From: Acidobacteriota bacterium
GTDB taxonomy: Bacteria > Acidobacteriota > Thermoanaerobaculia > UBA5066
DNA length: 64,000 nucleotides
Reading direction: 5' to 3'
Assembly (NCBI GenBank): GCA_029781975.1
Contig: JAKOVQ010000010.1
Location: forward strand, 298,375-362,374
The translations under genes and the position numbers were made by a program. Position 1 is the stretch's first letter, and every line of letters begins with the position of its first letter. This document shows positions 1 through 64,000 of this stretch, one piece after another. Under the pieces are notes generated by a model that was not told the origin of the DNA, did not search any database, and saw nothing but the letters and a program-made list of their open reading frames with translations.

Positions 1-45
1 CGCCGCGAGCCCGAGCCCCAACAGAGCCCTGGTGATCCTCGACAT
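1..45 (-). CDS. N-terminus of an exported protein (partial)
   Basis: Only the first 15 codons lie in the window; the gene runs off the left edge. The peptide starts MSRITRALLGLGLAA: a basic residue pair followed by a hydrophobic run, as at the start of a signal peptide. A strong Shine-Dalgarno (GGGAGG) sits 5 nt before the ATG, which supports this start. Nothing can be said about function. The gene points away from the cytochrome gene side of a 262-nt gap on the same strand, so it could be a downstream member of the same transcription direction. Confidence 0.55.
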   Translation of the reverse strand, partial: MSRITRALLGLGLAA

Positions 46-307
46 GACAACCTCCCGGAGCCCTCGCCTCGGGTTTCACGCCCTGTGGGCAGCGGAAGGA
101 CGAAGCTCTTCCCTCACTCGGCCCGGCGCTCCCGGCCTGGCTCCTTCTGCAGGTCAGGTGTCGGAGGCGGCGAATTCGTGACAGGCAGAGAACGAGGAGG
201 CGTGCGTGGGCGACGCCTGTTCGGCAGGCACCCCCGATTCGGAGCCGGCGACGGACTAAGTTCCAAGCCTTCGGGACCCGTCCCCTCCCGGGACTCCCGC
301 TGCCCCG
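46..307. other. Intergenic gap
   Basis: This 262-nt stretch separates the cytochrome lipoprotein gene from the partial gene at the left edge. It holds the Shine-Dalgarno of that partial gene next to position 50. I see no convincing gene, strong hairpin or repeat in it. Confidence 0.5.
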
Positions 308-1066
308 CTACGACCCTGCCTTATGCGCGTGGACCTTCGCGAGGAACGTCGGGTCCCACGGAGCCTTGTGGCACTTCTGGCAGAACGTGGCGTCCGGGAG
401 GACGAGCCCCGCCGCCTTCGCCTTCGCCAGGTCCTTCATCACCGACATCGTCTTGTACTCGCTCCCGGGGCCGTGGCAGCTCTCGCAGTCGAGGGGCGGC
501 GTCCGCTTCGCATGCGCCGAGGCGGCCCACGAGGCGTGCTGGACCTTGTGGCAGAGCTTGCATTTGTCGGCGCCGATCCGCGTGAGGCCGGCCTTCGTTG
601 CAGGGACGGCGATCTCCCCGCCCGGGTCGACGACGCCGGACGCGCTCTTCGGCGCGGGCGGAGGAGCCGCCTTCGGGGCCTCCGCGGGAGGCGCGGCCGG
701 GGCGGCGGTGGCCGGGGCCTGCGTGGGCCGGGCAGGCGGGGCCGCGGCCTCGGCGGGCTTCGGGGGCTGGACCGCCGGGCGCGACGGCGGCGCCGCAGCC
801 GCCGGCTTCGATTGAACCGCCTTCGGAGCAGGCTCGGGAGCCTCGGGCTTCGGGGCGGGCGCCGCGCTCTCCACGGGCGTTGCCGGCGCGGGAGCCGCCT
901 CGGGTGAGGTCGTCGGCGGGGGCGGCTGCGTGGCCTCCGCGCTCACGACGGCGGGAAGAGGGGCCTGCTCCTGCGCGCCAGGAGAGGCTTCCTCGCGGGC
1001 CTTGCACCCGAGGAGGAGCGAGCCGGCGCAGGCGAGGACGGTGACGGTGAATCCGTGTCTTCTCAT
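308..1066 (-). CDS. Multiheme c-type cytochrome lipoprotein (c554-like)
   Basis: A 252-residue protein, probably an exported electron carrier. It opens with a lipoprotein signal ending in the lipobox LLGC (Cys about 21). A long Ala/Pro-rich linker (about residues 40-145) follows, which looks like a flexible tether from the membrane. The C-terminal 90 residues carry three CxxCH haem-binding motifs (CKLCH, CESCH, CQKCH) spaced as in cytochrome c554-type domains, including the CHGPGS segment. Three sites mean at least three c-type haems; further His residues could be distal ligands. The start is set by a clear AAGGGAGG Shine-Dalgarno. It follows the HepT gene after 28 nt on the same strand and may be read from the same transcript. 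Redox partner and substrate are unknown. Confidence 0.85.
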   Translation of the reverse strand: MRRHGFTVTVLACAGSLLLGCKAREEASPGAQEQAPLPAVVSAEATQPPPPTTSPEAAPAPATPVESAAPAPKPEAPEPAPKAVQSKPAAAAPPSRPAVQPPKPAEAAAPPARPTQAPATAAPAAPPAEAPKAAPPPAPKSASGVVDPGGEIAVPATKAGLTRIGADKCKLCHKVQHASWAASAHAKRTPPLDCESCHGPGSEYKTMSVMKDLAKAKAAGLVLPDATFCQKCHKAPWDPTFLAKVHAHKAGS

Positions 1067-1094
1067 GAGCGACCTCCCTTCACCCGGACGGGCG

Positions 1095-1421
1095 CTATTT
1101 CACGAGGGGACCAATCGCGGCCGCGAGCCGAGGCAGCTCGTTCGACACGATGTCCCAGACGAGGGCGTAATCCACGCCGAAGTAGTCGTGGATGAGCTTG
1201 TCGCGGGTCCCCGCCATGAGGCGCCACTCGATTCCAGGGTTCGCGGCGCGGAATTCCGGGCTCAGCTTCTTCGTGGCTTCCCCGATGATCTCGAGGCTCC
1301 GTGCGAACGCCCTCTTGAGGACCTCGTCGCGGAGGAAGGAGTCGAGGTCCGTCCGGGCGGCCGTGCTCCGAAGAAAGGCGACCTCGTCCCGGATGTGGCG
1401 AAGGAGGTCACGGTCCGACAT
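1095..1421 (-). CDS. hepT: HepT-like HEPN-domain toxin
   Basis: This 108-residue helical protein fits the HepT (DUF86) family of HEPN ribonucleases. The family's catalytic RX4HXY motif is present as Arg73, His78 and Tyr80. In known MntA/HepT pairs the antitoxin adds AMP units to the Tyr of this motif and so silences the RNase. The start overlaps the upstream MntA-like gene by 14 nt, so the two proteins are translationally coupled in the usual antitoxin-first order. Length is slightly below the 115-140 residues common in the family, but the motif region is intact. The assignment is by family resemblance; toxicity is inferred. Confidence 0.85.
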   Translation of the reverse strand: MSDRDLLRHIRDEVAFLRSTAARTDLDSFLRDEVLKRAFARSLEIIGEATKKLSPEFRAANPGIEWRLMAGTRDKLIHDYFGVDYALVWDIVSNELPRLAAAIGPLVK

Positions 1422-1719
1422 CCACGGCGCTCCCGACGATCTCGTCCTTCAGGTACGGGCTCAGCCCCTCGGGGGTGACGAGCTCCACCTCGCGCCCCAG
1501 GACCTCCTCGAGGAGAAAGACCGTATCCATGAAGCGGCGGAACGTCTTGCATCCCGGCTCGAACTCCACGAGGAGGTCCACGTCGCTCGCGGCGGTCGCC
1601 TCGTCCCGGGCAAAGGACCCGAAGAGCCCCAGGCGGCGGACGCCCAACCCCTCGATACGGTTGCGCTCTGCCTTGAGCCGCTCGACGACCTCTGCGCGGT
1701 GGGTGACAGCCGTCCGCAT
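1408..1719 (-). CDS. mntA: MntA-like minimal nucleotidyltransferase antitoxin
   Basis: A 103-residue minimal nucleotidyltransferase. The defining GSX10DXD signature is complete: Gly34-Ser35, Asp46 and Asp48. The third acidic position lies in the VELV segment near residue 79 and is Glu rather than Asp. Members of this family act as antitoxins that AMPylate HepT. The AAAGGA Shine-Dalgarno 4 nt before the ATG supports the start. A -10-like TAGAGT lies at 1763-1768 on the minus strand, giving a leader of about 40 nt. Gene order and overlap with HepT make a type VII toxin-antitoxin module very likely. Confidence 0.86.
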   Translation of the reverse strand: MRTAVTHRAEVVERLKAERNRIEGLGVRRLGLFGSFARDEATAASDVDLLVEFEPGCKTFRRFMDTVFLLEEVLGREVELVTPEGLSPYLKDEIVGSAVDVGP

Positions 1720-1923
1720 GGGGTCCTTTCCCGGCCCGCCCGGATGAGGGCCGTCGCTCGAAACTCTAGCACCCGGCCACCGGGAGCCTCCTCAACCCGG
1801 TTTCCAGGCTGCAGTGCACAATCTGTCGACGGAGGGCAACGGCTCGCCGGACAGGGGATCCGGGAACCGACGCAGCGGCCTGCGGGCTTCTCGCCGCCCT
1901 GCTCCCCGCGGCCTCTCCTCGCC

Positions 1924-3567
1924 TTACCTCGTCCTCCCCGCCTTCTCCCTCGCCTTCCGCACCAGCGCGAGCGCCTCCGGCACCTTCAACGCCAGCGTCG
2001 CCGCGCCGTAGACGGCGCAGAAGGTCCCGAGGACGAGCGTCCCGCCGGCGACCGGGTGGGCGATGCCGACGGCCAGCTTCACTCCGAACCCGACGAGGGC
2101 CGCACCGAGCGCGGGGATGGCGAGGTGGGCGAGGGCGTGCGGGCCGAGGGTCGTGTGGCCGATCCGGCGCGCGAGCGCGCGGCGCAGGAGCGCCATCTCG
2201 AGCCAGCCGGCGATCCCGGCCGAGACCGTCAGCCCCGGGAGACCCCACTTCGGGTCGAGGCCGAGGGCGCGCGGGACGGGGAAGGCGAGGAGCCAGCCGA
2301 GCGCCGTCGTCAGGAGGACGCGGACGACGGCGAAGCGGAGCGGCGTCCGCGTGTCGTGGAGCGCCCAGAACGTCGAGGCGTAGAGGCGCCCGAGCGTCGA
2401 GGCGAGGAGGCCCACGGCCGAGCCCGCGAGGACGGCCCAGACGTACTCGACGTCGGAGCGCCCGAACTTCCCCGTCTGGAAGACGAAGGCGACGAGGCTG
2501 TCGCCCAGGACCGCGAAGACCGCGACGGTGGGGACGACGAAGAAGGCGACGCGGCGGAGCGCCTGAACCAGGCGCTCGCGCAGGGCGCGGGCCGCCTCCT
2601 CGCCCGTCCCGGCGCCGCTCGCCATCTCGGGGAGCTCCGCACTGGAGATCGACATCCCGAAGAGGCTGACGGGGAGGAACCAGAGCGTCTGGGCGTAGGC
2701 GAGGGCGGCGACGGCGCCCGTGGGGAGGAAGCTCGCGAGGATCTGGTCTATGTAGCTGGAGACCTGGTTGACGCCGCGGCTCCCGACGGAGGGGAGGAAG
2801 TTCGAGAGGACGGTCTTCACGCCGTGGGACGTCAGCTCCCACTCGGGCCGGAAGCGCCCGGCGAGCCGGAGCGCGGTGGGGAGCTGGACGGCGAGCTGGA
2901 GGAAGCTCCCGGCGACGGCCGCCCACGAGATCCAGACCGCCAGGTCGTACCCCTTGCTCCGCGCGCCGAACCAAACGAGGGCCGCGATCATGGCGCCGTT
3001 CCAGACGACCGGAGCGGCGTACGGCAGGAAGAACTTCCGGTGGCTGTTGAGGATCCCGAGGCACCAGGCCGAGAGGACGAGGAGGCCGACGCCGGGGAAG
3101 AGGATCCTCACCATCCGGATGGTGGCGAGGCGCTTCTCTCCCTCGAACCCCGGCGCGATCAGGTCGATGAGGAACGGGGTCGCCAGGACGCCGAAGGCGA
3201 CGACGACGGTGGTGAGGACGGCGAGGACGGTCGCGACGACGCGCGCGACGCGGCGGGCCTCCTCCTCCTCGCCCTGCGCCATCAGCCGCGCGTAGACGGG
3301 GATGAACGAGGCCGAGAGGGCCCCCTCGCCGAAGAGGTTCTGGAGGAGGTTCGGGATCTTCAGCGCCGCCTTGAAGGCGTCCGCCGCGGCGGAGTTGCCG
3401 AGGTAGTGGGCGAAGACCCTCTCGCGGACGAAGCCGATGATCCGCGACAGGAAGATCCCGGCGGCGACGAGCGCGGCGTTCCGGGCCGAGCTCCGCGGCA
3501 CGCGCGGCGCGGCCGGCGGCGCCGGACCGTCCGGCGGGGGCGGGAGGCTCCCCTCCGCCGCCGTCAC
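1924..3567 (-). CDS. murJ: Lipid II flippase MurJ (MviN family)
   Basis: An integral membrane protein of 547 residues that moves lipid II across the inner membrane. After a Pro-rich start, the N-terminal segment shows the classical MviN/MurJ signature around residues 30-75 (RIIGFVRERVFAHYLG, then NLFGEGALSASFIPVY). Many hydrophobic helices follow, consistent with 14 membrane segments. The GTG start overlaps the stop of mraY in a GTGA arrangement, so translation is coupled. Together with MraY and MurG the locus encodes the complete step from UDP-MurNAc-pentapeptide to flipped lipid II. An in-frame extension upstream of this start runs antisense-free through mraY in another frame and is not part of the gene. 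Confidence 0.95.
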   Translation of the reverse strand: MTAAEGSLPPPPDGPAPPAAPRVPRSSARNAALVAAGIFLSRIIGFVRERVFAHYLGNSAAADAFKAALKIPNLLQNLFGEGALSASFIPVYARLMAQGEEEEARRVARVVATVLAVLTTVVVAFGVLATPFLIDLIAPGFEGEKRLATIRMVRILFPGVGLLVLSAWCLGILNSHRKFFLPYAAPVVWNGAMIAALVWFGARSKGYDLAVWISWAAVAGSFLQLAVQLPTALRLAGRFRPEWELTSHGVKTVLSNFLPSVGSRGVNQVSSYIDQILASFLPTGAVAALAYAQTLWFLPVSLFGMSISSAELPEMASGAGTGEEAARALRERLVQALRRVAFFVVPTVAVFAVLGDSLVAFVFQTGKFGRSDVEYVWAVLAGSAVGLLASTLGRLYASTFWALHDTRTPLRFAVVRVLLTTALGWLLAFPVPRALGLDPKWGLPGLTVSAGIAGWLEMALLRRALARRIGHTTLGPHALAHLAIPALGAALVGFGVKLAVGIAHPVAGGTLVLGTFCAVYGAATLALKVPEALALVRKAREKAGRTR

Positions 3568-4667
3568 CGGAGCTTGAGCGTCGCCAGCGCGGCGAGGGCG
3601 AGCATCCCCGAGACGATCCAGAGGCGGATCACCACCTTCGTCTCGGCCAGCCCGTTGTGCTGCATCTGGTGGTGGAGGGGGGCGCGCTGGAAGATGCGGC
3701 GGCCGAGCCACTTGATCCCGACCTTGTCCTGGATCTGCGAGCTCGCCGCCTCGGCCACGAAGAGGCCCCCCAGGATGACGAAGAGCGCCTCCTGCTTGAG
3801 GAGGACCGAGACGACCGCGAGGCACCCGCCGATCGAGAGCGACCCCGTGTCGCCCATGAAGATCTGCGCGGGGTAGGCGTTGAACCAGAGGAAGCCGATC
3901 CCCGCCCCCGCGAAGGCCGAGCAGAATACGGCCAGCTCGCCCGCTCCCGGGAAGAACGGGTAGAAGAGGTAGCGCGACCAGATCGCGTTGCCCATGAGGT
4001 AGCCGAAGACGCCGAGGACGCCGAGGACGAAGACCGAGGGGACGATGGCCAGGCCGTCCATCCCGTCGGTGATGTTGACCGAGTTGCCGACGAGGAGGAC
4101 GAAGAGGAAGACGCACGGGAAGTAGACCCACGGGAGGTCGAGGAGGTGCGCCTTGACGAACGGGACGTAGAGGCGCGCCGCCTCGTCCTGCGGGAGCGGC
4201 GAGTACGGGCTCGCGAGGACCGCCACGAGGAGGGCCGCGAAGAGCCCCTGGAGGACGAGCTTCCTCCGCTCGGACATCCCCTTGTCGCCTGAGCGGGCCC
4301 GCATCTTGGCCCGGTCGTCCACGAAGCCGATCGCCCCGAACCAGAGCATCCCGAGGAGGACGAGGAGGACGTAGGCGTTCTCGAGGTTGCACCAGAGGAG
4401 GCTCGAGAACGCGACGACGCCGACGATGACCGCCCCGCCCATCACCGGCGTCCCCGCCTTGTCGGACGAGGTGGGGAGGCCGGTGTCGCGGAGCTGGTCC
4501 ACCCACGCGCGCTTCTGCAGGTACCAGATGAGGCGCGGCGTGAGCCAGAGCGTCAGGAGGATGGCCGTCAGCGCCGCGCCGATCGAGCGCGCGGAGAGGT
4601 ACTCGACGAGCCGGAGGAAGGAGAAGCCTTCGAGGGGCTGGAGGAGCTTGCCGAGGACGTAGATCAC
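3564..4667 (-). CDS. mraY: Phospho-N-acetylmuramoyl-pentapeptide transferase MraY
   Basis: A 367-residue polytopic membrane enzyme that transfers phospho-MurNAc-pentapeptide to undecaprenyl phosphate, forming lipid I. Family motifs are all visible: the DD pair in FVDDRAKM, the NITDGMDGLA segment, GDTGSLSIGG, and the C-terminal HHQMQHNGLAETKVV loop with its His cluster. The GTG start is preceded by AGGAGG at good spacing and overlaps the MurG stop codon (GTGA). Length matches the family. It sits between murG and murJ, whereas in most bacteria murD and ftsW separate mraY from murG. Confidence 0.96.
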   Translation of the reverse strand: MIYVLGKLLQPLEGFSFLRLVEYLSARSIGAALTAILLTLWLTPRLIWYLQKRAWVDQLRDTGLPTSSDKAGTPVMGGAVIVGVVAFSSLLWCNLENAYVLLVLLGMLWFGAIGFVDDRAKMRARSGDKGMSERRKLVLQGLFAALLVAVLASPYSPLPQDEAARLYVPFVKAHLLDLPWVYFPCVFLFVLLVGNSVNITDGMDGLAIVPSVFVLGVLGVFGYLMGNAIWSRYLFYPFFPGAGELAVFCSAFAGAGIGFLWFNAYPAQIFMGDTGSLSIGGCLAVVSVLLKQEALFVILGGLFVAEAASSQIQDKVGIKWLGRRIFQRAPLHHQMQHNGLAETKVVIRLWIVSGMLALAALATLKLR

Positions 4668-6688
4668 CCCTGGCCCTCCTGCCGCCCGCCGACCGCCTGG
4701 GCGAGCCTGCGGTAGGCGGCCTTGATCTCGAACTGCGGGACGAAGTCGGGGGAGACGAGGACGAACTCGGGGAGGCGTGCCCGGAGCGCCGGGAGGTCGG
4801 AGACGGCGCCGCGCTCCACGAGGGTGAGGAGCCCCTTGAGGGCCGACGCGCGGACCTTCCAGAACTCGTACCCCGCGAGGGAGAGGAGGGCGGGCACCGC
4901 GTCCGCCTCCCCGCCCACCTTCCCCAGCGCTTCGGCGGCGGCCGCGGCGACCTCGAGGTTCCGGTCGCCGAGGAGCCGGACGAGCCCCCGCGCCACCTCG
5001 TCGCGCCGCGTCAGCCCGTCCGCGAGCGCCGCGGCCGCCCGCGCCCCTTCCGCCCGGACCTCGTAGTACGGGTCGTCGACGGAGAGGAGGAGCGCCTCCT
5101 CCACGTCCGGCGTCGCCTGGCCGAGACGCGCCAGGGCAGCCATCACGTTCCGCCGGATGAAGCCCACCTGGACGAAGTCGCCGCCGAGGAAGCGCTGGAT
5201 CAGGGGTGCCGGCGTCCGGTCCTTCAGCAGGGCGACGAGGAGGGGGACCTTCTCGCGGGCGCCGAGGAGGCCGAGGAGCTTCACCCCCCGGTTGCGGTCC
5301 TCCCACGCCTCGGCGACGAGGAGGGAGGACGCGCGGCTGACGAAGTAGGCGAGGTCGCGCCGGTCGCGAACGACCGCGCTCGGGCACCAGGGGCCCTTCC
5401 GCGCGGCGTGGGCCTTCTCGAGGCGCGAGAGGAGGGCGGCGCTCGTCGGGACCGTCTCGGGCGGCACCGCGGCGGCGGGCGGCTCCTCGGCCGGGTCCGA
5501 CTCCCCCGCCACGCGGCGGCGGATGGCGTCGAGCGCGTCGCGCCCCAGGAAGGCGCGGGCCGCCGCCGCCATCGCGGCGAGGTGCGCCGGGTCGCCGGCC
5601 AGCGCGAGGACTTTTTCCGCCAGGAGCCTCCCGTCGAGCCGCTCGGCGAGGTGGCCCTCGTCGAGGACCGTCTCCTCGTAGAGGACCTCGGCCCCGCCCG
5701 CCCTCTCCAGCGCCCGGGCGTTCAGGACCTGGTGGTCGCCCGGGAGGTTCGCCTTCGGGACGACGAGCGCCGGGAGGCCGACGGTGGCGATCTCGTTCAG
5801 GCTCCCCGCCCCGGCCCTCGTGACCGCCAGGTCGGCGACGGCGTAGACCTTCTCGATGTCGTGGAAGTAGGGGCGCGCGACGTAGAAGCCGCCGATGAGG
5901 CGCCGCTCCTCCTCGGAGTACCGAGCGGCGAGGCGGGCCTCCACGTCCGCCGCCGGGTCGTACCCCCCCTTGCGGGCGAGGCCCGTCCCGTGGATGACGA
6001 AGAGCCGGTCGCGGTGCGGAAGGAGGTCCGCGAGGCCGTCGACGAGCGCGCGGTTGAGCGTCCGCGCCCCCTGCGACCCGCCGAAGAGGAAGACGACGGT
6101 CCTCCCCTCGGGGATCGCGAAGTCGAGGGCCTTCCGGGCTTCGTCCCGGCCCACGCTCCCGATCCGCCTCCGGAGCGGGTAGCCCGTCACGACGGCGTTC
6201 CCCGGGAAGTGCGAGAGGCTCTCGGGGAAGGTGACGAAGACCTCGTCGGCGAGGCCCCCGACGAGGCGGTTCAGCTTCCCGGGGACGGCGTTCTGCTCGT
6301 GGACGTAGACCTTCGTCCGGAGGAGCCCGATCCTCCGGAGCCCCGCCGCGGCGAGGAGGACGGGGGCCGAGGCGAAGCCCCCGGTGCCGACGATGACGTC
6401 CGGGCGGAACCGGAGGAGGAGAAAGGCCGCCTGGAGGATGCCGACCGCGAGGTTCACCGCGAAGCGGAGGAGGGCCGGCGAGGGACGCGCCCCCGGAAAG
6501 CCCGACGCGCGGACGAACCGGATCGGGATGCCTTCCTTCGGGACGACCTGCTCCTCCGCCCGTCCCCTCACGCCGACGAAGAGGAGCTCCGTCGCCGGCC
6601 CGCGGAGGGCCGCGCCGATGGCGAGGGCCGGGTTGACGTGGCCGGCGGTCCCGCCGCCGGTCAGGAGGAGTCGTTTCGGGGGGTGCAA
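4664..6688 (-). CDS. murG: MurG glycosyltransferase with C-terminal HEAT-like extension
   Basis: Residues 1-390 are a full MurG, which adds GlcNAc to lipid I at the inner face of the membrane. It shows the N-terminal [12 protein letters not shown] loop, HEQNAVPGK, the donor-site GGSQGA and [11 protein letters not shown] Pro/Ala linker (about 395-420) leads to about 235 extra residues made of helical pairs with alternating Ala/Leu patterns, resembling HEAT repeats. Ordinary MurG stops near 360 residues. I chose the TTG at 6688 because the protein then begins [13 protein letters not shown], as the family does, with AGGAGG 11 nt upstream; a TTG at 6721 would add 11 residues. No frameshift separates the two parts, so the fusion looks real. 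Confidence 0.92.
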
Positions 6689-6756
6689 GCGGGCTCGAGC
6701 CTCCTCCCGATTCTGGGGCAAGAAGCGCGCCGCGTCTCGGCCCCCCGGACGAGGAC

Positions 6757-6781
6757 GGAATTCTCCGTTACGGAGATTTCC
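6757..6781. promoter_or_regulatory. 25-bp near-perfect palindrome upstream of murG
   Basis: Left arm GGAATTCTCCGT (6757-6768), centre T, right arm ACGGAGATTTCC (6770-6781). Eleven of twelve positions pair. It lies between the end of the pfpI gene and the start of murG and is clearly more AT-rich than its surroundings. The size and two-fold symmetry suit a dimeric repressor or activator site. I cannot name the regulator. Confidence 0.6.
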
Positions 6782-6816
6782 GTCCCGATCCGGAGCTCAA
6801 CCGGGGCCGCCCGGGG

Positions 6817-7398
6817 TCAGGGCTCGATCCGGGTCCCGAGCACCTTCAGGAACGCGGCCAGCCAGGCCGGGTGGGCCGGCCAGGCGGGCGCGGTCACGAG
6901 GTTCCCGTCCACGTGGGCCGCGTCGACGGCGATCGCGACGTAGGTGCCGCCGGCGCGGGTCACCTCGGGGCCGCAGGCGGGATAGGCGCTGCACGCCCTC
7001 CCCGTCGCCACCCCCGCCGCGGCCAGGACCTGCGCCCCGTGGCAGATCGCCGCGATCGGCTTGCCCGCCTTGTCGAAGTGGCGGACCGCCTCGAGCACCT
7101 TCTCGTTCAGGCGGATGTACTCGGGCGCCCGGCCGCCGGGGATGACGAGGGCGTCGTAGCTTTCGGGCTTCACCTCGTCGAACGTCGCGTTCAGGGCGAA
7201 GTTGTGCCCCGGCTTCTCGGAGTAGGTCTGGTCCCCCTCGAAGTCGTGGACGGCCGTCCGGACCTTCTCGCCGGCCTTCTTCCCCGGGCAGACGGCGTGG
7301 ACGGTGTGCCCCACCATCTGCAGCGCCTGGAAGGGCACCATCACCTCGTAGTCCTCGACGAAGTCGCCGACCAGCATCAGGATCTTCTTCACGCTCAT
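6817..7398 (-). CDS. DJ-1/PfpI family protein
   Basis: A 193-residue protein of the DJ-1/ThiJ/PfpI superfamily, which includes glyoxalases, deglycases and proteases. The nucleophilic elbow is AICHGAQVL with the conserved Cys-His pair, and a Glu lies in the N-terminal [10 protein letters not shown] segment, as in this family. The protein resembles the PfpI-like group with the [17 protein letters not shown] loop (here [12 protein letters not shown]). The start at 7398 has AGGGGGA upstream; longer in-frame versions run into the gnd region and lack family sequence. It is divergent from gnd and lies 128 nt upstream of murG on the same strand. Substrate is unknown; a role in dealing with reactive carbonyls would fit its position by sugar-phosphate genes, but this is conjecture. 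Confidence 0.88.
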
Positions 7399-7425
7399 CC
7401 GGTCCCCCTGTCTCGCGTCGGTCGG

Positions 7426-7464
7426 GCGCGCCGGGCGCCCCGGGGGATCGTACGCCCGGCGCGC
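7426..7464. promoter_or_regulatory. 12-bp perfect inverted repeat between pfpI and gnd
   Basis: Arms GCGCGCCGGGCG (7426-7437) and CGCCCGGCGCGC (7453-7464) pair perfectly around a 15-nt spacer. Both neighbours read away from it, so it cannot be a terminator of either. It could be an operator serving the divergent promoters or a hairpin in one leader. In such GC-rich DNA some palindromes are expected by chance. Confidence 0.45.
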
Positions 7465-7567
7465 ACGGCCGCTCCGTCCTTCGCGCGCCGCTGGACTACT
7501 CTCGGCGGACCGGGGGCGGCCGCGGAGCGTTCCGTCGCGCCGGGCCGCCCGACCGAAGGAGGACGCG

Positions 7568-8578
7568 ATGCAGCTCGGCATGATCGGCCTCGGCCGGATG
7601 GGCGGCAACATGGTGAGGCGCCTGATGAAGCGGGGACACACCTCTGTGGTCTGGGACCACGCGGCGGCGGCGGTCGAGAAGCTGGCCGCCGAGGGGGCCG
7701 AGGGGGCCGCGTCCCTCGCGGACTTCGTCGGGAAGCTGGCGCGCCCGCGGGCGATCTGCCTGATGGTCCCCGCGGCGTTCGTCGACTCCTCCATCGACGC
7801 GCTCGTCCCCCTCCTCTCGGACGACGACGTGATCATCGACGGCGGGAACTCGAACTACCAGGACGACATCGCCCGGGCGAAGCGGCTCGCCCCGAAGGGG
7901 ATCCACACCGTCGACATGGGGACGAGCGGCGGCGTCTGGGGCCTCGAGCGCGGCTACTGCCTGATGATCGGCGGCGAGGCCGAGGTGGTGGAGCGGCTCG
8001 ACCCGATCTTCGCCGCCCTCGCGCCGGGGCGGGGCGACATCCCGAGGACTCCGGGCGGCGAGGGCCTGGCGCGGACCGCGGAGAACGGCTACCTCCACTG
8101 CGGCCCGAACGGCGCCGGGCACTTCGTGAAGATGGTCCACAACGGGATCGAGTACGGCCTGATGGCCGCCTACGCCGAGGGGTTCAACATCCTGAAGAAC
8201 GCCAACGCCGGAGCGGCGGTTCACGAGAAGGACGCCGAGACGACCCCGCTCCGGAACCCCGAGCACTACCGGTACGAGCTCGACCTGGCGTCGATCGCCG
8301 AGCTCTGGCGGCGCGGCAGCGTGATCACGTCGTGGCTCCTCGACCTCACCGCGCAGGCCCTCGCCGCCGACCCCCAGCTCTCCGGCTACGGCGGGAAGGT
8401 CTCCGACTCGGGCGAGGGGCGCTGGACGGTGGCGGCCGCGAACGACGTCGGCGTCCCCGCGCACGTCCTGACGGCCGCCCTCTTCGAGCGGTTCGCCTCG
8501 CGCGGGCAGGACCTCTTCCAGAACAAGATCCAGTCCGCCATGCGCTTCGGCTTCGGCGGCCACCTCGAGAAGAAGTAG
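7568..8578 (+). CDS. gnd: 6-phosphogluconate dehydrogenase, decarboxylating (short form)
   Basis: A 336-residue enzyme that oxidises and decarboxylates 6-phosphogluconate to ribulose 5-phosphate in the oxidative pentose-phosphate path. The Rossmann motif GLGRMGGNM is at the N-terminus, followed by the substrate loop [14 protein letters not shown] and the catalytic Lys/Asn segment [12 protein letters not shown]. Length matches the short GntZ/YqeC-type form rather than the 470-residue form. An AAGGAGG Shine-Dalgarno 6 nt before the ATG fixes the start. Two nucleotides separate its stop from the zwf start, so the two are co-transcribed. Cofactor preference (NAD or NADP) cannot be read from the sequence with certainty. 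Confidence 0.95.
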
Positions 8579-8580
8579 CG

Positions 8581-9987
8581 ATGTCCGCGGGCGGCCGTCC
8601 CCCCTCCGACGCCCTCGTCTTCTTCGGGGCCACGGGCGACCTCGCCTACAAGAAGATCTTTCCGGCCCTGCAGGCGCTCGCCCGCCGGGGCCGCCTCGAC
8701 GTCCCCGTCGTCGGCGTGGCGAAGTCCGGGTGGAACCGCGACCAGCTCCTGGAGCGCTGCAGGGCGAGCCTGGCCGAGCACGGCGGCGGGGTCGACGAGG
8801 CGGCCTTCGCCCGCCTCGCGCCGCGTCTCCGCTACGTCGACGGCGACTACGCCGACGCGGCCACCTTCGCGCAGGTGAAGGCCGAGCTCGGCGGGGCGAC
8901 CCGCCCCGCCCACTACCTCGCCATCCCGCCCAGCCTCTTCCCGGTCGTCGCGCGGCAGCTCGCGGAGGCGGGCCTCGCGGCGAACGCCCGCGTGATCGTC
9001 GAGAAGCCGTTCGGGCGCGACCTGGCCTCGGCCCGTGCCCTGAACCGGACCATCCACGAGTTCTTCCCCGAGGAGAGCGTCTTCAGGATCGACCACTTCC
9101 TGGGGAAGGAGGCGGTCCAGAACATCCTCTACTTCCGCTTCGCGAACGCGTTCCTCGAGCCGATCCTCGACCGCCGGTACGTCGAGAACGTCCAGATCAC
9201 GATGGCCGAGAGCTTCGGCGTCAAGGGGCGCGGGAAGTTCTACGAGGAGACCGGCGTCATCCGCGACGTCATCCAGAACCACCTCTTCCAGGTCGTCAGC
9301 TACCTCGCCATGGAGGCTCCGTCGGGGATGTACGCCGAGGCGATCCGCGACGAGCAGGCCAAGGTCCTCCGGACCGTCCGCCCGATGCGCCCCGAAAACC
9401 TCGTCCGCGGGCAGTTCCGGGGGTACCGGGACGAGCCCGGCGTCGCCCCCGACTCGCAGGTCGCCACCTACGCGGCGCTCCGGCTCGAGGTGGCCTCCTG
9501 GCGCTGGGACGGCGTGCCGTTCTACGTGAGGGCCGGGAAGTGCCTGGCGACGACGGCGACCGAGGTCGTGATCGAGCTGAAGAACCCGCCCCAGGTCGTC
9601 TTCTCCGAGCCGACGCCCGCGACGGGCAACACCATCCGGTTCCGCCTCAGCCCCGAGGTCGTCATCGCCCTCGGCGCGCGCGCCAAGCGGCCGGGGGAGC
9701 TGATGAACGGACGTCCCGTCGACCTCTCGGTCGTCGAGCAGGCGCAGCAGGGGGAGGACGGCCGGATGGGCGACTACGAGCGCCTCCTCGGCGACGCGAT
9801 GGCGGGCGACGCGACGCTCTTCGCCCGCGAGGACGTCGTCGAGGCGGCGTGGGCCATCGTCGACCCCGTCCTCGAGGCGGCCGAGACGCTGTACGAGTAC
9901 GAGCCCGGGAGCTGGGGCCCGCCCCAGGCGGACCGGCTCGTCGCCGACGTGGGGGGCTGGAACACCCCGCGAGGCTCGGCGGGCTGA
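8581..9987 (+). CDS. zwf: Glucose-6-phosphate 1-dehydrogenase
   Basis: A 468-residue enzyme for the first step of the oxidative pentose-phosphate path, from glucose 6-phosphate to 6-phosphogluconolactone. The nucleotide-binding [10 protein letters not shown] motif is near the N-terminus, EKPFGRDL follows, and the active-site RIDHFLGKE signature is intact. The length is normal for the family. It starts 2 nt after gnd. No lactonase gene is present in this cluster; the lactone could open spontaneously or by an enzyme encoded elsewhere. Confidence 0.96.
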
Positions 9988-9998
9988 CGGGACAGGCG

Positions 9999-10685
9999 AT
10001 GACGACCCGCCTCTTCCTCGCCCGGCACGGCGCCACGCAGCTGACCGCCGAGAACCGCTTCTCGGGCCCGTCGGGGGTCGACCTCTCGGAGGAGGGGCGG
10101 GAGCAGGTCCGCCGCCTCGCCGAGCGCCTCTCGGGCGAGCCCCTCGCCGCCGTCTACTGCAGCCCGCTCGACCGCACCGTGGAGTCGGCCGAGATCCTCG
10201 CGCGACCCCACGGCCTTTCGCCCATCCGCCGGGACGGCCTGCGGGAGATCAGCCACGGCCGTTGGGAGGGGCTCACCCGCGCCGAGGTGGAGGAGCGCTT
10301 CCCCGGCGAGTACGCGGCCTGGGAGGAGGACCCGTTCACCTTCGCGCCGGAGGGGGGCGAGTCGGGCCTGGCCGTCATGGCGCGCGCCGTCCCGGTGATC
10401 CGCGAGATCGTCGGCGCCCACCCGGGCGCCCAGGTCCTCGTCGTCTCGCACAAGGCGACGCTCCGGCTGATCCTCTCGAGCGTCCTCGGCTTCGACGCCC
10501 GCGGCTACCGCGACCGCCTCGACCAGTCGCCCGCGTGCCTGAACGTCGTCGACTTCCGCGACGCCGTCCGGGGCCGCCTCATGCTCTTCAACGACGTCTC
10601 CCACTACGCCGCCTGCCCCCGGACCCCCGAGGGGAACCTCTCGAGCTGGTGGGACCCGAACGACCCGCCGGGGGGGATCGCCTGA
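9999..10685 (+). CDS. Histidine phosphatase family protein (phosphoglycerate mutase-like)
   Basis: A 228-residue member of the histidine phosphatase superfamily. The phosphate-accepting motif is LARHGATQ near the N-terminus, the general acid region is REISHGRWEG, and the second catalytic His is in VVSHKATLRLIL. Family members include cofactor-dependent phosphoglycerate mutases and sugar phosphatases such as GpmB, CobC and fructose bisphosphatase types. The position 11 nt after zwf suggests a sugar-phosphate substrate, but the exact reaction cannot be assigned. No strong Shine-Dalgarno precedes the ATG; translation probably depends on coupling to zwf. Confidence 0.88.
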   Translation: MTTRLFLARHGATQLTAENRFSGPSGVDLSEEGREQVRRLAERLSGEPLAAVYCSPLDRTVESAEILARPHGLSPIRRDGLREISHGRWEGLTRAEVEERFPGEYAAWEEDPFTFAPEGGESGLAVMARAVPVIREIVGAHPGAQVLVVSHKATLRLILSSVLGFDARGYRDRLDQSPACLNVVDFRDAVRGRLMLFNDVSHYAACPRTPEGNLSSWWDPNDPPGGIA

Positions 10686-10709
10686 CCGGGCGGCGTTCCC
10701 GGCTAGACT
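10682..10709 (+). promoter_or_regulatory. Predicted leaderless promoter of corA
   Basis: CTGACC (10682-10687), 16 nt, then TAGACT (10704-10709), then 7 nt to the GTG start of corA. There is no Shine-Dalgarno before the GTG. The same TAGACTCCG string precedes the membrane gene start at 15858-15866. Transcription would start at or next to the start codon. Confidence 0.5.
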
Positions 10710-10716
10710 CCGGCGC

Positions 10717-11691
10717 GTGATCTCCGTCCACCTCTTCCGCGAGGGAGGCGGCCTCGAGCACCGGCACGACCTCGGCCTCGCCGAGGCGTGGCGGGGGCGC
10801 AACGGCTCGCCGCTCTGGATCGACGTGGAGGACCCCGGCGAGGAGGAGGCCCGCGACCTGGCGGACGTCTGCGGCTTCCACCCCCTCACCGTGGAGGACT
10901 GCCTCACCCCGGCCCAGCCGCCCAAGGTCGAGGAGTTCGGCGACTACCTCTTCCTCGTCTTCCGGGGCCTCCGTCCGGAGGAAGGGGGCGACGAGTGCGC
11001 CGTGGAGAGCTACAAGCTGGCCGCCTACCTGGGGGCCGGCACGCTCGTCACGGTCCACAAGAGGCCCGTCGAGGCGGTGAACGAGGTGTCGGACCAGGTG
11101 ACGCGCAAGGACCTCCCGCTCGAGCGCCACATGGACCAGATCCTCCACGCCATCGTCGACCGGATGGTCGACCGGCTCCTCCCGGTGGTCGACCGGTTCG
11201 AGGAGCGGATCGAGGAGATCGAGGAGCAGGTCTTCCGCGACCCGAAGCCCGAGGTCCTCCAGGAGGTCCTGGCGCACAAGCGGGCGATCCTCTCCATCCG
11301 GCGGCTCGCCGTCCCGCAGCGGGAGATGCTCGGGCGGCTCGCGCGGCGCGACCTCCCCTTCATCGACGAACGGACCTCGCACTACTTCCGCGACGTCTAC
11401 GACCACATGGCCCGGATCGAGGAGACCACCGTCATCCTGACGGACCTGGCGACCGGGACGATGGAGGCCTACCTCTCGATCGCCTCGAACCGGCTGAACG
11501 AGATCGTCAAGGTCCTCACGATCTTCTCGGTCATCTGGATGCCCCTCACGTTCATCGTCGGCGTCTACGGGATGAACCTCAAGGGGATGCCCGAGATGGA
11601 GTGGCGCTGGTTCTACCCGGTGCTCCTCGCGGGGATGGCCGCCATCGCCGGCGGCATGCTCCTCTGGTTCAAGCGGAAGCGCTGGATCTAG
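10717..11691 (+). CDS. corA: CorA-type Mg2+/divalent cation transporter
   Basis: A 324-residue transporter of the CorA family. The long N-terminal cytoplasmic part ends in two C-terminal membrane helices; the first carries the selectivity signature YGMN at its outer end. A basic tail (KRKR) follows the last helix, as usual. CorA forms a pentameric channel for Mg2+, sometimes Co2+ or Ni2+, or Zn2+ in ZntB relatives. The GTG start lies 7 nt after a TAGACT -10-like box and lacks a Shine-Dalgarno. Its last 23 nt overlap, tail to tail, with the end of the large AAA+ protease gene on the other strand. Confidence 0.94.
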   Translation: MISVHLFREGGGLEHRHDLGLAEAWRGRNGSPLWIDVEDPGEEEARDLADVCGFHPLTVEDCLTPAQPPKVEEFGDYLFLVFRGLRPEEGGDECAVESYKLAAYLGAGTLVTVHKRPVEAVNEVSDQVTRKDLPLERHMDQILHAIVDRMVDRLLPVVDRFEERIEEIEEQVFRDPKPEVLQEVLAHKRAILSIRRLAVPQREMLGRLARRDLPFIDERTSHYFRDVYDHMARIEETTVILTDLATGTMEAYLSIASNRLNEIVKVLTIFSVIWMPLTFIVGVYGMNLKGMPEMEWRWFYPVLLAGMAAIAGGMLLWFKRKRWI

Positions 11692-14600
11692 CCTTCGCCG
11701 CCGCCGGCGCGGTGGCCGTGGCGGCGACGGCGGTCGCCGCCGCCGTCGCGAACTCGGCCAGGTCCTCCCGGTCCAGCGACTCGCGCTCGAGGAGGAGCTC
11801 CGCCAGCCGGTCGAGATGGGCGCGTCGCTGGGTCAGGACCGACGCCGCGCGCCGCTCGGCCGCGCTGATCCACGCCTCCAGCCGCTCCTTCACCAGGGCC
11901 GAGAAGCCGTTCCGCTCGGACTCGGGGAGCGAGCCGAGGGCGATGGGGCCGACGACGTCGTCGAACCCCCACCGCGTGATCGCGTTCCACGCCAGGCCCG
12001 TCGCCGACTCGAGGTCGCTCGAGGCCCCCGACGTCAGCTGCCGCTTCTCGCCGCCCCCCAGGATCCGCTCGGCCTCGCGCCCGGCGAGGGCCACCGCCAT
12101 CCGCCCCTCCACCTCGTCGCGAAGGAGGTCGTGCCGGTTCTCCTCGGCCTCCGTGGCCAGGAAGCCGAGCGCGCCGCGCTCGTTGGCGACGATGGTCAGG
12201 TGGTCGACCCGCCGCCCCGGGAAGAGGGTCATGTGGACCATCGCGTGGCCCGCCTCGTGGTACGCGGTCCGCCGCCGCTCCTCCGGCGCCACCTCGAACT
12301 CCTCCTGGTCCGCGCCGAAGCGGACGAGCCGCCGCGCCTGCTCGAGGTCGGCCGCCGTCACGCCGCTCCGGTGCGCCGCGGCCGCCGCGTAGGCCGCCTC
12401 GCGGACGATCCGGTCGAGGTCGGCCGGGGTGCACCCCGAGGTCCCCGTGACGAGCCGGTCGAGGTCGGCCCCCGCCTCGGTGAGGGGGACCTTTCCGAGC
12501 CGCATCTCGAAGAACTGCCGCCGCGCCTGCGCGTTCGGGAGGTCGCACGGGAGGATCTCGTCGAACCGGCCGGGGCGCATCAGCGCCGCGTCGAGCTCGT
12601 CGGGGACGTTCGTCGCGGCGAGGACGAAGACCGGCCGCGCCGGCGAGACGAATCCGTCGAGGCAGGAGAGGAGCTGGTTGAGGATCGAGTAGGTGTGCTG
12701 CATCTCGACCCCGCTCCTCACGCGGGCGATGCCGTCGATCTCGTCGAGGAAGACGATCGACGGGGCGTACTCGCGCGCGCGGTCGAAGAGCTCGCGGATC
12801 CGCGCCTCGGACTCGCCGACCCACTTCGACTGGAGCTCGCCCGCCGAGAGCGCCAGGAACGGCAATCCCGCCTCCCCCGCCAGGGCGCGGGCCAGGAGCG
12901 TCTTCCCGGTCCCCGGCGGCCCCGCCAGGAGGAAGCCGCGCGGCGGCTGGATGCCGAAGGCGCCGAGCTGGGTCGGGTCCTTCAGCCACTCGAGGACCTG
13001 CTGGAGCCGCCGCCGCGCCCGGTTGAGGCCGACGACGTCGGAGAAGCGCTCGCGCGGGATCCCGGTGAAGCGGATCGGGGAGGCCTGGTCGGTCGCGCGG
13101 AAGACCACCTCGCTCACCGGCGCCGTCAGCTCGACGGCGACGGTCGACGCGGCCGCGTCCCAGCGGAAGGTCGTCTCCCACCGCGTCGTCCGGTGGGCGC
13201 GCCGCTCCTCGCGCGTCACCTTCTCGTACCGGACCTCCTCGAGGAGCTGCCTCACGCGCGCCGCCTGGTCCATCAGCTCCATCGGGTGCTCGTCGCGCCG
13301 CCGCACCGGGAGGAAGCCGCGGGCGCCGCCGCTCCGGAGGACCCGCTCCACCACGCGGTCGAACGCCTGCCGGTCCTGCGGGTCCTCGCTGAAGAGGTAG
13401 ACGGGGAGGCCCGGGTCCGACCGGCGGAGCGCCGCCAGGATCTTCAGGGCCCGCCCCACCTCGGCCGAGCCGACCTCCTCGCCGATCGAGAGGTCGAGGA
13501 AGGCGACGTCGGGCGGGACGACGCGGAGCTCCTCGAGGAGGTGCGCCTCGTCCCGCACGCGCCGGAGCTCGTGGGACATCTCCTTCAGCCCCTTCTCGAT
13601 GACCGGGACGAGCGTGTCGTCGTCGTCGACGAGGAGGATGCGGCAGGGGTGGGCCGAGAGCCGCTGCTCGAGGAACTCCCGCGCCGAGGGCTCGCAGGAG
13701 ACGCGGAGGGCGTACGACTCGGGGGCGGCCTCGCTCAGCGGCTCGCGCAGCTCCTCGAAGGAGCGCTTGATGAGCGAGACGGCCCACTGGGCGCTCCGCG
13801 CGACGACCGTGCGGGCGTCGATGCCGGGGACGAGCGAGAGGAGGAAGAGGAGCTTGCCGGGGTCGTCGACCGAGATGGTCGGCAGCGGGATCCCCGACGC
13901 CTGCCGGCCGGTCACGACCTGCGAGGCGACCGTCTGGTCGACGAGCTCCATGTAGTGGCGGGTCTCGAGGGCGCCGAAGACGACGGCCCCCCCCTTCGCG
14001 AGGCGGGAGACGAACTCCAGCGGGAGCGCCGGCTGCGTCCCCTCCTGCCCCACCTCCCGCGCGCGCCGCGCCGAGGAGAGGATCTCGAAGACGATCGTCG
14101 ACGGGTGCCCCGCGCTCTCGAGGATGCCCGTCTGGTTGCTCGAGCCGAAGAACTCCCGCCCGAGGTTGGTGGTGAAGATGCACCACGTCTCGCGGAAGGA
14201 GACCATCGCCTCGAGCTTCTTGTCCTCGGCCTCGCCGCTGTCGAGCATCGAAAGGAGCGCGACGATCGTGTTGTCGTGCCCTTTCTCGATCTCGTCGAAG
14301 AGGAGGACCGACCTCGGGTTCTCCTTCACGAAGCCGGTCAGCGTCCCGGGGGTGGCGTGCGCGTAGAAGGAGGCGGCGCCGAAGAGCTGCTCGTGGGCCT
14401 GGTGGCCCGAGAAGGAGCCCATGTCGAACCGGCGGAAGGCCCAGGGCCCCTCCTCCACCTCGCGGAGCTCCTGGGCGAAGGTCTCGGCCAGGAGCGTCTT
14501 GCCGACCCCCGGGGGGCCGAGGAAGGTGAAGATCCCGCGCGGGCCGGCCCCCGCGGCGCCGATGCAGGCGCGGAAGTAGGCGTCGCCCAGCATGGCGATG

Positions 14601-15091
14601 GCGGGCTCCTGCCCGAGGACGCGGCGGGCCAGCCTCTCCTGCAGGCGCTTCGTCCGCTTCAGGACCTCGTCGAGCCGCGACACGATCGGCCCGCCGCCGC
14701 CCGCCGGGACGAGCATCCGCGTCACCAGCTCGCTTCCCTGCTTCCTGAGGTTCTGGGCGAGCGTCACCGCCGAGAGGGCCCGGTCCTCGAGGAACGAGCG
14801 CTCGATCACGGCCCTCAGCTCGTTGTCGAACGGGAACTTCTCCTCGGTCGGGGCGACCCCCTCGGCCGACCGGTAGAGCCTCCGGACCTCCTCCGGCCAG
14901 GCGATCTCGCCGGAAGGCGCCTTCAGCGCCTCGCGGACCTCGGGAGGGGCGCTCCCGTCGCGGTCGATCGCGAAGAGCCCGCAGAGGATGTCGGCCACGC
15001 CGAGGCGGCTCCGCCGCTCGGCCAGCGCGGCCCTCTTGGCCCAGGAGAGGACGACGCGGGTGATCTCGTCGAGGTCGGAGGGGGAAGCCAT
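11669..15091 (-). CDS. ClpB-like AAA+ / receiver / FtsH-like M41 metalloprotease fusion
   Basis: A 1140-residue protein with an uncommon order. Residues 1-145 are helical, reminiscent of a Clp N-domain. Residues 150-440 are a ClpB/ClpA D2-like AAA+ module: Walker A GPPGVGKT (192-199), DMGSFSGH, Walker B LLFDEIEKG (263-271), FTTNLG. Residues 482-610 resemble a response-regulator receiver: DDDD acidic pocket near 489-492 and putative phospho-acceptor Asp533; the usual Lys of the last strand is absent. Residues 673-920 are a second AAA+: GPPGTGKT (724-731), pore loop KWVG (756-759), FLDEID (781-786), Arg pair 839/842. Residues 935-1115 are an M41 peptidase with HEAGH (His945, Glu946, His949) and Asp1026. 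Unlike FtsH it has no membrane helices. It begins 1 nt after the YbjN-like gene. Confidence 0.9.
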   Translation of the reverse strand: MASPSDLDEITRVVLSWAKRAALAERRSRLGVADILCGLFAIDRDGSAPPEVREALKAPSGEIAWPEEVRRLYRSAEGVAPTEEKFPFDNELRAVIERSFLEDRALSAVTLAQNLRKQGSELVTRMLVPAGGGGPIVSRLDEVLKRTKRLQERLARRVLGQEPAIAMLGDAYFRACIGAAGAGPRGIFTFLGPPGVGKTLLAETFAQELREVEEGPWAFRRFDMGSFSGHQAHEQLFGAASFYAHATPGTLTGFVKENPRSVLLFDEIEKGHDNTIVALLSMLDSGEAEDKKLEAMVSFRETWCIFTTNLGREFFGSSNQTGILESAGHPSTIVFEILSSARRAREVGQEGTQPALPLEFVSRLAKGGAVVFGALETRHYMELVDQTVASQVVTGRQASGIPLPTISVDDPGKLLFLLSLVPGIDARTVVARSAQWAVSLIKRSFEELREPLSEAAPESYALRVSCEPSAREFLEQRLSAHPCRILLVDDDDTLVPVIEKGLKEMSHELRRVRDEAHLLEELRVVPPDVAFLDLSIGEEVGSAEVGRALKILAALRRSDPGLPVYLFSEDPQDRQAFDRVVERVLRSGGARGFLPVRRRDEHPMELMDQAARVRQLLEEVRYEKVTREERRAHRTTRWETTFRWDAAASTVAVELTAPVSEVVFRATDQASPIRFTGIPRERFSDVVGLNRARRRLQQVLEWLKDPTQLGAFGIQPPRGFLLAGPPGTGKTLLARALAGEAGLPFLALSAGELQSKWVGESEARIRELFDRAREYAPSIVFLDEIDGIARVRSGVEMQHTYSILNQLLSCLDGFVSPARPVFVLAATNVPDELDAALMRPGRFDEILPCDLPNAQARRQFFEMRLGKVPLTEAGADLDRLVTGTSGCTPADLDRIVREAAYAAAAAHRSGVTAADLEQARRLVRFGADQEEFEVAPEERRRTAYHEAGHAMVHMTLFPGRRVDHLTIVANERGALGFLATEAEENRHDLLRDEVEGRMAVALAGREAERILGGGEKRQLTSGASSDLESATGLAWNAITRWGFDDVVGPIALGSLPESERNGFSALVKERLEAWISAAERRAASVLTQRRAHLDRLAELLLERESLDREDLAEFATAAATAVAATATAPAAAKARSSASA

Positions 15092-15092
15092 G

Positions 15093-15731
15093 TCAGAGCG
15101 CCTCCGGGGGAGCCGGCAGCGGCTGCGGGACAGCCTCGCCCTTGCGGCGCAGCTCCTCCACCATCTTTCGCAGCATCAGAAGGTCGGGGTCGTCGGGCTT
15201 CTTCCCGTCGGCGAGGAGCGCGGCGATGAGGAGCTCGGCGAGGAAGGCCGGCGGGGAGGCGGGGATCCCCCGCTGGTCCCCGCGCGGGAGGTCGACCTTC
15301 CCCTCGTCGAGGGCCTTTCGGAGCGGGACGTAGAAGGTCTCGAGCAGCGCGCAGAGGCTCCGGATGCACCGCTCCAGCTGGAGGCGCGTCACCTTCCCGT
15401 CCTCCAGCGGGAACTCGATCATCGGGCGGACCTCGCCGTCCTCGTCGTCGTACTCGAACTGGATCAGCTTCGTCTCCCACTCGACGATCGCGCAGGCGCG
15501 GAGGAAGGTGTCGACGTACGCCCCGCGCGCGACGAACGCGCTGGGGGCGAAGAGGCGGAGGTACTGCCCTTCCTCCTCGAGCTCGAGGATCAGGAGGAGG
15601 TACGGCTCGCCGTCCGGGTGGCGGTAGCTCTGGGTCCGGAAGACGAGGGCGAGCTGCGCGGGACCGCGGACCTCGAACTTCAGGTCCATCTCGGTCAGCA
15701 GCTGCTCGAGCTCCTCCCGCGTCATCGCCAT
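15093..15731 (-). CDS. YbjN/CesT-like putative peptide-binding chaperone
   Basis: A 212-residue protein. Residues about 1-150 show alternating helix and strand blocks (FEVRGPAQLALVF, PYLLLILELEEE, LIQFEYDDEDGEV, MIEFPLEDGKV, then a helix with a Cys) that resemble the YbjN and type III secretion chaperone-like fold. The last 60 residues form an acidic-basic helical tail after a Pro-rich hinge. A GGGAGG Shine-Dalgarno precedes the ATG. The stop is 1 nt before the start of the two-AAA+ protease gene, so the proteins are made together; a role as substrate adaptor or inhibitor of that protease is the obvious hypothesis. The fold assignment is by pattern only and needs a profile search. Confidence 0.65.
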   Translation of the reverse strand: MAMTREELEQLLTEMDLKFEVRGPAQLALVFRTQSYRHPDGEPYLLLILELEEEGQYLRLFAPSAFVARGAYVDTFLRACAIVEWETKLIQFEYDDEDGEVRPMIEFPLEDGKVTRLQLERCIRSLCALLETFYVPLRKALDEGKVDLPRGDQRGIPASPPAFLAELLIAALLADGKKPDDPDLLMLRKMVEELRRKGEAVPQPLPAPPEAL

Positions 15732-15857
15732 CGGAGCCTCCCGCGCACCGCGAGCCGCGCGACGCCGGGGATCAGGTTAGCACCGCCCGGCGGGACCCGT
15801 CCGGTGGACGGCCCCACCCCTCGACCGGCGAGCCGGCCCGACGGCCGCCGCGCCGCT

Positions 15858-15863
15858 TAGACT
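15858..15863 (+). promoter_or_regulatory. TAGACT -10-like element
   Basis: TAGACT is followed by 6 nt and a GTG at 15870. It shares TAGACTCCG with the corA promoter. Before the 55-bp duplication that follows, this would have been a leaderless promoter placed exactly at the start codon of the membrane gene. Confidence 0.45.
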
Positions 15864-15866
15864 CCG

Positions 15867-15934
15867 ACCGTGGCCGCCCAGCGCCCAGCGCCCAGCGCCC
15901 AGCGCCCAGCGGCCGTGGTCCACCGTGGCCGCCC
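15867..15934 (+). repeat. 55-bp duplication with 5 x 7-bp tandem repeat at a start codon
   Basis: The 13-bp string ACCGTGGCCGCCC occurs at 15867-15879 and again at 15922-15934, 55 bp apart; both copies contain a GTG start codon. Between them, CCCAGCG is repeated exactly five times (15877-15911). The first GTG (15870) is out of frame with the membrane gene by one base; losing one 7-bp unit or gaining two would put it in frame. The second GTG (15925) is in frame. Confidence 0.85.
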
Positions 15935-17058
15935 TTGCAACCGCCGGGCTGCTGATGGCGATTCAGCTCGTCTCCCTCTTTCACGCGCATCGCGGCTCGC
16001 CGGAAGGGATGGCCAGGGTGGCCGATTCGACCGACCCGAGGAACCTCGACGGCTTCGACGGCCAGTACTTCCTCGCCCTCGCGAAGGACCCCCTCCTCCT
16101 TCACGGCGCCGAGTCGGCGCTCGATTCGCCCGGGATTCGGGCGCGCCGGATCGGGCTACCGGCCCTGGCCTGGCTGCTGGCGCCGCTCGTCGGCGGAGCA
16201 GGCCCCGCTCTCCTCGTCGCCGAGGCGCTGGCCGCCTGCTGCCTCGTCGCGGTGGCTGCGGCTGGCTTGCGGGTCGCAGGGGAGTCGCCGGCCTGGTGCG
16301 CCGCGATCGGACTCCTCCTCCCGTTCGTCCTCTCCATCGAGCTCGTCACCGCCGAGCTCCTGGCCGCAGCCCTCGTTCTCGCAGCCGCCCATGCGGCCGA
16401 GTCCGGGCGCCGGCCAGCCTTCGTCCTTCTCCTCGGATCCGCCTGCCTCGCGAAGGAGGCGGCCGTTCTCGCCGCCATCGCCTTTGGCCTGGCAGCACTC
16501 CTGCGGCGCCGCGTGACCGAGGCCGCGCTCGCGTTCTCCAGCGTCCTGCCCCTGGCTGCGTGGCAGGCATACCTCTCGTTCCGCCTCCCTGCCGTCCGAT
16601 CGGATGCAGGCGTCGTCGGCCTCCTCGAGAACCTGGGGATCCCAGGAAAAGGACTCCTGCAGGGCCTCCTCACGCCGCTGGACGGTCTTCTCTCCGGGCA
16701 GGCTCAACTCCGACAGGTCGGGATCCTCGCCGCCGTCTCGTGGATGGCCGCCGGGGCGGCGCTCGCCGTCGTGCTCCTGGCCACCGGGCGAACCGCTGGA
16801 CGCCTGCTGGGCGGGGCAGGCGCCTTCCTGGCCCTGACTCTCTCGTACGGTGGGGCTGCCCACGCATACGACGGCGTGTTCAATTTCGGCAGGCAGCTCT
16901 TCCTCCTGCCCTGCGGACTCCTCGTCGTCTTCTTCCACGAGGGGAAGGCGGTCACCGGCGCCCAGCGCACCCTGCTTCGCGCCTGGCTGGCGTTCGGAGG
17001 GTTCCTCGGCCTTTCCTGGTGGGTCGTCAAGGCGCTCGTCTCTCCGCCCGCCGCGTAG
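15925..17058 (+). CDS. Polytopic membrane protein, glycosyltransferase-like
   Basis: A 377-residue protein with about eight hydrophobic helices. After the first helix the loop carries FDGQYF (residues 44-49) followed by a basic RARRIGLPALAW segment. A DGQ-Y-F loop followed by an Arg-rich stretch is typical of lipid-carrier-dependent membrane glycosyltransferases (GT-C-like), so a role in transferring sugars outside the membrane is plausible. No catalytic Asp pair can be assigned with confidence. The start is the in-frame GTG at 15925 inside the second copy of a 13-bp repeat; the ancestral start was probably the copy at 15870. The gene diverges from the YbjN-like/AAA+ protease pair and converges with the acyl-CoA dehydrogenase gene. 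Confidence 0.7.
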   Translation: MAALATAGLLMAIQLVSLFHAHRGSPEGMARVADSTDPRNLDGFDGQYFLALAKDPLLLHGAESALDSPGIRARRIGLPALAWLLAPLVGGAGPALLVAEALAACCLVAVAAAGLRVAGESPAWCAAIGLLLPFVLSIELVTAELLAAALVLAAAHAAESGRRPAFVLLLGSACLAKEAAVLAAIAFGLAALLRRRVTEAALAFSSVLPLAAWQAYLSFRLPAVRSDAGVVGLLENLGIPGKGLLQGLLTPLDGLLSGQAQLRQVGILAAVSWMAAGAALAVVLLATGRTAGRLLGGAGAFLALTLSYGGAAHAYDGVFNFGRQLFLLPCGLLVVFFHEGKAVTGAQRTLLRAWLAFGGFLGLSWWVVKALVSPPAA

Positions 17059-17193
17059 CGGCTCCCGACGAGCGCCCGCACCGGTTCCGTCCGGCGTGGC
17101 GCCTCGCACGATCCCTCTCTCCCCCGGGCCGACGGATGGGGCCTCCAGGCGGCTGGCGGGAGAGGCTGACGCCCCCGAGCGCGGCCCGGGGAG

Positions 17194-18411
17194 TCAGTCG
17201 TGGAGGAGCTGGCGGGCGATGACCATCCGCTGGATCTCGGAGGTCCCCTCGCCGATCGTGCAGAGCTTGACGTCCCGGTAGAACTTCTCGGCCTTGAAGT
17301 CCTTCGTGAAGCCGTAGCCGCCGTGGATCTGGACGGCCAGGTTGGCGACCCTCACCGAGACCTCGGCCGCGTAGAGCTTGCACATGGCCGACTCGCGCGT
17401 CGTCTTGAGGTGGTTGTCCTTCATCCAGGCGGCGCGCCAGGTCAGGAGGCGGGCGGCGTCGATCTCCGTCGCCATGTCGGCCAGGTAGTTCTGGATCGAC
17501 TGGAACTCGGAGATCCGCTTGCCGAACTGCTCGCGCTGCTTGGAGTAGGCGAGGGCGCAGTCGTAGGCCCCCTGCGCCATCCCGAGCGCCAGGGCCGCGA
17601 TGGAGATCCTGCCGCCGTCGAGGACCTGCATCGCCTGGACGAAGCCCTCGCCCAGGTGGCCGAGGAGGTTCGCCTTCGGGACGCGGCACTCCTCCATGAC
17701 CAGCGTCGCGGTGTCCGAGGCGCGCAGGCCGAGCTTGTTCTCCTTCTTGCCGGCACGGATCCCCTTCTGGTGGAGGTCGACGACGAAGGCCGAGATGCCG
17801 TGCGTCCCGGCGGTCCGGTCGGTCTTGGCCATCAGGACGGCCACGTCGCCCACCGAGCCGTGCGTGATGAAGTTCTTGGAGCCGTTGAGGACGTACTCGT
17901 TCCCGTCGAGGACGGCGGTCGTCTGCGTCCCCTTCGCGTCGCTCCCGGCCCCCGCCTCGGTCAGGCCCCAGGCGCCGATCAGCTCCCCCGCCGCCAGGGG
18001 CGTCACCCAGCGCCGCCGCTGCTCCTCGGTGCCGAACATGAAGATGTGGTTCGTGCAGAGGCTGTTGTGCGCCGCGACCGAGATGCCGACCGAGCCGTCC
18101 ACCCGCGACAGCTCCTCGACCACGTTGACGTAGTCGACGTAGCTGAGCCCCGCCCCGCCGTACTCCTCGGGGATCAGGACGCCGAGCATCCCGAGCTCGC
18201 CCAGCTTCCGGATCGCCTCGCGGGGGAACGTCTGGGCCTCGTCCCACACCATGACGTGCGGCGCGATCTCGGCCTCGGCGAACTCGCGGACCATCTTGCG
18301 GATGGCCAGCTGGTCCGGCGTCATCTGGAAGGAGATCCCCGGCTGGGCTTGCGGAACGGCCTGGGCGTCCTGGGCCGGGATCGACGTGGGGGCATCGACG
18401 GCAGTCGTCAT
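17194..18411 (-). CDS. Acyl-CoA dehydrogenase
   Basis: A 405-residue flavoenzyme that introduces the alpha,beta double bond in acyl-CoA thioesters and passes electrons to an electron-transfer flavoprotein. An unstructured 28-residue leader precedes the helical N-domain. The FAD/substrate signature [16 protein letters not shown] lies in the middle, and the C-terminal [12 protein letters not shown] carries the catalytic Glu typical of short-chain and butyryl/glutaryl-type enzymes. GGAGGAG before the ATG fixes the start. No other beta-oxidation gene is adjacent, so the chain-length preference is not indicated by context. Confidence 0.94.
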
Positions 18412-18423
18412 GGGGGATCTCCT

Positions 18424-18444
18424 CCGGGGCGTGCGCCGCCCCGG
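18424..18444 (-). terminator. GC-rich hairpin between SpoIID gene and acyl-CoA dehydrogenase gene
   Basis: Arms CCGGGGCG (18424-18431) and CGCCCCGG (18437-18444) form a perfect 8-bp stem with a 5-nt loop, 10 nt after the SpoIID stop. There is no T-run behind it. Its last two bases merge with the GGAGGAG Shine-Dalgarno of the next gene, so it might also limit translation of the acyl-CoA dehydrogenase on read-through transcripts. Confidence 0.4.
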
Positions 18445-18453
18445 GGGCCCATC

Positions 18454-20685
18454 TTAGCGCTGCGGTGCCGGGCCGACGACGGCGCCCGGGTAGTAGTGCG
18501 CGAGGATCTCGCGATACCCCTTCCCCGCCAGCGACATCCCGAAGGCCCCGTTCTGGCAGAGGCCGACGCCGTGCCCCCAGCCGCGGCCGTAGAACGTGAA
18601 GATCGTCTCCCCGCCCGGCTCGGTCCCCGGGGCGAGGGTGAAGAGCGTCTCCGGGAGGGAGAGCGCAAAGCGGATCTCGAGCCCCGTCAGCGTGAACGTC
18701 TCGCGGTCGGTCGTGACCCGCACCTGCTTCGCCCGCCCCGACTCCCCGCGGGAGAGGACCTGGAGCCTCCGGACCGTCGTCCCCTTCCGGCTCGCGTCGC
18801 GCTCCCTCAGCTTCGCCATCAGCTCCGTCCCCGTGTACCGGCGGATCCAGTGGACCCAGGCCGAGTCGCGCTCGTAGAGGCCGCGCGCCGGGGCCGCCGG
18901 CGCCGCGAGGGCGACGGCGCGGCTCTCCTTCGCGTAGAGCCTGATCCGGTCGCCCGGGAAGAGGTCGAGGCGGCGGACCGGCTCCCACCCGTCGCCGCTC
19001 CCGCGGGCGAGGGGGGCGTCCGGCTCCAGGTCGTACTCGACCCGCCCGCGCGCCCCTTTCACCGTCAGCTTCGTCCCGTCGACGCCGACGAGCCGGCCGT
19101 CGACCTCCTCGAGGCCTCCCATCCGGATGAGGAGCGACGCCCAGAGGCCGGCCGCCTCCTCGGGCCGGAAGGCCCGCTCCACCGGGAGCGGCGTCCCCCC
19201 GGTCAGCTGGAAGCGGACCAGGACGGCGTAGGTGTCGCGCGCCTTCGTCGGCCACGCCGCGGGGGCGGCGGCCCGCTCCGGCTCCTCCGTCAGGAGGTCC
19301 GGGTCGCCGAGGGCCGCGGCGCCGGCCAGGTCCTCGTAGATCCCGGCGGGAGCGAGCGTCCGCGGCGGCGCGCCCGGCGGGAGGCCCATCCGCTCGCGGA
19401 GCGCCGCGTGCGCGACCTTCAGGTCGGCCCACGCGGTCCCCTTCCGGCCGAGCGAGGCGAGGAGGGCGCGGCCACGGAGCCCCAGGAGCGACGTCGGCTT
19501 CTCGGCCGCGACCCTCGAACCGGTCGCGAGGGCCCACGGCGTCTCGCCCCAGCACGGGACCGACGCCAGGTAGGGCGCGTCGACGCTGGCGTAGCCGGGG
19601 AAGACGTTGGCGGCGGCCTCCGTCCTCCCGCCGCAGGTCGAGGTGAAGAGGGTGTCGGCGACCTGCCCCTTCCAGAGGAGGACCTCGCCCGCGGTCTCCT
19701 CGACGGCCTGCGTCGAGAGCGGCTGCTCGACCCCCGCTCCGCCGTAGACCTGGCACCGGGGCGTGGCGCAGAGGTCGTACCCCTCGGCCGCGAAGTCGCC
19801 GAGGTGCCTCACGGCGTACGAGCGGGCGGCGATCGTCTGCGCCTTCAGCGCCTCGACCTCGTCATAGACCCGCGGCCCCATCTCGCCGGGGACGACCCCC
19901 TTCAGGTAGTCCTCGAGGTTGACGCGGTCGATGACGTGGACGGTTCCGCGGCCGGTGGCCCGGACGAGGAGCGTGCCGCGGTAGCGCCCGTCGCCGACCG
20001 GGAGGAGCGACCCGTCGGCGGCCTGGAGCTCGACCGGCGACGGCAGCTCGCGCCGCCCCGTCGCCTCCTCGACGACGACGCTCCCCGTCGCGCCCCCATT
20101 CGGCGAGGCGCCGACGAGGAAGGCCTCGGGGACCGCGTCGCGTCTCACCTTCATCAGGAGCGCCTCGGCCTCCTTCCGCTCGGCCGGCGCGCCGGCGCGG
20201 ACGCCGAAGCGTCCGCCCCCTTCCGCGACCGTCGCCGGGAGCCCCAGGAGGCGCGTCAGGCGCGCCGCCTCGGCCTCCGCGGCCTCGCGCATCCCGAACG
20301 ACCCGGCCTGGACGCTCCAGAGCGGGGCGGCCGTCCTCGACGGCGCCGAGAGGAGGAGCCTCCCCTGGAGGCGCGCGACGGCCCCTCCCGCCCGGACGAG
20401 CCAGTCGCCGAACGGCAGGGCGAACGAGCTCTGCTCGACGGCGAGCGACACGTCGATCCGGGGAGCGGGGACCTCGCGGAACGCGACGGAAGGCGCAGGC
20501 GTTGGAGGCGGGGCCACGGGCGTCGGCGACGGCGCCGGCGTGGGAGCCGGCGGGACGGGCGCGGGAGCGGGCTTCGTCGAGCAGGCGGGAACGAGGGTGG
20601 TGACGGCGGCGATTGCGGCGAGGGCGACGGCGGCGAGGAGGCCCGAGCGGGCGGGCGCGGCGGCGGCCCGCGCGCCGCGCCTCAC
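18454..20685 (-). CDS. SpoIID/LytB-domain lipoprotein with SPOR domain
   Basis: A 743-residue exported protein. The signal peptide ends in LVPAC, a lipobox, followed by a Pro/Ala/Thr tether. A SPOR-type repeat (SVQAGSFGMREAAEAEAA to about residue 190) should bind denuded peptidoglycan. The SpoIID/LytB region (about 270-740) contains VNLEDYLKGVVPGEMGP with the catalytic Glu of the family, AQTIAARSYAV, and the C-terminal GRGWGHGVGLCQNGA block. SpoIID proteins are lytic transglycosylases or amidase enhancers; a cell-wall remodelling role is likely. The GTG start overlaps the aminotransferase stop (GTGA). An insertion of about 200 residues splits the domain between the CQVYGGAG and FTFYGRGW blocks, longer than in Bacillus SpoIID. 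Confidence 0.88.
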   Translation of the reverse strand: MRRGARAAAAPARSGLLAAVALAAIAAVTTLVPACSTKPAPAPVPPAPTPAPSPTPVAPPPTPAPSVAFREVPAPRIDVSLAVEQSSFALPFGDWLVRAGGAVARLQGRLLLSAPSRTAAPLWSVQAGSFGMREAAEAEAARLTRLLGLPATVAEGGGRFGVRAGAPAERKEAEALLMKVRRDAVPEAFLVGASPNGGATGSVVVEEATGRRELPSPVELQAADGSLLPVGDGRYRGTLLVRATGRGTVHVIDRVNLEDYLKGVVPGEMGPRVYDEVEALKAQTIAARSYAVRHLGDFAAEGYDLCATPRCQVYGGAGVEQPLSTQAVEETAGEVLLWKGQVADTLFTSTCGGRTEAAANVFPGYASVDAPYLASVPCWGETPWALATGSRVAAEKPTSLLGLRGRALLASLGRKGTAWADLKVAHAALRERMGLPPGAPPRTLAPAGIYEDLAGAAALGDPDLLTEEPERAAAPAAWPTKARDTYAVLVRFQLTGGTPLPVERAFRPEEAAGLWASLLIRMGGLEEVDGRLVGVDGTKLTVKGARGRVEYDLEPDAPLARGSGDGWEPVRRLDLFPGDRIRLYAKESRAVALAAPAAPARGLYERDSAWVHWIRRYTGTELMAKLRERDASRKGTTVRRLQVLSRGESGRAKQVRVTTDRETFTLTGLEIRFALSLPETLFTLAPGTEPGGETIFTFYGRGWGHGVGLCQNGAFGMSLAGKGYREILAHYYPGAVVGPAPQR

Positions 20686-21917
20686 GCGCGCTCCGCGCGG
20701 AAGAAGGCCCCGAGCCTCCTCGCCCCCTCGACCAGCTTCTCCGGGCTCTCCTTCGCGAAGGTGACGCGGAGGAAGCGGCGCGCGTCCCCCTCCACGACGA
20801 ACGGCTCGCCCGGGACGTAGGCCACGCGGGTCTCGGCGACGCAGCGCGCGAGGAGCGCCTTCGTGTCGATCCCCTCGGGGAGCTCGCCCCAGCTGAAGAG
20901 GCCGCCGGCCGGGTCGGTGAACCGGCTCCCCTCGGGGAAGTGCTCGCGCAGCGCGGCGAGGAGGATCTCCTTCCGCTCGCGGTAGAAGCCGCGGAGCCCG
21001 GCCAGGTGCGCCTCGTAGTCGCAGGCGCCGAGGTACGAGTCGAGGACGGCGTGGGTGAAGGTGGACGAGCAGAGGTCGGACGCCTGCTTGGCGAGCTCGG
21101 CCTTCGCCATCAGCTCGTTCGGCCCGTGGAGCCAGCCGACGCGGAAGCCGGCCGAGAGGGTCTTCGAGAAGGAGCCCATGTAGACGGTGGCCGACGGGAG
21201 GCGCGAAGCGAGCGGCGTCGTGTCCCACCCGCCGCCTTCGTCGAAGAGGAGCTCGCCGTAGGGGTCGTCCTCGAGGACGGCGATCCGGAGCCTTCCGCAC
21301 GCCTCGGCCAGGGCGTCCTTGGCCCCCTTCTTCATCGCCGTCCCGGCGGGGTTCTGGAAGTTCGGGATGGTGTAGAGCGCCTTCACCCGCCGCCCCTCGC
21401 TCCTCAGGCGGGCGACCGTCGCCACGAGGTGGTCGACGTCGATCCCCTCGGCCGTCCGGAGGACCCCGACGGGCTGCGCCCGCCGCCCCGCGAGCGTCAC
21501 GAGCGCCCCGACGTAGGTCGGCACCTCCACGAGGACGACGTCGCCGGGGTCGAGGAGGACGCGCGAGACGAGGTCGAGCCCCTGCTGCGACCCCGTCGTC
21601 AGGAGCGTCTCGGCCGCCGACGTGGCGATCCCCTTCGCGACGCTCCGCGCCGCCACCCTCTCGCGCAGCGGCAGGTAGCCCGCCGTGGCGTCGTACTGCA
21701 GGGCCCTCTTCGGCAGGTCGGCGAGGACCCGCGCGCACGCCTTCGACAGCTCCCCCGCGGGGAACGTCTCGGGGTTCGGGACGCCCGCCGCGAACGAGAT
21801 GACCGTGGGGTCGTTGATGAGAGGCGACAGCGCCCGGATGGCGGACGGGACGAACGCCCGCGCGTCGGTGGAGAAGAGGGCCTCGATGGAGAGCGCGGCG
21901 GCGGCGGTGGTGGGCAT
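20682..21917 (-). CDS. PLP-dependent class I aminotransferase (LysN/MocR-type)
   Basis: A 411-residue fold-type I aminotransferase. The PLP Lys lies in MGSFSKTLSAGFRVGW; the YTIPNFQNPAG loop and LEDDPYGELLF segment are those of the 2-aminoadipate/kynurenine aminotransferase-like group, which is also the enzyme half of MocR regulators. No DNA-binding N-domain is present. AGGAG precedes the ATG at 21917; longer in-frame versions cross the DnaC-like gene and are not coding. It overlaps the SpoIID gene by 4 nt and follows the DnaC-like gene by 38 nt. The amino donor is not predictable from this sequence alone. Confidence 0.92.
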   Translation of the reverse strand: MPTTAAAALSIEALFSTDARAFVPSAIRALSPLINDPTVISFAAGVPNPETFPAGELSKACARVLADLPKRALQYDATAGYLPLRERVAARSVAKGIATSAAETLLTTGSQQGLDLVSRVLLDPGDVVLVEVPTYVGALVTLAGRRAQPVGVLRTAEGIDVDHLVATVARLRSEGRRVKALYTIPNFQNPAGTAMKKGAKDALAEACGRLRIAVLEDDPYGELLFDEGGGWDTTPLASRLPSATVYMGSFSKTLSAGFRVGWLHGPNELMAKAELAKQASDLCSSTFTHAVLDSYLGACDYEAHLAGLRGFYRERKEILLAALREHFPEGSRFTDPAGGLFSWGELPEGIDTKALLARCVAETRVAYVPGEPFVVEGDARRFLRVTFAKESPEKLVEGARRLGAFFRAERA

Positions 21918-21955
21918 CGGTTCGGCTCCTGGGGGCGGGAACGGGCCCCGCCCCG

Positions 21956-22696
21956 TCAGGCGAAGACGCGGCCGGGCCGCACCTCGCGCCTGTAGTCGGG
22001 CCCCGAGAGCGGCACGAGCTGGCACATCTCGGCGAGACGGCTCCGGACCGGGACCCCCACGCGCAGCTCCAGGGTCTCGCCGCCCGGCTTCTCCGGCTGG
22101 TCTCCGAAGTTCGTCGTGACGATCGTCAGCCGCTTCCTGTTGTAGCGGGTGTTGAGGAGGCCGTAGAGGACGTCCCGCACCCAGTCGGTGGGGCGGCGGG
22201 AGCCGAGCTCGTCGAGGACGAGGAGCGGCGCCTCGCGGTAGGGCTCGACGATCTCGTCCTGGCTCTCGTCGGCGCCGCCGCGCGAGAAGGTCGACTGGAG
22301 CCGGTCGAGGAGGTCGGTGAAGTCGCAGAAGAGGCCGCGGACCCCCTTCGACTCGACCAGCTCGTTCAGGATGGCGACCGCGAGGTGGGTCTTCCCCGCC
22401 CCGACAGGGCCGACGATGAGGAGGCCGGCGTCGACCGCCGGCCAGCTCTCGATGAAGCGCCACGCCAGGGCCTTGGCGGAGCGCTGCGACTCGGTCAGGT
22501 GGTTGAAGTTCTCGAGCGAGCAGTTCCGGTAGCGCTCCGGGATCCGGGCCGAGACGCGCCGCGCCGTCGACCGCTCCTCCGCCCGGCAGCTGCACGGGAC
22601 GAGCGTCCGCCCGTCCGGGGCCTGCAGGAACCCGAACCCCTTGCAGAGGGGGCAGGGGGGCGGCGGCGCGGGGGGCTCGGGGAGGACGGAAGACAT
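21956..22696 (-). CDS. DnaC/DnaI-like AAA+ ATPase (putative helicase loader)
   Basis: A 246-residue AAA+ protein. An N-terminal Cys cluster (CPLC and CSC, residues 15-37) looks like a small zinc ribbon, as in Bacillus DnaI. The ATPase core has Walker A GPVGAGKTH and Walker B LLVLDELGS, then TTNFGD as sensor 1. It may load the replicative helicase or serve as a phage or transposon-type IstB/DnaC ATPase; no transposase is adjacent, which argues against IstB. A very good -10 box (TACAAT) lies 9 nt before the ATG and no Shine-Dalgarno is visible, so the leader is very short. Confidence 0.85.
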   Translation of the reverse strand: MSSVLPEPPAPPPPCPLCKGFGFLQAPDGRTLVPCSCRAEERSTARRVSARIPERYRNCSLENFNHLTESQRSAKALAWRFIESWPAVDAGLLIVGPVGAGKTHLAVAILNELVESKGVRGLFCDFTDLLDRLQSTFSRGGADESQDEIVEPYREAPLLVLDELGSRRPTDWVRDVLYGLLNTRYNRKRLTIVTTNFGDQPEKPGGETLELRVGVPVRSRLAEMCQLVPLSGPDYRREVRPGRVFA

Positions 22697-22809
22697 CGCG
22701 AGGGGATTGTAGGGCGGGGGCGCCCGGGGGCCCGGATCGGCCTCCCCCCGCGATGCCCGGGCGGCGTACGATGCCCCGAAAGGGACGGTGGCGGAGCGGG
22801 AGGGTCGTC

Positions 22810-25800
22810 ATGACCTGGTCTCTCGTCGCCCGTCCGAACCCGCACCTCGCTCCCCGGACCTTCGCTCGCCTCGCCTTCCTCCTCCTCGCGCTGCTCCTCC
22901 TGCTCCTGACGGCGAGCGCCGTGGGCCAGTCGATCGTGACCGTGGCCGGGGGCGGGAACGACGACGGGCGGCTCGCGACGCAGGTGCGGCTGCAGAGCCC
23001 GTCGGGGGTGGTGAAGACGGCGGACGGGACGATCTTCTTCGCCGACCGCATGGCCCAGAAGGTCCGGAAGGTCGACGCCGGCGGGCGGATCGGGACGGTC
23101 GCAGGGACAGGGCTGGCCGGCTTCTCCGGGGACGGTGGCCCGGCCACGCTCGCCGCACTCCAGTTCCCCTCGGCGCTGATCGACGACGGCCGCGGAGGGC
23201 TGCTGGTGGCCGACCTGACAAACGACAGAATCCGCCGGATCGACCTGGCGAGCGGCCGGATCGAGACGATTGCCGGGGGAGGTCTGGTGCCGGGCGCTGC
23301 CGGGGACGGCCTCCCGGCGACGCAGGTCTCGCTGGGCTTCCCCGTGGGTCTCGCCCGGGATGCCGCCGGCAACCTCTACGTGACGCAGTCGACTCCTGTC
23401 CTGGTCCGCCGGATCGACGCCGCGACGAAGCGGATCTCGACGATCGCCGGGACGGGACAGGCGGGCTTCTCCGGCGACGGCGGCCCCGCCACCCAGGCCC
23501 GCTTCGACACGCTGGCCGGGATCGCCGTCGACGCCGCGGGGAACGTCTTCCTCGCCGACAACGGAAACCGGCGGATCCGGCGCATCGACGCCTCCTCACG
23601 AGTCGTGACGACCGTCGCCGGCGACGGTACGACCGTCGTCCAGGACGGCGCCCCGGCGACCGCCTCGGGGCTCTGGAGCCCTCTCAGCGTCGCCGTCAGG
23701 CCGGGGGGGGACCTCTGCATCGGCGACGTGGACGGTGTCCGCCTCGTCTCGGCCGCGACCGGTCGGATGCAGAGGGTCGCCTGGTTCGGCAACCCGTCCG
23801 GGCTCTTCCTTGACGGACCGAGCCGGCTCCTCGTCGCGGAGGGGCTGCCGGACGTCGCGGGCGTCTACTCCCTCGATCTGACTTCCGGGGCCAAGGCGGC
23901 CCTCGCCGGCGGGACGGCGACGGCGTTCGGGGACGGCGGGCCGGCGACGGCCGAGAACCTCCTGACGCCGCAGTCGGCGAACCCCGACTCGAACGGAGAC
24001 CTCCTCGTCGCCGAGATGTACGGGCGCAGGCTGCGGAAGGTCAGCCGCTCGGACGGCCGGATCTCGACCTTCGCCGGAACGGGACGACTCGGCGGGGCCT
24101 CGCCCGACGGGACCCCCGCGACGGCCGCCTCGTTCGAGTTCCCCACGCGGACAGCCCGCGATGGCGCGGGGAACGTCTTCGTGGTGGACGCCGGCTACGC
24201 CCGGCTGTTCAGGATCGACGCCGCCTCGGGCCTCCTGCGGACGGTCGCGGGGACCGACGACCCGTCGCAGGGCGACGGCGCCCCCGCCACACGGGTCCGC
24301 CTGGCGGAACCCGAGGGGGTGGCCGTCGACGGGGCCGGGAACCTCTTCGTCACCGAGCTCGCCACCTCGCGGGTGCGGAAGATCGACGGGGCGACGGGGA
24401 TCCTCACGACGGTCGCGGGGACCGGCACCCCGGGCCTCTCCGGCGACGGCGGCCCGGCGACGCGGGCGCAGCTGACGGAGCCGTGGGACGTGGCGTTCGA
24501 CCCACAGGGCAACTTGCTCGTCGCCGACACGTGGAACGGGCGCCTGCGGAGAGTCGACTCGAGAACGGGGGTGATCTCGACGGTCGCGGGCGGCGGCGGG
24601 ACGTTCCCGGAAGGCCCCGTCCTTCCGACCCAGGCAGCCCTCCCGGCGCTCACGGACGTCGCGGTCGACTCGCGGGGAAACCTCTTCATCGGCGCCAACG
24701 CGCGCGTCTTCCGCCTGGACGCCGGCACCGGCTTCCTCTCCCCGTTCGCGGGCGCCCAGCCTCCGATGGAGGCCGTCGGGGTCGGCTCCACCGGCGACGG
24801 CGGGCCGGCGACCCGGGCCACCTTCGCGTTCGTCTCCAGCGTCGACGTGGACCGGAACGGCAACGTCTTCATCGCCGACCCCTACAGCAACAGGATTCGC
24901 GCCGTCTACGCCTGCGTCACGGTGGCCGCGCCGACCCTCACCGCTCCCGCCGACCGCGCGACGGACGTCTCGACGGGCCCGACCCTCACGTGGAATGCCG
25001 TGCCCGGCGCCTTCCGGTACGACGTCGTCCTCGACGCTCCGTACCAGACCAATCACATCGTGGCCTCCGACCTCGCCGCAACCTCTTTCAAGCCGGTGAA
25101 CCTCCTGCCGGGGACGCTCTACCTCTGGCTCGTCGTCGCCAAGGGCGACCCCTTCTGCACGCCGAAAACGAGTGCGGCCTCTTCGGTCCACAGCTTCACG
25201 ACGGCCGGCGGCTGCAGCGCGCCACCCGCCCCGTCGCTTTCCTCGCCCGCCGACGGGGCCACGGGCGTGCCCGCGTCGACGACGCTGGCGTGGACGGCCT
25301 CGGCCGGCGCGGGCAGCTACGAGCTCTACTTCGGTTCGACGAATCCGCCGCCGCTCCGGGCTTCGGCGCTCACGACGACGTCTTATGCCGTCTCGGGCCT
25401 CGTCCCCTCCGCCACCCTCTTCTGGTCCGTCGTCGCTCACGCCTCGTGCGACACCGCCAAGACCTCGTCCTCGCCGGTCCGCTCCTTCCGGGTCGCCGGG
25501 ACCGCCTGCGCCCCCCCCGGCGCTTTCTCCCTGACGGCGCCGGCCGACCGCGCCACGGGCGTCCCTGCCACGGCCACGCTGACGTGGACCACCTCGCCCA
25601 ACGCCTCGAGCTACGACGTCTTCCTCGGCCTCGGCGGGTCGTTGCCCCTCTATCTCTCCGGCGTCACGGCCACCTCGCTCGCCGTCCCCGGCCTCTCCGC
25701 CGGCGCCACCTACTCCTGGAAGGTCGTCGCCCGAACGTCGTGCGACGCGAGCGCCGCTTTCGCCAGCCCCGTCCGGACCTTCACCGTCGCCGGAACCTGC

Positions 25801-28461
25801 GCGACGCCGGGGGCGCCGTCGTTCTCCTTCGTCCCGCCCGGCGCCGTCGGCGCGGGCCAGAGCTACGTCGTGGCCTGGCGCGCCGCGCCGGGCCTCGACG
25901 CCGCAGGCGGCTACCTCGTCGAGCGCTCGACCTCCCCGTCCTTCTCCCCTCTCCTCGACGTCCAGGCCACCTCCAGCCTCTTCGCCGCCTTCGTCGCCGG
26001 CGCCCCCGGTACCCTCTACCACCGCGTCAAGGCCGTCGCCGGCTGCGACCCGTCGAAGGTCTCTTCCCCCTCGGCCACCGGGACCGTCACCGTCGTCGCC
26101 GCGCCCCCCAGCGTCGTCTTCTCCGTTGCGCCCACGGCCGTCGTCACCAGCCTCGGCGAGAGGCTGGAGGACCAGAAGACCCTCTTCGTCCTGGAGAACG
26201 TCACGACCTCCCCCATCACCGTCATCGTCTCGAGGATGGAGCTCGCGAGCGTCCCCTTCTTCACCGTCGTCGACCCGGACGGGGGCGACCCCGCCTTCGT
26301 CACGCTGGCGCCCCGGACGCCGAAGCGCTTCGAGCTTCGCTTCTCGGGCCCGCCGAAGGACGCCGCGGGGACCTACCAGGGCCTCGTCGTCGTCTCGGCC
26401 GTCGGCGCCGGTCTCGCCGTCACGCCTTACGCCTTCGTCAACCTCAAGGTCGGCGGCTCGCCCGACGCCGTCCCGGAATTCCGCGTCGGGGGGCGGGCCA
26501 CCGAGTCCGTCTTCTTCCCCGGCCTTTCGGGCGACGACACGGGACGGCCGCCCCTCTCCGTCGACCTCTACAACCCCGGCTCCTCGCCGCTGGAGCTGGC
26601 CGCCGAGGTCGGCCCCGAGGTCTGGCTGACGCTGGAGCCCGGCTGGAACGCCACGCCGGTCCCCGCCCGCTCCTCCCGCACGCTCCGCCTCTCCACGATG
26701 CGCCTGCGCGCCCCGAACGGCTCGGCCCTGCCGCGCTACACCTACCTCACCCTCCGGACGAAGGGAGGGGCGACGGCCCGCCTCCTCGTCCAGGACAACG
26801 ACAAGCCCGGCACCGGCACCGGACGGGCCACCGCCCTCGCCCGCGGCGAGCGCTCGGTCCTCGTCCCGTCGGTCGTCAACGCCGGATCGGCCATCGGCGG
26901 CTCCTTCGTCTCGCGCCTGAGGCTCTCCAACGCCTCCTCCGAGGCGATCCAGGCCGAGCTCCTCTTCACCCCCGCCTCGACGGATTCGCTGACGGTCGAC
27001 GGCTTCGACCCGGTGCGCGTCTCCCGGGCTACCGTCCTCGTCCCCCCTCGCGACCTCGTCAACCTCACCGACCCGCTGGTCCAGCTCTTCGGGCTGACCC
27101 CGCCGGTCTCCGGCTCGCTCGAGGTCCGCACCGATCCCTCCCGCGCCGGCTTCCTCACGGTCACCTCCGCCGTCGACGCCCCGGCACGCTCCGGCGGCAC
27201 CTTCGGCTTCCAGATGCCGACGGTCCTGCGCGGTGAGGGGGCGCGGCTCGGAAGCCCCCACGTCCTGACCGGCGTCACCCACTCGGCCGGCTATCGCACC
27301 AACCTGATCCTCGCCGAGACGACCGGCCTCGACGCGGCGACGGTCCGCGTCTCGCTGGTCAGCTCCGCAGGGACGAAGCTCGGCGAGACGACCGTCTCCG
27401 TCCCGCGCTACGGGCAGCGGCAGATCTCCCGCGTCGTCCCGTCGCTGGGCGGAAGCGAGCCCTTCTCGGCCGGACGGCTCGAGGTGGAGGTCCTGTCCGG
27501 CGGCGGCTCCGTCGTCGCCGTCGTCACCGTCATCGACAACCTCAACGACGACGCGGTCACCTACGTCGGGACCCCGGCGAGCGGCGCCGCCCCCTCCTTC
27601 GTCGCCCGTCTGGCGGCCCACACGCCAGGGTCACGGCCATTCGGCACGTCCGGGTCGACCTCGGCCGCCGGCACCGTCTCGCTCGTCGTCCCCGCCGTCG
27701 TCAACGGCTTCTCCACCTTCCCCGGTACCGGACAGCCCTACACCTTCCGCTCGCTCCTCGGCCTGGCCGCCGGGACGGCGTCCTCCGCCACCTTCCAGCT
27801 CCGCTACCACGACGTCGTCACCGGCAAGGACCTCACCCGATCGGTCACGGTAGAGCCCCGAAAGACGCGCGAGTACGCCAACGTCCTGGAGGAGCTCTTC
27901 GGCGTCGGTGCGGGCGCCCAGTCCCAGGGGCCGCTCTTCGTCTCGGCCTCCGGCGGCGGGACGGTCTACTGCAAGGTCTACTCCAACCTGGCGCAGGGGA
28001 CCCTCGGCGACTCCTTCCCCGTGATCCCCGTCCCCTCCGACGCCCTCACCGGCACTGCCAACGCGGTGCCCGTCTCCCTCGACGGCCTCGAGCAGTCCGT
28101 CGACCGCTCCCGCGGCACCCGCTCGAACCTCCTCCTCAACGAGGTCCTCGGCCAGAGTGCCTCGGTCACCGTCTCCCTCTACGAGGCCGGCAACCGATCC
28201 ACTCCAATCGCCTCCCGCGACGTCGGCCTCCTCCCCTACGAGAAGGTCCAGCTCTCCTCGGTCTTCACCGACCTCGGCCTCGACTCCGACACGCGCCGCA
28301 AGGACCGCGCGAACGTCCTCTGCGTCGTCACCCCCAGGTCCGGCTCCGGCCTCGTCTCCGCCATCGTCACCACCATCGACAACAAGACCGGCGACACCCG
28401 CAACGCTCCCCTCACACCCACGGGCGGCCTCCCGGCCGCCGGTGGCGCCATAGGATTCTGA
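22810..28461 (+). CDS. Large secreted NHL-repeat / fibronectin type III protein
   Basis: An 1883-residue exported protein. A signal peptide (hydrophobic 18-38) is followed to about residue 700 by some ten NHL-type blades, each with a variant of VAGTG-GFSGDGGPAT and a following block like GNVFVADxxNxRIRRID. These form one or two beta-propellers. Three or four fibronectin III-like modules (about 705-1110) follow, each opening with a Pro-rich stretch and closing with a VRSF-type strand. An Ig-like domain (1115-1240) and repeated beta modules to the C-terminus complete it. The last part shares a module with the secreted proteins at 32938 and 34830. No membrane anchor or sorting signal is visible. 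GGGAGG 6 nt before the ATG fixes the start. Role unknown; adhesion or surface scaffolding is likely. Confidence 0.85.
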   Translation: MTWSLVARPNPHLAPRTFARLAFLLLALLLLLLTASAVGQSIVTVAGGGNDDGRLATQVRLQSPSGVVKTADGTIFFADRMAQKVRKVDAGGRIGTVAGTGLAGFSGDGGPATLAALQFPSALIDDGRGGLLVADLTNDRIRRIDLASGRIETIAGGGLVPGAAGDGLPATQVSLGFPVGLARDAAGNLYVTQSTPVLVRRIDAATKRISTIAGTGQAGFSGDGGPATQARFDTLAGIAVDAAGNVFLADNGNRRIRRIDASSRVVTTVAGDGTTVVQDGAPATASGLWSPLSVAVRPGGDLCIGDVDGVRLVSAATGRMQRVAWFGNPSGLFLDGPSRLLVAEGLPDVAGVYSLDLTSGAKAALAGGTATAFGDGGPATAENLLTPQSANPDSNGDLLVAEMYGRRLRKVSRSDGRISTFAGTGRLGGASPDGTPATAASFEFPTRTARDGAGNVFVVDAGYARLFRIDAASGLLRTVAGTDDPSQGDGAPATRVRLAEPEGVAVDGAGNLFVTELATSRVRKIDGATGILTTVAGTGTPGLSGDGGPATRAQLTEPWDVAFDPQGNLLVADTWNGRLRRVDSRTGVISTVAGGGGTFPEGPVLPTQAALPALTDVAVDSRGNLFIGANARVFRLDAGTGFLSPFAGAQPPMEAVGVGSTGDGGPATRATFAFVSSVDVDRNGNVFIADPYSNRIRAVYACVTVAAPTLTAPADRATDVSTGPTLTWNAVPGAFRYDVVLDAPYQTNHIVASDLAATSFKPVNLLPGTLYLWLVVAKGDPFCTPKTSAASSVHSFTTAGGCSAPPAPSLSSPADGATGVPASTTLAWTASAGAGSYELYFGSTNPPPLRASALTTTSYAVSGLVPSATLFWSVVAHASCDTAKTSSSPVRSFRVAGTACAPPGAFSLTAPADRATGVPATATLTWTTSPNASSYDVFLGLGGSLPLYLSGVTATSLAVPGLSAGATYSWKVVARTSCDASAAFASPVRTFTVAGTCATPGAPSFSFVPPGAVGAGQSYVVAWRAAPGLDAAGGYLVERSTSPSFSPLLDVQATSSLFAAFVAGAPGTLYHRVKAVAGCDPSKVSSPSATGTVTVVAAPPSVVFSVAPTAVVTSLGERLEDQKTLFVLENVTTSPITVIVSRMELASVPFFTVVDPDGGDPAFVTLAPRTPKRFELRFSGPPKDAAGTYQGLVVVSAVGAGLAVTPYAFVNLKVGGSPDAVPEFRVGGRATESVFFPGLSGDDTGRPPLSVDLYNPGSSPLELAAEVGPEVWLTLEPGWNATPVPARSSRTLRLSTMRLRAPNGSALPRYTYLTLRTKGGATARLLVQDNDKPGTGTGRATALARGERSVLVPSVVNAGSAIGGSFVSRLRLSNASSEAIQAELLFTPASTDSLTVDGFDPVRVSRATVLVPPRDLVNLTDPLVQLFGLTPPVSGSLEVRTDPSRAGFLTVTSAVDAPARSGGTFGFQMPTVLRGEGARLGSPHVLTGVTHSAGYRTNLILAETTGLDAATVRVSLVSSAGTKLGETTVSVPRYGQRQISRVVPSLGGSEPFSAGRLEVEVLSGGGSVVAVVTVIDNLNDDAVTYVGTPASGAAPSFVARLAAHTPGSRPFGTSGSTSAAGTVSLVVPAVVNGFSTFPGTGQPYTFRSLLGLAAGTASSATFQLRYHDVVTGKDLTRSVTVEPRKTREYANVLEELFGVGAGAQSQGPLFVSASGGGTVYCKVYSNLAQGTLGDSFPVIPVPSDALTGTANAVPVSLDGLEQSVDRSRGTRSNLLLNEVLGQSASVTVSLYEAGNRSTPIASRDVGLLPYEKVQLSSVFTDLGLDSDTRRKDRANVLCVVTPRSGSGLVSAIVTTIDNKTGDTRNAPLTPTGGLPAAGGAIGF

Positions 28462-28501
28462 CCTCTCCTCCCCGACGCGGAGCGGGACGCCCTCGCCCCG
28501 T

Positions 28502-28530
28502 TTGACCGCCTCCCGTTCCCCGAAGATCAT
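28502..28530 (+). promoter_or_regulatory. Predicted leaderless promoter of tex
   Basis: TTGACC (28502-28507), a 17-nt spacer and GATCAT (28525-28530) form a well-spaced -35/-10 pair. Only 5 nt separate the -10 from the GTG start of tex, and no Shine-Dalgarno is present. Confidence 0.5.
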
Positions 28531-28535
28531 CGGGC

Positions 28536-30872
28536 GTGAACTTCGAGACCTTCCTGAAGGACCGTCACCCGGGAGTCCCCGACCGCTCCGCCGCCGCCGT
28601 CCTCGAGCTGGCCGCGGGGGGGGCCACCGTCCCGTTCATCGCGCGCTACCGGAAGGAGGCCACCTTCGGCCTCGACGAGGTGGCGATCCAGGCCGTCCTC
28701 GACGCGAAGGAAGCCTGGGACGAGGTCCTCAAGCGCCAGGCGTTCATCGTCGGCGAGATCGAGGCCCAGGGAAAGCTGACCGACGAGCTGAAGGCCCGGC
28801 TCCTCGCCACCTTCGACATGACGCAGCTGGAGGACCTCTACCTCCCCTACAAGAAGAAGCGGAAGACGAAGGCCGTTCTGGCGCGCGAGGCAGGGCTTCA
28901 GCCGCTGGCCGACTGGCTCTGGGACGTGGGGCACGGCATTGCGGCGCCGGGCGCGGGCGAGACGCCCGAGTCGCGTGCCGGGGCGCACCTCAACCCCGAG
29001 GCCGGGTTCGCCGACGCGGCCGCTGCGCTCGCCGGAGCGACCGAGATCCTCGTCGAGCGGCTCTCCGAGACCGAGGCCCTGCGCCAGCGGGTGCGGCAGG
29101 AGGCCTTCACGAAGGCCGGCCTCGTCTCGACGAAGGGCGACAAGGCCAAGCCGGCGTCGAAGTTCGAGGGGTACTTCGACTTCCGCGAGGAGGTCGCCTC
29201 GCTGATGAAGCCCGAGCACTCCCACCGCTACCTCGCCATGCGGCGCGGCTGGATGGAGGGGGAGCTGTCGCTCTCGCTCGGCGACTCCGCGCGCTTCCCC
29301 GGCTTCGAGGAGCGGCTCCTCGCAGCCTTCGAGGCCGAGGCGGGGGCCGCGGCCGCGACCGTCGCCCAGCCCCTCCTGAAGAAGGCCGCGCGCCTCGCGC
29401 TGAAGGCGCACGTCCTCCTCTCGATCGACGCCGAGGTCCACAAGGCGCTGAAGGAGGTGGCCGACGAGACGGCCATCCACGTCTTCGCCGAGAACGTCAG
29501 GAAGCTCCTCCTCGCCGCCCCGTTCGGGGCTAAGCCCGTCATCGGCATCGACCCGGGGGTTCGCACCGGCTGCAAGCTCGCCGTCGTCGACGGCTCCGGG
29601 CGCCACGTCGCCAACACCGTCCTCCACCTCCAGGGGGACGAGTCCCGCGCCCGCGCCGCGCGGACGCTCGTCGAGGCGACGAAGGCCTCGGAGGCGCGCG
29701 CGATCGCGGTGGGAAACGGAACGGCCGGGCGCGAGACCGAGGCCTTCGCCCGCGAAGCCCTCCGCGAGGCCGGGCTGAACGTTCCCGTCGTCCTCGTCAG
29801 CGAGGCGGGGGCGAGCGTCTACAGCGCCAGCGAGGTGGCGCGCGACGAGTTCCCCGACCTCGACCTCACCGTCCGCGGCGCCATCTCCATCGCCCGCCGC
29901 CTCCAGGACCCGCTGGCCGAGCTGGTGAAGGTCGACCCGAAGTCGATCGGCGTCGGCCAGTACCAGCACGACGTCTCGCCCCACGCCCTGAAGAAGCGGC
30001 TCGACCAGGTGGTCGACTCGGCCGTCAACCAGGTGGGGGTGGACCTCAACACCGCCTCCGCCTGGCTCCTCGCGCACGTCTCCGGCATCGGCCCGGCGCT
30101 CGGCAAGGCGATCGTCTCCCGCCGCGAGAAGGAGGGGCTCTTCCGCTCCCGCCAGCAGCTCCTCGAGGTGCCGCGCTTCACGAGGAAGACGTTCGAGCAG
30201 GCGGCCGGGTTCCTGAGGATCCGCGGAGGCGACCACCCGCTGGACGCCACCGGCGTCCACCCCGAGCGCTACGAGGCGCTGGAGGCCCTCTCGTCACGCC
30301 TCGGCCACGCCCTCCCCGAGCTCCTCGGCTCCGGCGCCGACCTCGTGAGGCGCGACCGCGCCTTCAAGGAGACCGTCGGCGCCTTCACCTTCGACGACAT
30401 CGTCCGCGAGCTGGAGAAGCCGGGCCGCGACCCCCGCGAGACCTTCGTCCCCTTCGCCTTCCGCGAGGGGATCCACCAGCTCGAGGACCTCGAGCCCGGG
30501 ATGACCTGCCCCGGCGTCGTCACCAACGTCACCAACTTCGGCGCCTTCGTCGACGTCGGCGTCCACCAGGACGGCCTCGTCCACGTCTCCCAGCTCTCCG
30601 ACCGCTTCGTCAAGGACCCCCGCGAGGTCGTCAGCCCCGGCGACCGGGTCCAGGTGAAGGTGCTGGCCGTCAACCTCGAGAAGCGACAGATCTCGCTGTC
30701 GATGAAGAAGGGGGCCGAGGCCGGAGCTCGCGACGGGCGCGGCACGGGGAGGACGGACGAGATGCAGCCGAGGGGATCGCGAACGGGTGCGGCGCCGAAG
30801 GGCGGCCCCGCCGCAAAGCCGGTGTCGAGCACCGACCCGCGGTGGGCGGGGCTGGCGAAGCTGGTGAGGTGA
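28536..30872 (+). CDS. tex: Transcription accessory protein Tex (S1 RNA-binding)
   Basis: A 778-residue Tex protein, the bacterial relative of eukaryotic Spt6, which binds nucleic acid and affects transcription and RNA turnover. In order: N-terminal helical region with FIARYRKEATFGLDE, a YqgF-type RNase H-like domain (GIDPGVRTGCKLAVVD), a helix-hairpin-helix region (HVSGIGPALGKAIV), and a C-terminal S1 domain (GVVTNVTNFGAFVDVG). A short Gly/Arg-rich basic tail follows the S1 domain. Length is normal. GTG start, apparently leaderless. It lies 74 nt after the large NHL protein gene. Confidence 0.96.
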   Translation: MNFETFLKDRHPGVPDRSAAAVLELAAGGATVPFIARYRKEATFGLDEVAIQAVLDAKEAWDEVLKRQAFIVGEIEAQGKLTDELKARLLATFDMTQLEDLYLPYKKKRKTKAVLAREAGLQPLADWLWDVGHGIAAPGAGETPESRAGAHLNPEAGFADAAAALAGATEILVERLSETEALRQRVRQEAFTKAGLVSTKGDKAKPASKFEGYFDFREEVASLMKPEHSHRYLAMRRGWMEGELSLSLGDSARFPGFEERLLAAFEAEAGAAAATVAQPLLKKAARLALKAHVLLSIDAEVHKALKEVADETAIHVFAENVRKLLLAAPFGAKPVIGIDPGVRTGCKLAVVDGSGRHVANTVLHLQGDESRARAARTLVEATKASEARAIAVGNGTAGRETEAFAREALREAGLNVPVVLVSEAGASVYSASEVARDEFPDLDLTVRGAISIARRLQDPLAELVKVDPKSIGVGQYQHDVSPHALKKRLDQVVDSAVNQVGVDLNTASAWLLAHVSGIGPALGKAIVSRREKEGLFRSRQQLLEVPRFTRKTFEQAAGFLRIRGGDHPLDATGVHPERYEALEALSSRLGHALPELLGSGADLVRRDRAFKETVGAFTFDDIVRELEKPGRDPRETFVPFAFREGIHQLEDLEPGMTCPGVVTNVTNFGAFVDVGVHQDGLVHVSQLSDRFVKDPREVVSPGDRVQVKVLAVNLEKRQISLSMKKGAEAGARDGRGTGRTDEMQPRGSRTGAAPKGGPAAKPVSSTDPRWAGLAKLVR

Positions 30873-30907
30873 CTCGGGCTGCGGGACGGCCACCGGGGTA
30901 CTGACAC

Positions 30908-30940
30908 AATGCCATCATTTCCCGGTGCTATGATGTCATT
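30908..30940. promoter_or_regulatory. Putative vapBC operator with embedded -10 box
   Basis: Inverted repeat AATGCCATCAT (30908-30918) and ATGATGTCATT (30930-30940), 10 of 11 bases paired, 11-nt spacer, centres 22 bp apart (two helical turns). The right arm touches the ATG and contains TATGAT (30929-30934), a good -10. This is the layout expected for autoregulation by a ribbon-helix-helix antitoxin. No Shine-Dalgarno, so the mRNA is probably leaderless. Confidence 0.65.
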
Positions 30941-31189
30941 ATGATCCGGATCCAGGTCCAGCTCTCCCAGAAGCAGCTCGAGGCCGTTCGCCGCCTGGCC
31001 CTCGCCGAGGAACGCTCCGTCTCGGACGTCGTCCGCGAAGGGGTCGACGCCGTCGTCCACGCCCGGGCCGGAACGTCCCGCGAGGAGGCGAAGGCCCTCT
31101 CTCTCGCGGCGATCGGCAAGTTCCGTTCCGGGCGGAAGGACCTTTCGCGCGAGCACGACCGCCACCTGGCCGAGGCCTTCGCCGGGTGA
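30941..31189 (+). CDS. vapB: VapB-type ribbon-helix-helix antitoxin
   Basis: An 82-residue protein. The N-terminal strand IRIQVQLSQKQ followed by two helices (LEAVRRLALAEERSVSDVVREGVDA) is the ribbon-helix-helix pattern of CopG/MetJ-type antitoxins. The basic C-terminal part should wrap the toxin. It ends in a 4-nt overlap with the PIN-domain gene. A palindrome abuts its start codon, fitting self-repression. It begins 68 nt after tex on the same strand but has its own -10 box. Confidence 0.86.
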   Translation: MIRIQVQLSQKQLEAVRRLALAEERSVSDVVREGVDAVVHARAGTSREEAKALSLAAIGKFRSGRKDLSREHDRHLAEAFAG

Positions 31190-31602
31190 CCACCTTCGTC
31201 GACACCTCGGGGCTCCTCGCCGTCCTCGACGCCGACGACGCCGGTCACGCGCGGGCTGCGCGCGCCTGGCGAGGCTTGCTCGCCAACGACGAGCCGCTCG
31301 TCACGTCGAGCCACGTCCTCGTCGAGCTCTACGCGCTCGCCCAGCGCCGGCTCGGAATGGACGCCGTTCGCGCGCTGGCCACCGCGTTCGCACCGCTCCT
31401 CGAGGTGGTGTGGGTCGACGAGCCCCTCCACGCCGCAGCCCTCAGCGCGCTCCTGGCCGCCGGCCACAAGGGGCTCAGCCTCGTCGACTGCACGAGCTTC
31501 GAGGTGATGCGACGCCACGGAATCCGCCGCGCCTTCGCGCTCGACGCGGACTTCGCGCGGCATGGCTTCGAGGTGGTCCCGACCGGAAGCGGCAGGGGCT
31601 GA
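31186..31602 (+). CDS. vapC: VapC-type PIN-domain toxin
   Basis: A 138-residue PIN-domain nuclease. The acidic metal-binding set is in place: Asp6 (FVDTS), Glu47 (VLVELYAL), Asp101 (LVDCTSF) and Asp120/Asp122 near the C-terminus. VapC toxins cut tRNA or rRNA; the target of this one cannot be predicted. The GTG start overlaps the antitoxin stop (GTGA). The downstream neighbour is in the opposite direction and much lower in GC, so the pair sits at the edge of a compositionally different segment. Confidence 0.9.
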   Translation: MTTFVDTSGLLAVLDADDAGHARAARAWRGLLANDEPLVTSSHVLVELYALAQRRLGMDAVRALATAFAPLLEVVWVDEPLHAAALSALLAAGHKGLSLVDCTSFEVMRRHGIRRAFALDADFARHGFEVVPTGSGRG

Positions 31603-31641
31603 CGGCCGGGGGACGGAGCGGCGGCGAGCTGGGGGAGACAT

Positions 31642-32559
31642 TCAATCACCACAGGCGAACGCCTCGCCATCTCCCATCATCTCGGAGCCATTATTCTTCT
31701 GCACAGTCGTAAACGAACCCATCAAGAGTACAGTATTTGCTCCATGGGAAGCTGCCTGTTCCTGCAGCCGCTTTGTGACTGTCTTGGTTCCTCCGCCCCA
31801 GAAGGTATCGATTGACGCGTGGACCATGCCGAGGGACTTGCAGCCCTTGATTGCGTCGGAGCTTGAAGTCACCCGGACCTGATCGGCAGATACGGACCGA
31901 AGCTTTGTGGACGACCCTACCGACGCCACCTGCGCAGTCTTCTCGGGCTGCTTTACCATCGCCTCAATTACCGTCTTGCCGACCTTCTCCTGCTTGAGCC
32001 GAATCAACGCGTCGACAGACGTGTCGAACTTCACCGCGGGGGCGGATGTAATCTTTGCCAACACGACGTCGTCGCCCAGCCCCGCCTTGGTCAATGCGAT
32101 TACATCGTCGTTAGTCAATGGCCTAGCCGCAGCCGGTGCTGACTGTGCTGGCGCTGCAAGCGCAGCCAACTTCTTGTCTCGCGCTTCGATAAAGCACGGG
32201 TACCAGACGGACGTAAAGCTGCGGTGGATAGGCTTGCAGTTCCCCGAATCGTCACAGGAACAGTCATAGTCGAATGGTGAGAGATCCGACGGATTCATCC
32301 AGGCGGTGTGAGGCGTCCCTTTCTGCTCCGCATTTGCAAAGTAGACAACGTGGACGCGTTCGTCCTTCTTCTCGAATCCATCAACTCCGCCGACGCAGAA
32401 GCCCTTGGAAGCCGTGTACTCAATCTTGTCGCCGCTAGAATGCGCATAGATGGGTGCGGTTTCGGCAAATACGCACCCCCCTTGCTGAGCGCTTGCTCTG
32501 TTTGCAAGAACAGGAACCAGAGAGAGTGCGATTACCGCAAAACATGTCAGGCGCTTCAT
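31642..32559 (-). CDS. Secreted protein with C-terminal DUF4156-like segment
   Basis: A 305-residue protein with a clear signal peptide (cut near residue 25, after ASA). The N-terminal half contains several Cys pairs (CSCDDSGNC) and may be a disulfide-stabilised domain. The middle has a short module (LTNDDVIALTKAGLGDD, then a Leu-rich helix) that I recognise as recurrent in exported proteins of Acidobacteriota and Myxococcota, without known function. The last 90 residues (VRVTSSSDAIKGCKSLGMV to HGANTVLLMG) resemble the DUF4156/RcsF-like pattern. AAGGAG before the ATG fixes the start. Base composition and codon use are clearly less GC-rich than in the neighbours on the left, which hints at transfer or relaxed selection. 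Confidence 0.7.
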   Translation of the reverse strand: MKRLTCFAVIALSLVPVLANRASAQQGGCVFAETAPIYAHSSGDKIEYTASKGFCVGGVDGFEKKDERVHVVYFANAEQKGTPHTAWMNPSDLSPFDYDCSCDDSGNCKPIHRSFTSVWYPCFIEARDKKLAALAAPAQSAPAAARPLTNDDVIALTKAGLGDDVVLAKITSAPAVKFDTSVDALIRLKQEKVGKTVIEAMVKQPEKTAQVASVGSSTKLRSVSADQVRVTSSSDAIKGCKSLGMVHASIDTFWGGGTKTVTKRLQEQAASHGANTVLLMGSFTTVQKNNGSEMMGDGEAFACGD

Positions 32560-32937
32560 ATTGTCTCCTTTTCATCGTGTTGCTGACCACAGCACCCTCT
32601 TCCCTGAGCTTCGGAATCACGTGTCGGTATTGGCTTATTCGCGTTCCTTGGCACGTCGCATTACCGCCCAAGAATGGATCTTTGGCCTCGTGGGCAAGGC
32701 TCTCCGAACAGCCGATGTAGTCTTGAACGTGTCCTTTGCAGGACAACCCGGGGCTTGTCGCGATGGTACGTAGCGCCACTCTCTTCGGTCCTCTTCTCGG
32801 GGCGTTTCCGCGCCTATCGTTCGGGAGCCTGGTGGCCCGCCACGGCACCTAGAGATGTACAAAATGGGGTTCTCCTCGTGGTCCCTGTTTGTGGCGTACC
32901 CGGGCGACCCATTTCCACGGGCTGTCAACTCTTCTAT
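32560..32937. other. Low-GC intergenic region
   Basis: About 378 nt without a convincing gene. It carries the AAGGAG ribosome-binding site of the secreted protein gene at its left end and presumably that gene's promoter. Short open frames are present on both strands but none has a good start signal or family-like sequence. A small CCC-GGG hairpin follows the stop of the gene at 32938. Confidence 0.45.
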
Positions 32938-34320
32938 CTACGGATTCCCGACGGTGATCGACGCCTGCCCCACTGACGCGGAAATGCCATCCCACACCTG
33001 AAGCGTGTAGGTACCAGAACTGTAGGCGGTAAACGTCGTGGTGGCGCTGTCGAAGTAAGGGTAGATTTGCACCGGGCCTGGCGACACAGACCAGACGTAT
33101 CTTCCTCCGGGAGCCTTGCCCGACGCCGTGAAGACCTGCGACGCCCCGACGGCGATATTCGCGCTTGCCGGAAAGATCTTGAGCGGACCCGAGGTCGGAG
33201 CCGGTATCCAGTTGTACTGAACAGGAAATTCGATGGCGAACACTCGATTGAAATGGGAGTCATCCATCTCCATGACCACCGTGGTCGAAGTTCCCGGCGA
33301 ATTGGCCGTCGCCCAGGCTGTGACAGTTCCGGAACCGGCCTGGACCTCCCTTCCTCCTCCGCCTCCATCTTTGGGGAGGGTCGCACCGATTGAAGCTACC
33401 CCGGTTGCCGTATAGGCGATCGTGACGCTTACCTTACCGGTTGTAGCACTTAGGGTGGAGCCCGGCGGTGGATCGAGAGCCACGAGCTTCAGCTGATCCG
33501 TGCCCGGAGCCGGAACCGGGGTGGTGCGCATGGTTGGGATCAAGATCGGGTCGCCGGTCGAGTGATTGTCGATCACCGAAGCAAACGCAATGAACTTCGT
33601 AAGCCGGACACCACCCGAGACTGGCCGAGCCACCACGTAAAAGTCGTCGAGCGGGCCCCAAGGGGCCGCCGGCTGGTTCCACTGGTGGAAACCGTAGGGC
33701 GGGAGCTCTCCGTTCACCGTCCCGAGCTTCACGCCGCTCTTCTGGTAGATGTCGAGTGCGACCTGAATCGTCGACGAGCTCACGTTCACCATGCCGATGT
33801 TCGTGCGGAAACCGCTGAAGGTCGCCGGATCGGTCTGGGTGAGCATGATGAGCCACCCCTCCTGGTTGTTGAACACTGCATCCGAGAACGGAATGGCCGG
33901 CACCCACTGCCCGAAGGAGGCTCCGGCCTGGACTCCGGCTGCCGCGCTCTGGATCAGGTTGTAGGTCCTGCTCGTCGCGAGGATCGTGTCCGAGTCCGAA
34001 ATGATCCGGAGTGCCGCGCCCCCGGAATAGCTGAAGAGGGAATCAAGGACGTCCAAGTAGCGGACGGTCTCGCCCGGGCCGATCGTGAAGGTGGGCGGCT
34101 GCCAGTTGATGTTGCTGTTGTCCGTATCGGCCGGCATAAGCTCGATGTTGACGGTCACGGGGTTGGGACCGTAGTTCATGACTTGGAGGTCGCTCCTCCA
34201 GTTCGCGCCGTTCACTCCACTCGCGTGGGCAGCACCGGGGATGTATAGCTCAGTCATGCCAAGCGCGACTGAGGAGACGAGGACGAAGACCCCGAGGATC
34301 ACGGACTTGGCGACGCTCAT
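32938..34320 (-). CDS. Secreted beta-rich protein with recurrent acidobacterial-type module
   Basis: A 460-residue exported protein; the signal peptide ends near residue 21 (VSSVALG). Residues 25-270 form a module with ELYIPGAAHASG, SDLQVMNYGPNPV, GPGETVRYLDVLDSLF, FRTNIGMVNVSSSTI and VIDNHSTGDPILIPT. The same order of motifs occurs in the C-terminal parts of the two larger secreted proteins at 22810 and 34830. Residues 285-460 look like two Ig-like beta domains. AGGGAGGA precedes the ATG. No catalytic motif is seen. Function unknown; a surface or matrix role is inferred from composition. Confidence 0.75.
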   Translation of the reverse strand: MSVAKSVILGVFVLVSSVALGMTELYIPGAAHASGVNGANWRSDLQVMNYGPNPVTVNIELMPADTDNSNINWQPPTFTIGPGETVRYLDVLDSLFSYSGGAALRIISDSDTILATSRTYNLIQSAAAGVQAGASFGQWVPAIPFSDAVFNNQEGWLIMLTQTDPATFSGFRTNIGMVNVSSSTIQVALDIYQKSGVKLGTVNGELPPYGFHQWNQPAAPWGPLDDFYVVARPVSGGVRLTKFIAFASVIDNHSTGDPILIPTMRTTPVPAPGTDQLKLVALDPPPGSTLSATTGKVSVTIAYTATGVASIGATLPKDGGGGGREVQAGSGTVTAWATANSPGTSTTVVMEMDDSHFNRVFAIEFPVQYNWIPAPTSGPLKIFPASANIAVGASQVFTASGKAPGGRYVWSVSPGPVQIYPYFDSATTTFTAYSSGTYTLQVWDGISASVGQASITVGNP

Positions 34321-34829
34321 TAGCAGTCCTCCCTGCGCAGTTCTTAGTACTGCTGTGGTAGAAACCTTGACTCGGTGCGGGGGTATGGTTCATTCGTCAT
34401 CAACCCAGTCCGAGATCGAGTGCCGAGAAGATCCATATTCTTCGGCGGGCTCCGGCTTGTCGACTTGAAATCGGGTCTGAAGGCCTCGAAAGCGACTCTG
34501 GCAGCGCCTTCGAGCACCTGCTCGCGCGCTCCTGGGTCGGCTACAGCAGGACCTGGACGTCTTGGACAGCCTAATTCGGAGGGTGAGGCCTCCTTCGCGT
34601 CTCAAGACGGCAATGCACGTAACTGCAATGACTTTCGATCTCGCCGCAGCGTGTCCCAGACTTGTCTTGGATACCACTGACGCGTCATGCTCCTGCTCAC
34701 GGCCCGCCCAGCTCTGGTCAACCGGGAACCGTGCTGGCCGTGGAGCGAGCAGCCAGCCCACCGCCGGTGGCAAGTCCAGGGCCGTTATCGTCACCGGTTG
34801 GCATGCCGTTGCCTGAGTGCGAGACGACA
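34321..34829. other. Intergenic region between two secreted-protein genes
   Basis: About 509 nt. The left end holds the AGGGAGGA ribosome-binding site of the gene starting at 34320. Reading frames here are short, lack start signals and do not resemble a family. I see no strong terminator after the stop of the giant gene at 34830 and no repeat. It is lower in GC than the window average and could be decayed coding sequence. Confidence 0.45.
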
Positions 34830-37800
34830 TCAGCGAAGCCTGGTCATCAGTACGTAGCTGCCGTCGTTGGTTCCCGCGCGACTCGATCCTCCATCGTTGA
34901 GGACGCCGTAGGTGACGAACCGACCGCCACCGGCGATGCGTCGAACCCGCACGTAGCCGGACGCGACTCCGAAGTCGGCCAGGACGCCGTTCTTCTGGGC
35001 CCAGGCCCCGGGTCCGAGGACGACCGTCCCCCGGCCGACAGGGGCCTGCGTTGCGCCGGTGGTCCCCGCAAAGACCGCGTACTCCACCGTGATCGGGGCC
35101 CGGTCGTCCGCGTTCACGAACGCGATGTTCGAGCGCGTTTGACCGTCTTGCTGAAGGCCGAACAGCCATGCTTCCGACGACGCCGTCTGGTCAACTCCGA
35201 TCCCGACGTAGAAGAGCCCGTATCTCTCGCTGCTCCCCGCGGTGGCAGTCCTAGTCCCGGCAAACCCCGGGGCCGGGCCCGCACCGGACGAAAACAAGAC
35301 CCGCAGGGCACCTGCATAGCTGCCGCCGCGTGAGCCGATCGCTACGCCTCTCGACCTCAGGTAGTCGAGGAACTGCGGAATCACCTTCTGCTCCCCTGCC
35401 GCCAGAGTTTCCGTCACGGCGGTGCGGAATCCGGCCGGTGCCGCCATCGATTCCACGTAGACCAGCTGAACCGCCACGTCGAATGGATTCGGATTCGCAA
35501 GAACCAGTTCGCTTTGGTAGCTTCCCGTTTCGAGGACCGCGGGCACCACCTGAAGCCCAACCGGGAGAGCGTCCGCGCCGATGCCCGGCACGAACGACCC
35601 GTCGTTCGTCACGTTGTCGTTGAACACGCCGTATGCGAGGAAGCGCTCCACCCCTGCCGTCCTGGTGACCTCCACGTAGCCGTTGGTCAAGCCCGCCCGA
35701 TTCAGGACCCGGTTCACCTGCCGCCACTGCCCCGGTCCCAGGACCTCCTGCCACGTGTCGGCCACCTGCCCTGCGCGTCCCGGGTCACCTGACACAAGCT
35801 TGATCGTCAGGGTGATCGGGCCCGATCGGCCCGCGTTCACGAGGGCGAGGTTGCTCCGGTCGAAGCTCGACTCCCTGAGTCCAAATACCTGGACGACCGA
35901 GCCGTTCAGGTCCTCGAGGCGCTGCGCTGCGTAGGAAAGGCCGGCCCTCCCCTTGCCTGCCGGAGCTCCGGTCCGCACCATTGCCTGGCCCGAGGCCGGT
36001 TCCTCCAGACCACGAAACACGGCTCGTAAGGTTCCCGCCTGGGGGGCGTCGACGGCGTCGGGAATCGCGAGGCCCCGGGACCTCAGGTAGGAGATCGCGT
36101 CGGGCACCACAAGCTGACCTCCCGGCGCGAGGGTCTCGTAGACGGAACCGCTCCCTGAGCTTCCGACCGAGTCAGCCGCCGTGTACTGGAGCTCCACGTT
36201 CGCCACCGTCGAGCCAGCGTTGCATAGAGAAAGCTCGGACGAGTACCTCGCTCCACCTTGCCCCGCAAGGTCAAGGACGACCGGGATGACCTTCTCGCTG
36301 GTAGCCTGGCCGACCTCCAGGACGGTTCCTACCTCAATAGTGACCGTGGCCGCGCCGACCGCCCCGAGCGGGTCTCGACCGCTGGCGGTCACAACGTATC
36401 GGCCCGGCGCCCCGAAGGTGTGCGATACCCGCGAGCCTGTCGGGGCTCCCGTTCCGTCGCCGAAGAGCCACTGGATCGCCACCGGGCCGCCCTCCGGGTC
36501 GAGGCTTCCAGTCGCGTCGAAGTCCACGACCAGTGGCGCAGAGCCCTGCGTCGCGGAAGCCGTCAGGACGACGACGGGAGGCGCGTTGGAGAACGAGGTG
36601 CCGAGAATGTTGTTGGCCTTCGTGACCTCCGCGATCTCGCCATCAGGATCGACAGTGATCACGACCTCGCCGCCTCCGTGCGGATAGGTGATGACGGCGG
36701 ACAGGGTCTGCGCTGCGCCCGCCGCGAGGCCCTCATCCAGGCGCCACCGGTGGACGGTGACGCCCCCCACCATCACGTCGACCGAGAACGGCGCCACGGA
36801 GAACTCTCCGCGATTGCGCACGACAGCCGAGACCGTGAGCGGCTGTTCCGGGGCCGGGAGAGACGGATTCAATTCGAGGCTGCCCGCGACGGCTTCGAGG
36901 TCCACCTCCAGGGCCCGCTCCAGTACGACGATCGATGTCTTCCCAATGTCGGGGAGGTTTGTAAACGTGTAGCTCGCGCCCCCGACGGTGGCCACTTCGT
37001 CCCGTCGGCCGACCTCGCTCTCAAGGTAGACGAGCCGGAGGGCGTCCGCGCCGAGCTCGGCCGACACCGCATAGGCAAGATTGTCCCCCTCGTCGATTCG
37101 CAGGTCTTCGGTCCACCGGCCAGAGCCGGGTTCCATTAGACGCGCAAAGACGTGCGCCGGTTCATTGCCGGAAATCTGCTGCCAGAGGAGTGCGAGGCTC
37201 CCGCGGGGCGATGCCACGAGTTGCACGTCCTGGAAGGCTGCACTTCCGCTCCCGGCCCTCACGACCGTGCGTGACGGTTGGCCTAGCACTTGGTAGACGA
37301 GCGTCTCGCCGTCGAGCCAGGTCGCGTGGACGCGGTTGCCCCCGGTCACAGCTAGGCGGGGCGTGCGCTCCTGCCCGCCTGCGGCCAGCAGCTCGGGTCC
37401 CGCCCAGGTGGCGCCGGACCGCCGATAGGTCCAGATTCCCGCCGCGTTCCCGGCCTCGGAACTCTCCGCGACGGCCACCACGGCCCCGGAGGATGTCAAC
37501 GCGACCGAATGACCAGAAACGCCCACGAGCCCTGTCGCGACCGACGCAGGGGTGCTCCATGCATTCCCCGTCCAGTCGGCCCAGACGAGGCTCGCCGGCC
37601 TCGACGCCGTAGACTCGAACAGGCCACCCGGCAGCTTGATCCAGGTGAGCATCAGCCGCCCGTCGGGCCCCGAAGAAAGCTTCAGGTCGGTGTCGAGGGC
37701 GTCATCATCTGTGAGGGCGACTACGGGACCCCAAGCCTGGGTCCGCGGGTCGAAGACGGAGCTGACCACTTCAAGTTTCGAGTAGAAGCGCGGCAGATCG

Positions 37801-40800
37801 TCCAGGGTCTCGATCGGCTCGTCGAAAGCTACCTCCTTGTTCCGGAGCCACGCGGCCACCACCCGTCCGTCAGGGGCACGGGCCGCTACGGGCGACAACT
37901 CCGCCTGTCGGTCCGACTGGACGACGGCCACGTCGGACCACCTCCCGTCGGCGCCCTGGTATGACCAGGCGATGTCCGTGGCCTGGACCGGCTCAAGCGA
38001 GGGGTTCTGGTGTGCCCAGACGAGCAGTCGTCCCTGATCGACAGGAACCAGCTTCGGGCTCGCGCCTTCGAAGACATTGGAGAGGACCTGCGTCCTCGTG
38101 ACGCTACCCGCCTCGAAGGGCCTCTTCACAGCGGCCTGCTGGATGGCCTCATACGGACCGAATCGCGCAAAGTCCTTTCGAATTGTCGTAATGCCGAACT
38201 CGCTCGCAGAACTGTCGACGTTCCCGTTTCGAACGGCACCCGATCCGCTGTCGGTTCTGCAGTCGATGTTCGCCCCCTGAACCCACGCGCAGGTGGCGCG
38301 GACCCGAGCCGCTTCGGATAGCTTACCCCCGACCTCGTGCCAAAGTACCCTGAAGGTCGCGTCCACCTCGACGCGCACGCCTGCCTCGACGCCAAGGCCG
38401 GCGTCCCGCAGGTACGGCTCACGGAAACCGATTGTGAGGTGACCGTCGCCACTCATCCAGCCCTCGGCGGTAACTCGATCGATCGGGGTGAATCTGAGGA
38501 CCGCCTTCGCGTTGAAGCCAAGCGTCGCGGTTGTATCTTTGAACTGAATGCCGCTAGGCCCGCCCTCTAACGCTGTTGCGACGGTCAGGTCGAGCCCGAG
38601 CGTCGCCTGGAGTTTCGCTTTGTCATTGAGCCACCTGCCCGGTTCCGTCTTCGCGAACGCGGCGGTCTGCGGGAACACGTCCAGGATGCCGCGCTCGTCT
38701 GTCAACTTGCCTCCGATGTGGAGCGATCCGCTCGCCTCGACGAGCTCGATGCCGTTCGGCGGGCCCAGCCGGAACGTGCCCGAGCCGGAGACGGACCCGT
38801 CAATGGCCTTCCCCATGGCCTCAAATCCCGTTGCCCCGGCGAGGGACACCTCTCCCCTCCCGGTACCGGAAATGCGGGCATCCAGACCGACGAACGTCTC
38901 GCGCAGGCCGAGCTTCGAGCCGCCGACGTAGGGAACCCACGACGGAGGCACGAACGAAGCCCCGATGTGCGGCTTCGGGTACTCGAGGCCAAAGCTCGCC
39001 ACCACCTCCCCGCCCGAGGCATCCAGGGAATACGAGGCCAGGCCGTGGCTTCCCTTCGCCAGGTACGTGAGCCACGTGGGGAACGGAAAGACGAGCACCT
39101 TCTCGTCCCAGGCGACGCCCTGTAACCCGGAAGCCGTTACCGGCACGATCCTGACGACACTCGGCGTCAAGGCTGCGGGGAAGTCCCGGTCCATTCGAAA
39201 GACGTGTGCACCTCCGGTCGGACCGCCTGCCTCGGAGAACGGCGCGCCACCGTTGACGCTGAAGCGGACCGTCCCCGGCGCTGCCCCCGCCCAGTCCACC
39301 TTCACGTCGAACCGGTTCTCGAACGGGCTCCCGTCAAGGAAGAATCCAGTCAAAGAACGCTTCACGCTGATGACTTTGGGGACCGGCTTTGGGGAACGGA
39401 CATCGACGAACTGGGTCAGGGATCTCGATCCATAGGCGTTCGACACCGTTAGGGTCACCGACTTCCGGCCCGGCTCCAGGAACACGAACGTTGAGTCCCT
39501 GGATGTCGAGTCCGGGTTTCCGTCACCGTCGACGTCCCAGGCCCATCGTGTCGGGGATCCCGCAGAGGTGTCATGGAACTGGACTGTGTCCGTGACCTCC
39601 GGCGACGTCGGGCTCCATGTGAAGGATGGCTGCGGCTCCTTGGACGCATCAGGGACGAAGCCCGCGACGACAACCGCACTCCCGGTAACCGTGAGGCGAG
39701 CGGTCTCGCTGGAAGCACCGTCGAGAGTGCCCGTCGTCGTGCTCCACCGGTCGAACCGGAATCCCTTCATAGCGCCGGCCTGGAGTGCGACCACAGAACC
39801 TTCGCGATATCCCCCGGTGCAGCTCTGGTTCGTTGCGATCACGGCCGTACCGGTTCCGGGCGGGTCGACGGCCACCGTCACCCGGTGGCAGGGAGAGTCG
39901 AGCATGAACTCCGCAGCTACCGTCGTGGAACTGTTCAGCTTGATGCTGCAGACTCCCGTGCCGGAGCAGGCACCACCCCATCCCGTGAAAACGGAGCCAG
40001 AACTCGCACTGGCGGTCAGGGTCACGGCCGTGCCGGCTGCCAGTGTCGCAGTGCATGAGCTCCCACACGAGATGCCCCCTACGCTGGAAGCGACCGTTCC
40101 GGTGCCCGTCCCTATACCAGAGACCGTCAGAATCGCGTTCGCCTGCGCGGATGTCGTCGCGCATGCCTCATTGCTGTAGGCCGAGTCTCCCACTCCGTTC
40201 GTGGCCCTCACCCGGTAGCAGTACGTCGAGCCGGGAGTGAGTCCCCCGTCGTTGTAGAAGGTGAGGTTCTGTCCTGAGGTACCGATCTGCGCGTATGTGC
40301 CGCCGGACCCCGCTTTCCTCTCGACCTTGAAACCCGTCTCGTTGGTCGCGTTGTCCGTCCACGCGAGGCTCGTTGTCGCCGAAGACGTCGACGAGGCGAG
40401 CAGCCCCGTCGGAGCCCCGGGCAAGGAACAGATCGCGGACGGGATCGCCACGCTGACAACGTTTGATCTCCGGAGAAGCCCCCCGAGATTTGCCTGCACG
40501 AAGTACGTGTGAGTGGAGCCCGCAGCGAGGCCGTTCCGATCCACGTAGGAGGGATTCGTGAGGCCTGCGATCAGGACGGAATCGTCCCGATAGACGTCGA
40601 ATGCCGTGGCACCGGACACGTTGTTCCAGGTCAGCCGCACGGCCGGGGAAGTTCCGGAGAGCGCGAGGACCTCAGCGACGGCCCGCGACCCTAACCGCGG
40701 TTCCCCGGTCCGGCCAGCGGGATGATCGGGCGTGGACCCGGCGTAGGGCACCCCCGAGATCGCAGCCGTTGTTCCGTTCGGCCCGGCTTCCACCATTACT

Positions 40801-43154
40801 GGCCTCGCCGCGGCAGCCGAGACGGTGAAGGTGGCGTCGACCGTCGCGGTCGTTCCATCCGCCTGCAGCGGGTTGGCGACTCTCGCTGTGTACGTCCCTA
40901 CTGCGCCGACCGTAAAGGACGAAGTCGTCACCGAACTGTAGGGAACCGCCGTGGCAGGCCGAATGATTCGGCCGAGTTGCAGCCCCGGCTCGACTATCTG
41001 CGCGCTCGTATCGACCACGAAACCCGAACCGCTGATCATCAGCTGGCAGAGAACGTTCGGGCGGCATGGCTGCGAAGTCGTGTTGTTCAGAACCGCCGTC
41101 ACCGAAGTCACCACCGGGCGGGGGTTCGCGACCGTGAGAGTCTTGTCCTGATTGCTGAAGTCCGCAAATGGCTGCACGACCCAGCACGGGACAGACGATG
41201 CGGACATGTTGCCCTGGCCGTTACTCCAGCTGAAGCCGAAGAGCGAAGGCACGAGCGTCGTCGTCAGGGCACCGGACCCCGCGTAAGTCGTCGGGACCGC
41301 GACTCCGCCGGAGCAGGTGATCGTGGTGTCGGTGCGGTAGTTCGTCCCGTTCAGCGTGACGACGTGATTCTGGCCATCGATCGTCACAACGGGAGTGATC
41401 GAGATTGTCGCCGGCGTCGAATAGTAGGAGACGAGGCAGAGGGACGCCGAGGCGGAATTTCCCGATGTGTCCGTCGCCTTCACAGTAAAGGTCTTCGACG
41501 TGCCGGAGCCGGTCCAGATGCCTCCTCCGTTCGTCGCACCGGTGAGGCAGTCGTTTGGGAGGGTCGGAACTCCGCTGACGACGCCTGCTGAGGAAAGGCT
41601 GAGGCCGGGATCGGGTAGCACTCCAATCACCGACCAAACGTATCCGCCGCTCCCGCCGGTCGCCTGCAGCGCCGCCGAGAACGACGCACCGATGGTGGCC
41701 TTAGGTAGTCGTGTCGTCGAAATCGCGGGCGGGGTGCCACTGTTGATCAGGATGGTCAGGGATGCGGTCGCCTGGGTTCCTAGGGAGTCCCTCACAGTCG
41801 TGGTCACCGCGTACGACCCCGACGTCGTCGGGACGCCCCCGATCACGAGGCCGCATGCAGCAGGGCACCCCGGGCTGTTCTGCGAAGTGACCCCCGGTGG
41901 GAGAGCCCCCTGAACGCTCCAGACGTAGCCCGACTGGCTCCCACCGCTGGCCGCCAGAATCAGCGAATACGCCTGGCCAACCGTCCCGGCCGGGATGACC
42001 GGGGGAATTCGGCCACTCGAGTCAGCGATCTGCAACGGGGCGAGGAGGGACACGAGCGTCACGGTCGCGCTCGCTGTCTTTCCCGTCGAATCGGTCACCG
42101 TGAGCCGCGAGTTGAATGAGCCAGGCTGTGTCGGAGTACCGATGATCCAGCCCGTTGAGGCGTCGACCGTCAGCCCCGGCGGCATCGCTGAGGCAGCCCA
42201 GCGATACGGCGGTGTCCCGCCCGAGGCCTCCGCCTTGACCGAGGTGTTGACGGCATACGGCGTTCCAACCACGAATCGGAAGCTCGATGGCGAAAGGGGA
42301 AGGATGATAAACGCCGGCTCGAGGACGAGGCTGAAGAGGCGGCCAGCAAAATTGGACGCCGAGTCTCTCAGACCGACTCCAAAGGTCATCGTCGACGTGC
42401 TGCTCACGGTTGGCGGTGTCCCCGAGATGAGGCCCGAAGGGGAGAGCGATAGACCAGGGGACAGGCTCCCGCTCTCGAGACTCCACGTGTAACCGGTCCC
42501 AGTCCCGCCTGACGCCTGCATCTGGAAGACGTACGGGATGCCACCCACAGCGTTCGGAAGCGCTGCGGTGGCGATCTCGAGAGGCATGGCGACGGCCGCC
42601 GTGACTGGCACCGATACCGGGGCGAACGCGCCCGTTGTGGACTCGAGCAGAAGGGTGCCGCGATAAATCCCCGGAGTAAGACCTGCCGGATCGACGCTAA
42701 TCATCACGGTCTCAGGAGCCGTCCACGTGTACCTGGTCAATCCGTTCGCCTCGAGCCAGCTGCGACCATCTGTGGTGCTTGCTGAGATCCGGCCGGCACC
42801 GGCGGTGCCCGATGCCATCGCAATCCGTAGCCCGATCGTGGCGACGCCGTCGCCCACCTTGAAATTGAAGCTCAGGCTCGTTGGGTAGACCGACAGAACC
42901 TCGGGCGCGGTCCCACACTCCGCGGAGCCGGTCAGGACGATGTCACCCCCGCTCTGGGCCTCCAGGACTGGGGCAGACAAGAGGATGAGCCCTAGAAGCG
43001 CGCCAATCAGTCCGAAGAGCCGCCGACCCCGCGGCGTCACTGCGTGCCCGGCTCTCTCTGGGTATTGCCCCAATCCCTGAAATGCCCTGGCCGTGTACGT
43101 TTCACTGCCGCGCGCCTGGCTTGGAGTTCCCTTAGCCCTCGAACATCTCTTCAT
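34830..43154 (-). CDS. Giant secreted multidomain Ig/PKD/Fn3/propeller protein
   Basis: About 2774 residues. The signal peptide core LFGLIGALLGLILLSA lies some 45 residues from this ATG; a GTG at 43040 would leave a standard-length signal, and a GTG at 43169 is also possible. Approximate order: BACON-like Ig (60-165), four putative Ig repeats with GxxYxxxLxASGG (185-570), IPT-like (585-775), two Fn3-like (820-1020), two InlB-like repeats with GWGGACSG (1020-1165), PKD (1175-1250), a region of about 310 residues I do not recognise (1340-1650), a sialidase-like propeller (1700-2070), CARDB (2085-2190), PKD (2195-2270) and two copies of the module shared with 32938 (2275-end). No anchor or sorting signal is seen. 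Base composition is below the window average. Confidence 0.82.
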   Translation of the reverse strand: MKRCSRAKGTPSQARGSETYTARAFQGLGQYPERAGHAVTPRGRRLFGLIGALLGLILLSAPVLEAQSGGDIVLTGSAECGTAPEVLSVYPTSLSFNFKVGDGVATIGLRIAMASGTAGAGRISASTTDGRSWLEANGLTRYTWTAPETVMISVDPAGLTPGIYRGTLLLESTTGAFAPVSVPVTAAVAMPLEIATAALPNAVGGIPYVFQMQASGGTGTGYTWSLESGSLSPGLSLSPSGLISGTPPTVSSTSTMTFGVGLRDSASNFAGRLFSLVLEPAFIILPLSPSSFRFVVGTPYAVNTSVKAEASGGTPPYRWAASAMPPGLTVDASTGWIIGTPTQPGSFNSRLTVTDSTGKTASATVTLVSLLAPLQIADSSGRIPPVIPAGTVGQAYSLILAASGGSQSGYVWSVQGALPPGVTSQNSPGCPAACGLVIGGVPTTSGSYAVTTTVRDSLGTQATASLTILINSGTPPAISTTRLPKATIGASFSAALQATGGSGGYVWSVIGVLPDPGLSLSSAGVVSGVPTLPNDCLTGATNGGGIWTGSGTSKTFTVKATDTSGNSASASLCLVSYYSTPATISITPVVTIDGQNHVVTLNGTNYRTDTTITCSGGVAVPTTYAGSGALTTTLVPSLFGFSWSNGQGNMSASSVPCWVVQPFADFSNQDKTLTVANPRPVVTSVTAVLNNTTSQPCRPNVLCQLMISGSGFVVDTSAQIVEPGLQLGRIIRPATAVPYSSVTTSSFTVGAVGTYTARVANPLQADGTTATVDATFTVSAAAARPVMVEAGPNGTTAAISGVPYAGSTPDHPAGRTGEPRLGSRAVAEVLALSGTSPAVRLTWNNVSGATAFDVYRDDSVLIAGLTNPSYVDRNGLAAGSTHTYFVQANLGGLLRRSNVVSVAIPSAICSLPGAPTGLLASSTSSATTSLAWTDNATNETGFKVERKAGSGGTYAQIGTSGQNLTFYNDGGLTPGSTYCYRVRATNGVGDSAYSNEACATTSAQANAILTVSGIGTGTGTVASSVGGISCGSSCTATLAAGTAVTLTASASSGSVFTGWGGACSGTGVCSIKLNSSTTVAAEFMLDSPCHRVTVAVDPPGTGTAVIATNQSCTGGYREGSVVALQAGAMKGFRFDRWSTTTGTLDGASSETARLTVTGSAVVVAGFVPDASKEPQPSFTWSPTSPEVTDTVQFHDTSAGSPTRWAWDVDGDGNPDSTSRDSTFVFLEPGRKSVTLTVSNAYGSRSLTQFVDVRSPKPVPKVISVKRSLTGFFLDGSPFENRFDVKVDWAGAAPGTVRFSVNGGAPFSEAGGPTGGAHVFRMDRDFPAALTPSVVRIVPVTASGLQGVAWDEKVLVFPFPTWLTYLAKGSHGLASYSLDASGGEVVASFGLEYPKPHIGASFVPPSWVPYVGGSKLGLRETFVGLDARISGTGRGEVSLAGATGFEAMGKAIDGSVSGSGTFRLGPPNGIELVEASGSLHIGGKLTDERGILDVFPQTAAFAKTEPGRWLNDKAKLQATLGLDLTVATALEGGPSGIQFKDTTATLGFNAKAVLRFTPIDRVTAEGWMSGDGHLTIGFREPYLRDAGLGVEAGVRVEVDATFRVLWHEVGGKLSEAARVRATCAWVQGANIDCRTDSGSGAVRNGNVDSSASEFGITTIRKDFARFGPYEAIQQAAVKRPFEAGSVTRTQVLSNVFEGASPKLVPVDQGRLLVWAHQNPSLEPVQATDIAWSYQGADGRWSDVAVVQSDRQAELSPVAARAPDGRVVAAWLRNKEVAFDEPIETLDDLPRFYSKLEVVSSVFDPRTQAWGPVVALTDDDALDTDLKLSSGPDGRLMLTWIKLPGGLFESTASRPASLVWADWTGNAWSTPASVATGLVGVSGHSVALTSSGAVVAVAESSEAGNAAGIWTYRRSGATWAGPELLAAGGQERTPRLAVTGGNRVHATWLDGETLVYQVLGQPSRTVVRAGSGSAAFQDVQLVASPRGSLALLWQQISGNEPAHVFARLMEPGSGRWTEDLRIDEGDNLAYAVSAELGADALRLVYLESEVGRRDEVATVGGASYTFTNLPDIGKTSIVVLERALEVDLEAVAGSLELNPSLPAPEQPLTVSAVVRNRGEFSVAPFSVDVMVGGVTVHRWRLDEGLAAGAAQTLSAVITYPHGGGEVVITVDPDGEIAEVTKANNILGTSFSNAPPVVVLTASATQGSAPLVVDFDATGSLDPEGGPVAIQWLFGDGTGAPTGSRVSHTFGAPGRYVVTASGRDPLGAVGAATVTIEVGTVLEVGQATSEKVIPVVLDLAGQGGARYSSELSLCNAGSTVANVELQYTAADSVGSSGSGSVYETLAPGGQLVVPDAISYLRSRGLAIPDAVDAPQAGTLRAVFRGLEEPASGQAMVRTGAPAGKGRAGLSYAAQRLEDLNGSVVQVFGLRESSFDRSNLALVNAGRSGPITLTIKLVSGDPGRAGQVADTWQEVLGPGQWRQVNRVLNRAGLTNGYVEVTRTAGVERFLAYGVFNDNVTNDGSFVPGIGADALPVGLQVVPAVLETGSYQSELVLANPNPFDVAVQLVYVESMAAPAGFRTAVTETLAAGEQKVIPQFLDYLRSRGVAIGSRGGSYAGALRVLFSSGAGPAPGFAGTRTATAGSSERYGLFYVGIGVDQTASSEAWLFGLQQDGQTRSNIAFVNADDRAPITVEYAVFAGTTGATQAPVGRGTVVLGPGAWAQKNGVLADFGVASGYVRVRRIAGGGRFVTYGVLNDGGSSRAGTNDGSYVLMTRLR

Positions 43155-43453
43155 CGTCCCCCCCAACACCTATCGAAGACCTCGACACTTGCGCGCCGAC
43201 CCGGATCTTTCAGACGGATAGCTGCTGCAAGAGCGGAGCCATCCCGGACCCGTCAATCGAATGGGCGGATGGTCCTCGGTTGCGCGGACGGCAGACGCGG
43301 CAGTGCGCATAGGGGCGTTCCTGCCCGATCTTGGTGTGGCGCTTAGACCTCGGGGCCGAAGCCGCTCCCGCGGGCAGCCAGAGAGGGCGCTTCTAGTGGC
43401 TCAATGCGCGCGCGGAATCTGTGCGAAGCACGCGCACCTCGCGCACTTCCCGA
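43155..43453. other. Gap upstream of the giant gene
   Basis: Just under 300 nt between the giant secreted protein gene and the FHA regulator gene, both on the minus strand. It must contain the promoter of the former and the end of transcription of the latter, but I cannot point to a clear -35/-10 pair or a stable hairpin. Composition is moderate in GC, between that of the two sides. Confidence 0.4.
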
Positions 43454-45337
<1,884 letters not shown>

Positions 45338-45414
45338 TCGGGACGGTTCGCGCCCTTCGAACCGCAACCATTCTAGCGGGATCGGCCGGGGGAGTGCGAG
45401 GATGGGACCGTCGC
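45338..45414. promoter_or_regulatory. Divergent promoter region, FHA regulator / Ser-Thr kinase
   Basis: Only 77 nt separate the two divergent starts. On the minus strand TAGAAT (45375 to 45370) could be the -10 of the regulator with a leader of about 25 nt. No clear plus-strand -10 is seen. Shared control of the two genes is likely from the spacing alone. Confidence 0.4.
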
Positions 45415-48210
45415 ATGCCGGAAGGACCTGCCGGGGGCGGAAGCCACCTCACGGAAGACGCCGGGGAGCACCCGGTGAGCGAGGGCGTGGGCGGCGTCCT
45501 CCCCCCCGGCACCGTCGTCGCGGGGCGGTACGAGATCCGCCGGCTGCTCGGGTGCGGGAGCTCCGGGCTCGTCTACGCGGCGCACGACCGGCCGCTGGGG
45601 GCCGAGGTCGCGCTGAAGGTGCTGCGGCCCGACCGGCTGACCGAGAGGGCGCTGAAGAGGATCCGGCGCGAGGTGCGGATCGCCCGCGAGGGGTCGAGCG
45701 CACGGCTCCTCCGGGTCTACGACCTCGAGGAGGCCGACGGGCTCGTCTTCCTGACGATGGAGCTGGTCGAGGGGACGACGCTCCGCGACCGGATGGCGGG
45801 GCCGCTCCCCGTGGGCGAGGCCGTTCCTCTCGTGACCGCGATCCTCGAGGGGCTCGCGGCGCTCCACGCGCTCGGCGTCGTCCACCGGGACGTGAAGCCC
45901 GCGAACGTCCTCCTGACGCCGGACGGCACCGTGAAGCTGGGGGACTTCGGGCTGGCCCTGTGGCTCGACACCGCCGAGTCGCGGGTGACGGAGGCGAGCG
46001 GCTTCGTCGGGACAGCGGAGTACGTCTCGCCGGAGCAGGCGCTCGGGAAGGAGATCGACGCCCGGAGCGACCTCTTCTCGGTCGGGGCGGTCCTCTACGA
46101 GATGCTCGCGGGGAAGCCGCCGTGGCACGAGAGCTCGTCGCTCGGGACGATCACGGCGCGCCTGAACCGGCCCGCCCCGGACGTGAGGTCCGCCGCCCCC
46201 CGGACCCCCGGGTGGCTGGCCGGGATCGTCGCCCGGCTGCTCGAGGTCCGTCCCTCGGACCGGTACGCGAGCGCGGCCGAGGTGCTCGCCGACCTGGGGC
46301 GGCGCCCGTCTCTGGGGACGCGCGTCAGGCGCGCCCTCCTTCGCCGACGGACGCTGGCGGCCGCCGCGGTCGTCGTCCTCCTCGGGGCGTCCCTCGCGGG
46401 GCTCCTCGCCTACCGGTCGAGCCGCTTCGCGCGGCTCGAGGGGGACGGGGCCAACGGGACCAGGGCCCTCGACGGGAAGGGCCGGGTCCTCTGGAGGAAC
46501 CCGACCCTGGACTTCGAGCGGCTGGCCGTGGTCTACCGGCGCCGGGGCGGGGCGACGGGCGTGGCGGGGCTCCCCTGGAGGTCCACGGAGCCTCCCCATG
46601 CTCCCGGGCTCCTCTCGATCCTCGACCCGCAGACCGGCGCCACCCGCCGGGAGATCCCGCTGCCGGACTACCGCTCCGCCTTCCCCCGGTATGCCGACCT
46701 CTGGCGACCGATGTCGGTTCGCGCGGTGGACGTCCTCGGGGAAGGGAGGGACCAGATCCTCGTCTCGTTCATGCACTGGAAGGACGTCGGGGGATACACG
46801 GCCCTCGTCGACCCCGCGACGGACCGGTCGAAGGTCGTCTACGCCTCGTCCGGCGACCAGCGGTTCGCGGGCGCCGCCGACGTCGACGGCGACGGGCAGG
46901 CGGAGCTGGTCTTCACCGGCATCAACAACGCTCTCGGCTGGTACAACGCGGTGGCCGTCGTCAGGCCCTTCGTGCGGCCGTCCGACCGGACCGCGGGCGC
47001 CTCCTTCGCGCTCTTCGCCGCGAGCCCGGACCGGCCTTCGGCGAACCTGGACCTCCTCTCCGACTACGTCCTCCTGCCGCGAGGCGAGATCCAGGCGAGG
47101 GCGACGGCCGCCGTGATCGACGCGAGCGGGCGCCGCCTCCGCGTCCACCTCACGGGGCGGTCGCCCGTCGACGTCGACCTGACGGGCTGCGGCCTCGCGC
47201 GGCCGGGTCCGGCCGGCTGCGCGGCGCTGCGGGATGCCCGGCGCCGCGCGTTCGCGCACGTGCGGGAGGCGCTGCGGGTGATGGCGACCGGCTTCTCCGG
47301 GCGGGCCGTCGAGGAGGCGGCCGCCGCGGACGCGGACGCCCGCGCCGCCTCGGACCCGATCCTCGCCGAGGCTGCCCGGAGGCTGGAGGGGCGCGCCCTG
47401 ATCCGGGCGGGGAGGACGGAGGAGGGGGAGGCGCTCTTCGAGGGACTGATGGCCTCGGAGAACGCGCCCGAGATCGCGCACGACGCGGCCGTCGCGTTCC
47501 ACCTCTCCGACCACCCGCGCCGCGCGGCGGCGTGGTACATGAAGGCCTTCTCGCACGGCGACTCGGGCGAGGGGCGCTCCCGCTTCTATTACGTCGCCGG
47601 GGCGGTGATGGCCGACGTCGAGGCCGGACGCTGGCAGGAGGCGGAGGCGGACATCCGAGCGTTCGAGGCGGAGGCGGCGCTCGCGTCGCCGCGGACGCCG
47701 TGGGGCGACGAGCTCCGCGCCTACGTCGCCTGGCGGCAGGGAAAGCCCAGGGATTTCGCCCTCGTGGAAGGGGCCATGCTCGTGGAGCTGGCCGCGGACT
47801 GGAAGCTCGAGGTCGAGAACGCCCTCGGCGAGGACGCGGCCGTCCTGCTGCGCAAGGCGGACGACCCCGTCACGAGCGCGGTCGTGACGCCGCCGCTCCT
47901 CCTCTCGCTGAAGGGGGAGCTCCTCTCCCGCCTCGGCCGCGACGCCGAGGCGCTCGCGACGGCGCGGAAGGCGTGGCAGGAGGCCCGCGAGACCCGGACG
48001 ACCGACGTGGGCGTCCACGCGCACTTCGACCTGATCGGCGAGCGGTTCGCCCGGCTGGCGGCGCGCGCCGGGCTCGCGAGGGAGGCGGACGAGGCGCTCG
48101 CGGAGGTGCGCGCGATCCGCGAGCGGGAGCGGGTGCGGGTCGCCTCGGGGGCGCTCGGCCCCGCGCACCGGCAACGCCTCGTCCGCGCGACGCTCCGGCC
48201 AGCGCCGTGA
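45415..48210 (+). CDS. Transmembrane Ser/Thr protein kinase with FG-GAP-like and TPR-like extracytoplasmic part
   Basis: A 931-residue Hanks-type kinase. The catalytic domain (about 38-300) is complete: glycine loop LGCGSSGLV, ATP Lys68, HRDVKPAN with Asp159, DFG at 177-179 and the SPE triplet. A single membrane helix (about 313-333) separates it from the exported part. That part includes a calcium-site-like DVDGDGQAE repeat typical of FG-GAP/VCBS blades (about 480-500) and a C-terminal helical region with TPR-like pairs. It may sense an extracellular signal. The start could also be a GTG 21 nt upstream. The divergent FHA regulator is the natural candidate substrate or reader of its phosphothreonine marks. 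Confidence 0.92.
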   Translation: MPEGPAGGGSHLTEDAGEHPVSEGVGGVLPPGTVVAGRYEIRRLLGCGSSGLVYAAHDRPLGAEVALKVLRPDRLTERALKRIRREVRIAREGSSARLLRVYDLEEADGLVFLTMELVEGTTLRDRMAGPLPVGEAVPLVTAILEGLAALHALGVVHRDVKPANVLLTPDGTVKLGDFGLALWLDTAESRVTEASGFVGTAEYVSPEQALGKEIDARSDLFSVGAVLYEMLAGKPPWHESSSLGTITARLNRPAPDVRSAAPRTPGWLAGIVARLLEVRPSDRYASAAEVLADLGRRPSLGTRVRRALLRRRTLAAAAVVVLLGASLAGLLAYRSSRFARLEGDGANGTRALDGKGRVLWRNPTLDFERLAVVYRRRGGATGVAGLPWRSTEPPHAPGLLSILDPQTGATRREIPLPDYRSAFPRYADLWRPMSVRAVDVLGEGRDQILVSFMHWKDVGGYTALVDPATDRSKVVYASSGDQRFAGAADVDGDGQAELVFTGINNALGWYNAVAVVRPFVRPSDRTAGASFALFAASPDRPSANLDLLSDYVLLPRGEIQARATAAVIDASGRRLRVHLTGRSPVDVDLTGCGLARPGPAGCAALRDARRRAFAHVREALRVMATGFSGRAVEEAAAADADARAASDPILAEAARRLEGRALIRAGRTEEGEALFEGLMASENAPEIAHDAAVAFHLSDHPRRAAAWYMKAFSHGDSGEGRSRFYYVAGAVMADVEAGRWQEAEADIRAFEAEAALASPRTPWGDELRAYVAWRQGKPRDFALVEGAMLVELAADWKLEVENALGEDAAVLLRKADDPVTSAVVTPPLLLSLKGELLSRLGRDAEALATARKAWQEARETRTTDVGVHAHFDLIGERFARLAARAGLAREADEALAEVRAIRERERVRVASGALGPAHRQRLVRATLRPAP

Positions 48211-48324
48211 CTCCCGTCACGAAGGGACCCCGCCGGTAAACCGGACCGTCACGCGGCGCGTCTGTCGACCCGGAACCCACCGGAGGGCGACACCTTCCGG
48301 AACGTCGATCAGAGGAGTCGTCAG

Positions 48325-48801
48325 ATGAAGAACACGGAGAAGCTCCGCATCCTGCCCGCTCTGGCCATGGCCGCCGCGCTCGTCCTCGCCGGCGTCCCCG
48401 CCGCCCCCGCCCTCGCCGCCGACGCGCCGGCCCCGGCTCACCCGAACGGCCCGGGCGGGATCCTGAGGTGCCTCAGGGTCGTCGACCTGACCGACCAGCA
48501 GAAGGCCGACATCAAGGCGATCCTCGAGGGGGAGAAGGACACGCTGAAGGGCCTCCACGAGGCGATCGTGGCCGACCGCGACGCGATCAAGGCCCTGTTC
48601 GACTCCGAGAACCCGGATCCGTGCCAGGTCGGGACGGCCGTCCTGAAGCTGCACGCCGACCGCGGCTCGGTGCGCGCCGAGATCGCGAAGATCCGCTCGA
48701 ACGTCGAGGCGCTGCTGACCCCCGAGCAGAAGGCGAAGCTCGCGGGCTGCCTGGCGATCCTCCACGGCGACGCCCCGGCCGATCCCTCCACGGGCGGGTA
48801 G
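48325..48801 (+). CDS. Spy/CpxP-like periplasmic protein (LTxxQ)
   Basis: A 158-residue protein with a signal peptide (cut near residue 31, after ALA) and a helical mature part. Two LTxxQ-type motifs are present (LTDQQKADI and LTPEQKAKL), the hallmark of the Spy/CpxP/ZraP/CnrX group. These proteins are periplasmic chaperones or metal-responsive sensors of envelope stress. Two Cys residues flank the helical core. AGAGGAG before the ATG fixes the start. It is a distant relative of the LTxxQ protein in the sigma-factor operon at 52966. It lies 114 nt after the kinase gene. Confidence 0.85.
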   Translation: MKNTEKLRILPALAMAAALVLAGVPAAPALAADAPAPAHPNGPGGILRCLRVVDLTDQQKADIKAILEGEKDTLKGLHEAIVADRDAIKALFDSENPDPCQVGTAVLKLHADRGSVRAEIAKIRSNVEALLTPEQKAKLAGCLAILHGDAPADPSTGG

Positions 48802-48804
48802 CCC

Positions 48805-48842
48805 GCCGCCGCCCCCCTTCCGGCGTCGCCTATCGCGGCGGC
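48805..48842. terminator. Possible bidirectional terminator
   Basis: Inverted repeat GCCGCCGC (48805-48812) and GCGGCGGC (48835-48842) between and across the converging 3' ends of the Spy-like and MEMO-like genes. No T-run on either side; low-complexity GC composition makes chance likely. Confidence 0.25.
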
Positions 48843-50002
48843 GCGGAGACGCCCGCCACCCACGCCGCGGCCGGGTAGCCGACGAAGTGATAGAGGTTCG
48901 CCGGGGCGGTCTCGCCGAGGCCGGCTGGCCGGACGGGGAGCTCCGGCCAGCCGACCGAGGTGGCGTAGGCGAGCGGGCGCCCCTCCGGCGCGGGCAGCCC
49001 CAGCGCGCGCGCCGTCCGGGAGAGGACGAGGAGGCCGAGCGGGATGGAGAAGCGGCCGCACCAGGTGATCCGGTACTCGGTCGGCTTCTCGGGGTTCACG
49101 CAGGCGGAATAGAAGCTTTGCAGGGCGCCGTCCGCGAGGGGACCGCGGAGTCCGCCGAGGAGCCCCTTGTCGCGCGAGACGGCCTTGACGTAGGCGTCGA
49201 CGCCGCCGTCGCCGAACGGCACCTGCGAGAAGTCGGGGCCGTAGTGGACGGCGTCCGCCGAGACGACGATTGCGACGTCCTTCCCGAGCGCGAGGCCCCG
49301 GGACCGCATCGCGCCCGCGAGGGCCGCGCCCAGGTGGTCGGCCAGCTCGGTCAGCCGCGGCCAGGTGGCGGCCGGGACGAGGATCGGGACGATCTCGACG
49401 TCGGGCCTCAGGTGCTTCAGCCAGAAGACCAGCGCCTCGACCGAGTGCTCCGAGTCGTGCATCGCGGCGTCGACGACCGCGTCCCCCTTCGAGAGCTTCG
49501 CCAGGATCTCCCCGCGGAGCGGCGAGACGGCGACCGGACCGTCGGGCGCGCGCCACGTCTCGTACGGGTCGAAGACGAGGACCCCTTCGGCTCCGAATTT
49601 CCGGTAGCGGTGGAAGACGCCGACCACGACGACGGTCTTCGCGGTGACGAGCGGGAGGACCTGCCTGTAGACGCGCCCCGCGTAGAGGTAGTCGTCGTGC
49701 GGGCAGACGACGCCGAGGACGCCCGGAGGGGGCGCCGCGCCGAGCGCGTCGGGCGGGGGCGGCGTGGCGGAGAGGTCGAAGACCGCCTTCATCTGGGCGG
49801 CGGTGGAGGCGAAGCCGACCGTGTCCAGCTGCCCTCGCCGGGACGCGGACGAGGGGATGCCCATCCCCTTCCGGACCTCCTCGAGGGTGGGGGGCGGGCC
49901 CGACGCGGGCTGCGAGACGGCCTGCGCGGCGGAGGGAGAGGCGAAGGCGAGGGGGGCGGCGGCGAGGGCCGCGAGGACGAGCGTGAGGGATCGGTTGCGC
50001 AC
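48830..50002 (-). CDS. Secreted MEMO-family (AmmeMemoRadiSam B-like) protein
   Basis: A 390-residue MEMO-family protein with a signal peptide (cut near residue 27). The mature part has the family's metal-site pattern: CPHDDYLYAG with His102, the GVFHRY His131, HDSEHSVEALVFWL, SADAVHYG, and a Cys (301 or 315) near the position of the MEMO1 active-site Cys. Human MEMO1 binds copper or iron; bacterial relatives usually stand in AmmeMemoRadiSam operons and are cytoplasmic. Here no AMMECR1 or radical SAM partner is adjacent and the protein appears to be exported. GTG start with GGAGGA 5 nt upstream. Function unknown; redox-metal handling is a reasonable guess. Confidence 0.82.
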   Translation of the reverse strand: MRNRSLTLVLAALAAAPLAFASPSAAQAVSQPASGPPPTLEEVRKGMGIPSSASRRGQLDTVGFASTAAQMKAVFDLSATPPPPDALGAAPPPGVLGVVCPHDDYLYAGRVYRQVLPLVTAKTVVVVGVFHRYRKFGAEGVLVFDPYETWRAPDGPVAVSPLRGEILAKLSKGDAVVDAAMHDSEHSVEALVFWLKHLRPDVEIVPILVPAATWPRLTELADHLGAALAGAMRSRGLALGKDVAIVVSADAVHYGPDFSQVPFGDGGVDAYVKAVSRDKGLLGGLRGPLADGALQSFYSACVNPEKPTEYRITWCGRFSIPLGLLVLSRTARALGLPAPEGRPLAYATSVGWPELPVRPAGLGETAPANLYHFVGYPAAAWVAGVSAPPR

Positions 50003-50043
50003 GGCTTCCTCCCGGGGGATGAGCTCCCGAGCGCGTGATCGTA

Positions 50044-50079
50044 GCGCCCGTGGCGCCCGTGGCGCCCGGAGCGCCCGGA
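50044..50079. repeat. 9-bp tandem repeat (4 units)
   Basis: GCGCCCGTG is repeated twice (50044-50061) and then GCGCCCGGA twice (50062-50079), just after the stop of the hybrid kinase gene and about 40 nt upstream of the MEMO-like gene. The array lies in the transcribed leader of the latter if they are co-transcribed. Confidence 0.75.
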
Positions 50080-50083
50080 GCGG

Positions 50084-52867
50084 TCAGCCGCCTTCCGGAC
50101 GGGGATCCGCGGGGGGCTCCGGGGCCTCGTCCGGCGCGCGCGGCGCCAGCAGCCGGTCCACCGTCTCGGCGACCCGGGCCAGCGGGCACGGCTTGCTCAG
50201 GTAGGCGTCGGCGCCCGCCGCCAGGATCCTCTCGCGGTCGCCCGTCATGGCGAGGGCGGTGAGAGCGAGGACCGGGACGGAGCGTCCCCCGCCCGCCTCC
50301 CGGATCCGGCCGATCGCCTCCAGCCCGTCGAGCCCAGGGAGCTGGATGTCCATGATCAGGACGTCGTGGCGGGCGGCCGCCGCCATCGCCACGGCCTCGT
50401 CCCCCGTCCGCGCCCTGCTGACCTTGTACCCGCGCGCCTCCAGGACCCGCGTGACCATCGAGGCGGAATCCTCGTCGTCCTCGGCCAGGAGGACCTCGGC
50501 CCCTTCGCGCCTCCCCGTGCCTCCCCGATCGGGCCGGACGGGGGCGGGGTCGGACGGCGAGTCCTGCGCGCCCGGCCGTGCCGGGCGCCAGGCGTCCGGC
50601 CCGGCGCACGGGAGGGTGAAGGTGAAGCGGCTTCCCTCCCCCTTCCGGCTCTCCACCTCGACGCTCCCGCCGTGGAGCTCGACCATCCGCCTCACCAGCG
50701 TGAGGCCGAGCCCCGTCCCGGGGAACTCGCGCGCGAGGCGGCTGTCGAGCTGCGTGAACGGCTTGAAGAGCCGCGGGAGGTCCTTCTCCGCGATCCCGAT
50801 CCCGGTGTCCCAGACCGTCGTCCTCACCACCCGGGCCTCGTCGTCGACCCGCGCGATCACCCCCACCCGCCCGCCGTCCGGCGTGAACTTCACCGCGTTG
50901 GAGAGGAGGTTCGCGAGGATCTGCTTCAGCCGCCGCCCGTCGGCGACGACGCGGCAGTCGGGAGGGGCCACGTCGACGGCGAGCTCGATCCCCTTCCGGC
51001 GGGCGAGCTGGCCCACCATCCCCAGCGTCGCCTGGACGATCGGCTCGAGGCCCGAAGGCTCGGGCTGGAGGCGGAGCCGCCCCGCCTCGATCTTGGCCAC
51101 GTCGAGGATGTCGTTGATGAGCGCCAGGAGGTGGCGCCCCCCTTCGTCGATCGTCCGGAGGCCCTTCGCCTGCGGCGGGGTGAGGGGGCCGTGGAAGCCC
51201 CCGAGGAGGAGCTCGGCCGACCCGAGGATCCCGTTGAGGGGGGTCCTCAGCTCGTGGCTCATGGAGGCGAGGAACTCGTCCTTCGTCCTCGCGGCGTCCT
51301 CCAGCTGCGCGACCGCGCGCGCCAGCTCCTCCGACCTGAGGCGGAGCTCCTCCTCGGCCTGCCTGCGGGCGCTGACGTCCTGGATGACGGTGGAGAGGAA
51401 CTCGACCGTCCCGTCGGGGCCCCGGTGGGGGACGATCACCTGCATGACGGGGATCTCGGACCCCGCGGCCGTCCTCAGGGTCGTCTCTCCCCGCCACGTC
51501 CTTCCCTCGAGAGCGGTCCGAAGGGCCACCTCCGCGTACCACGTGCGGTCGCGCTCCGGGCGGAACTCGAGGACGCTCCTGCCGACGGGGTCGTCGACGC
51601 CCAGCATCTGCCGTGCCGCCGGGTTCATGTAGAGGACCCGCCCCTCGCGGTCCGCCATCGCGACGAAGTCGGGGCTCTCCTCGAGGATGAGCTGCTGCCG
51701 CGCCCGCGCCGCCTCCAGCTCCTTGCGGGCCGTGATGTCGCGCATGAAGGCGAAGTAGCGGCCGCCCGCCCGGTCGGCCCAGTTGACGGAGACCTCGAGG
51801 TCGACGGTCCCCCCGTCCTTCCGGAGGTGACGGGTCTCGAAACGCGCCGACCCGGTCTCCCGGAGGCGCCGGCCGACCTCCTCGACCATCTCGGGCGAGT
51901 ACGCGGCCTCGACGTCGCGGACGTTCATGTCGAGGAGCTCCCCGCGCTCGTACCCGACCATCCGGCAGTAGGCCTCGTTGACGTCGACGAACCAGCCTCC
52001 GAGCCGGAAGAGCGCGAACCCTTCGGTCGTCCCGGCCAGGACGCTCCGAAGCTCCTCCGTCCGCTGGGCCACGCGCTGCTCGAGCGCGGACGCGAGCGCC
52101 TCGAGGTCGCGCCGCGCGCGCCGCGCCTCGGTGACGTCGTGCCCCTCGGCGACGAGGCAGAGGAGCCCTCCGTCGGGCGACGGGACGGGGCGGAGCGAGA
52201 AGTCGATCGTCGCGCGCACGTCCCCCTTTCCCCGGACGTCGATCTCGTGGCGGACCAGCTCCCCCTTCGTCGCCCGCGAGACGGAATCGCGGACGCGGCC
52301 CTGCGTCTCCTCGTCGAGCGTCCACCAGCGCGCCTCCCAGAACGGGAAGCCGACCACGGCCTCCGGGGAGAGGCCGCCGAACTCGAGTGACCTCCGGTTC
52401 GCCTCCCGGACGGTCCCGTCGGGGTCGAGGACCGCCGTCAGCTGGAACGAGGCGTCGAAGATCGCCCGGGCACGGGCCAGCTCCTCCCGGAGCCTCCGCG
52501 CCGTCGCGAGCCGGTCGGTCACGTCCGACAGCGCGAGGCAGACGGCGGCGACGTCGCCGTCTGGCCCTCGTACGGGTCGGAAGACGAGCTCGGTGTCCCG
52601 TCCCTGGTGGTGGTGGACGGTGCTGTAGGCCTCGCCGTCGAGGGCCCAGGAGAGGCCGCGCGCGAGGGCGGGACGGAGCTCCGAGGGGGCCCAGACGAGG
52701 AAGTCGTCTCCGGCGCGCGGCGTAGCGTCGAACGCGCGGGCGAGGGCGAGGCGCGCGGCCTCGTTGACCAGGACGACCCGCTTGGCGCGGTCGGCGTAGA
52801 CGAGCGGCTCGGGGGAGGCCTCGAGGAAAGCTCGCAGAAGGGGCTCGCCGCCGCGCTCCTGGCTCAT
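50084..52867 (-). CDS. Cytoplasmic hybrid histidine kinase with four PAS domains
   Basis: A 927-residue sensor kinase without membrane helices. Four PAS-type sensor modules occupy about residues 8-120, 130-250, 270-385 and 392-505, linked by coiled coils. The HisKA domain has FLASMSHELRTPLNG with phospho-acceptor His538. The ATP-binding domain shows the N box (ANLLSNAVKF), DTGIGI and GTGLGL. A C-terminal receiver (about 790-905) has Asp840 as phospho-acceptor and Lys892. With no transmembrane part it should sense an internal cue such as redox state, oxygen or a ligand bound by the PAS domains. The ATG is preceded by TAGACT 7 nt away and no Shine-Dalgarno, so a leaderless start is likely. No separate output regulator is adjacent. 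Confidence 0.93.
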   Translation of the reverse strand: MSQERGGEPLLRAFLEASPEPLVYADRAKRVVLVNEAARLALARAFDATPRAGDDFLVWAPSELRPALARGLSWALDGEAYSTVHHHQGRDTELVFRPVRGPDGDVAAVCLALSDVTDRLATARRLREELARARAIFDASFQLTAVLDPDGTVREANRRSLEFGGLSPEAVVGFPFWEARWWTLDEETQGRVRDSVSRATKGELVRHEIDVRGKGDVRATIDFSLRPVPSPDGGLLCLVAEGHDVTEARRARRDLEALASALEQRVAQRTEELRSVLAGTTEGFALFRLGGWFVDVNEAYCRMVGYERGELLDMNVRDVEAAYSPEMVEEVGRRLRETGSARFETRHLRKDGGTVDLEVSVNWADRAGGRYFAFMRDITARKELEAARARQQLILEESPDFVAMADREGRVLYMNPAARQMLGVDDPVGRSVLEFRPERDRTWYAEVALRTALEGRTWRGETTLRTAAGSEIPVMQVIVPHRGPDGTVEFLSTVIQDVSARRQAEEELRLRSEELARAVAQLEDAARTKDEFLASMSHELRTPLNGILGSAELLLGGFHGPLTPPQAKGLRTIDEGGRHLLALINDILDVAKIEAGRLRLQPEPSGLEPIVQATLGMVGQLARRKGIELAVDVAPPDCRVVADGRRLKQILANLLSNAVKFTPDGGRVGVIARVDDEARVVRTTVWDTGIGIAEKDLPRLFKPFTQLDSRLAREFPGTGLGLTLVRRMVELHGGSVEVESRKGEGSRFTFTLPCAGPDAWRPARPGAQDSPSDPAPVRPDRGGTGRREGAEVLLAEDDEDSASMVTRVLEARGYKVSRARTGDEAVAMAAAARHDVLIMDIQLPGLDGLEAIGRIREAGGGRSVPVLALTALAMTGDRERILAAGADAYLSKPCPLARVAETVDRLLAPRAPDEAPEPPADPRPEGG

Positions 52868-52874
52868 GGAGGCC

Positions 52875-52880
52875 AGTCTA
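52875..52880 (-). promoter_or_regulatory. Predicted leaderless -10 element of the hybrid kinase gene
   Basis: TAGACT on the minus strand, 7 nt before the ATG at 52867, with no Shine-Dalgarno between. Same hexamer and spacing as in front of corA. No clear -35. Confidence 0.45.
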
Positions 52881-52904
52881 TCCGCGGGAGAACTCCGCCG
52901 ATAG

Positions 52905-52943
52905 GCGGATCGGCCCGGGAGCGTCGCCCCCGGGCCGATCCGC
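52905..52943 (-). terminator. Strong 15-bp hairpin after the sigma-factor operon
   Basis: Arms GCGGATCGGCCCGGG (52905-52919) and CCCGGGCCGATCCGC (52929-52943) form a perfect 15-bp stem with a 9-nt loop, 22 nt after the stop of the last gene of the sigma operon. No T-run follows, so it may act with Rho or by pausing. It separates the operon from the hybrid kinase promoter. Confidence 0.7.
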
Positions 52944-52965
52944 GTCGGGCCGTCGAAGAGGTGAG

Positions 52966-53475
52966 CTACAGGACGCCGAGGCCCCGGAGGGCATCGGCGG
53001 CCCGGACGGCGGCCGCGACCGACCGGATGGAGTCGACCCTGGCCTTCTGGTCGGCGGTGAGGAGGGCGGCGAACCCGGTCCGGAACGCCTCGTCCACGGC
53101 GCCCAGCTGCTTGCGGAGCGACTCGACCACGAGAAGGGCGCTCCCGACCGCCGCCGGGTCGGGGCTGGCGGCCTTCAGGGCGTCGCCCAGCGCCTTCTGG
53201 GCGTCGCCCATCTGCTGGACGAGCGGCTGAGCGGTCTGCCGGCGGGTCTCCTGGAGGGCCTGGACGGCGGACAGCTGGTCGTCCGTGAGCCCGAGAATCT
53301 CGCGGAGGACCACGTCGGGCGGCGGACCTCCCGGTCCGGCCCCGGGCCCGCCCGGGATGCCGCCTGCAGAGGGGGGCGGGGGACCGGCGGGCCCCGCGGG
53401 CCCGGCCTGTGCCGCGAGCGGCAGAGCCGCGGCGAGCGTGAACGCGAGGAGGGGGAGGAGGAGGGTCTTCCTCAT
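52966..53475 (-). CDS. LTxxQ-type periplasmic protein of the sigma operon
   Basis: A 169-residue exported protein; signal peptide cut near residue 24 (AQA). A Gly/Pro-rich stretch precedes a helical part with two LTxxQ-like motifs (GLTDDQLSAV and LTADQKARV), as in Spy, CpxP and CnrX. In CnrYXH-like systems such a protein senses metal or envelope stress and controls the anti-sigma factor. It is the last gene of a four-gene set, overlapping the upstream TPR gene by 4 nt (ATGA). A strong hairpin follows. The assignment rests on motif and context. Confidence 0.78.
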   Translation of the reverse strand: MRKTLLLPLLAFTLAAALPLAAQAGPAGPAGPPPPSAGGIPGGPGAGPGGPPPDVVLREILGLTDDQLSAVQALQETRRQTAQPLVQQMGDAQKALGDALKAASPDPAAVGSALLVVESLRKQLGAVDEAFRTGFAALLTADQKARVDSIRSVAAAVRAADALRGLGVL

Positions 53476-54098
53476 CGGGGATCTCCTTTCTGCTGGGGCG
53501 CCGGGGGCCTGGGGGGCCGCCCCCCGGGTGGCGGCTCGCGTCCCGCGGGCCCACGGGACGCGGCGAGCTTCTGCGAGAGGTCGACGGCGCGGTCGAACGC
53601 CCGGAGCGCCTCGTCGGACATGCCGAGCTTGCGGTAGACGCTGCCAGCGTCGAGCCAGGCGCTCGCCTCGGCGACGCTCCCCGGCGGGACGTCGGCGAGG
53701 AGGCGCTGGACCGTCTCCGCCGCGTCCTTCTTCCGTCCGGCGTCCGCCTGCACGTTGGCCAGCCGGCCGACGAGCCGGGCCTTCAGCTCGTAGACGGGGG
53801 CGGCCTTCGGGACGTCGATCGCGTAGACCCGCCCGAGCTCGTCGATCGCCGCGTCGGTCTTCCCCATCTCGAGGAGGAGCGACGCCTTCTGCTCGAGCGC
53901 CTGCATCGCCTGCGCCCAGAGGAAGCCGTTGTCTCCGGGCGGAGGGCCGCCGGGCCCTCGCCTCCCCGGGGGCATCGCGCCCGGCGCCGCGCCGGGAGGG
54001 CCGCCGGGGGAAGGCCCGGGAGCCTGCGCGGCGAGCGGGGGCGGGACGAGGGAAAGGGCGGCCAGGAGGGCCGCTGCGAAAACCGTCGAACGTGTCAT
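53472..54098 (-). CDS. Secreted TPR-like protein of the sigma operon
   Basis: A 208-residue protein with a signal peptide (cut near residue 25), a Gly/Pro-rich linker and about three TPR-like helix pairs (for example WAQAMQALEQKASLLLEMGK and WLDAGSVYRKLGMSDEALR). The C-terminus is again Pro-rich and basic. It probably mediates protein contacts in the periplasm. ATG start overlaps the stop of the upstream membrane protein gene and its own stop overlaps the next start, so all four genes of the set are coupled. Confidence 0.75.
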   Translation of the reverse strand: MTRSTVFAAALLAALSLVPPPLAAQAPGPSPGGPPGAAPGAMPPGRRGPGGPPPGDNGFLWAQAMQALEQKASLLLEMGKTDAAIDELGRVYAIDVPKAAPVYELKARLVGRLANVQADAGRKKDAAETVQRLLADVPPGSVAEASAWLDAGSVYRKLGMSDEALRAFDRAVDLSQKLAASRGPAGREPPPGGRPPRPPAPQQKGDPR

Positions 54099-54634
54099 GA
54101 GCTGCCTCCGGAGGACGTTCCGTCCGCCACGGCGGCGGACGCCAGGGCGCGCGCGCGGGCGGCGCGGTAGCTCTCGTAGCGCTCGTCGGCGAGCTTCGCG
54201 AGGAGGCGGGCCTCCCGCCGCTCGCCCGGGTCGCGGCGCTCGCCGGAGAGCGCCGCGAGGGCCGCGCGGGCCCGGGCCTCGCGCGAATCGAGGAGCGCGT
54301 CGGAGACGGGGGCCGGGCGGCGGGGCGCGAGGCCGACGGCGACGGCGAGCGCGGCGGCCGCCGCGAGCGACCGGACGACGGCCCGGCGCCGCGACGCCCT
54401 CCGGCGGACGTCGGAGGTCAGCGTCGCGCGGAGGCGGCGGGCGCCGACCTCGTCGGGAGGGACGTCCCGGAGCGCGAGGAGGAGGCGGGCCACGGCGAGG
54501 GCCTCGGCGTCCGCCCCCGGTCCGGCCGGGGCCCCTTGGCTGGCGGTCGGCCCGGCCTCGAGCGCCTCGGCCAGCGCGCGCGCGGCGGCCTCCTCCTCGG
54601 GAGAGGCGGGCGTCGGGTCGTGGGGGTCGATCAC
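54095..54634 (-). CDS. Single-pass membrane protein, putative anti-sigma factor
   Basis: A 179-residue protein that starts at a GTG overlapping the ECF sigma stop (GTGA). The N-terminal 80 residues are acidic and then basic and should lie in the cytoplasm. One membrane helix (about 86-104, SLAAAAALAVAVGL) is followed by a charged helical periplasmic part. Position and topology are those of an anti-sigma factor. The zinc-binding HxxxCxxC motif of the common ZAS class is missing and no anti-sigma family signature is obvious, so the role is inferred from context only. Confidence 0.6.
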   Translation of the reverse strand: MIDPHDPTPASPEEEAAARALAEALEAGPTASQGAPAGPGADAEALAVARLLLALRDVPPDEVGARRLRATLTSDVRRRASRRRAVVRSLAAAAALAVAVGLAPRRPAPVSDALLDSREARARAALAALSGERRDPGERREARLLAKLADERYESYRAARARALASAAVADGTSSGGSS

Positions 54635-55194
54635 ATGGGCCTCCAGCGGCTGGCGAAGGCGCGGGTCGCGCGGTGGAGGAGGACGTCGAAGGCGCCGACG
54701 CTCAGGGCGAGCCTCTCGGCGCACGACGCTCGGTCGCGCCCCTCGAGGAGCCGGAGGCGGAGCGCCTCCGCGTACCGCGGGGGGAGGGCCCCGAGGGTCT
54801 CCTCGACGCGTCCCCGGAGGAGACGGAGGCGCTCGACGCGGATCGTCTCGGCCTCGGCGCCCGGAGCGCCGTCGGGGATCCCGTCGAGGGCGTCCAGGAC
54901 GTCTCCCGCGGCGATCGTCTCGCGCCCGCGCTGGCGGACCCTCTCGAGCGCCTTGCGCCGGGCGATGGCCGCGAGCCAGCGGACGACGCCCACGCCGCGC
55001 CACTCGAAGGCGCCGATCTTGTCGAGAGCGGTCCGGAAGGTCTCGGAGAGGACGTCCTCGGCGTCCGCCCTGCCGACCCGGGGGCGGATGACGACGTCGA
55101 GGAGGAACCCCCGCGTGAGGTCGTAGAGGAGGCCGAGGCTCTCGCCGTCCCCCTCCTGGATCCTCCGCAAGAGCGTCGCGTCATCGGCGTCCAT
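54631..55194 (-). CDS. ECF-family RNA polymerase sigma factor
   Basis: A 187-residue sigma factor of the extracytoplasmic function type. Region 2 includes DAEDVLSETFRTALDKI and WLAAIARRKALERVR; region 4 has LGALPPRYAEALRLRLLEG followed by a helix-turn-helix (SCAERLALSVGAFDVLLHRA). It heads a coupled operon with a membrane protein, a TPR protein and an LTxxQ protein, pointing to envelope or metal stress. It diverges from an NfeD-SPFH operon, which may be one of its targets. The ATG has only a close AAGGGA upstream. I find no textbook GGAAC/GTC self-promoter before it. Confidence 0.9.
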   Translation of the reverse strand: MDADDATLLRRIQEGDGESLGLLYDLTRGFLLDVVIRPRVGRADAEDVLSETFRTALDKIGAFEWRGVGVVRWLAAIARRKALERVRQRGRETIAAGDVLDALDGIPDGAPGAEAETIRVERLRLLRGRVEETLGALPPRYAEALRLRLLEGRDRASCAERLALSVGAFDVLLHRATRAFASRWRPM

Positions 55195-55250
55195 TCCCTT
55201 CGGCTTCCTTATGCTCCGACCTCCCGATTCCTTACGCTTCGGCCCCCGGG

Positions 55251-55838
55251 GTGCGAGAATTCTCCAACGTGCTCGCTTTCTATCTCGCCGCCCTCGGCTT
55301 CGGGCTGGTCCTGATCGGGGCCTCGGCGTTCCTCGACACGGACCTCGGGGACGCCTCCGCCCACGGGTCCGGCGACGTCCAGGGGGACTCGGAGGCCGGC
55401 GGCCACGGCGGGGCCGCCCACGGCGGGATCTTCTCCAACGTCCTGTCGCTCCGGTTCTGGACCTACGCCCTCGGCGCCTTCGGCATGGCGGGGACCGCGC
55501 TCACCCTGCTCGGGACGAAGCCGGCCGTCCACGTCCCGGTCTCCGTCGCCCTCGGGCTCCTGGTGGGGGGCGGGACGGCGTGGATCTTCCGGCAGCTCCG
55601 CCAGGCGGCGGCGACGGGATCGGACTCCATCGAGAACCTCCTCGGATCGGAGGGAGAGGTGGTCCTCCCGCTCCTGCCCGACCACCTCGGCAAGATCCGC
55701 CTGCGGGTGGGCGAGCAGGACGTGGAGGTGCCGGCGCGGGCCGGTGAGGAAGACAAGCTGGAGGCGCGGCAGCGCGTCGTCGTCGTCCGTTTCCGGGACG
55801 GGGTGGCCGAGGTGCGCCCCGCGCCCTGGAAGGACTAG
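55251..55838 (+). CDS. NfeD-like membrane protein
   Basis: A 195-residue protein with an N-terminal membrane helix, a Gly/His/Asp-rich loop, two more helices (about 70-115) and a C-terminal beta domain (about 125-190, GSEGEVVLPLLPDHLGKIRLRV) that fits the NfeD OB-fold. NfeD proteins work with SPFH/flotillin proteins in membrane microdomains. The GTG at 55251 is the longest start; a GTG at 55269 would lose six residues. Two SPFH genes follow at once. The -10-like strings TATGCT and TACGCT lie in the 56-nt gap to the divergent sigma gene. Confidence 0.8.
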   Translation: MREFSNVLAFYLAALGFGLVLIGASAFLDTDLGDASAHGSGDVQGDSEAGGHGGAAHGGIFSNVLSLRFWTYALGAFGMAGTALTLLGTKPAVHVPVSVALGLLVGGGTAWIFRQLRQAAATGSDSIENLLGSEGEVVLPLLPDHLGKIRLRVGEQDVEVPARAGEEDKLEARQRVVVVRFRDGVAEVRPAPWKD

Positions 55839-55855
55839 CTGCAAAAGGGGGCTTC

Positions 55856-57126
<1,271 letters not shown>

Positions 57127-57130
<4 letters not shown>

Positions 57131-58383
57131 GCGACCTCGGCTCCGTGGCCGGCGTCATCGTCGGCGTCGTCCTCTTCTTCGGCGTGGCCGCCGTCCTGGT
57201 CGTCCGGAAGCTCTTCTACATCTGCAGCCCCAACGAGGTCATCGTCTTCTCGGGGTCGAAGGGGCAGGTGCAGGGGAAGCCGGTCGGGTACCGGATCGTC
57301 AAGGGGGGCTCCTCGCTCCGGACGCCGCTCCTCGAGCGGGTCGACCGGATGGACATCACCAACATGACGGTCGACGTGGCCGTCACGAACGCCTACTCCA
57401 AGGGGGGGATCCCGCTCACCATCCAGGGGGTCGCCAACCTGAAGGTGGCGGGGCACCAGCCCCTCCTCGGCAACGCGCTCGAGCGGCTCCTGGGACGCGG
57501 GCGGCCGCAGATCATCCAGGTGGCCAAGGACACGCTCGAGGGGAACCTCCGGGGCGTCCTCTCCCAGCTGACGCCCGAGGAGGTCAACACCGACAAGCTC
57601 CGGTTCGCCGAGAAGCTCCTGGAGGAAGCCGAGCACGACCTCTCGCGGCTGGGGCTCGTCCTCGACGTCCTGAAGATCCAGAACGTCTCCGACGAGGTCG
57701 GCTACCTCAACTCCCTCGGCCGCAAGCAGTCGGCCGAGCTCGACAAGATCGCCCGGACCGCCGAGGCCCAGGCGCACGCCGAGGCGGCGATCCGCGAGGC
57801 ACAGAACGCCCTCGGCGCGCGTCTCGCCGTCATCGACTCCGACATGGCGATCGCGAAGGCCGAGGCCGACAAGCGGATCACCCAGTGCGAGACGGGGCGC
57901 GAAGCGATGGTGGCCGAGGAGGTGGGCCGCGTGACGGCGGCGGTCGCCAAGGCCGAGGCCGAGCTGAAGGTCCAGCAGGCGCGGCTCGAGCAGGTCCGCC
58001 TCCAGCTCGAGGCCGACGTCGTCGCGCCCGCGCGCGCCGAGATGGAGGCCAAGCAGGCCGAGGCGCGCGGCAAGGCCGCGAAGATCGTCGAGGACGGCCG
58101 GGCCACGGCCCAGGTCCTCACCCAGATGATCGAGACGTGGAAGGCCGCCGGGCCGTCGGCCCGCGACATCTTCCTGATGCAGAAGCTCCAGAGCGTCATG
58201 GCGTCGCTCGTCGAGACGATCCAGAGCGTGAAGGTCGATCGGGTCGCCTACCTCCCGCCGTCGGGAAAGGTGGCGGAAGGGGTCAACCTCGTCGAGCAGC
58301 TCAGGAGCGCGTTCGGGGTCGACCTGCCGAAGATCGTCGGGAGGCTCGGGGAAGGGGCCGCTCGGAAGCCGACCGGCGCATGA
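57127..58383 (+). CDS. SPFH/flotillin-family protein 2
   Basis: A 418-residue paralogue of the preceding protein with the same layout: membrane helix (about 6-28), SPFH domain with RRTPLLERVDRMDI-type strand pattern and NLRGVLSQLTPEEVNTDKL, coiled coil, and tail (TWKAAGPSARDIFLMQKL). The two share most of their motif residues but differ in the coiled coil, which suggests a hetero-oligomer like FloT/FloA or stomatin pairs. GTG start in a GTGA overlap with gene 1, and GGGAGG 8 nt upstream. Its own stop overlaps the next start (ATGA). Confidence 0.9.
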
Positions 58384-60473
58384 CGGGGACCTCCCCCGGT
58401 CCGGGGCCCGGCGAGGAGCCCGGGAGCCTTGCCGCCGCGCCCGGGGGAACGCTCCTCGAAGTCGCCGTCCTGGCGGGGCTGGGCCTCTTCGTCGAGCTCC
58501 TCCTGATCCGGTGGCTGGACGCCCAGGTGCGCGTCCTCGCCTTCGCCCGGAACCTGCCGCTCGTGGCGTCCTTCCTCGGCCTCGGCATCGGCTACGCGAC
58601 GTCCGCCACGCGCGGAAGGCGCGACCTCGTCCCGTGGGCCGCACCGCTCCTCGGCCTCGGCCTCCTCGCGGGCCTCGTCTCCGACCTCCCCGGCGGGGGG
58701 ACCGTGGCCTTCGGGCCCGTCGGCATCGAGTCGAACCTCGGAGCCGTCGCGGCGTCGACCGCCGGCGAGCTGCTCGTCTTCGCCGTCGCGGTCGCCGGGT
58801 GCTTCGCGATCGCGGCGGCGGCCGTCGTCCCGCTGGGTCAGGCGGCCGGACGCGCGATGGCCTCTCTCCCCCCGCTGCGGGCCTACCTCGCGAACCTCGC
58901 CGGCTCGATCGCCGGCGTGCTCCTGGTCTTCGCGCTGGCCGCGGCGTCGGCCCCTCTCTGGGCCAACGCCGCGGTCGCGTTCGTCGCGCTCCTCGCCCTC
59001 CCGCGCTTCCGCGGCCGGCGGGTGGTGGCCGCGGCGACCGCCGTGGCGTGCTGCGCGTCCATGGCGGCCCTCGACCGCCGCGAGGGGCGAACGCGCATCT
59101 GGAGCCCCTACAACCGCATCGAGTACTTCCAGAGCGGGCTCGTCAAGGCCCGCGACGGGACCCTCGTCCCGACGGGCTGGACGCTCGCCGTCCAGAGCCT
59201 CTTCTACCAGCGGATGATCGACTTCGACCTCGACGCGCGGACCGGCTCGTCCCCCATCGGCACGGCCAAGGGCCCCGCCGTCTACTCCGCCCCGTACCGG
59301 GGACGGCGCCCGCGGTCCGTCCTCGTCCTCGGCGCCGGCTCGGGGAACGACGTGGTCGCCGCGCTCCGGGGGGGCGCCGAGCGCGTCGACGCGGTCGAGA
59401 TCGACCCCGTCATCCTCGAGCTGGGCCGGAAGCTCCACCCGCAGCACCCCTGGAGCGACCCGAGGGTCCACGCGGTCGTCGACGACGCGCGGGCGTTCCT
59501 GAGGCGGCCGGGTCCCTCCTACGACCTGATCGTCTTCGGCATCCTCGACGCCCACCTGGGCTTCTACTCGTCCCTCGCCTCGAGCATCCGGCTCGACAAC
59601 TACGTCTACACCGTGGAGAGCGTCCGCCAGGCCCTCCGGCGCCTGACGCCGGACGGCGTCGTCTACATGACGGTCTACATCGAGCAGCCCTGGGTCGCGG
59701 AGCACCTCGAGGCCGCGATCACCGAGGCGTGGGGCCGCCGTCCGCGCGTCGAGAGGGGCCGGGACGGGGCCACGTTCGTCTTCGGTCCCGGGGCGGATCG
59801 AGCCGGAGCCGCCGGCGGGGCCCCGGACGGCTCCGCCCGCTCCCCGCGCGACACCCCTCGCGACGACTGGCCCTTCCTCTACCTCAAGAAGCGGGCGATC
59901 CCGGGCCCCGTCCTCTGGGCCAGCCTCGGCATCGCCCTCGCCTCCGCCTTCCTCGTGCGGCTCTTCTTCCGTGGCGCCTTCGCGCCCGATCGCCAGCTCT
60001 TCCTCCTCGGGACCGGGTTCCTCCTCGTGGAGACGCGCGCGATCGCCCAGCTCGCGCTCCTCTACGGGACCACGTGGAGGGTCAGCGCGGTCGCGATCGC
60101 CGCCATCCTGGCGATCTCCCTGGCGGTCACCGCTCTCGTGGATCGGGTGAGGCGGGTGAGGGCCGGGCCGCTCTACGGGCTCCTCGTCCTCACCCTCCTC
60201 GCGGGGTGGCTCGTCCCGACCGGAGCCGCCCTCGGCCGCGGCCCGCTCGCCCTCCTCGGGGCGACGGTCCTCCTGGCGCTCCCCGTGGCGTTCTCGTCGT
60301 TCATCTTCGCGGGCGCCCTACGCCGCACGGCCGGACTGGCGCCGGCGCTGGCGTCGAACCTCGCGGGCGCCGTCCTCGGCGGCCTTCTCGAGAACCTCTC
60401 CCTCGTCCTCGGGATCTCCGCCCTCGGCGGGGTGGCCGCGGCCGTCTACGTCCTCTCGTACCGCAGGGACTGA
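58380..60473 (+). CDS. Membrane protein with spermidine synthase-like methyltransferase-fold domain
   Basis: A 697-residue protein. Residues about 20-230 hold some six or seven membrane helices. A Rossmann-type domain (about 235-480) is spermidine synthase-like: SVLVLGAGSGNDVVAAL, then VDAVEIDPVILELGR and VVDDARAFLR. The catalytic Asp motif of real spermidine synthases (D-S-T-D-P type) is replaced by FGILDAH, so aminopropyl transfer is doubtful. Six more helices fill the C-terminal part. Proteins of this kind are found widely and have no settled role. ATGA overlap with the second SPFH gene makes it part of the NfeD-SPFH operon. Confidence 0.82.
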   Translation: MTGTSPGPGPGEEPGSLAAAPGGTLLEVAVLAGLGLFVELLLIRWLDAQVRVLAFARNLPLVASFLGLGIGYATSATRGRRDLVPWAAPLLGLGLLAGLVSDLPGGGTVAFGPVGIESNLGAVAASTAGELLVFAVAVAGCFAIAAAAVVPLGQAAGRAMASLPPLRAYLANLAGSIAGVLLVFALAAASAPLWANAAVAFVALLALPRFRGRRVVAAATAVACCASMAALDRREGRTRIWSPYNRIEYFQSGLVKARDGTLVPTGWTLAVQSLFYQRMIDFDLDARTGSSPIGTAKGPAVYSAPYRGRRPRSVLVLGAGSGNDVVAALRGGAERVDAVEIDPVILELGRKLHPQHPWSDPRVHAVVDDARAFLRRPGPSYDLIVFGILDAHLGFYSSLASSIRLDNYVYTVESVRQALRRLTPDGVVYMTVYIEQPWVAEHLEAAITEAWGRRPRVERGRDGATFVFGPGADRAGAAGGAPDGSARSPRDTPRDDWPFLYLKKRAIPGPVLWASLGIALASAFLVRLFFRGAFAPDRQLFLLGTGFLLVETRAIAQLALLYGTTWRVSAVAIAAILAISLAVTALVDRVRRVRAGPLYGLLVLTLLAGWLVPTGAALGRGPLALLGATVLLALPVAFSSFIFAGALRRTAGLAPALASNLAGAVLGGLLENLSLVLGISALGGVAAAVYVLSYRRD

Positions 60474-60492
60474 GCCGGGCGGGGGCGGGCCC

Positions 60493-61893
60493 TCACGCGA
60501 GCCCGCGGGCCCGAGGCCGCCTCCCGGGCCTCGCGCGGACGGTCGTGCCCGTCGCGGGCCGGCGCTGGGGCAGGCGACGCCGCGCCGGCGCCGGCGGCGA
60601 CGTCATCGCCTCCACCGACTTCGGTGCGGAGGCCGTCAGGACGCGGTTGCCGTCCGCGGTGACGAGGACGTCGTCCTCGATCCTCACGCCGATGCCGAGG
60701 AACCGGCCGGGGACCTTCTTCTCGTCCGGGCGGACGTAGAGCCCGGGCTCCACCGTCAGGACCATCCCGGGCACGAGGAGGCGCGGCTCGCCCTCGGAGT
60801 CGAGGTAGCGGCCGCGGTCGTGGACGTCCATCCCGAGCCAGTGCGAGGTCCGGTGCATGTAGAACCGCTCGTAGCTCCGCTTCCTGAGCACGGACTTCCG
60901 CTTGCCCTTCAGGAGCCCCATCGAGAGGAGGCCGTCGACCAGGACGTCGACCGCTGCGTCGTGGGCGTCCTGGAACGGACGGCCCGGGACCACCTTCGCG
61001 ATCGCCGCCTCCTGGGCCGCGAGGACGGTCCGGTAGACCTCCTCCTGCTCGCGGGTGAAGCGCCCCGAGGCGGGGAACGTCCGCGTGATGTCGGAGGCGT
61101 ACCCCTCGTACTCGCACCCGGCGTCGACGAGGACGACGTCCCCCTCCTCGATCCGGCGCCGATTCTCGACGTAGTGCAGGACCGTGGCGTTCGGGCCCGA
61201 CGCGACGATCGGGGCGTACGAGAACCCCGAGGCCCCCGCCTCGAGGAAGCGGCGCATCACGGCCGCCTCCGCCTCGTACTCGAACCGCCCGGGGCGCGCC
61301 GCCTCGCGGGCGTCGTCGTGGGCGCGCGCGGCGATCTCGCACGAGCGCTCCATCAGGGCGAGCTCCTCCGGCTCCTTCACGAGCCGCATCTCGTGGAGGA
61401 CCTCGGTCACGTCGAGGACGCGGACGGGCCCGCGCAGCGGGTTCCGCGCCTCGCGCCGGAACCGGCCGAGGATCTCCCCCACCGTCCGGTCCCGCTCCGG
61501 GTCGACCCCGAGGGCGTAGTGGAGCGTCGACGCCTTCCGGAGGAGGTCCGGGAGGAGCTTCGGCAGCTCCTCGACCGCGTGGGCCTCGTCGGCGCCGTGG
61601 TCCCTCACGGCCCCCTTCACGCCGGCCCGGTAGCCCGTCCAGGTCTCCCGTTCGCGGTCCCGGGGCCGGACGAAGAGGACGAACCGGCGCCTGTCGGCGT
61701 CGAGGACGGCCACCGCGTCCGGCTCGCCGAAGCCGGTGAGGTAGAGGAAGTCGGGATCGGGGCGATAGCGGTACTCCGTGTCCCAGCCGAGCCGGGCCTC
61801 CGGGGCCGCGAAGAGGAGGGCGACCCCCTCCTTCAGCCGGTCGTAGAGGCGGCTCCGACGGCGGGCGTGGATCGATGCGGCGTCCCTCTTCAT
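60493..61893 (-). CDS. pepP: Xaa-Pro aminopeptidase (aminopeptidase P, M24B)
   Basis: A 466-residue M24 metallopeptidase that removes N-terminal residues preceding proline. The N-terminal creatinase-like domain contains YLTGFGEPDAV. The catalytic domain has all five metal ligands: the Asp pair in DAGCEYEGYASDITRTFP, the His in HRTSHWLGMDVHD, and Glu in TVEPGLY and VRIEDDVLVT. A basic Pro/Arg-rich tail of about 35 residues is unusual and may be disordered. The ATG is 7 nt from a TATCCT -10-like box. The gene converges with the methyltransferase-like gene with a 19-nt gap. Confidence 0.93.
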   Translation of the reverse strand: MKRDAASIHARRRSRLYDRLKEGVALLFAAPEARLGWDTEYRYRPDPDFLYLTGFGEPDAVAVLDADRRRFVLFVRPRDRERETWTGYRAGVKGAVRDHGADEAHAVEELPKLLPDLLRKASTLHYALGVDPERDRTVGEILGRFRREARNPLRGPVRVLDVTEVLHEMRLVKEPEELALMERSCEIAARAHDDAREAARPGRFEYEAEAAVMRRFLEAGASGFSYAPIVASGPNATVLHYVENRRRIEEGDVVLVDAGCEYEGYASDITRTFPASGRFTREQEEVYRTVLAAQEAAIAKVVPGRPFQDAHDAAVDVLVDGLLSMGLLKGKRKSVLRKRSYERFYMHRTSHWLGMDVHDRGRYLDSEGEPRLLVPGMVLTVEPGLYVRPDEKKVPGRFLGIGVRIEDDVLVTADGNRVLTASAPKSVEAMTSPPAPARRRLPQRRPATGTTVRARPGRRPRARGLA

Positions 61894-61900
61894 GCCTCCG

Positions 61901-61906
61901 AGGATA
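61901..61906 (-). promoter_or_regulatory. Predicted leaderless -10 element of pepP
   Basis: TATCCT on the minus strand, 7 nt before the ATG at 61893. A GGAGG lies only 1 nt from the ATG, too close for a normal Shine-Dalgarno. No clear -35. Confidence 0.4.
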
Positions 61907-61955
61907 CCCGCGGGCCGGCCGGCCCGGCCCTCCCCTGTGAGATGCTGGCGCCGCC

Positions 61956-62990
61956 GTGAACGCGCTCCCCGAAGGCTCCTGGCGGATCGTCCGCCGCCTC
62001 TCTGCCCTCTACCCGACCGCGACCCCCTCCCGCCTGAAGCGCGCCGTCCTCGAGGGGCAGGTGACCGTCAACGGCGCCGTGGTGGACGACCCCGGTGCCG
62101 TCGTCGGTCCAGCCGACGAGGTGGCCTGGGACCCGAACCGGAAGGTCCGGCGGCACGTCGACACCTCGCTGACCGTCCTCCACGAGGACGCGGACTCGGT
62201 GGCGGTCCTGAAGCCGGCGGGGCTCCTGACCCACCCGACCGAGGCCAGGGAGAAGGACTCGCTCCTCTCGCGCGTCAGCGCCTGGGCCGCGCGGCGCGAG
62301 AAGGGGCGGCCGTACATCTCCGTCGTCCACCGCCTCGACAAGGAGACGAGCGGGATCCTCGTCTTCGCCAGGACCCGCCGCGGCCTCGTCGCCCTCCAGG
62401 CGCAGCTCCGCGCGCACACGATGCGGCGCGCCTACCTCGCCGTCGTCGAAGGGAACCTCCCGCGCGACCGCGGGACCTTCGAGAGGGACATCGTCGAGGA
62501 GGAGGGGGAGCGGCGCAAGCGGGTGGCCAAGCCGGACGAGAAGGGGATCCCCGCCGTGACCGAGTGGAAGGTCCTGGAGCGCTTCGGCCTGGCCACGCTC
62601 GTCGAGGCGCGCCTGAAGACCGGGCGGACGCACCAGATCCGGATCCACTTCTCCCACGCGGGCCATCCGCTCGTGGGCGACCCGGTCTACCGCGACGCGC
62701 GGCGCCCTCCGTTCCCCGTCGCGTTCCGGAGGCAGGCGCTCCACGCCGTCGAGCTGGGGTGGGACACGCCGGACGGGGAGAAGGTCCTCCTCCGCGCCGA
62801 GCCGCCGGCGGACTTCGCCGGCCTCGTCGCCGAGCTCAGGAGACGGGCGATCCCGGTGCCCCCGCCCCTTCCGCAGGCTCGGCGGGGCGCGCCCCCGGGC
62901 CGCGACGAGACGACCGGGACCGGCCGGCCGGGAAGGCCCTCGGGCCCTCCCGGCGGCGGATCCCGGAAAGCTACTCGAGGACGACGATGA
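61956..62990 (+). CDS. RluA-family 23S rRNA pseudouridine synthase
   Basis: A 344-residue RluA/RluC/RluD-type enzyme that isomerises uridine in rRNA. An S4-like N-domain (about 10-55) precedes the catalytic domain with HRLDKETSG (catalytic Asp128), RRAYLAVVEG and the C-terminal KTGRTHQIRIHFSHAGHPLVGD block. The last 50 residues are Pro/Gly/Arg-rich and lack similarity to the family; they overlap the 3' end of the OmpA-like gene by 20 bp. GTG start. Which uridine it modifies cannot be told from the sequence. Confidence 0.93.
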   Translation: MNALPEGSWRIVRRLSALYPTATPSRLKRAVLEGQVTVNGAVVDDPGAVVGPADEVAWDPNRKVRRHVDTSLTVLHEDADSVAVLKPAGLLTHPTEAREKDSLLSRVSAWAARREKGRPYISVVHRLDKETSGILVFARTRRGLVALQAQLRAHTMRRAYLAVVEGNLPRDRGTFERDIVEEEGERRKRVAKPDEKGIPAVTEWKVLERFGLATLVEARLKTGRTHQIRIHFSHAGHPLVGDPVYRDARRPPFPVAFRRQALHAVELGWDTPDGEKVLLRAEPPADFAGLVAELRRRAIPVPPPLPQARRGAPPGRDETTGTGRPGRPSGPPGGGSRKATRGRR

Positions 62991-63615
62991 CGACCCGCCG
63001 GTTGGCGGCGCGCCCCTTCGACGTCTTGTTCGGCTCCAGCGGCATCGTGGCGCCGTAGGAGATCGTCACCACGCGCGGGAGGGGGAACTGGTGCTTGAGC
63101 GCCAGGTACCGGCGGACGGCCTCGGCGCGCTTGTCGCCGAGCTGGAAGTTGATCTCGTCCGTACCCGTGTTGTCCGTGTGCCCCTGGATCTCGTAGTAGA
63201 AGCCCTTCCCCATCCCCTTGACCTTGGCGGCGAACTCGTCGAGCGCCTCCATGGCGTTCTTGTCGAGGTCGGCGGACCCCGTCTTGAACTTGATCCGGTC
63301 CTCGGTGAAGGCCTGCTCGTAGACGACGCGCCCCTTCGCCAGGACGCCGGCCTCCTGGGCCCGCTTCAGGGCTTCCTGGGCCGACTGGGAGAGCTTCTGG
63401 ATGTCCTGGCCCTGCTGCTCCACCTTCGTCTCGGTCGCCTTCTGCTTGGTCTGGAGCTCCTCGACCTGCGTCTCGACCCCTTCGATCTTCTTGTCGGTCT
63501 TGGCCTGGGACTCGGCGATCTTCTTGTCGACCGACTCCGAGGTCGCGCAGCCCGAGAGCCCCGCCACCAGGGCGCCCAGGGCGACCAGGGCGAGAGTTGC
63601 GTTGGTTCTCTTCAT
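62971..63615 (-). CDS. OmpA/Pal-like peptidoglycan-binding lipoprotein
   Basis: A 214-residue outer-membrane-type lipoprotein. Lipobox LSGC at about residue 23; a Lys/Glu/Gln-rich coiled coil (about 28-90) resembling Lpp-type helices; then the OmpA C-terminal domain (about 105-214) with EIQGHTDNTGTDEINFQLGDKRAEAV and NRRVVI, which binds the meso-diaminopimelate of peptidoglycan. It ties the outer membrane to the wall. Its ATG overlaps the stop of the upstream VWFA-related gene (ATGA), so the two are coupled. Confidence 0.93.
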   Translation of the reverse strand: MKRTNATLALVALGALVAGLSGCATSESVDKKIAESQAKTDKKIEGVETQVEELQTKQKATETKVEQQGQDIQKLSQSAQEALKRAQEAGVLAKGRVVYEQAFTEDRIKFKTGSADLDKNAMEALDEFAAKVKGMGKGFYYEIQGHTDNTGTDEINFQLGDKRAEAVRRYLALKHQFPLPRVVTISYGATMPLEPNKTSKGRAANRRVVIVVLE

Positions 63616-64000
63616 GATGACTCCTTCCGCCTCCCCTTCCCGTCGGGACGGCTCGACCCGCGCCCGGGAGGCTCGGTCCCCCGATACCCCGCCCGGACGC
63701 GCACGGGTCGGGCTGGCCCGGCGAGCTTCAGGGTAAGCGATCGATATTTTACGGGACCTTTTCCCGTGGGGGCGAAACCGATGAGGTACTGGGCCCGGAG
63801 GTCCTTCTCGATCCCCAGGACGGCCGCCGGGAGCTCCGAAGGGTCGTCCACCACGGAAAGCCGGCCGCCGGAGATCCGGGCGACGTGGTCGAGGACGTCG
63901 ATGTTCACGAGCTTCTCGGAGCCGGCCCCGCTGACCGGGGTGGCGGGGAGGCCAGGAGATCGGAGCCCCAGCGGGTAGACGGGGACCTCGATCCCCTCGA
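63612..64000 (-). CDS. VWFA-related acidobacterial-domain protein (partial, C-terminus)
   Basis: The reading frame is open to the right edge, so only the last 128 codons or so are present. The visible part matches the C-terminal half of the VWFA-related domain seen mainly in Acidobacteriota: IEVPVYPLGL, then LDHVARISGGRL, LGIEKDLRAQYLIGF, and a final RSLTLKL-VRVRAGY strand pair. A basic tail follows. These proteins are usually exported; the signal peptide would lie outside the window. It is translationally coupled to the OmpA/Pal-like lipoprotein. Confidence 0.82.
   Translation of the reverse strand, partial: EGIEVPVYPLGLRSPGLPATPVSGAGSEKLVNIDVLDHVARISGGRLSVVDDPSELPAAVLGIEKDLRAQYLIGFAPTGKGPVKYRSLTLKLAGPARPVRVRAGYRGTEPPGRGSSRPDGKGRRKESS

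Follow-up and report, generated by a model that had tools for sequence, protein, structure and literature searches.

The window, as we call the whole stretch of 64,000 nucleotides that was analysed, contains on its plus strand (15925-17058) an open reading frame for a 377-amino-acid polytopic membrane protein, which according to its translation and a search against NCBIfam is GT-C-like and similar to the AZOBR_p60025 family (NF046093). GTG 15925 is the first in-frame ATG, GTG or TTG of this frame, with none in frame further upstream. Another GTG, the probable 5'-terminal start codon of a leaderless transcript, lies on the same strand at 15870-15872. It is preceded by TAGACT (15858-15863), the -10-like element of a putative leaderless promoter and the only TANNNT on the plus strand between 15732 and 15960, and CCGACC fills the 6 nt between the two. 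A perfect heptamer array of the plus strand (15875-15911; period 7, 37 bp, 5.3 copies) follows, with five exact CCCAGCG units at 15877-15911. The 13-mer ACCGTGGCCGCCC occurs at 15867-15879 and again, 55 bp further on, at 15922-15934, where it surrounds the in-frame GTG 15925. At 15953-15957, TGATG joins a TGA stop (15953) to an overlapping in-frame ATG of the membrane gene.

An earlier note on this DNA had pointed to TAGACT 6 nt before the first GTG and to five exact CCCAGCG units between two copies of a repeat, and each of these elements was found in its place. The note had also described a 55-bp duplication at the start codon. The start-codon repeat is indeed present twice, but only 13 bp are duplicated and 55 bp is the offset of the copies; this wording was therefore dropped.

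Divergent from the membrane gene, a gene on the minus strand (15093-15731) encodes a 212-amino-acid protein of unknown family. It adjoins a gene (11669-15091, minus strand) for a protein of 1140 amino acids, in which a ClpB/ClpA-like AAA_2 domain, a response-regulator receiver-like domain and an FtsH-type AAA plus M41 protease are fused. Matches that cover most or almost the whole of the fused protease, with 37-39% identity, were found in three relatives from the same class (G033, G024 and G133), and the 212-amino-acid gene also stands beside this protease in G033 and G024 (L098, L099). No match to the fused protease was found in any other family member, and the divergent gene was absent from the other family members examined for synteny. 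The shared adjacency in G033 and G024 suggests a conserved two-gene module.

The heptamer array is not due to chance. When 311 kb of this genome were shuffled under a trinucleotide model, no perfect period-7 run of 37 bp appeared, and CCCAGCG was not found as an array elsewhere in the 5.37-Mb genome, even when two mismatches per three units were allowed. The ACCGTGGCCGCCC pair taken alone is unremarkable for this genome. At 72% GC, pairs of 13-mers spaced 20-100 bp apart occur 5.6 times per 64 kb, mostly codon-phased, and by our own count about 0.8 per 64 kb remain once codon-phased pairs and pairs inside an array are set aside. The coincidence of the pair with both borders of the array was estimated, post hoc, at roughly 1e-3 to 1e-4. 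Because the 13-mer exactly flanks the array, a common origin of pair and array through local duplication and slippage is possible, 13 bp being the length of the evidence.

Perfect non-triplet arrays were also surveyed in a 1.04-Mb sample of the same genome. A second heptamer array, CGCGGGC in 3.6 copies, directly follows a stop codon (L183:13362-13386); an inverted GC-rich copy, possibly a terminator, comes after it. A perfect 8-bp array, GCTCAGCG in 4.9 copies, is located just after the stop of a protein-kinase-like gene (L023:2569-2607). Two arrays have 11-bp units in three copies, one repeating a stop region (L188:17010) and the other upstream of an ATG led by a Shine-Dalgarno (SD) sequence (L025:8747). 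Since these other arrays are found mostly after stops, short arrays arise neutrally and with no link to start codons; neutral slippage is common in this genome. In one relative from the class (G030; L201-L211), a pattern for CCGTGGT-type heptamer arrays matched more than 500 times, with many of the arrays intergenic and reminiscent of the heptamer repeat families in cyanobacteria and Beggiatoaceae.

To place the two GTG codons, we analysed start signals across the genome. Genes were predicted in a 1.04-Mb sample (593 genes) by length and by GC bias at the third codon position, and TANNNT was counted at every distance upstream of in-frame start codons. At 6 nt before the start, 29 occurrences were counted, whereas the 40 background offsets averaged 3.95 and none exceeded 9; the first 643 kb sampled gave 15 and 2.4. 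The distance profile peaks sharply at 6 nt and has a shoulder that begins at 7 nt, and the signal is found in about one in ten genes with a single possible start (16 of 154). TANNNT at 6 nt is thus a genome-wide start signal, and the organism uses leaderless-type starts. A comparable case, TAGACT ccggcgc GTG, is present at position 10717 of the window. As the peak lies at exactly 6 nt, GTG 15870 looks like a real 5' end and is a predicted leaderless one, from which we infer the start of the transcript. Upstream of GTG 15925, neither a Shine-Dalgarno sequence nor TANNNT was found. This is not abnormal, since by a crude test both are missing in 85 of the 154 single-start genes; the missing SD was accordingly judged weak as evidence against this start.

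Translation of the region with different numbers of units confirmed that the first GTG is out of frame with the membrane gene in the assembled sequence. With five units, the frame from GTG 15870 is the wrong one and remains open as far as 17222, downstream of the gene's own stop. GTG 15870 is in frame with the membrane gene at 4 or 7 units (n = 1 mod 3) and out of frame at 2, 3, 5, 6 or 8; at 3, 6 or 9 units, its frame stops at TGA 15953. The claim that gain or loss of units changes the frame between the first GTG and the gene is therefore arithmetically right: losing one unit, or gaining two, brings GTG 15870 into frame with the gene. Read in this way with 4 or 7 units, translation from GTG 15870 into the gene gives VAAQRPAPSAQRPWSTVAALATAGLLMAIQ..., and the in-frame product carries an N-terminal tail, MAAQRPAPSAQRPWST..., before its first membrane helix. 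The tail encoded by reading through the array is AAQRPAPSAQRPWSTV....

The membrane protein matches NF046093 with an E-value of 9.4e-32 and 110 bits, below the 150-bit cut-off of this NCBIfam profile, which describes the AZOBR_p60025 family of cell surface glycopolymer formation. Searched against Pfam, it gave no match, and its structure was poorly predicted from the single sequence (mean pLDDT 47). By family resemblance, the gene probably has a role in cell-surface glycan assembly. It was absent from the 13 other family members examined, and no orthologue was found in GTDB r220 with peptide patterns. Homologues elsewhere in the class are only 24-40% identical over the alignment, and the nearest one found (L082) is 42% identical over its match. 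The 377-residue product matches the profile from position 60 onward, three scanned homologues already from position 4 or 5; a protein started at GTG 15925 therefore has an unusual N-terminal part. Ten aligned homologues have basic residues near the N-terminus, ahead of helix 1. The product from GTG 15925 (MAALATAGLL) begins inside helix 1, with no tail and no basic residues ahead of it; the four-unit product has a 14-residue tail with two arginines before helix 1. Because the homologues share a basic pre-helix tail with the four-unit product and not with the product of GTG 15925, the comparison favours GTG 15870 as the natural start of the gene. As the starts of the homologues were picked by us from their sequences, it is supporting rather than decisive. 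Near the starts of these ten homologues, no array was found.

Read on the minus (template) strand, the array consists of GGGCGCT repeats, in which five G3 tracts separated by 4-nt loops form a G-quadruplex motif, one more tract than the four such a motif needs at least. The GGGNATC heptamers of Xanthomonas and Nostoc form quadruplexes in vitro (PMC4692102), and by inference the quadruplex predicted in the GGGCGCT repeat could favour slippage. GGGN4 spacing was not enriched in the genome over other spacings. We had considered a genomic family of GGGN4 arrays and rejected it, the CCCAGCG array being unique and the GGGN4 periodicity unenriched.

Taken together, we tentatively propose, giving it slightly less than an even chance, that this gene is a candidate for phase variation by slipped-strand mispairing, of the 5'-coding heptanucleotide kind known from neuO of E. 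coli K1, and that it was assembled here out of frame. Transcription would begin at or beside GTG 15870, 6 nt past the -10 element TAGACT, and ribosomes would load on this 5'-terminal GTG by leaderless initiation. Since the CCCAGCG array directly follows the start codon, the number of its units would decide in which frame translation arrives at the membrane gene; with units gained or lost through slipped-strand mispairing, the gene would be phase-variable, and the assembly would have captured an out-of-frame form (five units, n = 2 mod 3). As in other 5'-coding repeat switches, a perfect tandem repeat with a unit length not divisible by 3 lies at the 5' end of the gene, and certain unit numbers connect the start codon to the gene while others do not. 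Further support comes from the array being perfect and unique in the genome, from TAGACT at the peak spacing and from the arginine-containing tail of the in-frame product. The gene is also close to a surface-glycopolymer family, and this functional class commonly carries such switches. Against this reading, the unit number comes from a single assembly and the family offers no orthologous locus in which to compare unit numbers; the homologues have no arrays near their starts, and the other arrays of the genome follow stops or precede an SD-led ATG. The earlier note had seen here the layout of a slipped-strand phase switch. The layout does match known 5'-coding heptanucleotide switches, but similar short arrays also occur in neutral intergenic places.

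A serious rival, although we consider it rather unlikely, is a fixed insertion, in which a local duplication and the growth of the array moved the promoter 55 bp away from the gene. Translation of the gene would now start at GTG 15925 of a leadered mRNA, at a reduced level and with no reversible switching. Its ancestor would have been a leaderless gene starting TAGACT-CCGACC-GTGGCCGCC-CTTGCA, as obtained with one 13-mer and the intervening DNA ignored. The 13-mer on both sides of the array gives both GTGs the same context, the collapsed repeat would leave a leaderless start in frame with the gene and 6 nt from the -10 element, as is usual, and GTG 15925 is the first in-frame start. However, the shared sequence is only 13 bp long, the MAALATAGLL product has no N-terminal tail, unlike the ten aligned homologues, and a 5'-terminal GTG would compete with GTG 15925. 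The earlier note had also offered a recent local duplication that detached a leaderless promoter from its gene; its promoter part agrees with the genome-wide TANNNT signal, and for its duplication part the 13 bp are the evidence.

We regard it as improbable that the array is a neutral intergenic microsatellite, or that its unit count in the assembly is off by one and living cells simply read the gene in frame from GTG 15870. Short neutral arrays with units of 7, 8 and 11 bp do occur elsewhere in the genome, mostly after stops, some class relatives have very many heptamer arrays, and a one-unit error would be enough. A miscount is nevertheless not expected, because an array of 37 bp with unique flanks fits well within ordinary read lengths. 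Least probable of all, in our estimation, is that TAGACT is a chance match, GTG 15925 the sole start and the array part of an upstream region that is untranslated or not even transcribed and leaves the frame unaffected: more than half of the single-start genes do show neither signal, but for any one offset upstream of a candidate start, TANNNT is expected by chance in only about 0.12% of cases (3.95/3332).

The phase-variable reading can be taken one step further, to a proposal that we hold to be doubtful: a phase switch acting on a leaderless mRNA, in which slippage in a quadruplex-prone heptamer would move a surface-glycan gene among three states. The gene would be in frame, or in the wrong frame to the end, or stopped early at TGATG with a possible re-start. 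As the 5'-terminal GTG alone would set the reading frame, slippage would directly change the state. In a limited literature search, no paper describing a switch that combines a leaderless mRNA with a quadruplex-prone heptamer was found. If the unit number varies, the locus would be a contingency locus in a lineage for which we found none reported, and slippage switching would be tied to leaderless translation, in which no ribosome-binding site could restore the right frame. Automatic gene calling at sites of this type, here with GTG 15925 as the start, would then yield the wrong N-terminus. If the unit number is constant, what lies beside the gene start is an ordinary intergenic microsatellite.

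The locus shares features with several known systems. The TAACTGA direct repeats of Beggiatoaceae are likewise heptamers just upstream of start codons (PMC4679880), but there 169 sets of one unit are present in a single genome, whereas here there is one array. Like the GGGNATC repeats of Xanthomonas and Nostoc (PMC4692102), the array has a GGGN4 unit opposite the gene strand, close upstream of the body of the ORF; those repeats, however, are many-array families with no preference for surface genes, in contrast to this single array in a genome where GGGN4 is unenriched. In hmw1A and hmw2A of Haemophilus influenzae, a heptanucleotide tract also lies beside the gene start (PMC2651432), but these tracts are in the promoter and tune transcription, while here the tract would follow the start codon and set the frame. 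The start itself resembles the TANNNT leaderless genes of Actinobacteria, Deinococcus-Thermus and others, in whose -10 element the first T precedes the start codon by 12 bp (PMC3160421, PMC12340547). The published signal lies about 12 bp upstream of the start (PMC3160421), and the spacing here is equal; the difference is that GTG 15870 and the conserved gene do not share a frame. The closest parallel is neuO, the O-acetyltransferase gene of phage CUS-3 in E. coli K1, which is switched by 3 to 53 units of the heptanucleotide AAGACTC; in 65.6% of complete genomes with neuO, the unit count is not divisible by three (PMC13001214). Both loci have perfect 7-bp units just inside the 5' end of a (here predicted) surface-glycan gene, with the frame given by unit number modulo 3. 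In neuO this variation is demonstrated, whereas here five units, short for a fast switch when judged against that range, are seen in one assembly, and the protein is unrelated. The leaderless-type start would be a new detail relative to a switch of the neuO kind.
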